64,000 bases of DNA from Gemmatimonas sp. (GTDB taxonomy: Bacteria > Gemmatimonadota > Gemmatimonadetes > Gemmatimonadales > Gemmatimonadaceae): the NCBI GenBank assembly GCA_013822425.1, contig PNKL01000005.1, forward strand, positions 1 to 64,000, read 5' to 3'. A program made the position numbers and the translations under genes. Positions 1 to 64,000 of this stretch are shown in pieces. The notes beneath the pieces are model-generated. The model was not told the DNA's origin. It did not search any database and saw only the letters and a program-made list of their open reading frames with translations. Each line of letters begins with the position of its first letter. Positions within the stretch are counted from its first letter, which is position 1.

Positions 1-627
1 CGTCTGCGCGCGCTCGAAGGCGAGGGTCATGCGCTGCGGGAACCGATCGCCCGCCTGCTGGGCGAACCAGCCGGAGATGGCGCTGTCGTACGCCGCGGTG
101 TGCGCGTACACCTTGGCGGCGAGCTCGCGGCGCAGCGGGAGCTGGTCGCCGCCGGCCGCCAGGGCATCGAGGACCCGGCCGTAGTCGCCGGGATCCACCA
201 CGACCGTCACCGCCGCGAAATTCTTGGCGGCCGAGCGGAGCATGGACGGGCCGCCGATGTCGATCTGCTCGATCACGTCCTCGGGAGAGACGCCGGCCTT
301 CGCCGCCGTCTCGCGGAACGGGTAGAGGTTCACCACGACGACGTCGATGGGCGCGATGCCGTGTGCCGCGATGACCGCCATGTGCTCGGCGAGGTCGCGG
401 CGGGCCAGCAGGCCGCCGTGCACCACGGGGTGCAGCGTCTTCACCCGGCCGTCGAGCATCTCGGGGAAGCCGGTGACCTCGCTGATGTCGCGGACGGCGA
501 GGCCGGCGTCGCGTAGCGCCTTGGCGGTGCCGCCGGTGGAGATGAGCCCATAGCCGCGGTCGGTGAGACCGCGGGCGAAATCGACGACGCCGGATTTGTC
601 GGAGACACTGAACAGTGCGAGCGGCAT
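1..627 (-). CDS. purH: PurH, bifunctional IMP cyclohydrolase / AICAR transformylase (N-terminal part)
   Basis: Catalyses the last two steps of de novo IMP synthesis in the cytoplasm. Only the first 209 residues are in the window: the MGS-like IMP cyclohydrolase domain, with [13 protein letters not shown] at the start, then [33 protein letters not shown] and [15 protein letters not shown], all typical of PurH. The transformylase domain lies beyond base 1. The start at 627 gives the expected N terminus. It follows purN in the same direction, separated by 76 bases that hold one arm of the 65-base repeat family, which ends 7 bases before this ATG. No Shine-Dalgarno sequence is visible in that leader. 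Identity is very secure; the gene is cut by the window edge. Confidence 0.96.
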
Positions 628-634
628 TGGAAAC

Positions 635-698
635 GATTGAGGATATTGACCTAGGATTGCGATTCAGGATGGCGACTCAGGATCTCGATGGCGATACA
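635..698 (-). repeat. 65-base repeat arm, copy A1 (one base short), leader of purH
   Basis: On the plus strand this reads GATTGAGGATATTGACC, then 13-mers of the type CAGGATNGCGATT (TAGGATTGCGATT, CAGGATGGCGACT, CAGGATCTCGAT), then GGCGAT. Seen from purH, transcribed to the left, it is the pyrimidine-rich arm ending ATATCCTCAATC exactly 7 bases before the ATG. It has the same architecture as copies at 26522, 46388, 47594 and 63708. No complementary arm is present here. Confidence 0.85.
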
Positions 699-703
699 CT
701 GCC

Positions 704-1375
704 CTACGACTCAGGGACAAACGGATGCTGCGGACCTTCGACGCCGAAACGGGCGAACTCGTAGGGCAGCGTGCCGTGCACGCGGCCGTCGTCGCCGAGG
801 CGCACGGCGCCGCGGGCGACGGCGGCCACGCACCACGGATACAGCCGGTGCTCGACGCGCAGGACGCGTTCGGCGAGCCTGTCCACCGTGTCGTCGACGG
901 GGACGGGAACCGGCCACTGCGCGATGATGGCGCCGCGGTCGAACTGCTCGTTCACGAAATGCACCGTGGCGCCCGAGAGGCGCGTGCCCGACGCGAGCAC
1001 CGCTGCATGCACGCGGTGGCCGTACATGCCGTGCCCGCCGAACATCGGCAGCAGCGACGGATGGACGTTCAGCATCTTCCCCGCCCATCGCCGCACCACC
1101 GAGGCCGGTATGAGCCGCAGGTAGCCGGCGAGCGCCACGAGGTCGGTGCCATGGTCGGCGAGCAGCTGCTCGAGCGCGCCCTCAGCCGCGCCCCGCGGCA
1201 GGTGGACGGCGGTGATGCCGCGCGTCCGCGCGCGCTCCAGCGCGTATGCGTCGGCGCGGTCGCTGACCACCAGCGCCACGGCGGCCGGCGCGTCGGCGCC
1301 GAGCGCATCGAGGTGATCGAGGACCGCGTGCAGGTTGCTGCCGCCGCCCGACGCGAGCACCGCGATGCGCTGCAT
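704..1375 (-). CDS. purN: PurN, phosphoribosylglycinamide formyltransferase 1
   Basis: Transfers a formyl group from 10-formyl-THF to GAR, the third step of purine synthesis. The 223-residue protein has the Rossmann start MQRIAVLASGGGSN and the active-site segment NVHPSLLP, with Asn103 and His105 plus Asp146 in FDRGAI forming the usual Asn-His-Asp set. The frame stays open far upstream, but this start is chosen because it gives the correct N terminus and lies one base after the gmhB stop. It is the fifth gene of the valS operon, followed by purH. Length is slightly above the common 190 to 215 residues. Confidence 0.95.
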   Translation of the reverse strand: MQRIAVLASGGGSNLHAVLDHLDALGADAPAAVALVVSDRADAYALERARTRGITAVHLPRGAAEGALEQLLADHGTDLVALAGYLRLIPASVVRRWAGKMLNVHPSLLPMFGGHGMYGHRVHAAVLASGTRLSGATVHFVNEQFDRGAIIAQWPVPVPVDDTVDRLAERVLRVEHRLYPWCVAAVARGAVRLGDDGRVHGTLPYEFARFGVEGPQHPFVPES

Positions 1376-1376
1376 G

Positions 1377-2015
1377 TCAGGACTCCGTGGCATGGGGGAT
1401 GCCGAGGGCCTTCGCCGCCGCGTCCGCGAGCGACGCCACCAGCTCGAAGCCCTCGGCGAGCGCGCCCTGCACATCCTCCGGGGACGTTTCGGGCGACGGC
1501 ACCAGGAAGCCCCGCGCACCGTACGCCTTGGCCGGCAGCAGGTCGCGCAGCTTGTCGCCGATGAAGAACGAGGCGGCGGCGTCGATCTGGTGTTCGAGGA
1601 TGGCCCGCTCGAACATGCCGATGCCCGGCTTGCGGCACTCGCACGGTCCCGTGATGTCGGGATGGTGCGGGCAGTGGTAGTGGTCGTCCACGAACGCGCT
1701 GCGTTCCTCGAGCAGGTCGTCAATGCGGGCGCGCTGTGCGCTGTAGTCCTGCTCGGTGAGCAGGCCGCGCGCGATGCCCGACTGGTTGGAGACGATGATC
1801 ACCGGCACGAGCGCGTAGTTGAACGCCCGCACGGCGTTGGCCGCGTGGGGCACGAGCGTGATCTGCGCCGGGTCCTTGAGGTAGTTCTTGTCCACGATGA
1901 GCGTGCCGTCGCGGTCGAGGAACACGACGCGGCGGCGCAGCGCGCGGCTGGTGCGCTTCTGCGCAGGCGTCTCAGGGAGGCCCGGCACAGGGTGGATGCG
2001 CTCCTCGGCCGTCAT
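1377..2015 (-). CDS. gmhB: HAD-IIIA phosphatase, GmhB-like (D-glycero-D-manno-heptose 1,7-bisphosphate 7-phosphatase)
   Basis: A 212-residue HAD superfamily phosphatase. VVFLDRDGTL carries the nucleophile Asp34 and Asp36; VIIVSNQSGIARG is motif II; FIGDKLRDL holds the motif III acid at Asp154. The insert HCPHHPDITGPCECRKPG (Cys115, His117, Cys125, Cys127) matches the zinc loop that separates GmhB from other HAD-IIIA enzymes. The likely role is dephosphorylation of heptose bisphosphate for LPS inner core, which fits a diderm. The histidinol-phosphatase domain of HisB is related and not fully excluded. The start overlaps the selA stop (ATGA). About 20 extra N-terminal residues precede the conserved core. 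Confidence 0.85.
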   Translation of the reverse strand: MTAEERIHPVPGLPETPAQKRTSRALRRRVVFLDRDGTLIVDKNYLKDPAQITLVPHAANAVRAFNYALVPVIIVSNQSGIARGLLTEQDYSAQRARIDDLLEERSAFVDDHYHCPHHPDITGPCECRKPGIGMFERAILEHQIDAAASFFIGDKLRDLLPAKAYGARGFLVPSPETSPEDVQGALAEGFELVASLADAAAKALGIPHATES

Positions 2016-3370
2016 GCCGCGGCCTCGAGAATGGCCTGCGCGAGGCGATCGTCATCGGCGTCGGCGATGCCGCGCAGGTCGAGCCAGACGGCACCGTCGG
2101 CGATGCGTCCCACCACGGGCAGCGCGCCGTGCCGCAGCGCGCGCTCGCGCCGCCTGGCATCGCCGTCGAGCACGATGGCGCAGGACGGAATGCGGGACGA
2201 CGGAAAGGCGCCGCCGCCCACCGTGGCTTCCGTGTCCGCAGCGCGGGCGCCAACGCCCGCGGCGGCCAGCCGTGCGAGCAGGGCGGCGGCGCGCATGCGC
2301 AACGACTCCACGGGCGTCGTCAGCATGGCGAGGGCGGGAATCTCGCGCGCGGCGCGCGCCGGTTCCCGGTAGAGCCGCAGGGTGGCCTGCAGCGCGGCCA
2401 GCGTCAGCTTGTCCACCCGCAGCGCGCGGGCCAGCGGGTTGCGGCGCAACGCGTCGACGAGGTCGCCGCGCCCCAGGATGATGCCGGCCTGCGGACCGCC
2501 CAGCAGCTTGTCGCCGCTCATCATCACCAGCGATGCACCGGCGGCCACCGCGTCGCGCGCCGTGGGCTCGCCGTGCAAGCCCCACGGCGCGAGGTCGAGC
2601 ATCAGGCCGCTGCCGAAGTCGTAGAGCAGCGGGACGCCGGCCGCCTGCGCGAGCTCGGCGAGCGCTCGCGTGGGCACCGCAGCCACGAAGCCGTCCACCG
2701 TGAAGTTGCTGCGGTGGACGCTGACGATGGCGCCCGTCCGCGGCGTGCAGGCGCGCCGGTAGTCGTCGGCGTGCGTGCGGTTGGTCGTCCCCACCTCCAC
2801 GAGGCGGGCGCCGCTGCGCGCCATGATGTCGGGGACGCGGAACGAGCCGCCAATCTCCACCAGCTCCCCGCGCGACACGATGGCCTCGCGGCCATCCGCC
2901 ACCGTATTGAGCGCCAGCACGAGCGCGGCCGCGCAGTTGTTGACGACCATCGCGTCGTCGGCGCCCGTGAGCTCGCGCAGCAGTCCCGCGCAGTGCACGT
3001 GCCGCGAACCGCGCGCTCCCGCGGCAAGGTCGTACTCGAGGGAGGCAAAGCCGCGTGCCACATCGGCGATCGCGGCAATCGCCGCGGCGGCGAGCGGTGC
3101 GCGGCCGAGGTTGGTGTGCAGGACCACGCCGGTGGCGTTGAGCACAGGCTGAAGCGTGGCACGCTCGCTCGCCGCGAGGCGCGCCGCGATGGCGGCGGCC
3201 CATTCCGCGTCGGTCGCCGGCGCGCGAGCCGGGTCGGCGCGGGCCACGGCGATCTCGTCGCGGACCGCCTCAGCAACCGCGGCGCGCGGCACCTGCTTCA
3301 CGAGCGCGCGCACCGCGTCGTGCTCGAGGAGCACGTGCACGGCGGGAAGCGTGCGACGCGGATCGGTCAC
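2012..3370 (-). CDS. selA: SelA, L-seryl-tRNA(Sec) selenium transferase
   Basis: Converts Ser-tRNA(Sec) to Sec-tRNA(Sec) with selenophosphate, using PLP. The 452 residues are standard for the bacterial family. NATGVVLHTNLGRAPL (about 78-93) is the substrate-binding signature and SGDKLLGGPQAG carries the PLP lysine Lys288. The gene lies between a lipoprotein gene and gmhB with ATGA overlaps on both sides, so it is translated from the valS operon. selB, selC and selD are not in this window. A functional selenocysteine system elsewhere is therefore implied, not shown. Confidence 0.95.
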   Translation of the reverse strand: MTDPRRTLPAVHVLLEHDAVRALVKQVPRAAVAEAVRDEIAVARADPARAPATDAEWAAAIAARLAASERATLQPVLNATGVVLHTNLGRAPLAAAAIAAIADVARGFASLEYDLAAGARGSRHVHCAGLLRELTGADDAMVVNNCAAALVLALNTVADGREAIVSRGELVEIGGSFRVPDIMARSGARLVEVGTTNRTHADDYRRACTPRTGAIVSVHRSNFTVDGFVAAVPTRALAELAQAAGVPLLYDFGSGLMLDLAPWGLHGEPTARDAVAAGASLVMMSGDKLLGGPQAGIILGRGDLVDALRRNPLARALRVDKLTLAALQATLRLYREPARAAREIPALAMLTTPVESLRMRAAALLARLAAAGVGARAADTEATVGGGAFPSSRIPSCAIVLDGDARRRERALRHGALPVVGRIADGAVWLDLRGIADADDDRLAQAILEAAA

Positions 3371-4713
3371 GGCGCCGCCGGCCTTGGGGGAGCGGGCGCC
3401 GCCGTCGCAGCCGGTTTGGCGGGGGTTGCGGGCGGCGCCTTTGCTTTCGCGTCGGGCTCGCCGGGCCTGGCGGCGTCACCCTTCTTCTCCGCCGGTTTCG
3501 CAACGGTGAAAGAGCGCTCGCTCGTGCGGGTAACGCGCGAGACGCTCACCGCATCGCGGACCAGGAGGCGGTACGAGCCCGGCGGGAGGGGCTCGTCGAG
3601 CACCGCCACGAATTCGGCGGTGATCATCGCGCGTGCCGGCACGGGCGGCACCAGCTTGGGCGTCGTGTCTCGCGCCGCGCGGCGCGCCTCGGCCCGCGTC
3701 CGCTCGATGGAGTCGCGCTCGGCGATCACCCGCAGTGAGTCGGCGCGCAGGCGGGCCGCCCTGCCCGCGGCGCTCGTGTCGGCACTCAGCGCAGCGTCCC
3801 TGGCCGCAGCTTCGCGGGCGCGGGAAAGCGAGTCAAACGTCGCCGCGCGCCCGACGACGCGCACGGGCACCCGCGTGGAGTCGGCGCGGCGCAGTTCCAC
3901 CTGGTCGGCGCGGAGCACCGGGTCGAGACTGAGCGGGCGGTCAAAGGTCAGCCGCAGCGTTACGGAGTCTCGGAGGTCGGCGCCGACCACGCGCGCGCCG
4001 AGGGTGTCGTGCACGAAGCCGTAGAGGTCGAGCTGCAGCGAGTCCGACACGCTGACCGTCACGGAGTCCCACAGTTCGCGTGGTTCGAGCCGGCCGTTCG
4101 TGTTCGCGTCGAGGATGGCGCGGATCGTGTAGGAGCCCACGGGGAGAAGTGGCAGGGTGTACCGCCCCGTCGTGTCGGTGCGCGCGATCCAGCGGAAGGT
4201 GGTGTCGCTGCCGCTGCGGGCGTCAATGAGCGCTCCGTCGGCCGGCTTGAGCGTGGTCCAGTCAAAGACCACGCCGCGCACCACGCCGCGCGGAATGGAC
4301 GCGCCGGTGCTGAAGACGAAGGTGCGGGCCTTGGTCGTCGCGTTGCCGCTGAGGTCGCCGAGGCCGGGCATGATGGTCAGCGAGTAGGCCGTGTTGGCGC
4401 GGAAGTCCTTGCGCGGCCGCACGCTGATGGCGTCGCGATGCCACTGCACGCGTGCGGCGCCGTCCGACGGTGACAGCACCACGACGGCACCCAGATCGGG
4501 GCCGCTGCGTGGCCGTTCGCTGATCACCTCGTTGAAGCGCACCGTCACGCCCCGAGCCTTCACGTTGAGGGCACCCGAATCAGGGGTGACCTTCACGATG
4601 ACAGGGGCCACGCGGTCGAGCGGGCCGCCCGGCGGCGCGCCCGGAGAGGCACACGACGCGGCACTGGCCGCCGTCGCGAACACCATCGCCGCCACGCGCC
4701 GTTGGGCATTCAT
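3367..4713 (-). CDS. Ig-like (Big_5 type) domain lipoprotein
   Basis: A 448-residue predicted lipoprotein. The N terminus MNAQRRVAAMVFATAASAAS is followed by Cys20 in a lipobox-like ASAASC context. Residues of about 30-130 (VAPVIVKVTPDSG, VTVRFNEVIS, NTAYSLTIMPGLGDLSGN) match the bacterial Ig-like fold typical of Big_5/SbsA domains. A prealbumin-like stretch follows (TDTTGRYTLPLLPVGSYTIR, DANTNGRLE). A charged helical segment rich in Arg, Asp and Ala comes next, then a Pro/Ala/Lys-rich tail. The start at 4713 overlaps the valS stop as ATGA, and the stop overlaps selA. No enzymatic function is evident; it is probably an envelope-associated structural or carbohydrate-binding protein. Confidence 0.75.
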   Translation of the reverse strand: MNAQRRVAAMVFATAASAASCASPGAPPGGPLDRVAPVIVKVTPDSGALNVKARGVTVRFNEVISERPRSGPDLGAVVVLSPSDGAARVQWHRDAISVRPRKDFRANTAYSLTIMPGLGDLSGNATTKARTFVFSTGASIPRGVVRGVVFDWTTLKPADGALIDARSGSDTTFRWIARTDTTGRYTLPLLPVGSYTIRAILDANTNGRLEPRELWDSVTVSVSDSLQLDLYGFVHDTLGARVVGADLRDSVTLRLTFDRPLSLDPVLRADQVELRRADSTRVPVRVVGRAATFDSLSRAREAAARDAALSADTSAAGRAARLRADSLRVIAERDSIERTRAEARRAARDTTPKLVPPVPARAMITAEFVAVLDEPLPPGSYRLLVRDAVSVSRVTRTSERSFTVAKPAEKKGDAARPGEPDAKAKAPPATPAKPAATAAPAPPRPAAP

Positions 4714-7463
4714 GTGCCACCCAGGGCCAGTATCTTGGAGCGCAGTTGCTCGGTCCGCGCCGTCCACTCGGCTTCCTTGGCTCGCTCGGCATCAACGACC
4801 GCGGCGGGCGCCTTGGCGGTGAAGCCGGGGTTCGCGAGTCGGCCGCGCAGGCCTGTCAACTGCTTGTCGAGCTGCGTGAGCTCGGCCTCGAGCTTGCCGC
4901 GCTCCTTGGCGACGTCCACGATTCCCTCGAGCGGAATCACGACCTCGAGCCCTCCGCCGAGCAGCGCGTGCGCCGCCGCGCCCGCCGGCGCGGCGCCGGC
5001 CACGAGTTCGGTGCGGCACATGCGCTGCACGAAGGCCGCTTCGGCGAGCGCGAGCGCGGCCGCCGGCGCGTTGCCGTCGAGGTGCGCCGTGAGCGCCTGC
5101 GTGGGCGGCAGCACGTAGTCGTTGCGGATCTGGCGCACCGCCGTGACCACGTCCTTCACCACTTCGAACTCGTGGGCGAGTGCGCTGCGTTCGGGCGCCG
5201 TCGGCCACGCCGCCGTCACCAGCCACGTGCCCTTGGCCTGGCCCGGCAGCCGCTGCCACAGCGTCTCCGTGATGAACGGCATGATGGGGTGCAGCAGGCG
5301 CAGCCCCTGGTCGAAGCAGTGCACGAGCAGCGCACGCGCGATTTCGCGATCCTCGCCGGAGCCGGCGAGGCGGCTCTTGCACGCCTCCACGTACCAGTCG
5401 GCGAGGTCGTTCCACAGGTAGCGGCGCGCCGCCTCGGCGTAGGCGTCGAGGCGCAGCCCCATCTGCCGCTGTCTCTCCGGCCAGGCGCCGTTGGGTGGAC
5501 GCACTGGCCCAAGCGCGGTGTCGCATTCGGCCACCGCGTCGGCGAGGCGGTTCACGATCCAGTGATCGGCGCTGCGGAACTTCGTGCGGTCGAGCGCCGC
5601 GAGCGGACGCACCGGCTCGTGCCCCACCTGCATCAGCAGGAAGCGCCCGATGTTCCAGAGCTTGGTCGCGAAGTTGCGCCCCGGGGCGAACGACTTCTCG
5701 AGGTCGTCCGGATCAAGCAGCACATCCACGCCGAGCCCCATGCCGGCGATCATCGTCCAGCGCAGCGCGTCGGCGCCGTACTGCTCCACCACCTTCAGCG
5801 GATCGATGCCATTGCCCAGCGACTTGGACATCCTGCGGTGCTGCATGTCGCGCACGGTGCCGTGCAGGTAGACCGTGTGAAACGGCGCCTTTCCGGTGAA
5901 CTCGTATCCCGCCATGATCATGCGGGCCACCCAGAAGAAGAGGATGTCCGGGGCGGTCACCAGCACGTCGGTGGGATAGAACGCCTTCAGGTCGGGGCCG
6001 TCTGCCTTGTCGGGCCAGCCCAGCGTGCTGATGGGCCAGAGCCACGACGAGAACCAGGTGTCGAGCACGTCCTCGTCCTGTGTCCACGCCCCGCCGCACT
6101 GCGGGCAGGCGGACGACGGATCCTCGCGGAGCGCGGTCTCGTGGCCGCACGCGCAGCGCCAGACCGGAATGCGGTGCCCCCACCACAGCTGGCGGGAGAT
6201 GTTCCAGTCGCGGATTCCTTCCATCCAGTTCACGTACACCGCTTCCCACCGTTCGGGCACGATGCGCACGGTGCCGTTGCGCACGGCCTCGAGCGCCGGC
6301 CTGGCGAGGGGCGCCATTCTCACGAACCACTGGTCGCTGAGGCGCGGCTCCACCACGGTGTGGCAGCGGTAGCAATGCCGTACGGCGTGGTGGTGCTGGT
6401 CAGTCTTCTCGAGGAAGCCCTGCGCCTCGAGCATCTTCACCACCTTCTTGCGCGCGTCGAACCGATCGAGACCGCGCAGCGAGGCCGGGACGCGTCCTTC
6501 GGCCTCGTGCACCTCGTCCAGGCGACCGTCGGGCGTGATCACGACCGGCATTGCCAGGCCGAGCCGCTTGCCCGCCTCGAAATCGTTGGGATCATGCGCC
6601 GGCGTGATCTTCACCATGCCCGTGCCGAACTCCCTGTCCACGAACGCGTCGGCCACCACCGGAATGCGCACATTGCTGATCGGCAGGAGCAGGTCAGTGC
6701 CAATCAGCGACCGGTAGCGCTCGTCGTCGGGATGCACCGCCACCGCCACGTCGCCCAGCATCGTCTCCGGGCGCGTCGTCGCAATCGTGATGAACCGCGA
6801 CGCGTCGTCCGCCAGCGGGTAGCGGATGTGATAGAGCTTGCCGTGCGTGTCCTTGAACTCCGCTTCCTCGTCGGAGAGCGACGTCAGGCAGCGCGGGCAC
6901 CAGTGGATCACGCGGTAGCCGCGGTAGATCAGCCCCTGCTCGTAGAGTCGCACGAACGCCTCGCGCACCGCGCGCGAGAGCTCCGGCGACAGCGTGTAGG
7001 CGGTGCGCCGCCAGTCGGCGGAGGCGCCGATGGCGCGCAGCTGCTGCAGGATGACGCCGCCCGTTTCGCGGACGAACTCGGCGGTGCGCTTCACGAAGGC
7101 CTCGCGGCCCAGGTCGAAGCGCGTCTTGCCTTCCTTTGCGATCAGCCTCTCGACGACATTCTGCGTGGCGATGCCGGCGTGGTCGGTGCCCGGGAGCCAC
7201 AGCGCCTCGTCGCCCGCCATGCGCCGCCACCGGATGATGACGTCCTGCACGGCGTTGTTGAGTCCGTGGCCGACGTGCAGCACCGCGGTCACGTTGGGCG
7301 GCGGGATGACGATGGTGAACGGATCGCGCGTGCCGCCGCCCCCCGTCGTCTGTCCGGCGTGCGCGTGGAAGAGGCCGGCGGCCTCCCACGCCTCGTACAG
7401 GGCGCGTTCGGTGCGGCCCGCGTCGTATAGGGTGGGGATGTCGGATGAAGGCGGATTGGTCAT
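4710..7463 (-). CDS. valS: Valyl-tRNA synthetase
   Basis: Class Ia aminoacyl-tRNA synthetase of 917 residues. HVGHG at 63-67 is the HIGH motif. RMSKS at 544-548 is the KMSKS loop. TTRPETMLGDVAV around 229-241 belongs to the CP1 editing domain. CACGHE and CPQC around 437-456 form a zinc ribbon. A C-terminal coiled coil (KERGKLEAELTQLDKQLTGL) is typical of ValS. An upstream in-frame ATG at 7484 exists, but a TATCTT -10-like hexamer at 7472-7477 lies between it and the ATG at 7463, so the shorter form is preferred. First gene of the leftward operon and divergent from thrS. Confidence 0.96.
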   Translation of the reverse strand: MTNPPSSDIPTLYDAGRTERALYEAWEAAGLFHAHAGQTTGGGGTRDPFTIVIPPPNVTAVLHVGHGLNNAVQDVIIRWRRMAGDEALWLPGTDHAGIATQNVVERLIAKEGKTRFDLGREAFVKRTAEFVRETGGVILQQLRAIGASADWRRTAYTLSPELSRAVREAFVRLYEQGLIYRGYRVIHWCPRCLTSLSDEEAEFKDTHGKLYHIRYPLADDASRFITIATTRPETMLGDVAVAVHPDDERYRSLIGTDLLLPISNVRIPVVADAFVDREFGTGMVKITPAHDPNDFEAGKRLGLAMPVVITPDGRLDEVHEAEGRVPASLRGLDRFDARKKVVKMLEAQGFLEKTDQHHHAVRHCYRCHTVVEPRLSDQWFVRMAPLARPALEAVRNGTVRIVPERWEAVYVNWMEGIRDWNISRQLWWGHRIPVWRCACGHETALREDPSSACPQCGGAWTQDEDVLDTWFSSWLWPISTLGWPDKADGPDLKAFYPTDVLVTAPDILFFWVARMIMAGYEFTGKAPFHTVYLHGTVRDMQHRRMSKSLGNGIDPLKVVEQYGADALRWTMIAGMGLGVDVLLDPDDLEKSFAPGRNFATKLWNIGRFLLMQVGHEPVRPLAALDRTKFRSADHWIVNRLADAVAECDTALGPVRPPNGAWPERQRQMGLRLDAYAEAARRYLWNDLADWYVEACKSRLAGSGEDREIARALLVHCFDQGLRLLHPIMPFITETLWQRLPGQAKGTWLVTAAWPTAPERSALAHEFEVVKDVVTAVRQIRNDYVLPPTQALTAHLDGNAPAAALALAEAAFVQRMCRTELVAGAAPAGAAAHALLGGGLEVVIPLEGIVDVAKERGKLEAELTQLDKQLTGLRGRLANPGFTAKAPAAVVDAERAKEAEWTARTEQLRSKILALGGT

Positions 7464-7637
7464 GTGCTCTGAAGATACGGGCACCCGCGTGGCTGACGGT
7501 AGGCGCGGAGACGCGAAACCGTCGCATGCCAGGACTGCTACCGCCTTGCACCGTCGAAGGTTCGGCCCTCGCCTCCGCCCCCCGCGACCTGCTAACTTCA
7601 GCTACCCCTGTACTCCTCCCCCGCACTCATTCGGTTG

Positions 7638-9581
7638 ATGTCGCTGTTGACCCTCACGCTTCCCGATGGCGCCACCCGCGAGGTGGCGCCGGGCACCCTC
7701 CCCAAGGACATCGTGGCCTCCATCGGCCCGCGCCTGCTGCTGGCGGCCGTCGCCGTCTCGGTGGACGGTGAGGTGCAGGACCTCATGACGCCGCTGCGGA
7801 AGGGCGGGGCGTTCACCGTCCTCACCGACAAGGATCCCCGCGCCCTCGCGGTGCTCCGCCATTCGGGCGCCCACGTGCTCGCCACCGCCGTGCGGCGGCT
7901 TCGCCCCGAGGCGAAGATTGGCTTCGGCCCCGCCATTGACGACGGCTTCTACTACGACTTCGAGGTCGCGAAACCGTTCACTCCCGAGGATCTCGAGGCG
8001 TTTGAGGCCGAGATGCGAAAGGTGGCGGCCGAGAAGCTGCCGTTCGTGCGGGCCGAGGTTTCACAGGCACAGGCACGGGTTGTCTTTGCCGACGACCCGC
8101 TGAAGATCGAGCGCCTCGCCGACTTCGAGGGGACCGACGAGGTGATCAGCACGTACACCGACGGCGGCTTCACCGACCTTTGCCGCGGGCCGCACGTGCC
8201 CGACACGTCCTACCTGAAGCATTTCAAGCTGCTCCACACCGCCGGCGCCTATTGGCGCGGCGACGAGAAGCGGCAGATGCTGCAGCGCATCTATGCCACC
8301 GCCTTCTTCAAGAAGGAGGAGCTGGACGCGCACCTGCACCGGATTGAAGAGGCCAGGCGGCGCGACCACCGTGTGCTGGGCAAGGCGCTCGACCTCTTCC
8401 AGTTCTTCCCCGTGTCGCCCGGTGCGGCGTTCTGGTCGCCGCGCGGCACGATACTGTACAACACGGTGGAGCAGTTCGTGCGTGAGCGGCAGCGCGAGAA
8501 CTTCCTCGAGGTGAAGACGCCGCTGCTCTACACCAGGAAGCTGTGGGAACAATCGGGACACTGGGGCAAGTACAAGGAGAACATGTTCCTTGTGCTGAAC
8601 AGCGAAACACACGAGCACGACATGTCGCTGAAGCCCATGAACTGCCCGTCGCACTACCTCTACTACACGTCGCACAAGCACTCGTACCGGGAGCTTCCCA
8701 TCCGGTACGTGACCTTTGACGTGCTGCACCGGAACGAAGTGTCGGGGGCGCTGTCGGGGCTGACCCGGGTGCGGCAGTTCGCGCAGGACGACTGCCACGT
8801 CTTCCTCCGCGAAGACCAGATTGTCGGCGAGGTGAAGTTCCTGATGGACTTCATCCTCGGCTACTACGATGCCTTCGGCCTGCCGGCGACGCTGCGGTTC
8901 GCGACGCGGCCGCCGGTGCGCATCGGATCTGACGAACTGTGGGACCGTGCCGAGGCGTCGCTGCGCGCCGCCCTCGAGGCGACGGGCCGGCCGTACGAGC
9001 TCAAGCCGGGTGACGGTGCGTTTTACGGCCCCAAGATCGACTTCGACGTCACCGATTCCATCGGCCGCCAGTGGCAGCTGGGCACCATCCAGCTGGACTA
9101 CAACGCGCCGGAGCGGTTCGACCTCGAGTATGTGGGCGAGGACAACGCCGCACACCGGCCCGTGGTGATCCATCGCGCGGTCAGCGGCTCGTTCGAGCGC
9201 TTCCTTGCCATCCTCATCGAGCACTTCGCCGGTGCGTTCCCGGTCTGGCTGGCGCCGGAGCAGGTGCGGGTGCTCCCCATTTCCGACGAACTGGCCCCGG
9301 TGGCGGCCGAGGTGACGCGGCGCATGAAGGATGCCGGCATCCGCGCGCACCTCGCCACGGACGAGTCCCTGAACTACCGTATCCGTCAGGCGGAAGTGAT
9401 GAAGGTGCCGTACATGGCCGTCATCGGGAAGCGCGAGGCCGAGGCGGGGACGATCGCCGTGCGCGTGCGCGGCGAGGGCAAGAAGCAGGAGGTCGTGAGC
9501 GTGGAGTCCTTCATCGAGCGCGTGCGCAGCGAGATCGCAACGAGGGCCCTGACGCCGTCGAGCGCGGGGCAATCGACGTGA
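7638..9581 (+). CDS. thrS: Threonyl-tRNA synthetase
   Basis: Class II synthetase of 647 residues. Order: TGS domain (about 1-62), editing domain with HSGAH (His75, His79) and Cys182/His186 in LCRGPH, the catalytic core with PMNCPSH (zinc ligand Cys336), and an anticodon-binding domain from about 540. The ATG at 7638 is preferred over the adjacent in-frame TTG at 7635. The stop overlaps the GTG of the next gene. No T-box or other leader structure was recognised in the 174 bases between valS and thrS. Confidence 0.97.
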   Translation: MSLLTLTLPDGATREVAPGTLPKDIVASIGPRLLLAAVAVSVDGEVQDLMTPLRKGGAFTVLTDKDPRALAVLRHSGAHVLATAVRRLRPEAKIGFGPAIDDGFYYDFEVAKPFTPEDLEAFEAEMRKVAAEKLPFVRAEVSQAQARVVFADDPLKIERLADFEGTDEVISTYTDGGFTDLCRGPHVPDTSYLKHFKLLHTAGAYWRGDEKRQMLQRIYATAFFKKEELDAHLHRIEEARRRDHRVLGKALDLFQFFPVSPGAAFWSPRGTILYNTVEQFVRERQRENFLEVKTPLLYTRKLWEQSGHWGKYKENMFLVLNSETHEHDMSLKPMNCPSHYLYYTSHKHSYRELPIRYVTFDVLHRNEVSGALSGLTRVRQFAQDDCHVFLREDQIVGEVKFLMDFILGYYDAFGLPATLRFATRPPVRIGSDELWDRAEASLRAALEATGRPYELKPGDGAFYGPKIDFDVTDSIGRQWQLGTIQLDYNAPERFDLEYVGEDNAAHRPVVIHRAVSGSFERFLAILIEHFAGAFPVWLAPEQVRVLPISDELAPVAAEVTRRMKDAGIRAHLATDESLNYRIRQAEVMKVPYMAVIGKREAEAGTIAVRVRGEGKKQEVVSVESFIERVRSEIATRALTPSSAGQST

Positions 9582-10126
9582 ACGCGCGCATCACCCTTCG
9601 CGTGACAGCGCGCCTGGCGCTGCTGCTGGCGCTGGTGGCCGGCGTGGCGCGCGCGCAAGTCGGTGTCGGTCCGTCCTTGGTGGTGTCTGCGGAAGGCACG
9701 CCGGTGCTGCGCCCCGAGCGCGTGGCCGCGGAAGTGGTGGGCGGCACGTACGCGGGCGTGGCGGGCTATTTCGTCGGCCGCGGCATCGGGACAATCGCGA
9801 CAAGCATGATGTCCGCCGAGCAGGAGAGCGCGCGCGACCGGATAGTGGACGGCGTGGGCTGGGTCGGCGCGGCCTTTGCCATCGGTGGCACCGTGTACGC
9901 CATTGGCGACATGGGCTCCGAGACAGGGAGCTTCCGCTCGACGATGGGCGGCGTCGCGGCCGGCGCGGCGACGAGCCTGGTACTCTCGCGGCTGGTGTTT
10001 CGCGGGCGAATCCCGACCGACCGGGCCTCGGCGACGCGCAAATGGTGGGTGGCCACGCTCGAGTGTTCGCTCCCGGCGATCGGCGGGACGATTGCGTTCA
10101 ACGCGTCGAGGAAGTGGCAGCGGTAG
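9578..10126 (+). CDS. Exported or membrane hypothetical protein, 182 aa
   Basis: The GTG start overlaps the thrS stop (GTGA), so it is probably coupled to thrS. The N terminus has a signal peptide (VNARITLRVTARLALLLALV, cleavage likely after VARA). The mature part is rich in Gly and Ala, with two hydrophobic stretches (VVGGTYAGVAGYFVGRG and VDGVGWVGAAFAIGGTVYAI) that resemble glycine-zipper membrane segments. No recognisable enzyme motif. An envelope protein of unknown role. The last base of its TAG stop begins a run of heptamer repeats. Confidence 0.6.
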   Translation: MNARITLRVTARLALLLALVAGVARAQVGVGPSLVVSAEGTPVLRPERVAAEVVGGTYAGVAGYFVGRGIGTIATSMMSAEQESARDRIVDGVGWVGAAFAIGGTVYAIGDMGSETGSFRSTMGGVAAGAATSLVLSRLVFRGRIPTDRASATRKWWVATLECSLPAIGGTIAFNASRKWQR

Positions 10127-10162
10127 GTAGATGGTGGATGGTTGATGGTAGATGGCGGACGG
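10126..10162 (+). repeat. Heptamer repeat array B1 (GGTAGAT units)
   Basis: Five heptamers in phase: GGTAGAT, GGTGGAT, GGTTGAT, GGTAGAT, GGCGGAC, then GG. The first G is the last base of the preceding stop codon and the array ends 2 bases before the next ATG. The final GGACGGA could also serve as a ribosome-binding sequence for the M29 gene. No inverted arm is present here. Confidence 0.85.
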
Positions 10163-10164
10163 AA

Positions 10165-11316
10165 ATGACAGAAACGCTGCAGACCGGCGAACTCATCGCC
10201 CTCGTAGCGCGCGTCTTCGCGCCGACGATCGAGGACGTGGCGCTCGGCGTGATGATTGACCTTCCAGACGAGCGCGTGCCGGACGACGCGGCGTGGGTGG
10301 CGCGACGTCAGATCGCCGCGGAGTGGGTGGAACTTCTCAACGCCAAGGAGGAGCTGGTTGGCTATCGCACCCGCCTGCTGCTCTACCCGAACGTCCATAC
10401 CAACAACGGCGACCTGCCCGACCGCTGCTGGATTCATGCGAGCGGCCCCGTGCCTGAGACGGCGGCCGACCTCCTCGCCGCCAATGCACGACCGATGGGG
10501 GAGGTCTTCGACACGTTTCCGATGTTGATGGCGCTCACGCGCTTCAGCTCGACGGCGCCGTTGAAGATGGCCGCGCGAACGCACCCGATGCGCGCCGCGA
10601 CGATGCCCGGTTTCAGCGCCGACATGATTCCCGCGCTGCGCATTGACTACACCGAGGTCAACCGCCGGGTGGACATCCTCAAGGACCTGCTCGACCGGGC
10701 GACGGGGGCTGATCTGGTGTTCCGGCATGCTGGCGGCGAGGATCGACTGCACTTCGACCTGCGTCATCGCACGGGGCACGCGTCCGGCGGGTTGCTGCCG
10801 GAGCGCGGCGTGGCGGGGAACCTCCCGTCTGGCGAGGCGTACATCGTGCCCTACGAAGGCGAGCGCGAGGGTGATCCGAGCCGCTCGGCGGGCGTGCTGC
10901 CTGTGCAGTTCGGCGCCGAGATCGTGCGATACGAGGTCGTGGCCAACAAGGCAGCGCGGGTGCTCTCGCGCGGCCCAGAGTCCGACCGGGAGGCCGCACT
11001 GCTGGCGAAGGAGCCTGCGTACGCGAATCTCGCCGAACTCGGACTGGGCGTGCTCGCCGCGTTCGGTGTCAAACCGGTCGGCGCCGTGCTGCTGGATGAG
11101 AAGCTGGGCTTGCACATCGCATTCGGTCGCAGCGAGCACTTCGGAGGCCAGGTGGGACCGAGTGCGTTCTCCTCACCGGACGCGGTGGTGCACATCGACC
11201 GGGTGTACGTGAAGGAGACGCAGCCCGATGTCGTGCCGGCGAGCGTGGATCTGCGGCTCGAGGATGGCACGGCCATCGCGCTGATGCGCGATGGGGAGTT
11301 CGAGCCCGTCTTCTAG
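10165..11316 (+). CDS. M29-family aminopeptidase
   Basis: A 383-residue protein with the C-terminal signatures of thermophilic-type metalloaminopeptidases (M29, AmpS/PepS-like). These are GNLPSGEAYIVP (metal-ligand Glu), AELGLG, DEKLGLHIAFG (Glu and His) and VVHIDRVYV (His-x-Asp). Related leaderless dioxygenase-like proteins share the fold, so peptidase activity is likely but not certain. The ATG at 10165 is chosen because the frame upstream runs through the repeat array and the previous gene. Expected to be cytoplasmic, as no signal peptide is visible. An IS-like remnant follows. Confidence 0.75.
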   Translation: MTETLQTGELIALVARVFAPTIEDVALGVMIDLPDERVPDDAAWVARRQIAAEWVELLNAKEELVGYRTRLLLYPNVHTNNGDLPDRCWIHASGPVPETAADLLAANARPMGEVFDTFPMLMALTRFSSTAPLKMAARTHPMRAATMPGFSADMIPALRIDYTEVNRRVDILKDLLDRATGADLVFRHAGGEDRLHFDLRHRTGHASGGLLPERGVAGNLPSGEAYIVPYEGEREGDPSRSAGVLPVQFGAEIVRYEVVANKAARVLSRGPESDREAALLAKEPAYANLAELGLGVLAAFGVKPVGAVLLDEKLGLHIAFGRSEHFGGQVGPSAFSSPDAVVHIDRVYVKETQPDVVPASVDLRLEDGTAIALMRDGEFEPVF

Positions 11317-11332
11317 CATCACCCGGGAGACC

Positions 11333-11600
11333 CCCCGGCTTGGCCGGGGAGGCAGTCAACGTTTGACATTTCCGGGAGCTGGTCGGTCAGCAGGAGCCTC
11401 GGAGTAGAGACAGGCCCGTGTTAGCGGATCACGGGTATCGGCTGGTCCGTTTCGGAGCATGATGTGTCTCGGGAAATCCTGGTCGTGCGGGCAGGAGCAC
11501 CTTCAGTGGACGCAAATGCGTGAGGGCGCGGCAGCGCCCTCATTCAGCCGCTTTGAGCGGCTCACATCCTAAAGCCCCCGGCTTGGCCGGGGGATACTTA
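11333..11600 (+). mobile_element. Probable IS200/IS605 (TnpB-type) remnant
   Basis: This stretch contains four strong hairpins. Those at 11333-11349 and 11575-11593 are near-copies with the same TTG loop (CCCCGGC TTG GCCGGGG). The other two are at 11521-11542 (9-bp stem) and 11546-11562 (7-bp stem). A palindrome after AAAGC and before GGATAC is typical of right ends of TnpB-carrying IS605-group elements. Just before it, one frame reads VVRAGAPSVDANA then stop (to about 11522), resembling a TnpB C-terminal tail; that frame is broken by a TAG upstream. No transposase survives. An unrelated structured RNA is the main alternative. Confidence 0.4.
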
Positions 11601-11710
11601 CACGGGGCGTCGGAGTGGCCGCATTCCAAGGCGGCAAAAGCCTGATAGCTTTCGGGGGAGAATGATCGGCAGTTTCAGTGGTCCGCCATCCTCATTGGCG
11701 TTCTCGCCTC

Positions 11711-11752
11711 ATCTGCCATCTACCATCTGCCATCCACCATCCACCATCTGCC
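11711..11752 (+). repeat. Heptamer repeat array B2 (ATCTGCC/ATCTACC units), thiolase leader
   Basis: Six heptamers in phase (ATCTGCC, ATCTACC, ATCTGCC, ATCCACC, ATCCACC, ATCTGCC) ending 6 bases before the thiolase ATG. It is the complement-sense arm of family B. No Shine-Dalgarno sequence lies between it and the start. The rest of the 11601-11710 spacer holds nothing I recognise. Confidence 0.88.
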
Positions 11753-11758
11753 GTTCAT

Positions 11759-12964
11759 ATGCCCACGCCCGTCATCGTCTCCGCAGCCCGCACGCCGATC
11801 GGCCGCTTCCTCGGTTCGCTCTCTCCGCTCCAGGCGTCCGAGCTCGGCGCCATCGCCATCAGGGCCGCGCTCGATCGCGCCGGCGCCGACCCCGCCGAGA
11901 TCGGCGAGGTCATCATGGGCAACGTCCTGCAGGCGGGCGTGGGGCAGGCCCCCGCGCGGCAGGCCATGATCAAGGCCGGCATTCCCGCGGCCGTCCCGGC
12001 GTACACGGTCAACAAGGTCTGTGGCTCGGGGCTGCAGGCGGTGATGCTGGCCGCGCAGGCCATTCGCGCGGGCGACGAGGAACTGCTGGTCGCTGGCGGA
12101 CAGGAGTCCATGTCCAACGCGCCGCACCTTGTCTTCGGCATGCGCAACGGCATCAAATTTGGCCCGCAGACCATGCAGGACGCGCTCATCAAGGACGGGC
12201 TCTGGTGCGCGTTCTACAATCGGCACATGGGCGGCCACGCGGAGTACACCGCGAAGAAGGCCGGCATCCCGCGGCAGCGGCAGGACGAGTTCGCCTACCG
12301 CTCGCACATGAAGGCGGTGGCCGCCATCGAGGCGGGGAAGTTCGCTGCCGAGATCGCCACGGTGGAAATCGCCGGCAAGAAAGGGCCGACGATCGTGGAC
12401 ACCGACGAGAGCCCACGCAAGGACACCACCCTCGAGGCGCTCGCCAAGCTGCGCCCGGCCTTTCCGGGCGACGCCCCCAAGAACATGAAGCCCGAGGAGC
12501 TCACCGTGACCGCGGGCAACGCGCCGGGGCTGAATGACGGCGCCGCCGCGCTCGTCGTGGCGAGCGAGGAGTACGCCAAGGCGCACGGACTGCCGATCCT
12601 CGCGCGCATCACCGGATACGCGTCGGGGGGCGGCGATCCGCAGGAGCTCTTCTTCGCGCCCATCCTCGCCGTGCAGAACCTGATGAAGAAGACCTGCATG
12701 AATATCTCGGATTTCGATCTCATCGAGGCCAACGAGGCCTTCGCCGCACAGGCACTCGCCGATGGCGATGGGCTTGGATGGGACTGGGGCCGCGTCAACG
12801 TCAACGGCGGGGCCATCGCGCTGGGCCATCCCATCGGGAGCAGCGGCGCGCGCATCCTGACGACGCTGCTCTACGCGCTCAAGGACCGCGGATTGCACCA
12901 GGGCCTCGCGACGCTCTGCCTCGGCGGCGGCAACGCCGTGGCGCTGTCGGTCGAGCGGGTCTGA
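11759..12964 (+). CDS. Acetyl-CoA C-acyltransferase (thiolase)
   Basis: A 401-residue thiolase. NKVCGSG carries the nucleophile Cys88. GGAIALGHPIGSSGAR holds His357 and CLGGGNA holds Cys387, the complete catalytic set. The motifs fit the acetoacetyl-CoA (AtoB/ThlA) subgroup better than long-chain FadA, but substrate length cannot be read from sequence. With hbd and the acyl-CoA dehydrogenase just downstream it can run beta-oxidation or branched-chain acyl-CoA breakdown. The start is set by the N-terminal VIVSAARTPIG motif; the leader is made of heptamer repeats. Confidence 0.93.
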   Translation: MPTPVIVSAARTPIGRFLGSLSPLQASELGAIAIRAALDRAGADPAEIGEVIMGNVLQAGVGQAPARQAMIKAGIPAAVPAYTVNKVCGSGLQAVMLAAQAIRAGDEELLVAGGQESMSNAPHLVFGMRNGIKFGPQTMQDALIKDGLWCAFYNRHMGGHAEYTAKKAGIPRQRQDEFAYRSHMKAVAAIEAGKFAAEIATVEIAGKKGPTIVDTDESPRKDTTLEALAKLRPAFPGDAPKNMKPEELTVTAGNAPGLNDGAAALVVASEEYAKAHGLPILARITGYASGGGDPQELFFAPILAVQNLMKKTCMNISDFDLIEANEAFAAQALADGDGLGWDWGRVNVNGGAIALGHPIGSSGARILTTLLYALKDRGLHQGLATLCLGGGNAVALSVERV

Positions 12965-12971
12965 GCGAGCC

Positions 12972-13961
12972 ATGAGGACGACGCGCCCCGACGCTGACGG
13001 TCTTCATGCGCCGGGGCGCGTCTCCGCGTACGAGCCGGACGCGGGCGGCGGCGCCCCTCCGTCCGATCCGACGATGGGCAACGTCGTCGTCGTCGCGCGA
13101 CTGATCGCGTTTGTCGGCGCCTCGCTGCTCGCGCTCGCCGTCGTGCCGGCGCTGCTATATCCGTTCATCCGGTTTTCCGGATCCGTCGTCGGCACGCGCC
13201 TCATCACATTCGGCGCGATGTCGTGCGTCGCGATGCTGGTCGCCACGGCAGTGACGGTGCGTCTGTTCCGCGAGTCGTGGCGTGACACCACGCGGCTCAG
13301 TGTCGATGCGCTCGGGCGCTGGCCGCTCTTCGGGGGGCTGGCGGCGGGGTGGTTCGCCATCGCCGTGCCAGCGGGACTCCTCATCTGGATTGGTGCGTTG
13401 CGCATCGTCCCCGCCGAGGCAGGGGACTGGTGGGCAGGGGCCGGGCTTGCGCTGGCCATCCTCATGCCGGCCGCGCTCACCGAGGAACTGGCGCTACGGG
13501 GCTACGCCTTCACGCTGCTGCGGCGTGCGTGGGGCGTCACGATGGCGGTGGCTCTTACCAGCGTCGCGTTCGGCCTGCTGCACCTGTTCAATCCGGGCGT
13601 GAACGCGCAGTCAGTGGCGCTGGTCTCGCTTGCCGGAGTCTTCCTCGCGTTGGTGCGCCTCGCGTTCGATTCGCTCTGGGCGGCGTGGCTGGCGCACCTC
13701 GGCTACAACTTTGTCCAGCTCGCCGTTCTGCACACGCCTGTGAGCGGGCTTGCCGTGCCGCAGCCGTTCTACCGGACCATTTCCAACGGGCCAGCCTGGT
13801 TGACCGGTGGCGCGTGGGGGCCGGAAGCCGGCGTTGCCGCCGCTATCGGAATGCTGGGCGTTAGTTTTCTTCTGGCCGTCCGCGCGCGGTGGGTGACAGT
13901 CCACCGCCGCGGATGGCGATTCGATATCAGCTGGCGGCCACCCGGCCGCAGGGAGCCATAG
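12972..13961 (+). CDS. CPBP-family intramembrane metalloprotease
   Basis: A 329-residue integral membrane protein. The N-terminal 35 residues are polar; about eight hydrophobic segments follow. The CPBP (Abi/CAAX-protease-like) motifs are all present: EELALRG with Glu171, Glu172 and Arg176; FGLLHLFNPG with His204; AHLGYN with His242. A start at the Met at residue 35 is possible. Function in bacteria is varied (anti-sigma or peptide processing, immunity), and nothing here picks one. It sits between thiolase and hbd with gaps of 7 and 2 bases, so it is co-transcribed with acyl-CoA genes without an obvious functional link. Confidence 0.85.
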   Translation: MRTTRPDADGLHAPGRVSAYEPDAGGGAPPSDPTMGNVVVVARLIAFVGASLLALAVVPALLYPFIRFSGSVVGTRLITFGAMSCVAMLVATAVTVRLFRESWRDTTRLSVDALGRWPLFGGLAAGWFAIAVPAGLLIWIGALRIVPAEAGDWWAGAGLALAILMPAALTEELALRGYAFTLLRRAWGVTMAVALTSVAFGLLHLFNPGVNAQSVALVSLAGVFLALVRLAFDSLWAAWLAHLGYNFVQLAVLHTPVSGLAVPQPFYRTISNGPAWLTGGAWGPEAGVAAAIGMLGVSFLLAVRARWVTVHRRGWRFDISWRPPGRREP

Positions 13962-13963
13962 AC

Positions 13964-14809
13964 ATGTCCGACCGCATCGCGGTGATCGGCGCGGGACAGA
14001 TGGGGAACGGCATCGCGCACGTCTGTGCCGTTGCCGGCCACGACGTGACGATGATTGACGTCAGCCAGGCCGCGCTCGACAAGGCGAAGGGAACGATCGA
14101 CACGAACCTCGATCGCCAGGTCAAGAAGGGGGCACTCGACGAGGCGGGCAGGTCGGCGGCGCTGGGCCGCATCGCAACGGCCACGTCGCTGGATGCCGTG
14201 GGCGACGCGGCGTTCGTCATCGAGGCTGCGACGGAGAATGTCGAGTTGAAGCACAAGCTCTTCGCCGACATGGACCGGCTCGCGCCGGCCGGCGCCATTC
14301 TCGCGACGAACACGAGTTCGATCTCTATCACCGACATCGCGGGCAGGGTGCAGAGACCGGCGTCCGTCATCGGCATGCACTTCATGAACCCGGTGCCGGT
14401 GATGCAGCTCGTCGAGGTCATCCGGGGCCTCGCCACGAGCGACGAGACCACCGCGCGCACCATGGCGCTGGCGCAGGAGGTGGGCAAGACGCCGGTGGAG
14501 GTGAACGACTATCCCGGCTTCGTCGCCAATCGCATCCTGATGCCGATGATCAACGAGGCGATCTACTGCGTCATGGAAGGCGTGGGGACCCCCGAGGCGA
14601 TTGACCAGGTGATGAAGCTGGGCATGAACCACCCCATGGGCCCGCTGACGCTCGCCGACTTCATCGGCCTCGACACGTGCCTCGCCATCCTCGAGGTGAT
14701 GCACCAGGGGCTCGGCGATCCGAAGTACCGGCCGTGTCCGTTGCTGCGAAAGTATGTTGCCCAAGGGTGGATCGGGCGCAAAGTGGGCCGTGGGTTCTAT
14801 TCGTACTGA
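13964..14809 (+). CDS. hbd: 3-hydroxybutyryl-CoA dehydrogenase
   Basis: A 281-residue NAD-dependent dehydrogenase. The Rossmann motif GAGQMGNGIAH (8-18) opens the protein. NTSSISI, IGMHFMNPVPVM (catalytic His) and the C-terminal domain GFVANRILMPMINEA are standard for Hbd/PaaH. Single-domain length, not fused to an enoyl-CoA hydratase. The start lies 2 bases after the CPBP stop. It oxidises 3-hydroxyacyl-CoA and pairs with the thiolase and acyl-CoA dehydrogenase around it. Confidence 0.94.
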   Translation: MSDRIAVIGAGQMGNGIAHVCAVAGHDVTMIDVSQAALDKAKGTIDTNLDRQVKKGALDEAGRSAALGRIATATSLDAVGDAAFVIEAATENVELKHKLFADMDRLAPAGAILATNTSSISITDIAGRVQRPASVIGMHFMNPVPVMQLVEVIRGLATSDETTARTMALAQEVGKTPVEVNDYPGFVANRILMPMINEAIYCVMEGVGTPEAIDQVMKLGMNHPMGPLTLADFIGLDTCLAILEVMHQGLGDPKYRPCPLLRKYVAQGWIGRKVGRGFYSY

Positions 14810-14810
14810 T

Positions 14811-14903
14811 GGTAGAAGGTAGATGGTGGATGGTAGAGGACTGCTCCGCCGTCTCCCAATTCGTTCGTCCGTTCCATCTACCATCTACCTCCTACCATCT
14901 ACC
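14811..14903 (+). repeat. Paired heptamer arms B3 forming a long inverted repeat between hbd and the acyl-CoA dehydrogenase
   Basis: The 5' arm at 14811-14838 (GGTAGAA, GGTAGAT, GGTGGAT, GGTAGAG) starts one base after the hbd stop. The 3' arm at 14876-14903 (ATCTACC, ATCTACC, TCCTACC, ATCTACC) ends 6 bases before the next ATG. The arms are reverse complements with few differences and enclose a unique loop of about 37 bases. In RNA this would fold into a stem of about 30 bp filling the whole spacer. Confidence 0.88.
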
Positions 14904-14909
14904 ATCAGC

Positions 14910-16070
14910 ATGAACCCGCTACTGCACCTCTCGGAGACGCAATCCGCCATCCTCGACACCGCCCGCGAGTTCTGCGCGGAGGAAGTCACGCCGTTCGCGG
15001 CGCAGTGGGACCGCGACGCGCACTTCGAGCCGACGCTGGTCCGCAAGCTGGGTGAACTCGGGTTCCTCGGCATGATGATCCCCGAGGCGTACGACGGGCT
15101 TGGCCTCGATACCACGACGTACCTGCTGGCGCTGGAGGAGATCTCGGCGGCCGACGCGTCGGTGGGCGTGCTGATGAGCGTGCACAATTCGCTGCCGACG
15201 CAGATGATCCTGAAGTACGGGAGCGAGGGGCAGAAGACGGAGTTCCTCGGGCCGCTGGCACGCGGCGAGAAGCTGGGGGCGTTCGCACTCTCCGAATCGG
15301 AGGCGGGTTCCGACGCCTCCGCCTTGCGAACGCAGGCCGTGCGCGACGGCGACGACTGGGTGCTCCACGGCACCAAGGCGTGGATCTCGGCAGGCGCCCA
15401 TGCCGGCGTGATCCTGGCAATGGCGCGCACCGACACGCCGGACGCCCGCCGCGGTGGCAAGGGGATCGGCGCGTTCATCGTCACGCCGGACCTCGAGGGC
15501 TTCAAGGTCGGCAGGAAGGAGAACAAGATGGGGCTGCGCGCGTCGGAGACAGTGCAGCTCGTCTTCGACAACATGCGCGTGCCGGGCGGCCGGCTCCTGG
15601 GCGACGCGTCCCTGGGCTTCGCCTATGCCATGCAGTCGCTCGAGGCGGGGCGGCTTGGCATCGCTGCGCAGGCGCTCGGCATCGCGCGCGCCGCGTACGA
15701 ACACGCCACGGCCTATGCCCGCGAGCGCCAGCAGTTCGGCAAGGCCATCGGCGAGTTCCAGGGCATCCAATTCAAGTTCGCTGACATGGCCACGCGCATC
15801 CACGCGACGCGGTCGCTGCTGCATGTCACGGCCGCGGCGAAGGATCGCGGCGAGTCCGTCACCGAGTACGCGGCGATGTGCAAGCTCTTCGCCACCGAGA
15901 CGGCCATGTGGGTGACCACGCAGGCCATCCAGGTCTTCGGCGGTTACGGCTACACGACCGACTACCCCGTGGAGCGGCTGTTCCGCGACGCGAAGGTCAC
16001 GGAGATCTACGAAGGGACGTCGGAGATCCAGCGGATTGTGATCGGGCGGGCGGCGCTGAAGGGCGAGTAA
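14910..16070 (+). CDS. Acyl-CoA dehydrogenase
   Basis: A 386-residue FAD flavoprotein of short/branched-chain type. FALSESEAGSDASAL and WISAGAHAG are FAD/substrate-binding signatures. YEGTSEIQR near the C terminus carries the catalytic base Glu368 (Tyr-Glu-Gly context, as in short-chain and butyryl-CoA dehydrogenases). It introduces the C2-C3 double bond, passing electrons to an electron-transfer flavoprotein not seen here. Start chosen at MNPLLHLSETQ; the leader is a heptamer array without a Shine-Dalgarno sequence. Another array starts 2 bases after its TAA. Confidence 0.94.
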   Translation: MNPLLHLSETQSAILDTAREFCAEEVTPFAAQWDRDAHFEPTLVRKLGELGFLGMMIPEAYDGLGLDTTTYLLALEEISAADASVGVLMSVHNSLPTQMILKYGSEGQKTEFLGPLARGEKLGAFALSESEAGSDASALRTQAVRDGDDWVLHGTKAWISAGAHAGVILAMARTDTPDARRGGKGIGAFIVTPDLEGFKVGRKENKMGLRASETVQLVFDNMRVPGGRLLGDASLGFAYAMQSLEAGRLGIAAQALGIARAAYEHATAYARERQQFGKAIGEFQGIQFKFADMATRIHATRSLLHVTAAAKDRGESVTEYAAMCKLFATETAMWVTTQAIQVFGGYGYTTDYPVERLFRDAKVTEIYEGTSEIQRIVIGRAALKGE

Positions 16071-16071
16071 C

Positions 16072-16106
16072 GGCAGACGGCGGACGGCGGACGGCAGACG
16101 GCGGAC
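16072..16106 (+). repeat. Heptamer array B4 (GGCAGAC units), 5' arm
   Basis: Five heptamers in phase (GGCAGAC, GGCGGAC, GGCGGAC, GGCAGAC, GGCGGAC), starting 2 bases after the acyl-CoA dehydrogenase stop. Its complement is the array at 16272-16334, so the two bracket the 165-base unique stretch 16107-16271, in which I see no gene. Confidence 0.88.
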
Positions 16107-16271
16107 GGCAAGGTGCTGAGGGCTGAGCAACCAGTGGTAGGGAATGCCGGACAAAGGCGCTCCCTGTTCCCTGATCCGCCGCTGGCGACTTCTCTCGCAT
16201 CATCAGCGTAGATTTCAAGTGGTTCGTAGGAGGAGTACCGTTGGCGGCCTTGGTGCCAACGTGAAGGTTTC

Positions 16272-16334
16272 GTCTGCCGTCTGCCGTCTGCCGTCTGCCG
16301 TCCGCCGTCTGCCTTCCACCGTCTACCCTCTGCC
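16272..16334 (+). repeat. Heptamer array B5 (GTCTGCC units), 3' arm
   Basis: Nine heptamers in phase, seven matching RTCYRCC with GTCTGCC predominating, ending 3 bases before the dehydrogenase ATG. It is the longest heptamer run in the window and the complement of B4. No Shine-Dalgarno sequence follows it. Confidence 0.88.
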
Positions 16335-16337
16335 CCT

Positions 16338-17414
16338 ATGCAGATCTTCGATACGATGTCCGAGATGGGCCATGAGCAGATCGCCATCTGCCATGACAGG
16401 TCCGCAGGGTATCGCGGCATCATCGCGATCCATGACACCACGCTCGGCCCCGCCCTCGGCGGGACGCGCTTCTGGAACTACGGCAGCGACGAGGAAGCCA
16501 TCGTTGACGCGCTGCGCCTCGCGCGCGGCATGACCTACAAGAACGCCGTCGCCGGCCTCAACCTCGGCGGCGGCAAGTCGGTGATCATCGGCGACAACCG
16601 CACGGCCAACCGCGAACTCATTTTCCGCGCCCACGGGCGTTTCGTAGAGTCGCTCGGTGGTCGCTACGTGACGGCGGAAGACGTCGGCACGAGCACCGCC
16701 GACATGGACTTCGTGCATATGGAGACGGAGTACGTCGCCGGCCTCGCCAACAAGTCGGGTGACCCGTCGCCGGTCACCGCGCACGGTGTCTTCCGCGCCA
16801 TCCAGGCGTCGGCGCAGTTCCGCTGGGGTTCGTCGGACCTCACGGGCAAGACCGTCGTCGTGCAGGGCGTCGGCAACGTCGGCCATTATCTCTGCGGCGA
16901 ACTGCACCAGGCGGGCGCGAAGCTGGTGGTCACGGATATCCGCCCCGAGAAGGTGCAGGCGATGGTCAAGGAGTATGGCGCCACCGCCGTGGACGGCGAC
17001 GCGATCTACTCGGTGAAAGGCGACATCTTTGCCCCGTGCGCGCTCGGCGCCATCCTGAACGATGCCACGATCCCGAAGCTCAACGTCGAGATTGTCTGTG
17101 GCGGTGCCAACAACGTGCTGCACATGCCGGCCAGGCACGGCGAGGCCATCGAGAAGCGCGGCATCCTGTACGCTCCCGACTTCGTGGCCAACGCCGGCGG
17201 CGTCATCAACGTGTACGGCGAAGTGGCCGGCTGGACGCGCGAGCGCGCGCTGCGCAAGGCCGACGAGATCTTCGATACGACGCTCAGCATCTACCAGATC
17301 GCCAGGGAGCAGGGCATCCTGTCGTACCTCGCGGCCGACAAGCTGGCGGAGCAGCGGATTGCGGCCATCCGCGGACTCGTGAAGACCTGGCCGCAGTGGC
17401 CCCGCAAGTCGTGA
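16338..17414 (+). CDS. Leu/Phe/Val-type amino acid dehydrogenase
   Basis: A 358-residue Glu/Leu/Phe/Val dehydrogenase family member, closest in features to leucine dehydrogenase. GGGKSVI holds catalytic Lys80, with Lys68 in MTYKNA. LGPALGGTRFW is the N-terminal substrate loop. GVGNVG at 177-182 is the dinucleotide-binding motif. It would deaminate branched-chain amino acids to 2-oxoacids with NAD. Placement downstream of acyl-CoA genes fits branched-chain amino acid catabolism. The stop overlaps the rpiB GTG. Confidence 0.88.
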   Translation: MQIFDTMSEMGHEQIAICHDRSAGYRGIIAIHDTTLGPALGGTRFWNYGSDEEAIVDALRLARGMTYKNAVAGLNLGGGKSVIIGDNRTANRELIFRAHGRFVESLGGRYVTAEDVGTSTADMDFVHMETEYVAGLANKSGDPSPVTAHGVFRAIQASAQFRWGSSDLTGKTVVVQGVGNVGHYLCGELHQAGAKLVVTDIRPEKVQAMVKEYGATAVDGDAIYSVKGDIFAPCALGAILNDATIPKLNVEIVCGGANNVLHMPARHGEAIEKRGILYAPDFVANAGGVINVYGEVAGWTRERALRKADEIFDTTLSIYQIAREQGILSYLAADKLAEQRIAAIRGLVKTWPQWPRKS

Positions 17415-17860
17415 CCGCCGAGCGCATCCCGATCGGCGCCGACCACGCCGGGTTTGAGCTGAAGGAGAAGCTCAAGGCCGTGCTCGTGGACCTCGGTTAC
17501 GAGGTGGAGGACGTCGGCACGCATTCGGCCACGTCCACTGACTACGCTGACTACGCGCATCCCGTCGCGCGCGAAGTGGAGACGGGGCAGGCCCGCCGTG
17601 GGGTGCTGCTGTGCGGTACCGGGTTGGGCATGGCCTATGCCGCCAACCGGCATCCGCACGTGCGCGCCGCGGTCGCCTGGAACACCGAAATCGCGGCGCT
17701 CGCCCGGCTGCACAATGACGCCAACATCCTCGTCCTCCCGGCGCGATGCATCAGCGACGCCGAGGGCGTGGACATTCTCAAGACCTGGCTGGACACGCCC
17801 TTCGAGGGCGGCCGGCACGAACGCCGCATCGAGAAGATCGAGCGCGAGGAGGAGCAGTGA
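17411..17860 (+). CDS. rpiB: Ribose 5-phosphate isomerase B
   Basis: A 149-residue RpiB/LacAB-family isomerase linking ribulose 5-phosphate and ribose 5-phosphate. [12 protein letters not shown] at the start, [17 protein letters not shown] (Cys68 as catalytic base, phosphate loop) and [14 protein letters not shown] are diagnostic. The loop reads [13 protein letters not shown], where many family members have CGSGIGMSIAANK; these look like tolerated changes. GTG start overlapping the upstream stop; its own stop overlaps the GTG of glyA. Order rpiB-glyA is common in bacteria. Confidence 0.93.
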
Positions 17861-19146
17861 GCCAGTCGTGGATGTCGTGGGACCGGTGCCCGCCGGGCGA
17901 GGCGCTCCGCACGCAGGATCCGGAGCTGGCCGGCTACATCGAGGAGGAGATCGCGCGGCAGAGCGACGGGCTCGAGCTGATTGCCAGCGAGAACTTTGTC
18001 TCGCCGGCGGTGCTTGAGGCGCTGGGATCACCGCTCACCAACAAGTACGCCGAGGGGCTGCCGAACAAGCGGTACTACGGCGGCTGCGAGGTGGTGGACA
18101 AGGTCGAGCAGTTGGCCATTGACCGCGCCAGGAAGCTCTTCGGTGCCGACCATGCCAACGTGCAGCCCCACGCCGGCGCCCAGGCGAACGCCGCCGTCTA
18201 CCTGGCGTTCCTCAAGCCGGGCGACACGGTGCTCGGCCTCAACCTGTCGATGGGCGGCCACCTCACGCACGGCTCGCCGGTCAACTTTTCGGGCCTGATG
18301 TACAAGATCGTGGCGTACGGGGTGAACGAGCAGGGGCTGATCGACATGAATGAAGTCGAAGCGCTCGCGCTCGAGCATAAGCCCAAGATGATCATCGCCG
18401 GCTACTCGGCGTACTCGCGCGTCCTCGACTTCGCGAAGTTCGCGGAGATCGCCAGGAAGGTGGGCGCGATCCTCATGGTGGACATGGCGCACTTCGCCGG
18501 GCTCGTCGCGGCCGGCGTCCATCCGTCGCCGATCCCGCACGCCGACGTCGTGACGACGACGACGCACAAGACGCTGCGTGGTCCGCGCGGCGGCATGATC
18601 CTCTGCAAGGCCGAGCACGCAAAGACGATCGACAAGGCCGTCTTCCCGGGGACGCAGGGCGGGCCACTGGAGCACTGCATCGCGGCCAAGGCCGTGGCGT
18701 TCGGCGAGGCGCTGCAGCCCGACTTCAAGGCGTATGCGCAGCAGGTCGTGGATAACGCCAAGGCGCTGGCCGCTGCGCTGGCCGACCGCGGCTTCCATAT
18801 CGTGAGCGGCGGCACCGACAACCATCTGCTGCTGGTAGACCTGCGCAACAAGAACCTCACGGGCAAGCTGGCCGAGCAGGCGCTCGACAAGGCGGGCATC
18901 ACCGTGAACAAGAACACGGTGCCGCGCGAGACGCAGTCGCCCTTCGTGACCAGTGGCATTCGCCTCGGCACGCCGGCGCTCACGACGCGCGGGATGGGGA
19001 CGGCCGAGATGGTGCGCGTGGCGGCGCTGATTGACGAGGTGCTGCAGGCGCCCGCAGATCCGGCCGTGCAGGCCCGCGTCCACGACAAGGTGCGCGCGCT
19101 GGCGGCGGAGTTTCCGCTCTATCCGGGAGTGAAGGCGGGGGTGTAG
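17857..19146 (+). CDS. glyA: Serine hydroxymethyltransferase
   Basis: PLP enzyme of 429 residues making glycine and 5,10-methylene-THF from serine. [40 protein letters not shown] and [14 protein letters not shown] (PLP lysine Lys238) are all intact. The GTG start overlaps the rpiB stop. It has about 15 more N-terminal residues than the common MLKKTDPEL-type start. No glycine riboswitch was seen upstream of the three-gene unit. Confidence 0.97.
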
Positions 19147-19199
19147 GGCTCACTGCTACCGCGAAGCACGAAGAGCGCGAAGGAAACTGCAACTCCTTC

Positions 19200-19302
19200 G
19201 CCGCGGATGACGCGGATACAGACGGATGGACGCGGAGCCTGCCTGGGGTTTCCTCAGAGCGGTATCCGCGTCCATCCGTTTTGAATCCGTGTAATCCGTG
19301 GC
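19200..19302. repeat. Long inverted repeat, family C (GGAT-rich)
   Basis: The 5' arm 19200-19236 contains GCGGAT, GACGCGGAT and GACGGATGGACGCGGA. The 3' arm 19265-19302 contains TCCGCGTCCATCCG and AATCCGTGTAATCCGTGG. They are reverse complements over most of 37 bases and enclose a 28-base loop. It lies between glyA and the Minf_1886 gene and shows the same purine-first polarity as families A and B. The remaining spacer to 19415 holds no gene I can support. Confidence 0.8.
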
Positions 19303-19415
19303 AAAGTAGTTTCGGATATTCTTTGCCCTCGGGCCCTTCGTTGCGTGCCGCGCCTGTTGTCGCCACCGCCGACATGGGTGCATCTTGTACGAGTACAGCC
19401 GGAAGGAGCCCCCGC

Positions 19416-19802
19416 GTGACGGAGCTGGCGTTTCGAGACGGAGTGATGGACCGCATTCGCGTTCGCGAACCGCGGTTCGACGAGCGCGCCTTCCTGTTCG
19501 TGCTCTCGGCGCTGGAGTATGCGCAGGCGCGGCAGGTCGAGCGCCGCCACCTGTCGGGGCGCGAGCTCGCCGAGGCCTGCCGCGATCTCGCGCTGGAACG
19601 CTACGGCGTGCTGTCGCGCCTCGTGCTGGAACACTGGGGCGTCACGGCCACGGAGCACTTCGGCGACATCGTCTTCGCGCTCGTCGAGCTCGGCCTGCTG
19701 CTCGCGCAGCCCACCGACAGCCGCGAGGATTTCGTGGACCTGTTCGACTTCGGCGCCGTCTTCGACCGCAACTATCCGTGGAACGCCTCCGCGGTCGCCT
19801 GA
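19416..19802 (+). CDS. Minf_1886 family protein
   Basis: A 128-residue protein of the conserved family called Minf_1886, of unknown function. Family-typical segments are FDERAFLFVLSALEYAQ, HLSGRELAEACRDLALERYG, LVLEHWGVTATEHFGDIVFA and DSREDFVDLFDFGAVFD. The GTG start is supported by AAGGAG-type Shine-Dalgarno sequence GGAAGGAG at about 19401-19408. No signal peptide or membrane segment. It leads the nnr-thiL-plsC run. Confidence 0.85.
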   Translation: MTELAFRDGVMDRIRVREPRFDERAFLFVLSALEYAQARQVERRHLSGRELAEACRDLALERYGVLSRLVLEHWGVTATEHFGDIVFALVELGLLLAQPTDSREDFVDLFDFGAVFDRNYPWNASAVA

Positions 19803-19815
19803 CCGTGGCCTGACC

Positions 19816-21354
19816 ATGCCCCCCGTGCGGGTGGTGACCGCGGCGCAAGCTGCCGCGCGCGATGCACGGGCCATCGGCGCGGGCACGCCGTCCCGGACGC
19901 TGATGCAGGCGGCGGGACGCCACGCGGCCGCTGAGGTGATGCGGCATGCGGGTGACCGCGTACGCGCTGGCGTGGACATCTATGCGGGCGGTGGAAACAA
20001 TGGAGGGGACGCGTGGGTGGTGGCCGCAACCCTGGCAGTCGCGGGCGTGTCGGTGCGCGTGCGCGAGGTGGAACCGCCGCGCACCAACGATGCTCGCGCG
20101 GAGAAGGCCGCAGCCGCATCGGCGCTTCAGGGGGCAACCGCGCCGCGTGGCCAGCCCGGCGTCGTCGTGGACGGCCTGCTCGGCACCGGAGCGCGCGGCG
20201 CGCCGCGCGGCGACATCGCGCGGGCCTGCGCCGACATCGATGCGGCGCGTGCCGCCGGCGCCCTCGTCGTGGCGCTCGACGTCCCAAGCGGGCTCGACGC
20301 GTCCACGGGCGCGCACGAAGGCGCGCCGCGCGCCGACCTGACCGTCACCTTCGGCACGATCAAGCGAGGGCACCTGACGGCGCGCGACTGGTGCCGTGCG
20401 ATCGTCGTGGTGGACATCGGGTTGGGCGCGCACACCGACCTCGACGACGGCGCGCCGATCCTGGCCGACGCCGCGTTCGTGCGCTCCATCGTGCCGCGCA
20501 TCAGCGCCGATGAGCACAAGGGGGCGCGCCGGAAGGTGGCCATCGTCGGTGGCGCGCGCGGCATGGCCGGCGCGGTAATACTCGCGGGGCGCGCCGCGCT
20601 GCACAGCGGCGTGGGCCTGGTGAAGTTGGTCGTCTCACCGGACAACGTGGATCTGGTGCAGCGCACCGTTCCCGAGGCGCTCGCGGCGGCGTGGCCCTCA
20701 AGTGACGCCGAGGCCGCAGCGATTGGCGCGTGGGCCGACGCGCTCCTCGTGGGCCCCGGGCTCGGGCGCGGTGCGCACGTCCGGCCGTTGGTGGAGCAGT
20801 GTGTTCGAAGCGCGGAGTGCCCGGTCGTCATCGACGCCGATGCGCTCAACGCATACGAGGGCGAGCCGGCGCCCTTTGCGGCGCTCATCGGCACGCGCCG
20901 CGCCCTGATCACGCCGCATCCGCTCGAGTTCGCGCGGCTCTCGGGCGACAACGCCGCTTCAGTCAACACGCGACGCTTTGATGTGGCCGGCGAACTGGCG
21001 CGCGCCACCGGAGCGACGGTCCTGCTCAAGGGCGTGCCGACCGTGGTGGCCGCCCCGGACGGCCGCGTCGTGGTGAGTGCGAGCGGTACGCCGGTGCTGG
21101 GGCAGGGAGGCAGCGGCGACGTGCTGGCCGGCATGGCGGCGACGCTGCTGGCGCAGTGCGGTGACCCGCTGCATGCGGGCGCCGCGGCCGCCTGGGTGCA
21201 TGGGCGCGCCGCCGAGCTGGCCGCCCCAGACGGCGCCATTCGCGGGGTGACGCTCGACGATGTACTGGACTCGCTGCGCGACGCATGGAAGTGCGACGAG
21301 GCGCCGCGCCCCTCGTACGTGCTCGCGGAGCTGGCGGCGGTCGGCGAGCAGTGA
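19816..21354 (+). CDS. nnr: Bifunctional NAD(P)HX epimerase / ADP-dependent NAD(P)HX dehydratase
   Basis: A 512-residue two-domain repair enzyme for hydrated NAD(P)H. The N-terminal YjeF epimerase domain has GGGNNGGDAWVVA (about 48-60) and VDGLLGTGARG. The C-terminal ribokinase-like dehydratase domain has VGPGLGRG, VIDADALNAY, ITPHPLEFARL and GQGGSGDVLAGM with the catalytic Asp. Full length for the fused bacterial form. The start is 13 bases after the previous stop, and the stop overlaps the next gene as GTGA. Confidence 0.94.
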   Translation: MPPVRVVTAAQAAARDARAIGAGTPSRTLMQAAGRHAAAEVMRHAGDRVRAGVDIYAGGGNNGGDAWVVAATLAVAGVSVRVREVEPPRTNDARAEKAAAASALQGATAPRGQPGVVVDGLLGTGARGAPRGDIARACADIDAARAAGALVVALDVPSGLDASTGAHEGAPRADLTVTFGTIKRGHLTARDWCRAIVVVDIGLGAHTDLDDGAPILADAAFVRSIVPRISADEHKGARRKVAIVGGARGMAGAVILAGRAALHSGVGLVKLVVSPDNVDLVQRTVPEALAAAWPSSDAEAAAIGAWADALLVGPGLGRGAHVRPLVEQCVRSAECPVVIDADALNAYEGEPAPFAALIGTRRALITPHPLEFARLSGDNAASVNTRRFDVAGELARATGATVLLKGVPTVVAAPDGRVVVSASGTPVLGQGGSGDVLAGMAATLLAQCGDPLHAGAAAAWVHGRAAELAAPDGAIRGVTLDDVLDSLRDAWKCDEAPRPSYVLAELAAVGEQ

Positions 21355-22910
21355 GGGCGCGTGTCGCGCGGTACGCCCGGCTTGCGAGACGTGCCGTCGG
21401 CGCGTCCGTGCTTGCGTCCGTCGTTGCGTGCGGACCGCCGCCGAAGGAGACGCCGGGCGCCGTCGCGCCGCGGCGCGGATTCGCCGGCGCCATCCTGCGC
21501 GAGGATCGCGTCACCCTCTCGCGCGGCAGCGTCATTCGCGCCGTCGGTGTGGCGCGTCGTTGGATTTACGCCGTCACCGCGGATGCGGTGATCGTCTACG
21601 ACCGCGATCGGCGCGCCTGGCTGCCGCCCTTTCCGCGCGACGGCGGCTTCGATCCCTCACTGGTGCGCGCGGTGGCCGTGGACCCCGACGACGACAGCGC
21701 CTGGCTGCTCACATCCATGGGGGCGTGGACGCTGCAACCGTTGACCGCGTTCGTCTCGCGCGCGCCGGCGGGCGGCACGCCCGCCCGGCTGCGCGCGTCA
21801 TCGCTCGAGGCCGTCTACCGCGAGTTCCCGTCGCTCGAGTCGTTCGGGCGCCTGCTGACGCGCGACGACGCGTCGTTGCAGGGCTTTCCCGTCACGGCCG
21901 GCGCGCGCGCCCCCGACCGCACCGAGGTGTGGCTGGGTACCGCCGGCGGCGGACTGTTCCAGGTGGACCCTCTCTTCAACAGCGCGACATCGCGGCCGTA
22001 CGGGCTTGCGGTCTCCGGCGCCGGCGCGCTGGCGCGCGCCGCCGATGGCATCTGGATCGCGCCGGCCTCGCGCGCACTGGAGCCGCGCCTCGCCGTGACG
22101 TTCGCTTCGCGCGACCTGCAACAGTGGCGCTGGCTCGATGACGAGACGCGGCGCGGCTTTGGCGGCGCGCGCGCCACGGCGCTTGTGGTGCGCGGCGGCA
22201 CCATGTGGATGGGCACCACGCGCGGGCTCTTCCGCGTGCCGCTCAACGGCGCCGGCGCGCGCACCTTCACGCCGATGGCGGGCCTGCCGAGCGATGTCGT
22301 GCTCAGCGTCCTTGCGCGCGGCGACGGCGTCTGGGTGGGAACCGAACGCGGCCTCGCGTTCCTCGACGCCGACTCCGCCGAGGGACGCGGACGCCTCGTC
22401 GCGCTCGGCGGCGTCGCGGGCGTGCCGGTGCGCGCGCTGCTCGCCACGGGCGATACGCTGTGGGTGGGCACCGACGCCGGGCTCGTCCTTCGCCCGCCCG
22501 GCGGGGACGACCAGTTCGTGCGGCCGGCAGCTTCCGCGGCGCAGCCGCGCTTGCGAGAGCCGGTGCGCGCGCTCGCCAGCGCCGATTCGTCCGTATTCGT
22601 GAGCGTGCGCGACGGCGTGGTGGCGTTCTCACTACGCAGCGGCGCGTGGACCGAACCGTGGCCCGCCGTCCCGTGGCGCGCCGTCGGCGAGGTGGACGTG
22701 CTCGCCGCCGATGCCCGCACCGTCTGGGCGGGCGGTCCCTTCGGCGTCATCGCCGTGGACCGCGCCACCGGGGGGTCGCGCATCCTGCGCTCCGGGAGCG
22801 ATCTTCCCGATGCCGTCACGGGCATCGTGCTCGACGGCGGATGGGCCTGGATCGGCACGCTCGGCGGGGTCGTGCGGGTGCGGCGCTCCACCGACGGTCT
22901 CGTTCCCTGA
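21351..22910 (+). CDS. Two-component-regulator-propeller-like lipoprotein
   Basis: A 519-residue predicted lipoprotein starting with GTG; the signal VRARVARYARLARRAVGASV is followed by ASVVAC with Cys27 as the lipidated residue. The body is made of repeated beta-propeller blades with the signature W-x-G-T-x-x-G-L: VWLGTAGGGLFQ, MWMGTTRGLFRV, VWVGTERGLAFL, LWVGTDAGLVL, WIGTLGGVVRV. Such repeats usually sense or bind ligands in the periplasm; no output domain is fused. Coupled to nnr by a GTGA overlap and 17 bases ahead of thiL. Exact function unknown. Confidence 0.75.
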   Translation: MRARVARYARLARRAVGASVLASVVACGPPPKETPGAVAPRRGFAGAILREDRVTLSRGSVIRAVGVARRWIYAVTADAVIVYDRDRRAWLPPFPRDGGFDPSLVRAVAVDPDDDSAWLLTSMGAWTLQPLTAFVSRAPAGGTPARLRASSLEAVYREFPSLESFGRLLTRDDASLQGFPVTAGARAPDRTEVWLGTAGGGLFQVDPLFNSATSRPYGLAVSGAGALARAADGIWIAPASRALEPRLAVTFASRDLQQWRWLDDETRRGFGGARATALVVRGGTMWMGTTRGLFRVPLNGAGARTFTPMAGLPSDVVLSVLARGDGVWVGTERGLAFLDADSAEGRGRLVALGGVAGVPVRALLATGDTLWVGTDAGLVLRPPGGDDQFVRPAASAAQPRLREPVRALASADSSVFVSVRDGVVAFSLRSGAWTEPWPAVPWRAVGEVDVLAADARTVWAGGPFGVIAVDRATGGSRILRSGSDLPDAVTGIVLDGGWAWIGTLGGVVRVRRSTDGLVP

Positions 22911-22927
22911 GCGATCAGTAGGATGCC

Positions 22928-23884
22928 ATGACGCACCTGCGGCACCTTCCCCTCGGTTACGGTGGCGAGTTCGACCTCATCTCGGCGGCGCTGCGCCAGT
23001 GGGGACGGCTCGCCTCGGGCGTCGGCGATGACTGTGCCGTGCTCGAGGTCCCCGCGGGGATGCGGCTGGTGCTGAGCGTGGATACTGCCGTCGAGGGCGT
23101 CCACTTCCGCCGCGCGTGGCTGACGCCGCAAGAAGTTGGATATCGCGCGACGACGGCAGCCTTCAGCGACATCGCCGCGATGGCGGCGGAGCCGGTGGGC
23201 GTGGCGATCGCGATGACGCTGCCCGACGCGTGGCGCGGCGACTTCCTGAACATCTGCGACGGTATCGGCGATGCCACCCGCGCCGTCGGCGCGAGAATCA
23301 TCGGTGGCGACCTGACGCGTGGCAGGGAACTGTCGCTCACGCTCACCGTGATAGGGCATTCCGCATCACCGCTCTCGCGCGGTGGCGCGCAGCCCGGCGA
23401 CGCGCTCTGGGTCACGGGGCGGCTGGGCGGGCCGCTGCTCGCGATTCGCGCGTGGGAGCAGGGGCGTGCGCCGAGCAGCGAGAGCCGCGCGCGGTTTGCG
23501 CGCCCCGTGGCACGGTTCGCCGAGGCGCGATGGCTCGCGGCGCACGGCGTCACCGCCGGGCTCGACATCAGCGATGGCCTCGTCTCGGACGCGGGCCATC
23601 TCGCGGCGGCGGGCGGCGTTCAGGTGGTCGTGAACCTCGATTGCCTGCCGCTCGCGCCTGCGGCGACGACCGACGATGCGGCGCAGAGCGGTGAGGAGTT
23701 CGAACTGCTGGTCACGGGGCCGGCTTCCCTGGACGCCGCGGCTTTCGAGAAGACGTTCGGCATTCCACTCACCTGCATCGGCGCGGTGGCACCACCCGTC
23801 TCGGGCGAGCCCGCCGTCGAGGCGCTGCGCCACGGGGCACGCGTGCAGCTGCCGCGGGGCCACGATCACTTCCCGGCCGCATGA
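22928..23884 (+). CDS. thiL: Thiamine-monophosphate kinase
   Basis: A 318-residue PurM/ThiL-like kinase for the last step of thiamine diphosphate synthesis. GVGDDCAVLEV and VDTAVEGVHFR bind nucleotide and metal. GGDLTRG and LDISDGLVSDAGHLA are ThiL hallmarks, the latter separating it from SelD and PurM. The start at 22928 gives the usual GEFDLIS N-terminal motif. The stop overlaps plsC (ATGA). It connects with the TPP riboswitch 12 kb downstream. Confidence 0.94.
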   Translation: MTHLRHLPLGYGGEFDLISAALRQWGRLASGVGDDCAVLEVPAGMRLVLSVDTAVEGVHFRRAWLTPQEVGYRATTAAFSDIAAMAAEPVGVAIAMTLPDAWRGDFLNICDGIGDATRAVGARIIGGDLTRGRELSLTLTVIGHSASPLSRGGAQPGDALWVTGRLGGPLLAIRAWEQGRAPSSESRARFARPVARFAEARWLAAHGVTAGLDISDGLVSDAGHLAAAGGVQVVVNLDCLPLAPAATTDDAAQSGEEFELLVTGPASLDAAAFEKTFGIPLTCIGAVAPPVSGEPAVEALRHGARVQLPRGHDHFPAA

Positions 23885-24621
23885 TCGCCGCGCTCTTCCG
23901 CACCGGGGTCACCTATCTCGTGCTGCTCGTCGCGACGCCGGTCATCGCCGGCTCGGTGATCGTTGCGGGGCTGCTCGGTTTCAGGAACCTCCCGGGCTCG
24001 ATTTTCGATCTTGCCCCTCGCGTGTGGGCTCGCATCGTGCTTGCCGCCGCGGGAACCCGCGTCGTCGTCCATGGCGGGGAGCACCGCCTCGGCCCGCAGC
24101 ACATCTTCGTCGGCAATCACGTCAGCTGGTTCGACGTCTTTGCGATGGCGGCGCACCTGCGGTGGTTCAAGTTCGTCGCCAAGGCGGAGCTGTTCCGGAT
24201 TCCGATCTTCGGGCGCGCCATGCGATACGCCGGGATGATCCCGATCGAGCGGACGAGCCAGTCGCGGGCGCGCGCGTCGATTGACCAGGCGGGGGTCGAG
24301 ATCGAGCGCGGCGCGAGCGTGATCCTGTTTCCCGAGGGGACGCGCGGTCGGTCATACGCGCTGCGCCCCTTCAAGAAAGGCGCCTTCGTGCTGGCCGTCG
24401 AGACAGAGGCCCCCATCGTGCCGGTGGCGATCCACGGCACCATCGAGATTCAGCGCAAGGGGGCGGTGCTCATCCGTCCGGGGCGCATCGACCTGCACTT
24501 CCTGCCGCCCATCGATACGGCGGGCTGGGCGTACGAGGACCGCAATGCGCTCGCCGACGAGGCGCGCTCGCGCATCGCCGAGTGCCTGCGGCGCGAGTAT
24601 GGCGTGACGTCGCCCGCTTAA
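23881..24621 (+). CDS. plsC: 1-acyl-sn-glycerol-3-phosphate acyltransferase
   Basis: A 246-residue membrane acyltransferase. One hydrophobic N-terminal helix (about 10-33), then NHVSWFD (79-85; catalytic His and Asp), the middle motif GMIPIERT (118-125), FPEGTR (150-155) and APIVPVAI. It acylates lysophosphatidate to phosphatidate on the inner membrane. Coupled to thiL by ATGA overlap; the two have no direct metabolic link. Confidence 0.92.
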   Translation: MIAALFRTGVTYLVLLVATPVIAGSVIVAGLLGFRNLPGSIFDLAPRVWARIVLAAAGTRVVVHGGEHRLGPQHIFVGNHVSWFDVFAMAAHLRWFKFVAKAELFRIPIFGRAMRYAGMIPIERTSQSRARASIDQAGVEIERGASVILFPEGTRGRSYALRPFKKGAFVLAVETEAPIVPVAIHGTIEIQRKGAVLIRPGRIDLHFLPPIDTAGWAYEDRNALADEARSRIAECLRREYGVTSPA

Positions 24622-24715
24622 GCTGCGGGCATGCGCGAGCGACCTCGCAGTTCTGCGCCGTGTTCACGATCGTCACGCCGCAGGCGCTACAGTCGAACCC
24701 GCGGCGCCTGACCCA

Positions 24716-25366
24716 CTATTTCGCGGACGTCCAGCAGCCCCACTCGCCCTTCGGCTTCTCCCGCCAGACCCCGTGCTTGTCCAGGCACCGCTGCTTGGCG
24801 TTTTGCTTGTCGCCGCCTTCACCCTTGACGGGGATGGTCAGGCCGACGTCGCCCGGCACCAGCGCCAGCGAGCCCCGCGCCGTGATCAGCGTTCCCCACC
24901 GATCAAAGATGCTGAACGCCTTCGACGCACTGGGCCCTTCCGTTTTCCAACCGGCATCGACGCTCGTCAGGAACGCCGCGAGCTGGGGGCCAACGTCGGC
25001 CTGCATGAGCTGAATCGTCTCCGTTCTTCCCGATGGAGCGCGCGACTTGCTGGCCACTGTCCCAGGGACAGGCCTGGCCGGGGACGCGCTGCCGCGTTCC
25101 AGGGAAGTCAGGAACGTCTGGCCCCTTGGCGAGACCATTTTCTTGTCGGCGAAGACGAGATTGAATCCCTGGCCCACGGCGATGCCCGGCCCACAGGAGC
25201 CATAGATCCACTCCCGCACACTGCCGTCGTCACTCGTGATCACCACGTGAAGGAACCCGTCGCTGTTGCAGGTCCACACAGCCGATACCACCTTGGCTGA
25301 CGCCGTGCTGGCGAACGCGAGGCTCGCCGCGACTCCGATCACCGACAGCAGTCTTCCGATGTTCAT
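24716..25366 (-). CDS. Secreted hypothetical protein, 216 aa
   Basis: A leftward gene with a clear signal peptide (MNIGRLLSVIGVAASLAFAS, cleavage near TASA) and a GGAG Shine-Dalgarno 6 to 7 bases before the ATG at 25366. The mature protein has four cysteines, two near the N terminus (VWTCNSDG, YGSCGPG) and two near the C terminus (KQRCLDKHG, WGCWTSAK), suggesting disulphides. No known domain recognised. It is convergent with plsC. I cannot assign a role. Confidence 0.6.
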   Translation of the reverse strand: MNIGRLLSVIGVAASLAFASTASAKVVSAVWTCNSDGFLHVVITSDDGSVREWIYGSCGPGIAVGQGFNLVFADKKMVSPRGQTFLTSLERGSASPARPVPGTVASKSRAPSGRTETIQLMQADVGPQLAAFLTSVDAGWKTEGPSASKAFSIFDRWGTLITARGSLALVPGDVGLTIPVKGEGGDKQNAKQRCLDKHGVWREKPKGEWGCWTSAK

Positions 25367-25821
25367 TTTCCATCTCCGCAAGGGTGAGGAACTCCCGGCA
25401 TCGCCCGCACCGGCCACTGGTGCGGACCACGACGAGCGCCAACGACAGGCAATACACACCGCACCGGGCCCTGGCTCACTCGGCGCGCGTTCGACGTGCA
25501 GCACTGAATGCAACTGACCTGCGTCTCGGAAGGAAGAGACGCGACGGCATGGTACGGCGGGTTGTTCGTTTTGCAGAGCTCGCGTTTGCCGCTTCCCTGA
25601 TGCGGCGCGACGAATGACCTGCGGTGTCCGGACGTCGGGGAAATCCCCACCGACCATAGGGACTACTTGTACCGTACGGAGGCGCGCAGCAATGGGCAAG
25701 GGCAAGGCCTGTCCGCAGGAAACCGAGGTGAGCGCGGGCGCTTCAGCGGCAGAACAGTACCTCACGCAATCCTCCGGTGACGCTCGGCGCCTGCACGGCA
25801 CCCATCGTGCGCCATGCCGAG
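25367..25821. other. Gene-poor spacer upstream of Uma2 gene 1
   Basis: About 450 bases between divergent genes. Open frames here are short, lack start signals and code for no recognisable protein. It ends in the promoter of the Uma2 gene. Confidence 0.5.
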
Positions 25822-25851
25822 TTGCATTTCCCCCATCGCCGAGCGTACGCT
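25822..25851 (+). promoter_or_regulatory. Promoter of Uma2 gene 1 (leaderless)
   Basis: A -35 TTGCAT (25822-25827), an 18-bp spacer and a -10 TACGCT (25846-25851). The -10 is followed by ATGGGCATG, which would put the transcription start at the A of the second ATG. The second Uma2 gene has the same arrangement with TTGCTT, 18 bp and TACGCT. Confidence 0.6.
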
Positions 25852-25857
25852 ATGGGC

Positions 25858-26442
25858 ATGCCCGCCACGACGGACCGCTACTGGACCCCGGCCGACCTCG
25901 AGCAGTTCCCCGAGCGCGACGGCAACAGGTATGAGTGCATCGGCGGGGAGCTGTTCGTGACCCCGTCGCCGAGGCCGGTGCATGCCATTGTGCAGGAGCT
26001 CCTGCGTGAGGAACTGCATCAGGCGCTGCGTGCGGCCGGACAAACGCTCCGCGTCTTCGACGCCGAGCAGGACTTCCACCCGACGGCCACCGACCTGGTG
26101 AAACCTGACCTGTTTGTCCTGCGCGAGCGGGCGACGGCCAGCATGCGCCTCGACAGGCCCGATTGCATGGTCCTGGTCGTCGAGGTGCTCTCGCCGTCCA
26201 CCGCCGCGCGCGACCGCGGCATCAAGCGCCTGCTGTACCAACGCGCCGGCGTGCCGGAGTACTGGATTGTGGATATGGACGCGCGCAGCATCGAGCGCTG
26301 GACGCCCGACGCCACTTCCGCCGAGATCTGCCACGAGGTTATCGAATGGCGGGATCCGGTCAGCGGCGCGGAAGTGCGCATCGACCTGCTGCGGTTCTTC
26401 GCGGAGGTCCTCGACGAGGGACTCCCGCCGGGAGCCCGATAG
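25858..26442 (+). CDS. Uma2-family restriction-endonuclease-fold protein (copy 1)
   Basis: A 194-residue DUF820/Uma2 protein with a PD-(D/E)XK nuclease-like fold. TDLVKPDLFVL holds the conserved Asp; VVEVLSPSTAARDRGIKRLLYQ holds Glu and the lysine region; AGVPEYWIVD is the family end motif. The family is often amplified in cyanobacteria and soil bacteria and has no established role. The promoter position favours this ATG over the one 6 bases upstream. A paralogue lies at 49775-50341. Confidence 0.85.
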   Translation: MPATTDRYWTPADLEQFPERDGNRYECIGGELFVTPSPRPVHAIVQELLREELHQALRAAGQTLRVFDAEQDFHPTATDLVKPDLFVLRERATASMRLDRPDCMVLVVEVLSPSTAARDRGIKRLLYQRAGVPEYWIVDMDARSIERWTPDATSAEICHEVIEWRDPVSGAEVRIDLLRFFAEVLDEGLPPGAR

Positions 26443-26476
26443 GTCCGCGGAGGCGAGCCCCAGGTCAATCTGGTAA

Positions 26477-27880
<1,404 letters not shown>

Positions 27881-27946
27881 CTGCCACCGCGACCTTCGGA
27901 CTTCGTGGTATCGGTTCCGGCCGCCCGGTCGTCTACTGTTTGCCCT

Positions 27947-28261
27947 ATGCCACCAAAAGCCGCCAAGTCCAAGCGCCCGCCCCACGTCGTCGCCGTCCTC
28001 GCCGCCGTTGCACTCGGCGTCGGCTGGTTCGCGGTGCAGGGCGGGGAATACGGCACCAGCGACCTGCTGCGCCAGCACCGCCGCATGGCGGTTCTGCGCC
28101 ACGAGGTCGACTCGCTGCAGCGCCAGGTAGACAGCTTGGCGCGCTGGAAGCGCGCCATCGAAACCGACCCCGTCGTCCAGGAACGCCTGGCGCGCGAGGA
28201 ATTCGGTATGGTAAAAGGCGACAAGGAGATGCTCTATCGTTTCGCGGAGGATCGGAGGTAG
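27947..28261 (+). CDS. ftsB: FtsB/DivIC-type septum protein
   Basis: A 104-residue single-pass membrane protein. A positively charged N terminus (MPPKAAKSKRPPH) precedes one membrane helix (VVAVLAAVALGVGWFAV, 13-29). A coiled coil follows (VLRHEVDSLQRQVDSLARWK), then the DivIC-type end VQERLAREEFGMVKGDKEMLYRF. It acts with FtsL and FtsQ in the divisome. Location behind eno supports the call. Confidence 0.88.
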   Translation: MPPKAAKSKRPPHVVAVLAAVALGVGWFAVQGGEYGTSDLLRQHRRMAVLRHEVDSLQRQVDSLARWKRAIETDPVVQERLAREEFGMVKGDKEMLYRFAEDRR

Positions 28262-28279
28262 GAAACCGGTCGAATTGCC

Positions 28280-28308
28280 TTGCCTCGCCAGACCGCACCC
28301 CTTACTAT
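28280..28308 (+). promoter_or_regulatory. Promoter of tRNA-fMet
   Basis: A -35 TTGCCT (28280-28285), a 17-bp spacer and a -10 TACTAT (28303-28308). The mature tRNA starts 12 bases after the -10. Confidence 0.65.
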
Positions 28309-28319
28309 TCGGACATCGA

Positions 28320-28393
<74 letters not shown>

Positions 28394-28395
28394 TG

Positions 28396-28435
28396 AACGC
28401 AGACGGCCGGTCCCAAGGGACCGGCCGTCTGCGTT
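28396..28435. terminator. Hairpin after tRNA-fMet
   Basis: A perfect 19-bp stem (AACGCAGACGGCCGGTCCC and its complement) around AA. There is no U tract beyond GCGTTGC. It lies between the tRNA and the convergent gene at 28508, so it may stop transcription from both sides. Confidence 0.7.
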
Positions 28436-28507
28436 GCTGCCATCGGCGCCGGCGTCCTTGGCGGGCGGGCGGGCGGCGCGGCGCGCACCGCCGGAATCGT
28501 CGAGGCT

Positions 28508-29101
28508 CTATCGGTTGCCGGCCGCCGAGGCGATCAGCACCACAAACCGCCGTCCGCTGGCGATGAAGCGCATACCATCGGGAGCGCGCTGCGCCATGGT
28601 CTGCGCCAGCCGCGGGTCCTCGCCGACCACGCTGATCCCGATGGCGTGCGCCCCCGTCGTGGTATCGGCAGCGTACTCCCACGCCAGCTTGTAGCGCGGC
28701 CGTGCGAAGAAGACATCGCCCGGGAGGAAGGGAAGCATCCCCGCCGGGGCCACGCCCGGACGTCCGGGTGCCGGCCACTGGCGCGATGCCGCCTGGTAGT
28801 AGAGCAGGGCTGCGGTTCGCGCCTGCTCCGCGTCCGCCAGGGCTGCCGCTGCGTCGCTCCATCGGCGCCAGCCGTCGGGGCGCGGCGCGATGAGGCGAAT
28901 GGCGATGAGTGCGATGCCGATCCATGTTGCCCACCGGATGCGCTTGGCGTGCCGTTCGAGCCACGGGAATCCCGCCTGGTCCGGCGAGCGACCGCTCTCC
29001 GCCTTCGGTCGGCGGCGCGTGCTCGACCGCGGCTCGCCGGGGCGCGCACTCGTGCGCGGCTCACCGGGGCGCGGCCCGGGAATCGGGCCGGGCCCGGTCA
29101 T
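28508..29101 (-). CDS. Membrane-anchored hypothetical protein, 197 aa
   Basis: The N terminus is Pro/Arg/Gly-rich and cytoplasmic (residues 1-50), followed by one hydrophobic helix (about 56-72, WATWIGIALIAIRLIAP) and an outer domain of about 125 residues with PGDVFFARPRYKLAWEYAAD and IASGRRFVVLIASAAG. No family recognised. The start overlaps the stop of the upstream gene (ATGA). Both genes share a plan of a disordered basic N terminus, one helix and a small outer domain, and probably work together. Confidence 0.6.
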   Translation of the reverse strand: MTGPGPIPGPRPGEPRTSARPGEPRSSTRRRPKAESGRSPDQAGFPWLERHAKRIRWATWIGIALIAIRLIAPRPDGWRRWSDAAAALADAEQARTAALLYYQAASRQWPAPGRPGVAPAGMLPFLPGDVFFARPRYKLAWEYAADTTTGAHAIGISVVGEDPRLAQTMAQRAPDGMRFIASGRRFVVLIASAAGNR

Positions 29102-29631
29102 CGCGCGTTCCCCGCGCCGCCGAGCAGCGTGCCGAGCGGCTGGGTGCTGTCGTACGTTGCCGATGCGATGCCGTCGGACGCTGACAGCGTGAATCGCGAC
29201 GCATCGACCACGATGTACCGCACGCTGCGCGGATCACCGCCTGCCTCCGCGAGCGTCGCGGGGAGCCTGCCCTCGGCGTCGCGATATGCGGTGACGCGTG
29301 CGGCCTCCATGGCGAGGACGACACGCAGGCCAAGCTCACGCTGTTCGGTCGAGCGACGGTCCGTTCCGGATTGCGGCAGCCAGTCCGGCGGTGCGAAGAA
29401 CAGCCACAGGGCGATGCCAGCCGCCAGCGCGGCATTCACCGCGCGCAGCAGCGGGCCGCGACCCCTGGGCGGCCTGTCCTGCGCGGCCTGCGTCTTGCGC
29501 GCCTGCTCCGTCGTGATGGACCGTGCGATCTCGTACGCCCGCTGCAGGGCCTGCCTTCGCAGGTCCGCCTCATCTGGCGGCACGTAGTTCTCGTCCGGGT
29601 ACGGACGCTTGAACGGATCTTCGGGACTCAT
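29098..29631 (-). CDS. Membrane-anchored hypothetical protein, 177 aa
   Basis: First gene of a two-gene leftward unit. Polar N terminus (about 1-60), one membrane helix (about 65-80, AVNAALAAGIALWLFFAPP), then an outer domain containing VVLAMEAARVTAYRDAEGRLPATLAEAG, a pattern seen in globular parts of pilin-like and pseudopilin-like proteins, and SVRYIVVDASRFTLSASDG. The resemblance to pseudopilins is weak and there is no prepilin peptidase site. Function unknown. Confidence 0.6.
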   Translation of the reverse strand: MSPEDPFKRPYPDENYVPPDEADLRRQALQRAYEIARSITTEQARKTQAAQDRPPRGRGPLLRAVNAALAAGIALWLFFAPPDWLPQSGTDRRSTEQRELGLRVVLAMEAARVTAYRDAEGRLPATLAEAGGDPRSVRYIVVDASRFTLSASDGIASATYDSTQPLGTLLGGAGNAR

Positions 29632-29722
29632 GAAGAAAAGACGATTATCGCGGCGACGGGGTTGCGAACGGACGACGGGGGAGCAGGATTCCCGCAGCCT
29701 CCGTGGGTGGTGACGTGGGGCT

Positions 29723-29750
29723 TTGAGTCGGTACAGGCTCTCCGTATATT
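29723..29750 (+). promoter_or_regulatory. Promoter of tRNA-Met
   Basis: A -35 TTGAGT (29723-29728), a 16-bp spacer and a -10 TATATT (29745-29750), 12 bases before the mature tRNA. Confidence 0.65.
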
Positions 29751-29762
29751 ACATGGCTGTAT

Positions 29763-29836
29763 GGCTGGGTAGCTCAGATGGTGAGAGCGCACGACTCATA
29801 ATCGTGAGGTCGAGGGTTCGATCCCCTCCCCAGCTA
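29763..29836 (+). tRNA. tRNA-Met(CAU), probably elongator
   Basis: A 74-base cloverleaf: acceptor GGCTGGG with CCCAGCT (G1-U72 wobble), D stem GCTC/GAGC, anticodon stem CACGA/TCGTG around CTCATAA, T arm GAGGG TTCGATC CCCTC, discriminator A. The CAU anticodon could also belong to tRNA-Ile2 (lysidine-modified, and tilS is in this window). The GGCU acceptor start favours elongator Met. CCA is not encoded. Confidence 0.93.
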
Positions 29837-29845
29837 TTCAGGACA

Positions 29846-29884
29846 ATGCGACCCCGCTGGCGTTCCGCGCCAGCGGGGTCGCAT
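29846..29884 (+). terminator. Hairpin after tRNA-Met
   Basis: A perfect 17-bp stem (ATGCGACCCCGCTGGCG and its complement) with loop TTCCG, followed by GTTGTT. Probably the terminator of the tRNA transcript. Confidence 0.75.
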
Positions 29885-29997
29885 GTTGTTGGCTTACGAG
29901 ACGTCGGCGCCGAGTGCAGCGTCGAGTCGACAAACGTCCGGCCAGCCGCGTGTCGTCGGCGTGCCCTGTTCGCCCCCCTCTTTCCCGATTCGGTGCC

Positions 29998-31491
29998 GTG
30001 ACCTCCACGACGCTCGCAAACCAGGCCGGACCGCTGCGCGTGCTCGTCACCGGAGCCACGGGTTACATCGGCGGCCGGCTCGTGCCCCGACTCCTCGACC
30101 GGGGGCACCACGTGCGCTGCGTGGCGCGCAACCCCGACCGCCTCGCGGGCTATTCGTGGCCCGGCGCGGAGATTGTCGCCGGGGACCTCGAAGAGCCGGA
30201 CATCTTCTGGAACGTCCTCGACGGCATTGACGTCGCGTACTATCTCGTGCACTCCATGGCGGTCGGTCCGGCATATCGCGAGCGGGACCGCCAGATGGCG
30301 CTCAACTTCGCCGGCGCCGCCGCGCGCGCAGGTGTGGGCCGCATCATCTACCTTGGCGGGCTGGGCGACGCGACGAAGGTGCGCGGAGAACACCTGGCAT
30401 CGCGCCAGGAGGTTGGACGCTGCCTCGCGTCCACCGGCGTGCCGGTGATCGAGTTCCGCGCCGCCGTCATCGTCGGCTCTGGCAGCGCGAGCTTCGAGAT
30501 GATCCGTCACCTCGTGGAGCGGCTGCCGGTGATGATCGCGCCGACCTCGGTCAACACGCGCTGCCAGCCGATCGGCATCCGGTCGGTGCTCGACTACCTG
30601 GTGGAGGCGCTCGATCACCCCACGGCGCGCGGCATCTACGAGATCGGCGGCGCGGACGTGCTGACCTACCTCGAGATGATGCGGCGGTACGCGCAGATCC
30701 GCGGCCTGCGCCGCCTGATCGTGCCGTTTCCGGTGCCGCTGCCTGAGCTGGCGGGCCACTGGGTGGACCTCGTCACGCCGATTCCGTTCAGTATTGCCCG
30801 TCCGCTGGTGGAGAGTCTCCACACGCAGGTGGTCGTGCAGAACGATGCGGCGCGGGTGACGTTCAACGTGCAGCCCACCGGCTACGATGCGGCGGTGCGG
30901 CTCGCGCTCACGCGCATGAACGAGGGAAGCGTGGTGACGACGTGGGCGTCCAGCCTCTCGAGCCTCTCGCACGACCGCGGCGACGAGGACTTTCTTGGCT
31001 CGCACGAAGGCATGTTGCTCGACCGGAAGCGCCGCCGCGTGCACGCATCGCCGGAACGCCTCTTCGACGCGATCTGCCGGCTGGGGGGCGACGAAGGGTG
31101 GCCCGCGGGCAACCTGCTCTGGCAGCTGCGCGGCCTGATGGATCGCGTGGCCGGCGGCACCGGCATGCGCCGCGGCCGCCGACACCCGCGCGAGCTGCGC
31201 GTGGGCGATCCGCTCGACTGGTGGCGCGTGGAGGCGCTCGACGCGCCGCACCTGCTCCGCCTGCGCGCCGAGATGAAGCTGCCCGGCGCCGCCTGGCTGC
31301 AGTTCGAGGTGCGTCCCGATCCGAAGGGGAGCCGCGTCGAGCAGACCGCGTTCTTCGAACCGGACGGCATTCTCGGCGTTCTTTACTGGTACGCCGTGCT
31401 GCCGTTCCACCGCTTCATTTTCCCGGGCTTGATCGACGCGCTCAAGGCGCGGGCGGAAGCGGCGGAGATCGAGGCGCAGCGCGCCGGCTGA
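29998..31491 (+). CDS. SDR-family NAD(P)-binding protein with C-terminal DUF2867 domain
   Basis: A 497-residue protein. The N-terminal half is an extended/atypical SDR: VLVTGATGYIGGRLVPRLLDRGH (dinucleotide motif around residue 15-22), then YYLVHSM and RIIYLGGLGD. The C-terminal half from about 340 (RRRVHASPERLFDAICRLGG through RVEQTAFFEPDGILGVLYWY) matches DUF2867, a SRPBCC-like domain often fused to such SDRs. The substrate is unknown; a role with hydrophobic ligands is plausible from the second domain. GTG start. It ends directly against the cytochrome gene on the other strand with no spacer. Confidence 0.8.
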   Translation: MTSTTLANQAGPLRVLVTGATGYIGGRLVPRLLDRGHHVRCVARNPDRLAGYSWPGAEIVAGDLEEPDIFWNVLDGIDVAYYLVHSMAVGPAYRERDRQMALNFAGAAARAGVGRIIYLGGLGDATKVRGEHLASRQEVGRCLASTGVPVIEFRAAVIVGSGSASFEMIRHLVERLPVMIAPTSVNTRCQPIGIRSVLDYLVEALDHPTARGIYEIGGADVLTYLEMMRRYAQIRGLRRLIVPFPVPLPELAGHWVDLVTPIPFSIARPLVESLHTQVVVQNDAARVTFNVQPTGYDAAVRLALTRMNEGSVVTTWASSLSSLSHDRGDEDFLGSHEGMLLDRKRRRVHASPERLFDAICRLGGDEGWPAGNLLWQLRGLMDRVAGGTGMRRGRRHPRELRVGDPLDWWRVEALDAPHLLRLRAEMKLPGAAWLQFEVRPDPKGSRVEQTAFFEPDGILGVLYWYAVLPFHRFIFPGLIDALKARAEAAEIEAQRAG

Positions 31492-32037
31492 CTACTTGCC
31501 TGTCGAGTCCTTGACCGTGAGGTCGATGTACTGCCCCACCGGTTTCACGCCGGGCTTCGTGGCGCGCGGCAGGCGCACCGGCTTGGGACCGAGTGACTTG
31601 GCGTACTGATACAGCGCGCGCAGGTCCTTGTCGCTGAACTTCGCCGCGTTGTGCCACGGCATCGGCAACTGCCCCTTGCCGTGATCGGCGGTGCGCAGGA
31701 TGTCCACCCATTCGTCCTCGGTGTGGTTGTTCACGACCGAGCGCAGGTTCTTGCCGTACACCGTGCCCCACGCGCCGTGGTAACCGATCGGGTTGCCCGT
31801 CAGCTGGTCTTCCTTCGCGACCATGCCCTTCTTCTCAACCCAGGCCGTCGTGTGACAGTCGTGGCAACTCGCGACGGTCATCAGGTACTCGCCGGCGGCA
31901 ACGGGACTGGGCGCGTTGACGAAGGGCTTCTCGTCCTGCGACCGCCCGCGGGCGGTGGCCGACGGGGCGGTGGCGACGATGGCGAACGCGACAGCGACGA
32001 GGCTGCCGGAGAGCAGGAGCACACGGGACCGCGACAT
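31492..32037 (-). CDS. Exported monohaem cytochrome c
   Basis: A 181-residue periplasmic protein with signal peptide (MSRSRVLLLSGSLVAVAFAI, cleavage near ATAR). A single haem c site CHDCH lies at 58-62, with a likely axial Met in QLPMPWHN. Length and the single CXXCH fit class I-like cytochromes used as electron carriers or as diffusible subunits. It lies downstream of hybrid kinase 1 in the same direction (84 bases) and may be co-transcribed. Confidence 0.85.
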   Translation of the reverse strand: MSRSRVLLLSGSLVAVAFAIVATAPSATARGRSQDEKPFVNAPSPVAAGEYLMTVASCHDCHTTAWVEKKGMVAKEDQLTGNPIGYHGAWGTVYGKNLRSVVNNHTEDEWVDILRTADHGKGQLPMPWHNAAKFSDKDLRALYQYAKSLGPKPVRLPRATKPGVKPVGQYIDLTVKDSTGK

Positions 32038-32121
32038 GCAGCAGGACTCCGGGGATGAAGAGGCGGTGGCCCGCGCCGTGCGCGAGCCGGACGGGAATTC
32101 TACACCGGATGCCGCCGTTTG

Positions 32122-34929
32122 TTAGGTGGACTTCCGCGTGGCGGGAAGGGTCGCCGCCACGTCGCGGTCAATCGCGCGGTCGAGCGCGGCCCGCACGTCG
32201 TTGAGCATGGTGGGCTTGCTCACAAAGTCGTCCATCCCCGCGGCCAGGCACCGCTCGCGCTCTTCATCGAGAGCGCTGGCGGTCAGCGCAACGATCTGCA
32301 CGTGGCGGCCCGGCCGCTCGGCGGACCGGATGCGGCCCGTCGCCTCATAGCCATCGAGCAGCGGCAGGTGGCAATCCATCAGCACCGCGTCGTATTCGCG
32401 CATCAGCGCCTTGTCCACCGCCTGCAGGCCGTCGGTAGCCAGTTCGACCTCGCAGTGCAGGGACTCCAGCATCTTGCGCGAGATGATCTGGTTGACGAGG
32501 TCGTCCTCGACGAGCAGGACGCGCAATCGGGCTCGCGTCGCGGCCCGCGGCATCAGCAGTGAGCTCTGCGTCGCGGCGTCCCGCGCGATGGCCGCCCGCT
32601 CGGCGAGCAGGTGCTGGGTCAGCAGGGGCTGGTGACCGGACGGCGGGGGGTCTACGGCGCGCCGCGCGAGCACGGCCTCGATCATCGCCTGCAGCGTATC
32701 GGCGCGGAGCGGCTTGGGCAGGTACCCGTCATAGCCCACCTCTTCGAAGCGGGCGGCGTCGCCGCGCACCGAGGCGGACGTGGCCAGGAGCAGCCCGAGA
32801 CCGTTCAACGACGCATCGGCGCGTACCGCGCGTCCCACACCCTCGCCATCGGCGCCGGGCATCAGGTAATCCACGACGGCGAGGCGATACGGGTCCCCCT
32901 CCGCTTGAGCGCGCCGGATCTCGTCGAGCGCGCCGAGGCCGTCGGTCGCGACGCTGACGCGCATCCCCCACGACGCGAGGCGCTCGCGCAGCACGCGCAG
33001 GCCGACGTCATTGTCGTCCACCACGAGGGCATGCACGCCGCGCAGCTCGGGCGCCGGCGGCGGCACGGGCACGGCGCTCGGATCGAGCGGGAGCGTGACG
33101 CTCACCCGGAAGATCGAGCCGACGCCCGCCGTGCTCTCCACCGTCAGCGCGCCGTGCATGAGGTCGACGAGCCGCTTGCTGATGGAAAGCCCCAGCCCCG
33201 TGCCGCCAAACCGGCGCGTCGTGGACGAGTCGGCCTGCTCGAACGGACTGAAGAGGCTGATGAGCCGGTCCTGGGCGATGCCGATGCCGGTGTCGTGCAG
33301 GCTCAGCAGCACGCTCGCCTGCTTGTCATCCATCTCGCGCGATTCGACGTCAATGAGCACGTGCCCGCGCTCGGTGAACTTGACGGCGTTGCCCGCGAGG
33401 TTCAGCAGGACCTGCCGCAGCCGGCCGCTGTCGCCGATGAAGCGGCGCGGCGTCCCCGGCGCGATGCGCACCACGATCTCGACGCCCTTGTCGCGCGCCC
33501 GCGGCGCGAGGAGGTCGGCCACCTCCGACACCGCGATGTGCAGGTCGAAGGGAATCGGATCGAGCCCCAGCTTGCCGGCCTCGATCTTGGAGAAGTCGAG
33601 AATATCGTTGATGACGCCGAGCAGGTGGTCGGCGGAGCGCTGCGCCGTCTCGAGATACGACCGCTGCTCGGCGGAAAGGGACGTCTCGGCCAGCTGTGCG
33701 GTCATGCCGATGACGCCATTCATCGGCGTGCGGATTTCGTGGCTCATCGTGGCGAGAAACTCGCTTTTCGCCTGTGACGCCGCCTCGGCGCGCTCCTTGG
33801 CGGCGCGCAGCGACGCCTCGGCCGCCTTGCGCAGCACCCGCTGGCGCTGGGCGCGGCGCCGGTTGAGCACCGCGACCCCCGCGTTGATGAGCAGCGCGAA
33901 GCACAGCGCAAGGTAGAGCCAGCGCAGGATGCGGGCCTGGGCAAAGGCCTCGGCGGCGTCAAGCTCGAAGACCAGCCCGGCATCGAGCTCCGGGATGAAC
34001 GTCCACGCGCCAACCACCGTCACGCCGCGGTAGTTGCGGTAGCCGCGCATGTCCACGTCGGTGGACCCCTGGGTCACGAGCGCCGCAGCGCGCGTGAGCG
34101 GCCAGCGCTCCGCCACGCCGGGGGCGACCTGCTCGGCGCCGAGCCTGGCGCCGGGATCGCGCACGGGCACGCGGAAGGCGACCGCGCCCGAGCCCGGCTC
34201 TACCACACCGGAGCGTGCGAGCGCCACACCGAAGCGCGGAACGCTGGCAAAGACCCCGTCGCGCCGCACGAGGTACACATCGCCCGTCTTCCAGGTGCGG
34301 CTCACGTCGAGGCGCACGGCCATCGGCGCGTCGAACAGGACGGCGCCGAGGTGCCGGCCCGCGTCATCGAGCACCGGCGTGGCGACCGTCACGAACGGCT
34401 CGCCCGCATCGAGGCGATCGCCGGCGACCACGGCGGCGCGCCGCAGCGGGGCGGGGGCGCTCACCACCGTGACGCCGCCGCTGGCGCGGTGCAGACGGGC
34501 CGTCTCCCTCCAGCGGGCGGCGGCCTCCGCCGGCGTGATCCCCGATGCCGCGACGACCCGTCCCGCGCCGTCCACGAGCGCCCAGTTCAGCCAACCCTGT
34601 GCCTCGAGCGCCGTGGCCATGGCGTTCTCGGCCGCGCTGATCGCGTCGCGGTCCACACGGCGAGTCAACCGCGCGCGCAGGACGGGGAGCACCCGCGGCG
34701 CGTTGGCGATGGCCGTGCTCGCGCGCACGAGGTCGCGGTGCCAGCGCTGGATCTCCGCGCGGCGTTCGTCGCGCCGCGACTGGAGCAGCGCTTCGTCGGC
34801 CTCCCGGATGCGCCCTTCCAGGATGACCAGCGACACCGCGCCGACCACGACCGTCAGCCCGAGCGTCGTCCAGACGACGGCGCGCGCGGCGGCGGGTGAG
34901 TCGAAGAAGCGCTGGCGGATGGTCCTCAT
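32122..34929 (-). CDS. Hybrid sensor histidine kinase with two receiver domains (kinase 1)
   Basis: A 935-residue membrane kinase. TM1 about 18-36; a periplasmic region of about 300 residues with Cache/CHASE-like character; TM2 about 335-355. HisKA follows with [10 protein letters not shown] (phospho-His397). HATPase has [18 protein letters not shown] and [13 protein letters not shown]1 ([16 protein letters not shown]) and REC2 ([22 protein letters not shown]) follow, both with intact Asp. No DNA-binding output, so it probably passes phosphate to a separate protein. Divergent from the TPP-regulated receptor, with only about 300 bases between starts. Confidence 0.92.
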
Positions 34930-34990
34930 TCGGGGAAGAAGGTCGCTGGTCGTGCGGGGCGTGGCAAGCGGGGCCGTTGCGCGTGGGCCG

Positions 34991-35018
34991 TTGCGCGGTG
35001 CGCGGCATCCGCTAGAAT
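34991..35018 (+). promoter_or_regulatory. Promoter of the TPP riboswitch transcript
   Basis: A -35 TTGCGC (34991-34996), a 16-bp spacer and a -10 TAGAAT (35013-35018), placing the start a few bases before the riboswitch P1 stem. Confidence 0.55.
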
Positions 35019-35027
35019 TCAGCCATT

Positions 35028-35112
35028 GCCGCCAGGGGTATTTCGGCGTTCGCCGAAGTTGAGAAAGTCCCTTGGAACCTGATCCGGATAATTCCGGCGT
35101 AGGGAGTGCGGC
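35028..35112 (+). promoter_or_regulatory. TPP (THI-element) riboswitch aptamer
   Basis: P1 is GCCGC (35028-35032) with GCGGC (35108-35112). A compact P3 hairpin TTCGGCG/CGCCGAA follows AGGGGTA. The conserved TTGAGA segment, then ACCTGATCCGGATAATTCC and GGCGTAGGGA reproduce the TPP-binding core almost letter for letter. It controls the TonB-dependent receptor at 35224; TPP binding should reduce expression. Confidence 0.95.
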
Positions 35113-35132
35113 GTGTCGCGGCGGTTTCCGTT

Positions 35133-35164
35133 GCGCCACCCACTCGGCCGGGTGGCGCGTCTTA
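35133..35164 (+). terminator. Expression platform hairpin of the TPP riboswitch
   Basis: A 9-bp stem GCGCCACCC / GGGTGGCGC (35133-35141 and 35150-35158) with an 8-base loop, followed by GTCTTAATT. It looks like an intrinsic terminator with a weak U-rich tail, 21 bases after the aptamer. An alternative is control of translation, but the start codon is 60 bases further on. Confidence 0.6.
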
Positions 35165-35223
35165 ATTGCGCGCCGCCCGGGCGGGCCCACTTCCGGATCG
35201 CAACCCTTTCTCGCGAACCGGCC

Positions 35224-37254
35224 ATGTCATCATTCACGATCGTCCTCGCGGCGCTCGCCGCCCTGCAGGTCCCCCAGCGCCCCGATTCCGTCCGGTCGGT
35301 GCGCACCGACACGCTCGAGCGCGTGACGGTGCGGGCCGTGCGCGCCGGAGGCGCCGCGCCGCTGAGCGAACGCACGATCTCGCGCGACGAGCTGCAGCGC
35401 GGCTATACCGGCCAGGATGCCCCGCTGCTGCTCATGCGGGTCCCCGGCGTCACCGCATATTCTGAGAGCGGCTCGTTCACCGGGTACAGCTACCTGCGCA
35501 TGCGCGGGCTCGACCAGAATCGCGTCAGTCTCTCGTTCGACGGCATTCCGCTGAACGACCCCGAGGACCAGGCCTTCTACTTCTCCAACGTCCCCGACTT
35601 TGCCAACAGCGTGCAGTCGGTGCAGGTGCAGCGCGGCACCGGCACCAGCGCGTTCGGCACGGCGGCGTACGCGGGATCGGTGAACTTCCAGTCGCTCGAC
35701 CTGGCGTCGGCGCGACGCGGCGGCGAGTTGCAGCTCACGGGCGGCGCGTTCGACACGCGCCGTGCCGCGCTGCAGTGGCGCTCGGGGCTCACGGGCGGTC
35801 GCTGGGCCATGGCGGCGCGCGCCTCCGCGCACGAGACCGATGGCTTCCGACGGCACTCGGGGAACAACGCGTCCTCGGGCTTCTTCTCGGCCGCGTGGTA
35901 CGGCAACCGCGACATGGTGAAGTTCACCGCCTTCGCCGGACTCTCGAAACTGCGCTCGTCGTACTACGCCGCCGCCGAGGCGACGGTGCGCGACGATCCC
36001 CGCGTGAATCCCATGGGGACCGACGAGCGCGACCGGTTTTCGCAGGTCTTCTGGAACCTCCAGCACGTGCGCGCGGTGGGCGAGCATGCCGTCTGGACCA
36101 CCACGGTCTACCGGCAGGGCGCCGGCGGCTGGTTCGACGTGCGGGTGGATCCGGAACTCTGGCGCTTCAACCTGTCGTACAGCTGGTACGGGGCGCTCAG
36201 CACCTACTCCTATCGCCGCGGCGCGCTGGCCGTGGACGCCGGTGTCCACGTCATGAAGTACCATCGCGACCACTTCCTCAAGATCTGGCCCGACCTTGAG
36301 GCGCGCGTGTACGACAACACCGGCTACAAGAACGAACAGACGGCGTTCGCCAAGGTGGCGTACACGCGTGGACGCGCCACCTGGTTCGGCGACGCGCAAG
36401 TGCGGCGTGCCGGCTTCCGCTATGATCCCGACCGCAACGCAGGCGTGTCCAGCCCCGAGCGGGACTGGACGTTCGTGAATCCGCGTGTCGGCGTGACGTG
36501 GCGGCAATCGCCCGCGCTGTCGTTTTACGCCTCGGTAGGGTCGGTGCGCCGCGAGCCGACGCGCGACGACATGTTCGCCGGCGCCGACAACCTGGACTCG
36601 ACCAATGCCGCCTCCATCCTTCCGCTCGACCGCGTGCGTCCGGAGCACGTCGTTGACTACGAGGCGGGGGCAACCTGGAGTCGCGGCGGGCTCCGCGCCT
36701 CGGCCAACCTCTTCGCCATGGAATTCCGCGAGGAGATCGCCGCCGTGGGGGCACTGAGCCTCACCGGCTCGCCGCTGCGCGTCAACGTGGGTGGGTCGCA
36801 CCGGCGGGGAGTCGAAGCGGAGGTGCGCTGGAAGGCGTCGCCGCGGCTCTCGGTGGACGCGACGCTGGCGGTCACCGACGCGAGGATTCGCCACTTCACC
36901 GATGCGGTGACGGGGATCGAGTACCGGAACGTCCGGTCGCGGATGACCCCGCGCGCAGTTGCCACGCAGGCGGTGGCGTGGCGCCTGCCGTGGGGCCTGA
37001 CGCTCGAGGGCGAGGCACGCGAGGTGTCGTCATCGCCGCTCACGAACACGGGCAATGCCGACGCGGTCCTGCCCGGGTACGTGCTGGCGGACGCCGGCCT
37101 CGCTTGGTCGCGAGGGTCTTCCGCCGTGTCGTTGCGCGTCAACAACGTGCTGGACCGGCTGGCTTTCGGCGGCGGGTACGCCAGCGACGGGACCAACTAC
37201 CTGTTTCCGTTCGCCACCCGGCATCTGCTGGTCACCGTGCGGCGCGTCTTCTAG
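35224..37254 (+). CDS. TonB-dependent outer-membrane receptor, probably thiamine uptake
   Basis: A 676-residue outer-membrane protein: short signal peptide ([15 protein letters not shown]), plug domain (about 25-150; [68 protein letters not shown]), then a 22-strand barrel ending in [10 protein letters not shown] with terminal Phe. The ATG at 35224 is chosen because the longer frame from 35113 runs through the riboswitch platform and lacks a signal peptide. Substrate specificity is inferred from the TPP riboswitch: thiamine or a phosphate ester. No TonB-ExbBD or inner-membrane permease is nearby. Confidence 0.88.
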
Positions 37255-37308
37255 GCGCGGAGCCGGCGGTGTTCCCGACAGGCGCGCGGCGCGTATCTTT
37301 CCCCAGCC

Positions 37309-40386
<3,078 letters not shown>

Positions 40387-40414
40387 CGGCGCGCGGGGCC
40401 CGGCCGTCGCGCCG
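40387..40414. terminator. Bidirectional hairpin between kinase 2 and the FKBP gene
   Basis: CGGCGCG (40387-40393) pairs with CGCGCCG (40408-40414) around a GC-rich loop in the 31-base gap between two convergent genes. No U tract. Confidence 0.4.
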
Positions 40415-40417
40415 TGC

Positions 40418-40915
40418 CTAGCGGACCTGCAGGAGCACGACCTCGAACACGAGGACCGCGTTGCCCGGAATGGCCCCGGAACCGTTCTCTCCGTAGCCGA
40501 GGCCCGGCGGAATGACCAGCTGACGCCGCCCGCCGACTTTCATGCCCTGAACGCCCTCGTCATATCCCTTGATTCGCTCGGGTTTGTTGAGCAGGAACTC
40601 GTCGTACGGCGGCGTTCTGCCGATGGACGTGTCGAACCGCAAGCCGTTCACGAGCCAGCCGCTGTATTCCACGCGCACGGTGTACCCGGCGACCGCCGTC
40701 GCGCCGGTGCCGGTGACGAGATCCTTGTAGTACAGCCCACTCGCTGTTTTCGTCATCGACGCGATGTTGACGTTCAACGAGGCGGCGTACGACGACGTGG
40801 CGGGGTCGGCCGTGTAGACGTTGGGGTCCACGGCCGTAATGCCCTCGTTGGTGCCGTTGCAGCCGGCGAGCAGGATGGCAGCGGTAGCGAGCAGGACGGG
40901 GCGGACAGCGCGCAT
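40418..40915 (-). CDS. FKBP-type peptidyl-prolyl isomerase lipoprotein
   Basis: A 165-residue lipoprotein: MRAVRPVLLATAAILLAGC with lipobox LAGC, a linker with YAASLNVNIASMTKTASGLYYKD, then an FKBP domain. VRVEYSGWLVNGLRFDTS, GYDEGVQGMKVGGRRQLVIP and GYGENGSGAIPGNAVLVFEV are typical. It would assist periplasmic or outer-membrane protein folding. Slightly unusual residues are seen in the substrate pocket compared with canonical FKBP12, but the fold is clear. Confidence 0.88.
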   Translation of the reverse strand: MRAVRPVLLATAAILLAGCNGTNEGITAVDPNVYTADPATSSYAASLNVNIASMTKTASGLYYKDLVTGTGATAVAGYTVRVEYSGWLVNGLRFDTSIGRTPPYDEFLLNKPERIKGYDEGVQGMKVGGRRQLVIPPGLGYGENGSGAIPGNAVLVFEVVLLQVR

Positions 40916-41031
40916 GATGGTTCGATCAGAAGGAGAAGGAGCGGCCCGACGTCGGTGAGCCGTCCGTAAATTGCACCGATGCCGCCCCGAAAGGGCAGGG
41001 GGCGCCGCGCCGCGAGCGGCAGGCGTGGCGC

Positions 41032-41379
41032 TTATGCCGGTGCCATCAGGCGTCGGATGCCGCGCACGAACGCCGCCGCGGAGACGGCAAGGAGCGCCGC
41101 ATACGCCACCGTCAGGATGACCAATGTCATACCCGACATCCGGAACATGGTGCCGAAGAGCTGGGTGAGGCGGAGCACCGGCCCGACGGACGCGTCGTAG
41201 GCGAGCAGCAGTCCCCACGCTCCGCCTCCGGCCAGCATCGCCGTCAACACGGCGGCCGGCTGGCGCGTGCCCCACGCGCCGTAGGCGCCGGCAACGACCG
41301 GCACCATCCACCAGCCGCCGATCCAGGTTCCCGCGGCAATCACGAGCGTCAACCCGGCCAGGTGCATCAGCCATTTCAT
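41032..41379 (-). CDS. Small integral membrane protein, 115 aa
   Basis: Four hydrophobic segments: LMHLAGLTLVIAAGTWIGGW, VVAGAYGAWG and following, MLAGGGAWGLLLAY, and MTLVILTVAYAALLAVSAAA. No motif recognised. It starts 3 bases after the penicillin acylase stop and is probably the last gene of that unit. Function unknown. Confidence 0.6.
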   Translation of the reverse strand: MKWLMHLAGLTLVIAAGTWIGGWWMVPVVAGAYGAWGTRQPAAVLTAMLAGGGAWGLLLAYDASVGPVLRLTQLFGTMFRMSGMTLVILTVAYAALLAVSAAAFVRGIRRLMAPA

Positions 41380-41382
41380 CGG

Positions 41383-43911
41383 TCAGCGCTCCGGGTGAAG
41401 GGTGAGCGTCGCGCGCGGCGATGCAAGGTCGGCGGCGCGGCGCGGGAAGCGCAGTGTGTCCAGCCGGCCGGCCGTCCACGACGGGAGCCTGTCGTCGTAC
41501 CGCTCGCTCACCGGGTTGCCGGACTGTCCGCCGGGATACGTGCCCCACGCGCGCACATCGGGCGACAGTTCCACGACGAACCGCCAGCTGGCGCCGTGCG
41601 AGCCGTTGCCGTCCGACGGACTCAACGTTCCCCGCCCCGACGGCATCGGAATCCTGGTGCGGCCGAGTCCCGGCACGCCCAGCATGTGGTTGATCGTCGC
41701 CGTGCGAATCCCGGACCAGCGCCAGCGCGGGCCGGGCGGCCCATACCGTTGCGCCACGCGTCGGTAGGCCGCGCCAATGCTCGCCACGAGCAGGCTGTCG
41801 CGCGTCTCGCGCGCCTGTGTGGAGCGGTCGTCCCACCACGGGGAATCGCCGTCCTGCATCAACTGCGCGAGCACGGCCGAACTGGGCGTGGGTGCGCGTC
41901 GCACATTCGTCGCGCCGCGCAGTTCGTCCCAGGTGCGCCGGCCGAGCTCCTCCATCATGACGTCGTACAGCACGGCGCGCTCGTTGTCGGGCGTGAAGCG
42001 GCCGTCCCACTCGCGCAGCAGCGCCGCGCCGCGCACCGCCGCGGTGTCCACCGCACCAGTGACCGACGCTCGTGCCACGGCATCGAACATCGGCGGCAGG
42101 AAGAACTCGGTCAGTTCGCTCGTCGGATCCGTCTGGAAGCGGCGCATCGCGTCGGGCGTCACCGCTGAGTCGGTTCGCAGCAGCCGGTTGATGCGCATCG
42201 CGCGGAACGGCGCCGGCCAGTTGGAGCCGAGGTAGCCGGGGTCCACCTGCGGGTCCTTGGGCTGCTGGTTGGCCGAGGCCAGGAAACCCTGTGCCGGATC
42301 CTTCGCGTGCGGATAGCGATCGGGCGGCCAGAACCCGCGCCAGTCGTTTGCGCTCTTCGTGCCGTCGGTGATGCGATCGCCGCGCGCCGCGCCGCCGCGC
42401 ACGGGGTAGTGCCCCGTCGACCGGATGGCGATGTGCCCGAGCGTATCAGCGGTCAGGAAGTTCTGCGCCGGCACCGCGTAGTCCCCCATCACCGTCATCC
42501 ACTCATCTACCGATCGCGCCTGGCTGGCAAGCCGCAGGACTCGGCCTTCGTCGGTCACGTCGAGTGCGGTCCAGCGGCGGGAGAGCCACGTGCCGCCGGC
42601 ACGGATCATCGGTCCACGGTGCGTGTGGTAGATGGTGTCGGTGCGCAGGACACGGCCGCTCCGGCCGCGCACCGCTTCGATGCGCAGCTCCAGCGGCTTC
42701 CACGCGCCGTCCAGTTGATAGCGCGTCGGGTGACGCCGGTCGTCCACCGTCTCCTCGTAATAATCGAGGACATCGGCGCCGGTATTGGTCGCCGTCCACG
42801 CCATTGCGCGATTGAACCCGATGGGAACAATCGGCCCGCCGGGAATCGTCACGCCGTACGTGTCGATCAGGCCCGGCACCTGCAGGTGCACCTCGTACCA
42901 GATGGACGGCAGCGTCAGCTGCAGGTGCGGGTCGCCGCTGAGCAGCGCGCGGCCGGCCGCGGCGCGCGTCGGTGCAACGGCCCAGTTGTTGCTCCCCACC
43001 GCCACCTCACCGTTACCGTCGCCGCGCCGGGTGCTGAGCGTGGCCGACGTCGCGGCGCGCTGAAAGCTCTCGGCGATCGCGAGGCGCGCCGTGTCGTGCG
43101 GCGCCGGCGGCGGGAGCACCCCGCCCGCGATGCGCGGTCCGCGGCGTCCAGCAACCGGCTGGATGGGTTCCTGGATCGGCGCCTCGGCGGGGAAGAGCGC
43201 GTCCGCCGCCCGCTCTCCCACGAGCGCCTCGACGCTCGCCCGGCGCAGCTCCTCGTCATTCCACGCGAGCGTGAGCGACATGCGCGCGAGCAGGTAGTAC
43301 GTGTACTCGGGCTTCCACGCCTGCGGCTTCGCGCCGAGCAGGCGGTACTCGAACGGCACGTCCGCCGCGGTCATCTGCGCGAGGTACGCATTGACGCCGT
43401 CGGAGTAGGCGGTGACCAGGCGGCGGTGTTCCGACGTATCGGGGATCGCGTTCCATTTGCGCAGCGCGCCCCACGCCAGCCCCTGGGCGCGTGCCTCGCG
43501 ATCGGCCTCGAGCGCCGTGGCGCCGACCATTTCGCTCAGGGTGCCCGCCACGGCGCGCGTCTGGAGCTCCATCTGGAAGAGCCGGTCGCGCGCCACGACA
43601 AAGCCGAAGGCGCGCATCAGGTCTTCCTCATGCTGTGCGAAGATGTGCGGCACGCCCCGTTCGTCATACTTCACCGCGACGCTGTCCTTCAGGCCGGCGA
43701 TGCGCAGCGACGCCTCGCGCGGCAGTTCCGCCGTGCGTGCGACCGCCCAGATGCCGTGCGCCGGGTCGAGAAAAGGCCCGACGGCCGGCACGCGTCCCAT
43801 TGACACCGCCCCCAGATAGAGCGCACCGGCCAGCGCGGCGCCCGAGAGGAGCAGCGTCGCGACCTGGCTGGCGCGCGTCAGGACGGCGGAAATGGGCGCG
43901 CGTTCGTTCAC
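41383..43911 (-). CDS. Penicillin acylase family (Ntn) hydrolase
   Basis: An 842-residue protein with an N-terminal membrane helix (about 16-36). The alpha-chain region contains VKYDERGVPHIFAQHEEDLMRAFGFVVARDRLFQMEL. The beta chain should begin at Ser307 in VGSNNWAV, the autocatalytic nucleophile. SGDPHLQLTLPSIWYEVHL and IPGGPIVPIGFNRAMAWTAT follow as in penicillin and acyl-homoserine lactone acylases. The natural substrate is unknown: N-acyl amides, possibly quorum-signal lactones. The start overlaps the AIM24 stop (ATGA). Confidence 0.9.
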   Translation of the reverse strand: MNERAPISAVLTRASQVATLLLSGAALAGALYLGAVSMGRVPAVGPFLDPAHGIWAVARTAELPREASLRIAGLKDSVAVKYDERGVPHIFAQHEEDLMRAFGFVVARDRLFQMELQTRAVAGTLSEMVGATALEADREARAQGLAWGALRKWNAIPDTSEHRRLVTAYSDGVNAYLAQMTAADVPFEYRLLGAKPQAWKPEYTYYLLARMSLTLAWNDEELRRASVEALVGERAADALFPAEAPIQEPIQPVAGRRGPRIAGGVLPPPAPHDTARLAIAESFQRAATSATLSTRRGDGNGEVAVGSNNWAVAPTRAAAGRALLSGDPHLQLTLPSIWYEVHLQVPGLIDTYGVTIPGGPIVPIGFNRAMAWTATNTGADVLDYYEETVDDRRHPTRYQLDGAWKPLELRIEAVRGRSGRVLRTDTIYHTHRGPMIRAGGTWLSRRWTALDVTDEGRVLRLASQARSVDEWMTVMGDYAVPAQNFLTADTLGHIAIRSTGHYPVRGGAARGDRITDGTKSANDWRGFWPPDRYPHAKDPAQGFLASANQQPKDPQVDPGYLGSNWPAPFRAMRINRLLRTDSAVTPDAMRRFQTDPTSELTEFFLPPMFDAVARASVTGAVDTAAVRGAALLREWDGRFTPDNERAVLYDVMMEELGRRTWDELRGATNVRRAPTPSSAVLAQLMQDGDSPWWDDRSTQARETRDSLLVASIGAAYRRVAQRYGPPGPRWRWSGIRTATINHMLGVPGLGRTRIPMPSGRGTLSPSDGNGSHGASWRFVVELSPDVRAWGTYPGGQSGNPVSERYDDRLPSWTAGRLDTLRFPRRAADLASPRATLTLHPER

Positions 43912-44702
43912 CTGCGGTCTCCGCTCAGGATGTCGCCGAGCGGCCCGAGCACGCCGCCTTCGTCACGCCGCTGCCCCATGCCGAAGCGCGATGCGGCGAT
44001 GATCTTGTCGGCCATGCGTGCGAAGGGCAGGGTCTGCAGGATCACCTTGCCCGGCCCGGTGAGGTGCACCAGGAAGACGCCTTCACCGCCGAACAGCGCG
44101 TTCTTGATGCCGGGGACGGTGCGGATGTCGTAGTCCACCGTGCTCTGCATCGCGACGAGGCACCCCGTGTCCACGCGGAGCTGCTCGCCCGGCTTCAGTT
44201 CGCGTTCGATGAGCGCACCGCAGGCGTGCACAAAGGCGAGTCCGTCACCGTTGAGGCGCTGGAGGATGAAGCCCTCGCCGCCGAAGAAGCCCGCGCCGAT
44301 GCGCCGCGTGAACGCGATGTCGAGGCTGACGCCGCGCGCTGCGCAGAGGAACGAGTCCTTCTGCGCGATGATCTCGCCGCCCCACTCGCGCAGGTCGAGC
44401 GCCTTGATCTTGCCCGGCACGGGGGCCGCAAAGGCGACATCGGCGCGGCGCATCCCGGCATTGCCGAACATCGTGATGAAGAACGACTCGCCGGTCAGAA
44501 TGCGCTTGCCGGCGCCCAGCAGCTTGCCGAACAGCCCGCCGCCCTGGTTGTTGGGATCGAGCGTCGTCGCCATCTGGATCCCGTCGTCCATGTACAGCAT
44601 CGCACCCGCCTCGGCGATGACGCCCTCGCCGGGGTCGAGCGAAATGACGACGCCCTGGAGGTCGTCGCCGATCAATCGATAGTCAATCACGTCAGCGGGC
44701 AT
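43908..44702 (-). CDS. AIM24/TIGR00266 family protein
   Basis: A 264-residue protein of the AIM24-like family (trimeric beta-roll). Typical segments are VVISLDPGEGVIAEAGAMLYM, GKRILTGESFFITMFGN, QKDSFLCAARGVSLDI, GGEGFILQRLNGDGLAFVHACG and RVDTGCLVAMQSTVDYDI. Role poorly defined in bacteria. It is coupled to the acylase gene. The leader upstream is the G/C-rich repeat at 44721-44832. Confidence 0.85.
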   Translation of the reverse strand: MPADVIDYRLIGDDLQGVVISLDPGEGVIAEAGAMLYMDDGIQMATTLDPNNQGGGLFGKLLGAGKRILTGESFFITMFGNAGMRRADVAFAAPVPGKIKALDLREWGGEIIAQKDSFLCAARGVSLDIAFTRRIGAGFFGGEGFILQRLNGDGLAFVHACGALIERELKPGEQLRVDTGCLVAMQSTVDYDIRTVPGIKNALFGGEGVFLVHLTGPGKVILQTLPFARMADKIIAASRFGMGQRRDEGGVLGPLGDILSGDRR

Positions 44703-44720
44703 TGGGCAGTCCTCGATTCA

Positions 44721-44832
44721 GGTGCAGGGGGCAGGGTGGGGTGCAGGGGCACGGGCACGGTGGGGTGCAGGGGGCGGGGTGCAGGGTGTGGTGCAGGGGC
44801 AGGGGCACGGTGTGGTGCAGGGTGGGGTGCGG
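44721..44832 (-). repeat. Low-complexity GGTGCAG/GGCACGG array
   Basis: About 110 bases of imperfect short units (GGTGCAG, GGCAGGG, GGCACGG, GTGTGGTGCAG) with many runs of three or more G on the plus strand. As read by the leftward genes it is a pyrimidine-rich leader about 18 bases before the AIM24 ATG. G-quadruplex formation is possible on the plus strand. Confidence 0.75.
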
Positions 44833-44868
44833 AGGGACGAGGACGATGGCTTCGTGCGGCTCGTCTCC

Positions 44869-45864
44869 TCAGGGTGCGGCACGCCAGGCCGCTGCGAAAT
44901 CTTGCACGATCTCGCCGGCTGGCAACACGTCATTGATGGTCTCGACGCTGTGCCCGGCCTGCCAGTACTCGCCGCCCCCCGTCCCCTCGCGCTGCTGGTC
45001 GCGCTTGAGGCGCCACAGCCCGATCAGGCCAAAGTAGGTGCGCGCCCAGTGCTTGGTCTTGCGCCCCTTGAACATCCAGCGCCAGAAGCCGTTGATGCTC
45101 GTCCCGAGCCGCTGGATGTACGGCGTGTTGATCACGGCCACCGGCACGCCGGTCAGGCGCTGGGTGCTGACGATGTCGCGCTCCTTCGCCGCCACGATCG
45201 CCTGCTTGTACGACTCGCCGGTCTTGCATTCTGTGGCCGCGATGAAGCGCGTGCCGCACTGCACCGCGGCGTAGCCCAGGGCGAGCACCTGCGTGAACTC
45301 AACGGCGTTGCCCACGCCGCCCGCCGCGACGAGTGGCAGGCCGAGCGGCGCGAGCTCGTCGAGCAGGGCACGCGGGTCCTTGTCTCCCAGGTGGCCGCCG
45401 GCGCGGTTGTTCACGGCGATGAGGCCGTCCACGCCCTCGTCGCGCCCTTTCTCGCCCCAGCGCCGGTTGATGACGTCGTGATACACTACGCCGCCCACGG
45501 CGTGAACCTTGTCCACCACCCAGCGCGGGTTGCCCAGCGACGTGATGAAGAAGCGCACGCCCTCCTCGAGCGCGATGTCCACCCATCGAATCATGCGCTG
45601 CTCGTAGACGCGCGACGACTTCTCGACCAGCGCGTTGCACCCGACGGGCCGCCCGTGCGCGAGCCGGTTGATGAGGCGCAGTCCCTCGCGATACTCGTGG
45701 CCGTGCACGTAGGTGAGCGAAATCGGCTGCACCACGCCGATGCCACCGGCCGCCGACACCGCCGCTACCAGTTCGGGATTGCTGCACGGGAACATCGGCC
45801 CGCAGATCAGGGGTACGGTGGCGCCCGTCTGCTGCAGGAACATCTGCTGCACCGTGCGGTTCAT
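44869..45864 (-). CDS. Nitronate monooxygenase family protein
   Basis: A 331-residue FMN-dependent TIM-barrel enzyme (2-nitropropane dioxygenase-like). LICGPMFPCSNPELVAAVSAAGG at the N terminus, GLIAVNNRAGGHLG (active-site His region), LPLVAAGGVGNAVEF and ALGYAAVQCGTRFIAATEC bind flavin phosphate. It may detoxify nitronates. Related FMN proteins include enoyl reductase FabK, which lacks some of these features, so the narrow activity is uncertain. Its start overlaps the stop of the DUF4442 gene. Confidence 0.85.
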   Translation of the reverse strand: MNRTVQQMFLQQTGATVPLICGPMFPCSNPELVAAVSAAGGIGVVQPISLTYVHGHEYREGLRLINRLAHGRPVGCNALVEKSSRVYEQRMIRWVDIALEEGVRFFITSLGNPRWVVDKVHAVGGVVYHDVINRRWGEKGRDEGVDGLIAVNNRAGGHLGDKDPRALLDELAPLGLPLVAAGGVGNAVEFTQVLALGYAAVQCGTRFIAATECKTGESYKQAIVAAKERDIVSTQRLTGVPVAVINTPYIQRLGTSINGFWRWMFKGRKTKHWARTYFGLIGLWRLKRDQQREGTGGGEYWQAGHSVETINDVLPAGEIVQDFAAAWRAAP

Positions 45865-46340
45865 GCCGGCACCGGCCCGAGTTTCCAGGTCACCGTGGCG
45901 CGGGCGACCAGGTCACCTGCCGCGTCCTGCACCTCTGACTGGAAATCGTACTCGCCTTCCGGTAGGTCCGGCGACACCACACAGCGGCTTTCGGCCACCA
46001 GCGTACCGCGGGCCTTCTTGAAGTACTCGATGCTGATCTTCGTGACGATGCCCCGCATTCCTGCCGGGAGCGCGCCGAGCATGGCGAGCCCGCTGGCGAG
46101 TTCCGCCACGTTCATGAGCGCGATGGCGTGCACCGACCCCAGGTGCTGCCGCAGCGCGCGGCGCTCCCGGATGCGCACGCGCGCATGCCCCGGCTCGAGC
46201 AGGAGCACGCGCGGCGAGACCGACCCCGAGTACGGCACCTGCCAGCCGAGCAGCTTGCTGAAGAGCCACCCGCCGCCGGGCAGTACCGAAAGGCGACGCC
46301 ACTGGGTGAGGATGGCAGTGCCGGGGGAGTCATTGCGCAT
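45861..46340 (-). CDS. DUF4442 hotdog-fold protein
   Basis: A 159-residue protein of the DUF4442/PaaI-like hotdog superfamily. Segments HARVRIRERRALRQHLGSVHAIALMNVAELASGLAML and IVTKISIEYFKKARGTLVAES match acyl-CoA thioesterase-like proteins of this group. No catalytic residues can be assigned with certainty. The ATG at 46340 is chosen over a long upstream extension with no family match. Repeat copy A3 lies 47 bases upstream. Coupled to the nitronate monooxygenase by ATGA overlap. Confidence 0.75.
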   Translation of the reverse strand: MRNDSPGTAILTQWRRLSVLPGGGWLFSKLLGWQVPYSGSVSPRVLLLEPGHARVRIRERRALRQHLGSVHAIALMNVAELASGLAMLGALPAGMRGIVTKISIEYFKKARGTLVAESRCVVSPDLPEGEYDFQSEVQDAAGDLVARATVTWKLGPVPA

Positions 46341-46387
46341 CGGGAGAACATACGCAAACCGCTGGGTGGGATGAAGGTGGGTGAGGC

Positions 46388-46452
46388 GATTGGTGATGTG
46401 GACCCAGGATTGCGATTGAGGATTGCGACAGATGATTGCGATGGGCGATTGT
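46388..46452 (-). repeat. 65-base repeat arm, copy A3
   Basis: Plus strand: GATTGGTGATGTGGACC (17), CAGGATTGCGATT, GAGGATTGCGACA, GATGATTGCGATG (3x13), GGCGATTGT (9). Total 65 bases. As read from the leftward DUF4442 gene it is the pyrimidine-rich arm, 47 bases before the ATG, farther than other copies. The rest of 46341-46685 holds no gene I can support. Confidence 0.85.
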
Positions 46453-46697
46453 TGCGCAACGACGGCCTCGACCACCGACGCCGGCAGCGACACACGTTCC
46501 ACGCGACGTGTCTCAGCGTTCAGCGGGAATGCTCGCGGCTCGCATCGCGGACGCGAACGATTCGACGTTTTGGAGTGTAGTAGAGGCTTTCGCCACCCGT
46601 TGACCCGATTAGCAGCTATCTCGGCGCCCGCTTCCAGCGCGCGGAGCGCGAGGCGTGGAGTCATAGGTGCACCCGTGGCAAATGTGGGGAGAGCTTC

Positions 46698-47636
46698 ATG
46701 CGGTTCCTCTGCCTTGAAACGCCGCGCGACGTACCATCGGCTGGAGCGGTCGTGTGCGCGGCTGGGCTCACGATTGCCGCAGCCGGGGCGATCATGCACC
46801 CCTTCGGTTCTCCCGCTCGCGGGTCCTACACTTGGCAACGGGGCACCGATCGTGGACAGCACGTGGCACTCACGTTTGTCGTGCCCGTCAGGGCAACGAC
46901 AGCGCGCACGGTTCCCCGCGGCAGCCAACCCGCCCCGTCCGCGACTCGTCGTGTCGGCCTGTCGGACCAGCCGGCTCCTCCCGACCGACCGTTGTCGCAT
47001 CAAGACACAGCTCCTACCGGCGTCATCGCTCTTCACGCAGACAGTGTCGCAGCGGTTGCGCCCCCGATGCGACGAGACGCGGCATCGTCGCGGCATACCC
47101 TGGCTCCAGTGAACTCGCGAGCAGGCATTTCGCGACGCACCGGAGTGACCATCGTGGAGCGGGACTCGATACTGGCGTACCTGAGTGAGAATGTGCCGGC
47201 GCTCGCGCGCACTCGGCGGCCGTTGCCAGAGGAGGAAGACGAACGTCTTCGAGAGCGAGCCCGGCTTCTCGCAGTCGCTCGCAGCGAGCACCGTCCGGTG
47301 GCCACTGCCACGGGCGCCGGTGGTCTCTCGATTCCGCTTCCCTTCTTCGGCGCGGGGCCATCGCGGAAGGACCGGGTCCGTGACAGCATCGTGCACGCCG
47401 ACAACGTGCGGCGGATTGGTCGACTCGTTGAAAGGGCGAGGCGCGATTCACTTCGCCGCGCCGAGGCAGTACGAAAGGAGAGCCAGAATGGGCCGGCGGA
47501 TCGCCCGAAGGTTCCGAACGCGACGCAGCAAGCACCACCGATACAGCCCCCTCGCAGCCCGATGCCGCTCCTCGCACCCGCCCTCTACATTGATCAGTCG
47601 CCAATCGCGTTCCTCAATCGCAATCCTGAGTCGTAA
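46698..47636 (+). CDS. Exported hypothetical protein whose C terminus is encoded by a repeat
   Basis: A 312-residue open frame with a strong Shine-Dalgarno (GGGGAGAG at 46686-46693) just before the ATG and a hydrophobic segment at about 15-32 (AGAVVCAAGLTIAAAGAIM) that could be a signal or anchor. The middle is low-complexity and Arg/Pro/Ala-rich. From about 150 it becomes a charged helical stretch (VERDSILAYLSEN, EEEDERLRERARLLAVARSE, LVERARRDSLRRAEAVRKES). The last 14 residues (QSPIAFLNRNPES and one before) and the stop are read from repeat copy A4. No family recognised. Confidence 0.5.
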   Translation: MRFLCLETPRDVPSAGAVVCAAGLTIAAAGAIMHPFGSPARGSYTWQRGTDRGQHVALTFVVPVRATTARTVPRGSQPAPSATRRVGLSDQPAPPDRPLSHQDTAPTGVIALHADSVAAVAPPMRRDAASSRHTLAPVNSRAGISRRTGVTIVERDSILAYLSENVPALARTRRPLPEEEDERLRERARLLAVARSEHRPVATATGAGGLSIPLPFFGAGPSRKDRVRDSIVHADNVRRIGRLVERARRDSLRRAEAVRKESQNGPADRPKVPNATQQAPPIQPPRSPMPLLAPALYIDQSPIAFLNRNPES

Positions 47637-47658
47637 TCCTGAGTCCATATCCTCAATC
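47594..47658 (+). repeat. 65-base repeat arm, copy A4, leader of ptrB
   Basis: Pyrimidine-rich arm: TCAGTCGCC, AATCGCGTTCCTC, AATCGCAATCCTG, AGTCGTAATCCTG, AGTCCATATCCTCAATC. It ends 6 bases before the ptrB ATG. It overlaps the 3' end of the upstream coding frame, whose TAA lies inside it. Confidence 0.87.
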
Positions 47659-47664
47659 ATCGCG

Positions 47665-49710
47665 ATGCCCGACCTCCCCCCGGAAGCACGTCCGCGCCCT
47701 CCGCTCGCCAAGCGCGTCGAGCACACGCAACTGCTCCACGGCGAGCGCCGCGTCGACGCGTACGCCTGGCTGCGCGACCGCGACGACCCCGAGGTGACCG
47801 CCTATCTCGAGGCCGAGAACGCGTACACCGAGGCGATGACGGCGCACTCCAAGCCGCTGCAGGAGCAGCTGTATCAGGAGATGCTGGCGCGCATCCAGGA
47901 GGACGACGCGACGGTCCCCGTGCGCCGCGGCGAGTGGTTGTACCACTCGCGCACGGAGCAGGGCAAGGCGTATCCCATCTTCTGCCGTCGCCGCTCGAGC
48001 CCCGACGCGCCCGAGGAGGTGTACTTCGACGAGAACGCCGAGGCGGCGGGGCACGAGTTCTATCAACTGGGCGCGCTCGAGGTGAGCCCCGACCACCGGC
48101 TGCTTGCCATCCTCGAGGATGTGTCAGGCTACGAAGACTTCACCCTGCGCGTGCGGGACCTTGTCACCGGCGCGTGGCTCGCGGATCGGGTGGAGAAGCT
48201 CGGCTTCGGGCTCGCGTGGGCATCCGACAACCGGACGATCTTCTACGCCACAACCGACGAGGCGAAGCGCACCGACCGCGTCTGGCGTCACGTACTCGGC
48301 GACGCGCAATCGGCGGACGCCGAGGTCTTCCACGAACCCGGGGTGCTCAACAACGTCGGCGTGCATCGCGCGCGGTCCGGTGCGTATGTCGTGATCACCT
48401 CGTCGTCCTTCACTGACGGGGAAGTGCACCTGGTAGACGCGGCACACCCCGCGGAGCCACCGGTGCTCGTGCGCGCACGCCGCGATGACGTGGAGTACGA
48501 CGTCGAGCCGGGGGCCGACTGGCTGTACGTCTGCACGAATGAAGCGGCGCCCAACTTCAAGGTCATGCGTGCACCGCTGGCCGATCCCGGCGCGTGGGAG
48601 GAGTGGCTGCCGCATCGCGCCGAGGCGTTCGTCGAAGGCGTGCACGTCTTCCAGCGCTTCGTGGTGGTGCAGGAACGGCAGCGCGGCCTCCGCACGCTGC
48701 GCGTGACCGACCTCGAGCAGGGTGACACGCATGACGTCGAGTTCCCGCAGGCCGCGTACGGCGTCCAGGTGGAAGCCAACCCGGAGTTCAACCAGTCCGA
48801 GCTGCGCGTCACCTATTCGTCGCTTGTCACGCCCGACACCGTGTTCGACTACGGTCTGCGCACCCGTGTGCGGACCGAGCGGAAGAAGGAGCCGGTGCTC
48901 GGCGGATATGACGAGTCGGCCTACGCAATCGAGCGGCTCGAGGCCGTGGCGCGCGACGGCACGCGCGTTCCTGTCTCGCTCGTCTATCGCACGCTCTTCG
49001 CGCGCGATGGCTCACGACCGCTGCTGCTCTATGCGTACGGGTCGTACGGCTATACGGTGGAGCCCACGTTCAACTCCCATCGCGTGTCGCTGCTCGACCG
49101 CGGCTTTGCGTTCGCCATCGCGCACGTGCGTGGCGGCCAGGAGATGGGGCGTGCCTGGTATGACGACGGCAAGATGATGCAGAAGATGAACACGTTCACC
49201 GACTTCATTGACGTCGCCGACCACCTGGTGCGCGAGCGCTACACGTCGCCCGAGCGGCTCGCCGCCCACGGCGGCAGCGCCGGCGGCCTGCTGATGGGCG
49301 TCGTCGCCAACCTGCGCCCCGACCTGTTCCGCACCATCGTGGCCGACGTGCCGTTCGTGGACGTGGTCAGCACCATGCTCGACGCGTCCATTCCGCTCAC
49401 CGCGCAGGAGTGGCTGCAGTGGGGCAACCCGCAGGAGCCCGAGGCATACGCCTGCATCCGCGCGTACTCCCCGTACGACAACGTCGCGCCGCAGGCCTAT
49501 CCGCGCCTGCTCGTCACGAGCGGCATCAACGACTCGCGCGTGGCGTTCTGGGAACCCGCCAAATGGGTGGCCCGGCTGCGCGCCACTGCCACGGGGACCG
49601 AGCCGCTCTTGCTGAAGATGAACCTGGGGGCGGGGCACGGCGGCGCGAGCGGGCGGTACGAACGGCTGAGGGAGATTGCCGAGCGGTACGCGTTCATTCT
49701 GGAGCAGTAG
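47665..49710 (+). CDS. ptrB: Oligopeptidase B-like S9 serine peptidase
   Basis: A 681-residue prolyl-oligopeptidase family enzyme. N-terminal seven-bladed propeller (about 75-400) and C-terminal alpha/beta hydrolase domain. Catalytic triad: Ser538 in HGGSAGG, Asp623 in GINDSRV, His658 in GAGHGGASGR. YGSYGYTVEPTFNSHRVSLLDRG and AIAHVRGGQEMGRAWYDDGK are typical of PtrB. No signal peptide, so probably cytoplasmic; cleaves short peptides after basic residues. Start fixed by the family N terminus (PPLAKRVEHTQLLHGERRVD). Confidence 0.93.
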   Translation: MPDLPPEARPRPPLAKRVEHTQLLHGERRVDAYAWLRDRDDPEVTAYLEAENAYTEAMTAHSKPLQEQLYQEMLARIQEDDATVPVRRGEWLYHSRTEQGKAYPIFCRRRSSPDAPEEVYFDENAEAAGHEFYQLGALEVSPDHRLLAILEDVSGYEDFTLRVRDLVTGAWLADRVEKLGFGLAWASDNRTIFYATTDEAKRTDRVWRHVLGDAQSADAEVFHEPGVLNNVGVHRARSGAYVVITSSSFTDGEVHLVDAAHPAEPPVLVRARRDDVEYDVEPGADWLYVCTNEAAPNFKVMRAPLADPGAWEEWLPHRAEAFVEGVHVFQRFVVVQERQRGLRTLRVTDLEQGDTHDVEFPQAAYGVQVEANPEFNQSELRVTYSSLVTPDTVFDYGLRTRVRTERKKEPVLGGYDESAYAIERLEAVARDGTRVPVSLVYRTLFARDGSRPLLLYAYGSYGYTVEPTFNSHRVSLLDRGFAFAIAHVRGGQEMGRAWYDDGKMMQKMNTFTDFIDVADHLVRERYTSPERLAAHGGSAGGLLMGVVANLRPDLFRTIVADVPFVDVVSTMLDASIPLTAQEWLQWGNPQEPEAYACIRAYSPYDNVAPQAYPRLLVTSGINDSRVAFWEPAKWVARLRATATGTEPLLLKMNLGAGHGGASGRYERLREIAERYAFILEQ

Positions 49711-49774
49711 GGGGCGGGGCCGTGTCTCGCGGCCCGCGATGACGCTTTGCTCGATCAAGCGTGCGTGGCGCTGC

Positions 49775-50341
49775 TCACCCGTCGAGCGCGACCGCGAACA
49801 GCGCTGCGACGTCGATCTCCAACGCCTCGCTCGCCCCGAGCGGGAGCCACACGAGCACGTCCGTCACGACCTCCGGCCGTTCCTCACCAGCGCGCCAACG
49901 TTCCACCAAACGGGCCTCGAGATCCACAATCCAGTACTCGGCCACCTTGCCCCGCTGATAGTACCGGCGCTTGAGACCTCGGTCGTACCGGGCCGTGGAC
50001 GGCGACAGCACCTCGACCGCGAGAAGGAGTGACGACACCTCCCGCCAATCCTTGATCACCGACCTGCCGTCCACCAAGGGCGCCACAAACAGATCGGGCT
50101 GCACGATGTTCGTCGCCTCCAGCCGAATGTCGGCCGGCGACGGCAGCACTCGTCCAATGCCGGATGCCTTCGTGAACGGCATCAGATGGCCAAGCAGTTC
50201 CACGAGAACCGTCTGGTGCGGAGGACTTGGAGAAGGCGTCACCAGCAGTGCCCCGTCGATGCACTCGTACCGGTTGCCGTCGTCCGGCAACGCCCAGACG
50301 TCCTCGGGAGTCCAATACCGGGTGTCAGTTGCGGCGGGCAT
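49775..50341 (-). CDS. Uma2-family restriction-endonuclease-fold protein (copy 2)
   Basis: A 188-residue paralogue of the protein at 25858. RYWTPEDVWALPDDGNRYEC, NIVQPDLFVAP (Asp), AVEVLSPSTARYDRGLKRRYYQ (Glu/Lys region) and VAEYWIVD are all present. The two differ across most of the body but share promoter and start-site sequence. This ATG is favoured over the in-frame one 6 bases upstream by the promoter position. It faces ptrB tail to tail. Confidence 0.85.
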   Translation of the reverse strand: MPAATDTRYWTPEDVWALPDDGNRYECIDGALLVTPSPSPPHQTVLVELLGHLMPFTKASGIGRVLPSPADIRLEATNIVQPDLFVAPLVDGRSVIKDWREVSSLLLAVEVLSPSTARYDRGLKRRYYQRGKVAEYWIVDLEARLVERWRAGEERPEVVTDVLVWLPLGASEALEIDVAALFAVALDG

Positions 50342-50347
50342 GCCCAT

Positions 50348-50377
50348 AGCGTACGCTCGGCGGATGCGTGAAAGCAA
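50348..50377 (-). promoter_or_regulatory. Promoter of Uma2 gene 2 (leaderless)
   Basis: On the minus strand: -35 TTGCTT (50377-50372), 18-bp spacer, -10 TACGCT (50353-50348), then ATGGGCATG. Spacing and -10 are identical to the first Uma2 promoter. Bases 50378-50605 hold nothing I can support. Confidence 0.6.
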
Positions 50378-50617
50378 GAGGAACCCATGCTCGCAGCATG
50401 GCGTCGTGCGACGCCCGCAGCGTCACCCGATTCCTGCGTGCGTCATCCATCGAGCGCATCGACAAACGACGAGACCCGCGCCGCGACTTCCCCCGCCGCT
50501 TGAGTTTCTCCGGCGTGAGGCGCAGCTTCTACCGACCTCGAGATTCGTCACCGGCTCCCGCTGAGCAAGCTCCTCGCGTCAAATGCACCGTCACCCCACC
50601 GGATGAGAGGTAGGCCG

Positions 50618-52345
50618 ATGTTTCACCGCCCGCTGGCATTCGCGTCCATGCTACTACTCACGGCGGGGGGCGATGCTGCGCCCCGTGGCGGTCCCGATGC
50701 CGACGGCCGTGCGTCTGCCGCTCCTGCGCCGTCCCCCGTGCTGGCCGCCATGCAGCAGGAACTGGCGCGTTCGATGGAGACGCTGAAATCGCGCCCGCTC
50801 CCCGCCTATTTCCTGAGCTACGAGATCAACGACCGGCGCTCGGTGACGGTGCAGGGCGCTTTCGGCACGATCAACACCAGCGGCGCCTATCGCAGCCGGT
50901 CGCTCGGCGTCGACCTGCGCGTCGGTTCGAGCCGGTTCGACAACACGCATCAGATCCGCGGCGGCATGCCCTCGTTCGACGCCGGCGAGCGTTTCACCTT
51001 CGCGCAGGTGCCCATCGACAATGAGGTCAGCGCCATTCGGCGCGTCCTGTGGTATCAGACGGACAACAAGTACAAGCGCGCGGTGGAGCGGTACACGCGG
51101 GCCAAGGCGAATGCCCAGGTGCGCGTGGCGGCGGAGGACTCGTCGGCGGATTTCTCGTTCGAGCCGGCGGTATCGGCGAGCGACCCGCTCGTCGATGTCA
51201 CGCTTGACCGCCGTGCGTGGGAGGCGAAGATCCGGCGGTACACGGCGCCGTTCGCACGCACGGACGATATCTACGATGGCGAGGCCGTGCTGACGGCGGA
51301 GCACGAGACTCGGTGGTACGTGAACAGCGACGGCTCGGCGCTGCAGACTTCGTCGGTCCTGTATCGCCTGGTCATTTCGGCGAGCGCCAAGGCCGCTGAC
51401 GGCATGGTGCTGCCGCGCTACGAGTCATTCCTGGCGTCGACGGCGGCCGGATTGCCCGACGATGCCGCCGTGCTCCAGGCGGTCAGCCGCATGATCACTG
51501 ACCTGCGCGCCCTCAAGGTCGCACCCGTCGTCGACGCCATCACCGTTCCGGCCATTCTGTCGGGGCGCGCGAGCGGCGTCTTCTTCCACGAGGTGTTCGG
51601 TCACCGCGTCGAGGGGCACCGCCAGAAGGTCGAGACCGAAGGGCAGACATTCAAGAAGATGCTCGGTGTGAAGGTCCTGCCGGACGCGTTCTCCGTCTAC
51701 TTCGACCCGACGCTGAAACGGCTGGGGAACGTCGAACTGGCCGGCTACTACCTGTACGACGACGAGGGCGTCAAGGCGCGGCGCATCAACGTCGTGGAGA
51801 ACGGCGTCTTCAGGAACTTCCTGATGTCGCGATCCCCGATCGCGGGGTTCGACCACTCCAACGGACATGGCCGCGCCGCGCCGGGCTTCGCCCCCGTGGC
51901 CAGACAGTCGAACCTCGTCGTCGCGTCGACGATGGCGGTGTCGCACGATTCGCTCAAGAAGATGCTGATCGGCCTCATCAAGGAGCAGCGCAAGCCCTAC
52001 GGCCTCATCTTTGACGACATCGAGGGCGGCTTCACCATCACCCAGCGGACCATCCCGAACGCGTTCAACGTGCTGCCCGTCATGGTCTACCGCATCTTCC
52101 CCGACGGCCGGGAAGAACTCGTGCGCGGGGTGGACCTCGTCGGCACGCCGCTCACCGTCTTCAGCCGGGTGGTCGCGGCGGACAACGTGACGCGCGTGTT
52201 CAACGGCGTCTGCGGCGCCGAGTCGGGAGGGGTCCCCGTGTCGGCGTCGTCGCCGGCCATCCTCATCTCGCAGGTCGAAGTGCAGCGCAAGGACAAATCG
52301 CAGGAACAGGCGCCCATACTGCCGGTGCCGAGGGTGCAGCCATGA
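50618..52345 (+). CDS. Exported TldD-like metalloprotease
   Basis: A 575-residue TldD/PmbA-family protein with an N-terminal signal-like segment (MFHRPLAFASMLLLTAGGDA). The zinc motif HExxxH is intact at 324-329 in FFHEVFGHRVEGH. The C-terminal family barrel carries YYLYDDEGVKARR, VVENGVFRNFLMSRSP and PYGLIFDDIEGGFT. Cytosolic TldD with TldE trims microcin and RiPP-like peptides; this version appears exported. Shine-Dalgarno GAGAGG lies about 8 bases before the ATG, which supports the start. The stop overlaps its partner gene (ATGA). Confidence 0.85.
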   Translation: MFHRPLAFASMLLLTAGGDAAPRGGPDADGRASAAPAPSPVLAAMQQELARSMETLKSRPLPAYFLSYEINDRRSVTVQGAFGTINTSGAYRSRSLGVDLRVGSSRFDNTHQIRGGMPSFDAGERFTFAQVPIDNEVSAIRRVLWYQTDNKYKRAVERYTRAKANAQVRVAAEDSSADFSFEPAVSASDPLVDVTLDRRAWEAKIRRYTAPFARTDDIYDGEAVLTAEHETRWYVNSDGSALQTSSVLYRLVISASAKAADGMVLPRYESFLASTAAGLPDDAAVLQAVSRMITDLRALKVAPVVDAITVPAILSGRASGVFFHEVFGHRVEGHRQKVETEGQTFKKMLGVKVLPDAFSVYFDPTLKRLGNVELAGYYLYDDEGVKARRINVVENGVFRNFLMSRSPIAGFDHSNGHGRAAPGFAPVARQSNLVVASTMAVSHDSLKKMLIGLIKEQRKPYGLIFDDIEGGFTITQRTIPNAFNVLPVMVYRIFPDGREELVRGVDLVGTPLTVFSRVVAADNVTRVFNGVCGAESGGVPVSASSPAILISQVEVQRKDKSQEQAPILPVPRVQP

Positions 52346-54150
52346 AGCGGGCCCACACAGGCATCTTCCGCCTGGCCGGAGCCGCATTGGCGGCGTGCGT
52401 TGCGGCGAGCGCGCCTGTCCGGGCGCAGCGCCAGCCGGGCGATGGCGTCGTGGCTCGCGCCGCGCGCGATGAGTTGGCCCGGACAATGGCGGAGCTGCGG
52501 CTCGAGAAGGCGGACCGTCCGTATTTCGTGGCCTACACGATCACCGAGACGGACGGTGCGAGCGCGTCGGCGAGCTTCGGCAGCCTGATCGGCTCGAATC
52601 GCAGCCGCGGCCGGATGCTGCGGGTTGAAGTCCGCGTCGGCGACTATACGTTCGACAACACGAACTTCTTCAGCGCTCCCACGCTGTCGGGGAGGGGCAT
52701 GCGCACCTTCCTGGGCGTGGCCAGCCTGCCGCTCGACGACGACTACCTGGAGATTCGCCGCCAGATCTGGCTTGCCACCGACGGGGCGTACAAGGCCGCC
52801 GTAGAGGGAATCGCCGGGAAACGTGCGGCATTGCTCAACCGCTCGCGGACCGATTCGCTCGCCGACTTCAGCCGCGCGGACGTCACGCAGACCAGCGACG
52901 AGCTGCCCCCGGTGGTGTTCGAGCTCGCCGCCGGTGAGGCGCTCGTGCGCGATCTCTCCCGGGCCGGCAGTAGTCCGAGTATCTACGCGTCGAGCGTTTC
53001 GGTGAGCGCCTCCAACACGCGTACGTACTACATCAACAGCGAGGGCACGTCTTTCGTGCGCTCGCGACCGATGGTGACGGTGACGGCGAACGCATCGACC
53101 CAGGCTGCCGACGGGATGCCGCTCAGCAACTCGCTGCGCGTGTCGGCGCGGTCCATGGACGCGTTTCCCGGCCGCGATCAACTGGCCGCGCAGTTGCGCG
53201 GGATGTACGCCACGCTCGACACCATACGGAATGCGTCGGTCATCGACCGATACAACGGCCCCGTGCTGTTCGAAGGGCGTGCCGCCGCGGAGCTCTTCAG
53301 CGAGGTGTTCGCCCCCGCACTGGCCGCCGTTCGAAAGCCGGTTGCGGGCAATGCGCAGAGCGAAATGATGGCGTCGATACTCGGCGGCTCGTCGTCGCGC
53401 GGCGGCTCGCTCGCCGACAAGCTTGGCGCGCGCGTGCTGCCGGAGTTTCTGGGCGTCGTGGACGATCCGACATTGGCAGAACACGCCAACGTCCCGCTGC
53501 ACGGCGGCTACACGGTGGACGACCAAGGGGTGCGGGCGCGTCCGACACGCCTCGTGCAAAACGGCATCCTGAAGACGCTTCTCTCCAGCCGTACTCCGGT
53601 GGAGGGTGTGCCGAACAGCAGCGGCAATTTCCGCGCGGGCAGTGTGGCACCCAGCAACATGATCGTCGAGGTTGCCGGTGGCCTCGGCGACGCGGCACTG
53701 CGCGAGCGACTCCTGGCGATGGCCAAGGCGCGCGGACTGCCGTTTGCCATCGTCGTTCGGGCGCTGGGCACCACCGCATCCGGCGACCCCTCCACCATGG
53801 TCGCCGAGCTACTGGCCGCCTCGAGACCGGGTGGCGCCAACCGGGGACGGAGCGTGCTCCGAGCGTACCGGGTCTTGGCGGACGGTCGCGAGGAGGTCGT
53901 GCGCGGTGCGGTGCTGATGGGCCTCGGCGTCGACGCGTTCAAGGGCATCGTGGCCGCGTCGGCATCCGCGACGGTGTGGCACGGATCTGGTGCGACCGGG
54001 ATCAACGCCATGCTCGCGGCGGGCGGAGGGGGGGCTGCGCCGTCCACGTTCGTCGTTCCCGCGCTCCTGTTCGACGACCTGACCGTCACCAAGCGGAACG
54101 ACGAACTTCCCAAGCCGCCGTTCAGCGTTCCTCCGGGTGCACCGCAGTAG
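52342..54150 (+). CDS. Exported TldE/PmbA-like protein lacking the zinc motif
   Basis: A 602-residue paralogue of the upstream protein with a clear signal peptide (MKRAHTGIFRLAGAALAACV, cleavage near APVRAQ). At the position of HExxxH it reads FSEVFAP (Ser320, Glu321, Pro325), so both zinc histidines are gone. YTVDDQGVRARP, LVQNGILKTLLSSRTP and the C-terminal barrel are kept. This repeats the TldD (active) / TldE (inactive partner) split. A heterodimer in the periplasm is the natural inference. Confidence 0.82.
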   Translation: MKRAHTGIFRLAGAALAACVAASAPVRAQRQPGDGVVARAARDELARTMAELRLEKADRPYFVAYTITETDGASASASFGSLIGSNRSRGRMLRVEVRVGDYTFDNTNFFSAPTLSGRGMRTFLGVASLPLDDDYLEIRRQIWLATDGAYKAAVEGIAGKRAALLNRSRTDSLADFSRADVTQTSDELPPVVFELAAGEALVRDLSRAGSSPSIYASSVSVSASNTRTYYINSEGTSFVRSRPMVTVTANASTQAADGMPLSNSLRVSARSMDAFPGRDQLAAQLRGMYATLDTIRNASVIDRYNGPVLFEGRAAAELFSEVFAPALAAVRKPVAGNAQSEMMASILGGSSSRGGSLADKLGARVLPEFLGVVDDPTLAEHANVPLHGGYTVDDQGVRARPTRLVQNGILKTLLSSRTPVEGVPNSSGNFRAGSVAPSNMIVEVAGGLGDAALRERLLAMAKARGLPFAIVVRALGTTASGDPSTMVAELLAASRPGGANRGRSVLRAYRVLADGREEVVRGAVLMGLGVDAFKGIVAASASATVWHGSGATGINAMLAAGGGGAAPSTFVVPALLFDDLTVTKRNDELPKPPFSVPPGAPQ

Positions 54151-54415
54151 GCATCCGCGTCTCGCGAACAACGCGCCGATCTGCTCCGAGCGCCCGCTGG
54201 AGCAGTAGCGCCAGAGCCGCCCCCGACGGAAATTCAAGTCAGGCGTTTTCCGTATGCGATCTAGCGGATTTGCTGAGCGCGACGCGGCAGGGAAGCCCCT
54301 AATCTTCTAAGTCGCGGGATCCTGATCCAGCACGCCGGCTCAGAGCGCCAATTCAGGTCTGTCCTCCCGCGCTGAAACGAGTCCTCCAAGTTCTTACACC
54401 CCAATCTGAAAGCTC

Positions 54416-55534
54416 ATGACCACTCAATACAGCGTGACCGTGGCTGTTCCCCGGGAGATCAAGCCCGGCGAGCTGCGCGTCGCGCTCGTCCCACACGACG
54501 TCAGCCGCCTCGCGAAAGCCGGGTTGGCGGTCAAGGTGCAGGCCGGGGCGGGCATTGCGGCGCACTACACCGACGCCGCGTACGAGAAGGCCGGCGCGAC
54601 GGTGGTGGCCGATGCGGCGACCTTGTACGGCAGCGCCGACGCGGTGCTGAAGGTCCAGCCGCCGACCGCTGACGAGGCGGGCCAGATCAAGCCAGGCGCG
54701 CTCGTGATCAGCTTCCTCCAGCCGGTCGCTGACGCCGCGGTGGTGCAGGCGCTCGTCGCGCGGAACATCACCGTGCTCTCCATGAACCTCGTGCCGCGCA
54801 CGACGCGCGCGCAGGTGATGGACGCGCTCTCCAGCCAGGCCACGGTGTCGGGCTACCGCGCCGCGCTGCTCGGCGCGCAGACCCTGCCCAAGTTCCTGCC
54901 GATGCTCACCACGGCCGCCGGCACCATTCCGCCGGCCACCGTCTTCGTGATCGGCGCCGGCGTCGCCGGCCTGCAGGCCATTGCCACCTCGCGCCGCCTT
55001 GGCGCCAATGTCCGCGCCTTCGACATCCGCGATGCGGCGCGCGAAGAGGTGCTCAGCCTCGGCGCGACCTTCGTGGCCGCCGACCTGGTGAGCAGGGACG
55101 CGCAGGACGCGGGGGGATATGCCAAGGAACAGTCCGAGGAGGCGAAGAAGGCCACCGCGGCCGCGCTGGCCAGGCACGTGGCCGAGTCCGATTGCCTCAT
55201 CCTGTCGGCGTCGGTGCCGGGCAAGAAGGCGCCCACGCTGGTGACGGCCGAGATGGTCGCCGCCATGAAGCATGGCGCCGTCATCGTGGACCTCGCCGCG
55301 GAGCAGGGCGGCAACTGCGCCATCACCAAGCCGGGCGAGACGTTCGTCACGGACAACTTCGTCACGGTCTGCGGGCCGGTGAACGTGGCCAGCTCCATGC
55401 CGACCCACGCCAGCCTGCTCTACAGCAAGAACACCCTGAGCGTGCTGCAGTACGTCGTCAAGGACGGCGCGCTCGCTCTCAATCCCGAGGATGAGATCGT
55501 GAAGGCCATGAGCGTGAAGGGAGGTGCCCAGTGA
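54416..55534 (+). CDS. pntAA: NAD(P) transhydrogenase subunit alpha part 1 (NAD-binding dI)
   Basis: A 372-residue soluble dI domain. VAVPREIKPGELRVALVPHD at the start; TRAQVMDALSSQATVSGYRA; the NAD motif VIGAGVAGLQAIATSRRLGA; KAPTLVTAEMVAAMKHGAVIVDLA. Separate dI is the three-gene form known from Rhodospirillum. It drives NADPH formation with the proton gradient. The stop overlaps the next GTG. The 265-base spacer upstream (54151-54415) has no gene I can support. Confidence 0.95.
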   Translation: MTTQYSVTVAVPREIKPGELRVALVPHDVSRLAKAGLAVKVQAGAGIAAHYTDAAYEKAGATVVADAATLYGSADAVLKVQPPTADEAGQIKPGALVISFLQPVADAAVVQALVARNITVLSMNLVPRTTRAQVMDALSSQATVSGYRAALLGAQTLPKFLPMLTTAAGTIPPATVFVIGAGVAGLQAIATSRRLGANVRAFDIRDAAREEVLSLGATFVAADLVSRDAQDAGGYAKEQSEEAKKATAAALARHVAESDCLILSASVPGKKAPTLVTAEMVAAMKHGAVIVDLAAEQGGNCAITKPGETFVTDNFVTVCGPVNVASSMPTHASLLYSKNTLSVLQYVVKDGALALNPEDEIVKAMSVKGGAQ

Positions 55535-55836
55535 CTGATGCCCTGATCAATGGAATCGTGGTCTTCGTGCTCGCGATGTTCGTGGGTTTCGAGGTGATCA
55601 CCAAGGTTCCGTCGTTGCTGCACACTCCGCTGACGTCCGGGGCCAACGCCATCTCGGGCATCACGATCGTCGGTTCGATGACCGTCGTCGGAATGGTCTC
55701 GTCCGAGTTCGCCTCGATTCTCGGATTCGTCGCCGTGGTCTTTGCCATGATCAACGTGGTCGGCGGCTACCTGGTGACTGACCGCATGCTCGCCATGTTC
55801 GGCGGCGCGAAGAAGGAGCCGGGGGCGAAGCCATGA
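55531..55836 (+). CDS. pntAB: NAD(P) transhydrogenase subunit alpha part 2 (membrane)
   Basis: A 101-residue membrane subunit with three or more helices: GIVVFVLAMFVGFEVITKVP, HTPLTSGANAISGITIVGSM and LGFVAVVFAMINVVGGYLVT. The motif HTPLTSGANAISGI is diagnostic. GTG start overlapping pntAA; stop overlaps pntB as ATGA. Confidence 0.95.
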   Translation: MTDALINGIVVFVLAMFVGFEVITKVPSLLHTPLTSGANAISGITIVGSMTVVGMVSSEFASILGFVAVVFAMINVVGGYLVTDRMLAMFGGAKKEPGAKP

Positions 55837-57236
55837 TCAAGAACTTCATGGAGCTCTCGTACCTGCTCGCGGCCGTCATCTTCATCGTCGGTCTCAAGTG
55901 GATGGCCTCGCCCAAACGCGCGCGGCGCGGCAACGCGCTCTCGGCGATCGGCATGCTCATCGCCATCCTGGTGACGCTGCTCGATCACCAGATACTGTCC
56001 TTCCGCATGCTGACCGTGGGCATCGTCGTCGGCTCGCTGCTCGGCCTCTGGATGGCGAAGGCGGTGAAGATGACCGCGATGCCGCAGATGGTCGGTCTGC
56101 TCAACGGCTTCGGTGGCGGGGCTTCGCTGCTGGTGGCCGCGGCCGAGTGGTATCGGCTTATCCAACCGGGCGCGACGATGACGACCGCTACGGCGATCAC
56201 GATCTACGCATCGTCGCTTGTCGGCGGCGTGACCATCGCCGGCTCGGTCGTGGCCGCGCTGAAGCTGCAAGGGTGGGTCGTGCCCGATCGCCCCGTGCTT
56301 TTCCCTGGGCGGCACGCGCTCAGCATCGGGCTGATTCTGACCGTCATCGCCATGGGCGTCTATCTCGGGTACAACCCGGGGACGCTCTGGGCGTTCGTCG
56401 TGCTCAACATCGCGTCGCTGATCCTCGGCATCCAGCTCGTGATCGCCATTGGTGGCGCCGACCAGCCAGTCGTGATCTGCCTGCTGAACAGCTATTCGGG
56501 TATTGCCGCGGCGATGACCGGCTTCGTGATCAACAACCACGGCCTCATCATCACCGGCGCCCTGGTGGGTGCGTCGGGCATCATCCTGACGAACATCATG
56601 TGCAAGGCGATGAACCGTTCCATCTGGAACGTGCTCTTCGGCGGTGTGGGCGTGGTGGTGGCGGGGAGCGGCGGCGAAAAGGGCGCGGCCATGCGGGCGA
56701 AGGGCGTGCGTACCATCACCGCGGAAGACACGGCGGCACTCCTCGGCTACGGCAAGCTCGTCATCGTCGTGCCGGGCTACGGCATGGCCGTGGCGCAGGC
56801 GCAGCACCAGGTGCGCGAACTGGCCGACCTGCTGCACAAGCGCGGAGTGGAGGTGCTGTACGCCATTCACCCGGTGGCCGGCCGCATGCCCGGACACATG
56901 AATGTGCTCCTGGCCGAGGCCAACGTGCCGTACGAGGCGCTGCTCGACCTCGATCAGATCAACCCCAACTTCGATCGCGCGGACGTGGCGATCGTGATTG
57001 GCGCCAACGACGTGGTGAACCCGGCGGCGCGGCATGACACAACCAGCCCGATCTATGGCATGCCCATCCTCGATGCCGACCTGGCTCAGCACATCATCGT
57101 GATGAAGCGGTCCATGAACCCCGGCTTCGCGGGCATCGAGAACGAGCTGTTCTACAATTCCAAGACGCAGATGCTCTTTGGCGACGCCAAGAAGTCGCTG
57201 TTGACGCTCATCAATGAAGTGCGGGTGCTGGAGTAG
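55833..57236 (+). CDS. pntB: NAD(P) transhydrogenase subunit beta
   Basis: A 467-residue subunit: a membrane half with about eight to nine helices (dII) and a C-terminal NADP-binding dIII domain. VIVVPGYGMAVAQAQHQVRELADLL, YAIHPVAGRMPGHMNVLLAEANVPY, IGANDVVNPAA and IYGMPILDADLAQHIIVMKRSMNPGFAG are standard PntB motifs. Completes the proton-translocating complex. Confidence 0.96.
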   Translation: MIKNFMELSYLLAAVIFIVGLKWMASPKRARRGNALSAIGMLIAILVTLLDHQILSFRMLTVGIVVGSLLGLWMAKAVKMTAMPQMVGLLNGFGGGASLLVAAAEWYRLIQPGATMTTATAITIYASSLVGGVTIAGSVVAALKLQGWVVPDRPVLFPGRHALSIGLILTVIAMGVYLGYNPGTLWAFVVLNIASLILGIQLVIAIGGADQPVVICLLNSYSGIAAAMTGFVINNHGLIITGALVGASGIILTNIMCKAMNRSIWNVLFGGVGVVVAGSGGEKGAAMRAKGVRTITAEDTAALLGYGKLVIVVPGYGMAVAQAQHQVRELADLLHKRGVEVLYAIHPVAGRMPGHMNVLLAEANVPYEALLDLDQINPNFDRADVAIVIGANDVVNPAARHDTTSPIYGMPILDADLAQHIIVMKRSMNPGFAGIENELFYNSKTQMLFGDAKKSLLTLINEVRVLE

Positions 57237-57347
57237 TCCTCCGTGCAGTCGTACCGATTGCATGGGTGCAGGGTCCGGGAGCTTCCCGGGCCCCGCAGTG
57301 CATCAGTGAGTTGGACGGGCGATACCAGCGGCGAGGTAAATACCGCG

Positions 57348-59189
57348 ATGGCAGGGTGCTCGATGGCGCAACGGCTCGCGGTCGCGGCGCTCGTGCTGAC
57401 GCTGGCCACCCCGCCACTGTACGCGCAGGCAGTGGACTCCCTGACCATCGCCATCGGCCAGGCGCTCGTCGAGGAGCGACTCGTCGGGGCGACGTGGGCG
57501 CTCGTTTCGCCCGCCGGCATGGTCGTCGGCGCTGCGGGCCTCAGAGACGCGTCCCGCAAGACCCCGATGTCATCGGACGACCGGGTGCAGGTCGGCTCGA
57601 TCGCGAAGACCTTCATTGCCACGGGTGTCCTGCGACTCGTTACCGATGGACGCGTGGCGCTCGACGCGCCCGTGGCGCAGTACCTCCCTGACACGCCGAT
57701 CGAGAATCCGTGGGAGGGGACGGCACCGCTGCTCGTGCGTCACTTGCTCGACCACACCGGCGGACTCGACGACGCGCGGATGTGGCAGGTGTTCAGCCTT
57801 CGGGCGAGCGCCGCGGCGCCGCTGCGCGACGGACTCGCGCGCGGCGCTCGCCCGGTCCGTGTACGGCACCGCCCGGGTGATCGCTTTTCGTACTCGAACA
57901 CCGGCTTCCTCCTGCTCGGCATGCTCATCGAGGCAGTGACGGGCACGCGCTACGAGCGCTGGCTCGGGGCCGCACTGCTGGCTCCCCTCGAAATGACGCG
58001 CAGCACGTTCGAATTCGTGACGCAGACGGGGCCGCAGCAGGACACGACGCTGGCGATGGGACACTTCGACCTGCGCACGACCAGTGCGACGGTGCCGGTC
58101 CACGTGCGCCCGGCGGCCCAGTTCACGACGACCGCGGCGGATATGGCGCGCTTCGCGCGCTTCCTGATGAGCGATGGGCGAGTTGCGGGCCGCGTACTCG
58201 TGGACAGCCTCCTGCTGCGCGCCATGGCGAGGCCGACGACGACCGAGGCGGCGCGGGCCGGCCTCGCCGCCGGATACGCGTTCGGCCTCATGCGCCGAGA
58301 TCGGCATGGCGTGCTGGGGCGCTGCCACCTTGGCAATCAGGGGACATTTCGGGCCTCGCTCTGTCTCTTTCCGGAGCAACAGCGCGCGTTCTTCATTGCG
58401 CACAACGTGGACCCCGAAGAGGCCAACTTCGATCGCATCGACGCACTGCTTGTGCGCGCGCTTGGCGTGTGGTCGCCACCCGAGCACCAGGCGCGTCCAC
58501 CCGGTGTGGAACCGGCGCGCTGGGAGGGCCTCTACGTGACGCGACCCAACCGTTTCGCGCAATTCGCCTACCTCGACGAACTCACGGGTGTCACGCGCGT
58601 TCGCTGGAACGGCACGGCGCTGCGGCTGCAGCCTCTTCAGGGCACCGCGCGCACGCTGACCCCCGTGGGCGGTGCCTTCTTCCGTGCGGCGGATCGTCGC
58701 GAGGCGACCCATGTGCTACTCCGTTCCACTGAGGACCGCCCCATCATTACCGACGGATTCCGCACCCTCGAACGCGTGCGACCGCTCACCGTCTACACAC
58801 GGTGGGCGAGCGCGTTGGGGGGGCTCGCGGCCCTGCTTTACCTGTTGGTCGCGGGTGGCGTGCGCAGTGTCCAGGCTTTGCGTCGCGGGACCTGGCGTTC
58901 CGAGCCGCTGCGATGGCCGGCGGCCTGCCTCGCCTCGATGCTCCTGGCTCCGGCACTCTACCTGACGCAGTCTTTCCTCGCCATCGGCGACCCGACACCA
59001 GCGAATGCGACGATTGCGCTGCTGACGGGCCTGTTTCCGTTCACACTGCTCGTGGCGGTCGTTCACCGTGTGCGCGCCGGGCTCCCTGGGCACGCCGCGC
59101 GCTTGGATCTCCTCGCGCTGGCGGGTGGGCTCCAGTGGTGCGTGGTGCTCGCCGCGTGGGGTTTGCTCCCGTTCGCGCTCTGGCGCTGA
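57348..59189 (+). CDS. Beta-lactamase-family serine hydrolase with C-terminal membrane segments
   Basis: A 613-residue protein with signal peptide (SMAQRLAVAALVLTLATPPL, cleavage near YAQA). The serine beta-lactamase/DD-peptidase fold shows SIAK (Ser84, Lys87), YSN (Tyr182, Asn184) and HLGNQGTF as the third motif. From about 515 there are four hydrophobic segments (ASALGGLAALLYLLVAGGV, PAACLASMLLAPALYL, ATIALLTGLFPFTLLVAVV, LLALAGGLQWCVVLAAWG). Class C-like esterase or peptidase acting in the periplasm. The start at 57348 is preferred; the Met 5 codons later is possible. Confidence 0.82.
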   Translation: MAGCSMAQRLAVAALVLTLATPPLYAQAVDSLTIAIGQALVEERLVGATWALVSPAGMVVGAAGLRDASRKTPMSSDDRVQVGSIAKTFIATGVLRLVTDGRVALDAPVAQYLPDTPIENPWEGTAPLLVRHLLDHTGGLDDARMWQVFSLRASAAAPLRDGLARGARPVRVRHRPGDRFSYSNTGFLLLGMLIEAVTGTRYERWLGAALLAPLEMTRSTFEFVTQTGPQQDTTLAMGHFDLRTTSATVPVHVRPAAQFTTTAADMARFARFLMSDGRVAGRVLVDSLLLRAMARPTTTEAARAGLAAGYAFGLMRRDRHGVLGRCHLGNQGTFRASLCLFPEQQRAFFIAHNVDPEEANFDRIDALLVRALGVWSPPEHQARPPGVEPARWEGLYVTRPNRFAQFAYLDELTGVTRVRWNGTALRLQPLQGTARTLTPVGGAFFRAADRREATHVLLRSTEDRPIITDGFRTLERVRPLTVYTRWASALGGLAALLYLLVAGGVRSVQALRRGTWRSEPLRWPAACLASMLLAPALYLTQSFLAIGDPTPANATIALLTGLFPFTLLVAVVHRVRAGLPGHAARLDLLALAGGLQWCVVLAAWGLLPFALWR

Positions 59190-59364
59190 GGGGCCTCGAC
59201 GGCTCGGCGTCGCAATCGAATTGCGCCGCTGCCCATCCACCCGTCGCGTCCCGAGGCAGGGAAGGGTCGACTGGACCGGCACTCCCGGCATCGAGGATGG
59301 GCAAACGGCGTTCCGGTCTGGTTGCGTCGACCAAGCAGAGGCAGGCGACCGCCAATCGGAGCCA

Positions 59365-59485
59365 TCACCTAATATCACAGATTCATAGACGATTGTTAAC
59401 ATAAATAAAAATGCGAACTTACAGATGTAAGCTCGCGTCAGTTCTACATGCATTATGTGCGGGTTTTTATGCAAAACGCCCATGC
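59365..59485. other. AT-rich island in the 59190-59797 spacer
   Basis: Bases 59371-59460 contain about one third G+C by direct count, in strong contrast with the surrounding sequence. A 10-bp hairpin with one mismatch lies at 59413-59436 (GCGAACTTAC AGAT GTAAGCTCGC). No open frame, tRNA or IS end was recognised in the 600-base spacer. It may be a promoter/regulatory region or foreign DNA. Confidence 0.5.
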
Positions 59486-59752
59486 AACTGACTGCATATC
59501 GTCCCGGCTACCGCGTGAGATCACATTCTTGAACAATCCACGCCGCGCTTGTCACTTTTAGGCATGGCACGTGCGGGGCCATACGCTTTCCTTTCATCGC
59601 ACATCCTACGATTCGATACCCAGGATGGTCACGATTTGCCGGGTGGGGACATGGTCACAAATCTTCGCAATGCCAGTTGTCCGCATCTGTCATTCGGGCG
59701 GCCCGTGCCACTGGCCGTCCTGGCTGCGCCGCTCGCCTCCTCAACCGAACGC

Positions 59753-59772
59753 GGGCCGGCAATTGCCGGCCC
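59753..59772. terminator. Palindrome after the small membrane protein gene
   Basis: A perfect 20-base palindrome (GGGCCGGCAA and its complement) 25 bases beyond the stop of the leftward small gene. Likely a terminator hairpin, although there is no clear U tract. Confidence 0.5.
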
Positions 59773-59797
59773 GTCTGGTCCTGCCCATCGAGTTGGC

Positions 59798-59980
59798 TCA
59801 AGCCTGCGCGGCCTTCCGCCGGGCGTTCCATGCGTCCTGAATCCAGGTCAACGGGATAAGGAAGAACGGCGTCAGGAACAGCCCCAGCAACGCGTTGATC
59901 CAGATCAGCGCCAAATAGAAGGCGCCCATGCCGACGCCGGCAATCAGGGTACCCAAGGGTCCGCCGTAGGTCGTTTCCAC
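59798..59980 (-). CDS. Small membrane protein, 60 aa
   Basis: A short leftward frame starting at GTG: VETTYGGPLGTLIAGVGMGA, then two hydrophobic helices (GTLIAGVGMGAFYLALIWIN and LLGLFLTPFFLIPLTWI), then QDAWNARRKAAQA with positive charges at the end. The pattern (two helices, charged C-terminal tail, Trp-Ile-Gln-Asp-Ala-Trp) looks like a real protein, and a palindromic hairpin follows. No start signal is obvious and no family recognised. Divergent from tilS. Confidence 0.5.
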   Translation of the reverse strand: METTYGGPLGTLIAGVGMGAFYLALIWINALLGLFLTPFFLIPLTWIQDAWNARRKAAQA

Positions 59981-60047
59981 GGTGTGGTCCGAAGATGAAG
60001 GGTTCACGCACGGCTGCGGGCGTTTTCCGCGAGGATATCTTAGCAGG

Positions 60048-61016
60048 GTGAACGCATTCGCGAAAGCGCTCCAGGCGCTTCCCGTCGGCCGGTACCTGCT
60101 CGCCGTGTCCGGCGGACGGGACTCCATGGCCTTGCTCCATGCCTTCTCCGAGGTTCGGCCCAGCGAGCTTTCGGCCGTGGCCACGTTTGACCATGGCACG
60201 GGTGCGGCCGCTACGGAGGCGGTGGATCTCGTCGTGGGCGAGTGCCTGCGGTGCGGCATCTCGGTCGTGGCGGGGCGCGCACCCGAGCGGCTGGGTGACG
60301 CGCGCCCGTCGGAGGCGGTGCTCCGCACGGCTCGCTGGGTTTTCCTTCGGGCGGTGGCCGAGGAGCGTCGCGCGGTCGTCGTGACGGCACACACGCGGGA
60401 CGACCAGGCCGAGACCGTGGCGATGCGCATCCTGCGGGATGCCTCGGCGCGTGGGCTGGCCGCGATGGCGTGGCCGTCGCCCGGTGTGGTGCGGCCGCTG
60501 CTCCACCTCAGCCGGTCCGACGTCGTCCGATACGCGGCCGAAGCGGGAATTCGCCATGTCGAGGACCCGTCGAACCGCGATCCGGCCTATCTTCGCAACC
60601 GCCTGCGGGCCGACTTGCTGGCGGCAGCAGAGGCGGCACGCCCCGGGTTCCGAGAGGAGCTTCTGGTCATCGGACGTCGGGCGGCGGCTTGGCGCACCGA
60701 GATGGCGCGGTTGGTGGACACGCTTGGTGCGCGCCGGGTCGATCGCGCCGTCGTCGTCGAGGCGGGTGCGCTGGTGTCGCTGTCTCGCGACGGGCTCTCC
60801 GCCGTTTGGCCCGAAGTGGCCGGGCGTGCGGGGTTCGTTCTCGATCGCCGCGGGATCGAGCGGGTGGCCGAGTGGACGCCGCGCGCGCGGCCTGGCCAGC
60901 GCATTCCGCTCTCTGGCGGCGTGGTGATTGAACGGACGGCGCGGACATTCGTGGTGCGAATGGCGGCCGGCGCACCCGGCGAGGGGCCTCCGCAGGACGC
61001 TGCGGGGCTTCCGTAA
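60048..61016 (+). CDS. tilS: tRNA(Ile)-lysidine synthase
   Basis: A 322-residue PP-loop ATPase. SGGRDSM (21-27) is the ATP-pyrophosphatase loop; TAHTRDDQAETVAMRILRDAS and VRPLLHLSRSDVVRYAAEAG plus DPSNRDPAYLRNRLRADLL are TilS-specific. It changes C34 to lysidine in tRNA-Ile(CAU) so AUA is read. Shorter than the E. coli protein, with a reduced C-terminal domain. GTG start; a TATCTT hexamer sits 6 bases before it, so the mRNA may be leaderless. Order tilS-hpt-ftsH is conserved in many bacteria. Confidence 0.92.
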   Translation: MNAFAKALQALPVGRYLLAVSGGRDSMALLHAFSEVRPSELSAVATFDHGTGAAATEAVDLVVGECLRCGISVVAGRAPERLGDARPSEAVLRTARWVFLRAVAEERRAVVVTAHTRDDQAETVAMRILRDASARGLAAMAWPSPGVVRPLLHLSRSDVVRYAAEAGIRHVEDPSNRDPAYLRNRLRADLLAAAEAARPGFREELLVIGRRAAAWRTEMARLVDTLGARRVDRAVVVEAGALVSLSRDGLSAVWPEVAGRAGFVLDRRGIERVAEWTPRARPGQRIPLSGGVVIERTARTFVVRMAAGAPGEGPPQDAAGLP

Positions 61017-61109
61017 GACGCTGACACCCCGGCTTGTGCCTGGTTGGCAGGAGTGGGTCAAGGGCGTCTGATGGAACGTCGGGTTGTTCGCCCCATTATA
61101 TTTGATCCC

Positions 61110-61661
61110 ATGACCATCGTTCCAGTCGACCCGCGCCTCATGGGGCGCGAGGTCAAGCGCATCGTCTTCACCGAACGGCAGATTGCCGACCGCGTCGAGG
61201 CGCTCGGCAGCGAGATCGCGGCCGCGTATCCCGACGGCGAGCTGCTCGCGCTCGGGCTGCTCAAGGGCAGCTTCATGTTCACGGCGGACCTGGTGCGGCA
61301 CATCCCGCGCCCATTGCAGGTGGATTTCATCGTCGCCGGCTCCTACGGCGCCGACACGGTCTCCTCCGGCAACGTCCGCCTGCTGTACGATCCGGAAACC
61401 AACCTGGAGGGGAAGCACGTTCTTCTCGTAGAGGATATCGTGGATTCGGGGCGCACCATGCAGAAGCTGGTGGAGCTCCTCGAGTTGCGCCGTCCGCGGT
61501 CGCTGCAGATCTGCGCGCTGCTGCACAAGCATATCGCGGAGCATCTGGAGCATCCCGTCCGGTTTGTCGGGTTCGACGCGCCGACCGAGTTCCTGGTGGG
61601 TTACGGACTCGATCACGCCGAGAACTTCCGTCACGTTCCGTACATCGCCAGTCTCGCCTGA
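61110..61661 (+). CDS. hpt: Hypoxanthine phosphoribosyltransferase
   Basis: A 183-residue purine salvage enzyme making IMP (and GMP) from base and PRPP. LLVEDIVDSGRTM is the PRPP loop; LGLLKGSFMFTADLVRHI and GFDAPTEFLVGYGLDHAENFRHVPYI are standard HPRT. The ATG at 61110 gives the usual length; an in-frame ATG at 61071 would add 13 residues. Second gene of the tilS-hpt-ftsH cluster. Confidence 0.94.
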   Translation: MTIVPVDPRLMGREVKRIVFTERQIADRVEALGSEIAAAYPDGELLALGLLKGSFMFTADLVRHIPRPLQVDFIVAGSYGADTVSSGNVRLLYDPETNLEGKHVLLVEDIVDSGRTMQKLVELLELRRPRSLQICALLHKHIAEHLEHPVRFVGFDAPTEFLVGYGLDHAENFRHVPYIASLA

Positions 61662-61719
61662 AGACCGGCCCGGCTGAGCGCGCCGCACGGCGCCTCAACC
61701 ATCGTCCCTCCATTTCGAC

Positions 61720-63702
<1,983 letters not shown>

Positions 63703-63707
63703 CAACT

Positions 63708-63853
63708 GATTGAGGATTTGGACCGAGGATCGCGATTCAGGATTGCGATACATGATTTCGATTGGCGATGGCTCCGCTGCCGTGGCGGGCCATCGCCAAT
63801 CGCTATCCGGAATCGCGGTCCTGAATCGCGGTCCTGAGTCCACATCCTCAATC
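63708..63853. repeat. Complete 146-base inverted repeat A5 with two 65-base arms
   Basis: Arm 1 at 63708-63772 starts 5 bases after the ftsH stop: GATTGAGGATTTGGACC, GAGGATCGCGATT, CAGGATTGCGATA, CATGATTTCGATT, GGCGATGGC. Arm 2 at 63789-63853 is its complement: GCCATCGCC, AATCGCTATCCGG, AATCGCGGTCCTG, AATCGCGGTCCTG, AGTCCACATCCTCAATC. The arms align over all 65 positions without gaps; several differences are still G-U pairs in RNA. The loop is 16 bases. It is the only copy in the window with both arms present. Confidence 0.9.
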
Positions 63854-63901
63854 GCACTGAGACTATCGCTATTCGGACCCATCCATCTATTTTTAAAGGT
63901 T

Positions 63902-64000
63902 ATGCAGGACTTGCGTGATCGCGTGGCAGAGGTCAAGGGCCGGATCGCGGAGGCCGTACGCCGGGGTGGGCATGGCCAGGCGGTGCGGCTCGTCGCGGTG
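63902..64000 (+). CDS. YggS/PROSC-type PLP homeostasis protein (N-terminal fragment)
   Basis: The first 33 residues are in the window: MQDLRDRVAEVKGRIAEAVR and then RGGHGQAVRLVAV, cut by the window edge. A helix followed by V-R-L-V-A-V matches the N terminus of YggS-family PLP-binding proteins, where Ser-Lys would come next. The call rests on this short segment and on context near ftsH only. Confidence 0.55.
   Translation, partial: MQDLRDRVAEVKGRIAEAVRRGGHGQAVRLVAV

Follow-up and report, generated by a model that had tools for sequence, protein, structure and literature searches.

We have analyzed a stretch of 64,000 nucleotides from a Gemmatimonas sp. genome (the window), in which two overlapping genes on the forward strand, A and B, code for what are predicted to be exported proteins of the TldD fold (Table 1). 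The preliminary description of this DNA had given the positions of both genes and their ATGA overlap correctly. Two in-frame ATGs are available to gene A, at 50603 and 50618, and the second is the likelier start because GAGAGG, resembling a ribosome-binding site, lies 7 nt upstream. Scanning for promoters and terminators gave nothing useful. The pair is preceded by a prolyl oligopeptidase gene and, on the opposite strand, a Uma2-type gene, and it is followed by genes for the three subunits of NAD(P) transhydrogenase and for a protein of the beta-lactamase family.

Table 1. Location of the A and B genes, their main sequence features and the adjacent gene within the window
Feature	Position	Strand	Basis or remark
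Uma2-family gene (putative restriction endonuclease), directly upstream of the pair	49775-50377	-	
GAGAGG, resembling a ribosome-binding site, 7 nt upstream of ATG 50618	50605..50610	+	read from sequence
Gene A	50618..52345	+	ORF, 575 aa from ATG 50618; exported metal-site TldD-fold subunit (predicted)
Signal peptide of A, MFHRPLAFASMLLLTAGGDA^APRG, cleavage site approximate	50618..50677	+	heuristic score 3.92
HEVFGH of A, with the catalytic Glu and the two metal-binding His	51587..51604	+	invariant HExxGH in 75/75 homologues
Third metal-ligand Cys of A (NGVCGAES)	52211..52213	+	aligned with TldD Cys454; present in 75/75 homologues
ATGA stop/start overlap of A and B	52342..52345	+	sequence
Gene B	52342..54150	+	ORF, 602 aa; exported metal-less TldD-fold subunit (predicted)
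Signal peptide of B, MKRAHTGIFRLAGAALAACVAASAPVRA^QRQ, cleavage site approximate	52342..52425	+	heuristic
SEVFAP, degenerate metal motif of B	53299..53316	+	both His replaced in 74/74 partners

Elsewhere in the window a 13-nt tandem unit (about TCGCAATCCTGAA) is found at 654-677, 26531-26554, 46407-46443, 47603-47639 and 63714-63763. The genome to which the window belongs contains at least 104 double-unit occurrences (loci L209-L216 among the sites), with none for the reversed-pattern control. The arrays are often paired in opposite directions, giving long hairpins of about 150 nt (stretches some 200 nt in length are predicted to fold with -71 to -132 kcal/mol), and the unit could be a mobile element or a REP-like one.

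The metal site is complete in A and degenerate in B. In E. coli TldD the metal is bound by Cys454 and by both His of HExxxH (PMC5810440), so that A has all three ligands: its HEVFGH corresponds to His262, Glu263 and His267 of the E. coli protein (PMC5810440), and the Cys of NGVCGAES, located 208 residues after it, is the only one in the mature protein. B lacks a Cys at the ligand column. The preliminary description had pointed to HEVFGH in one protein and SEVFAP in the other, without mention of the Cys, and we have found this split to be invariant over the family and not a chance pattern: HExxGH and the distant Cys, in agreement with the HExxxH plus Cys of a catalytic subunit in the superfamily, are kept in all 75 A proteins, and both His are absent from all 74 partners (75 loci, near relatives among them). 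In A two clamp-bracing residues of TldD are altered, Lys456 being replaced by Ala and Asp272 by His, Gln or others; hence the activity may differ, and the details of the mechanism will differ from those in E. coli.

Both proteins belong to the TldD/PmbA superfamily (MEROPS M103) by its C-terminal metallopeptidase domain, PF19289 (PmbA_TldD_3rd), matched by A with 92.7 bits and by B with 59.9 (Pfam cut-off 22). Beyond this level the resemblance is distant. With phmmer, A matched TldD (5nj5_A) with an E value of 4.8e-11 and B reached PmbA only marginally, and the NCBIfam equivalog cut-offs were missed by both (A 36.5 of 513 for TldD, B 18.2 of 438 for PmbA). The best curated NCBIfam model was that of the archaeal-type TldD, NF040952, with 76 bits for A and 34 bits for B, far below its cut-off of 635. 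Between A and B the match is full-length, with about 190 bits, and TldE is barely matched. AlphaFold models have the two-domain fold of TldD/TldE for B and for A, the latter modeled as the A half of a natural fusion, L041. This half gave a Z of 27.9 over 435 residues with E. coli TldD and of 21-25 with PmbA/TldE; B of the window, modeled alone with AF2 (pLDDT 90.0, pTM 0.89), gave 29.6 over 431 aa with TldD and 23-26 with TldE/PmbA. Aligned identity of either model to E. coli TldD/TldE was only 12-17%.

In a tree of 60 proteins A formed one clade and B another, and both together were opposite TldD and TldE across a branch with support of 100, although the search was a quick one and this branch is long (2.16 changes per column). 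Forcing A to group with TldD made the tree 152 log-likelihood units worse, and this grouping is rejected (p-AU 1.74e-5). The pair had been described as a repetition of the TldD/TldE split. The active/dead arrangement is indeed present, but the nearest relative of A is B and vice versa, and either protein is more like TldD than like TldE; they are thus probably not the orthologues of TldD and TldE, respectively. With the full metal motif common to A and TldD, it is simplest to assume that B lost the site after duplication from an A-like ancestor. Judging from these sequences it is quite likely that this happened separately from TldE, i.e., that the split arose twice.

The N termini of both proteins had been noted as signal-like, and those of the window pair are of the Sec type. 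Using a home-made heuristic (not SignalP) applied alike to pair members and controls, signal-like N termini were found in 73/75 A and 67/68 unfused B, versus 3 of 43 ordinary TldD/TldE proteins, two of the three being the twin-arginine-like N termini of another TldD branch. Sec-like signals by this heuristic are thus a family-wide property of both subunits, while TldD/TldE proper are cytosolic and signal-free. Cysteine depletion is a second and independent sign of export, as expected outside the cytoplasm. Per 1000 aa, A has 0.66 cysteines other than the ligand, B has 1.3, and the ordinary TldD/TldE controls, which come mostly from the phyla of the pair, have 5.4. In 59 of the 75 mature A there is exactly one Cys, the metal ligand.

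Lipobox-like motifs were detected by pattern in 8/75 A and 4/68 B. In the B signal of the window, inspection by eye revealed one such motif, LAAC, inside the hydrophobic stretch. B might accordingly be read as a lipoprotein, but from the sequence a soluble periplasmic protein is likelier because LAAC is not kept in the nearest relatives. Separately, another gemmatimonadotal genome codes for two TldD paralogues (L180:1-1642 and 2837-4610, on G043:C7) with N termini resembling Tat signals, MQRRDFLAVSGLAA and MSTRRDFISTTSAAAGFALLA. Both have the motif HESVGHPxELDR and lack the Cys ligand, and by their signal-like N termini they make a second, separate exported branch of TldD.

In seven Gemmatimonadota genomes (G020, G076, G083, G183, G194, G255 and G283) A and B are a single reading frame of 1073-1261 codons, except for G083 with 771 codons at a contig edge. 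Where the start is present the fused chains have one signal peptide in front, and a linker of ~10-20 residues replaces the signal of B. They appear in two places in the tree of A, whose well-supported branches force at least two fusion/fission changes. Such fusions are strong evidence for a joint action of the two proteins in the same compartment. We used one of them, L041, in place of the window pair to model the complex. Alignments mixing many A-only and B-only rows put B rows on the A half, which random subsets did not cure, and hence a small balanced alignment of 18 rows was used. The mature chain (1127 aa) gave a mean pLDDT of 78.5 and a pTM of 0.79, and the model was judged by these two scores. 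This pTM is too high for random placement and implies that, in the model, the two halves are confidently placed relative to each other. Motifs, adjacency, natural fusion and the single-chain model support a putative complex of an active and a dead subunit. As the preliminary description had it, the two most likely act together, with the genes adjacent in all genomes but one and fused in seven; an exported version of TldD and TldE themselves they probably are not.

A search with A retrieved 39 loci in a genome collection, and the family set used here has about 75 loci from Acidobacteriota, Gemmatimonadota and a few others, near relatives included. The pair is present in 46/297 Acidobacteriota genomes and in 13/298 Gemmatimonadota (15/394 in an overlapping class-level sample). 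In Pseudomonadota (1/299) and Verrucomicrobiota (1/195) the only match was the seed genome itself, and the pair was found in none of ten other genomes of the window's own genus. Such a patchy distribution fits lateral transfer or frequent loss. A and B are adjacent and in the same direction at every locus, the one exception being genome G357, with the two genes on separate contigs. Seven of the 14 Gemmatimonadota genomes with the pair, that of the window (98.97% complete) and 6 of the 13 others, have no other PF19289 gene, and in these A cannot rely on a cytosolic TldE because no other gene of the TldD family is there. The remaining seven hold further PF19289 members. Many Gemmatimonadota genomes (L042-L071) give 4-8 TldD-family matches, spread over several branches.

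The preliminary description had seen no RiPP precursor or modifying enzyme, and we have found none near the pair, either in the window or in relatives, be it linked or conserved. It had also brought in microcin and RiPP processing and proposed looking for small peptides conserved beside the pair, a connection that gained no backing: no neighbor or small peptide was conserved, the small ORFs near the pair being shared between sister genomes only. Clustering the neighbors of 73 loci gave genus- or family-level synteny only, save for one cluster of nine at scattered distances, and each Pfam family among 94 scanned neighbors recurs at most three times. M48 peptidases, considered as a linked neighbor, were 3 of the 94, too few to count. 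However, E. coli TldD/E matures microcin B17 without being encoded in the microcin B17 cluster (PMC10885120), which indicates that linkage to the precursor is not obligatory for a TldD/E that matures RiPPs.

Taken together, we consider it probable that A and B make up one extracytoplasmic heterodimeric metallopeptidase of the TldD fold, of which we infer the location, the complex, the metal, the catalysis and the substrate. The two would be translated together, exported unfolded via Sec and folded outside the cytoplasm. A would coordinate one Zn (or Fe) by its two His and the Cys, and B, a duplicated TldD devoid of the metal ligands, would complete a hollow shell built from the two subunits. 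E. coli TldD/E has such a shell, with a beta-clamp that binds peptides regardless of their sequence and stepwise clipping (PMC5810440, PMC10885120). By analogy, unfolded peptides would enter the shell, lie along the beta-clamp in A independently of their sequence, and be clipped stepwise, a few residues at a time. The likeliest role would be clearing or trimming unfolded periplasmic peptides rather than maturing one dedicated product.

Other explanations have to be weighed. Instead of a peptidase, the pair could be an amidase or N-deacylase with envelope compounds or derivatives of peptidoglycan as its substrates. This is suggested by the N-deacetylases counted in the TldD family (from the title of Vobruba et al. 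2022, cited in PMC10885120) and by the altered clamp-bracing residues, but the metal ligands and the catalytic Glu are all kept and no small-molecule pathway is conserved in the neighborhood, so we find it unlikely. Slightly less probable still is that A is active as a homodimer, with B as its regulator, inhibitor or chaperone and not half of a chamber. Branch lengths indicate that B evolves faster than A and a homodimer of Sulfolobus TldD has been reported active (discussed in PMC5810440), but the dead partner in E. coli is half of the shell (PMC5810440), and the natural fusions with their short linkers and the pTM of the fused chain speak against this reading. A protease dedicated to maturing one exported peptide, RiPP-like or signaling, that is encoded elsewhere in the genome would suit a patchy, cargo-linked trait and has its precedent in the microcin B17 case (PMC10885120); we regard it as improbable given that several phyla carry the pair amid different surrounding genes, with no recurrent neighbor and no small ORF conserved beyond sister genomes.

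Two further readings concern the novelty of the pair itself. If A were TldD and B were TldE with signal peptides gained, location would be the sole novelty, and the fold and the active/dead pairing are the same. This is quite improbable in view of the rejected A plus TldD tree, the full-length match between A and B, and the closeness of B to TldD rather than TldE both in structure and in profile score. Finally, both proteins could be cytoplasmic, with signal-like N termini that stem from wrongly called starts in high-GC DNA, since the starts were chosen mechanically and many candidates in relatives are GTG or TTG. We give this very little credence: both window genes start with ATG, the same method found signal-like N termini in nearly all A and unfused B and in very few controls, and the cysteine depletion is strong.

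Our search of the literature, incomplete in its coverage, found no paper on an exported TldD or on an exported active/dead pair of this type. We lean towards considering A and B a second, independently evolved active/dead class of the TldD fold outside the cytoplasm, sometimes fused, which would serve Acidobacteriota and Gemmatimonadota as a general chamber for clearing or trimming envelope peptides. The need of TldD for a dead partner has been argued mainly from one E. coli pair. An active/dead design reached separately, together with natural single chains, would provide an independent test of the purpose of the dead half, and the fused chains could be taken directly as single-chain constructs for assays and structural work. 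If extracytoplasmic, this would be a further type of protease in the envelope of soil bacteria, raising the question of which unfolded peptides it meets there.

The closest known system is E. coli TldD/TldE (PmbA), PDB 5nj5 (Ghilarov et al. 2017, PMC5810440), which shares with A and B the fold and the active/dead pairing, with HExxxH and the distant Cys in one subunit only. However, the E. coli proteins are devoid of signal peptides, their genes are unlinked (about 1.07 Mb apart) instead of overlapping, TldE is a lineage separate from B, and Lys456 and Asp272 of TldD are not kept in A. The RiPP leader peptidases of the TldD/E type, acting on microcin B17 and klebsazolicin (PMC10885120), share the fold and probably thread peptides in a similar manner, but A and B have no precursor or modifying enzyme nearby and are predicted to be extracytoplasmic. 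The archaeal-type TldD (NF040952), despite being the best curated model for both proteins, is matched far under its cut-off. Lastly, the TldD branch with HESxxHPxELDR, common in Gemmatimonadota, belongs to the same family but has another metal motif that lacks the Cys ligand, a separate place in the tree and a partner without signal; where its members have signal-like N termini (L180), these are of the Tat type, and those of A and B of the Sec type.
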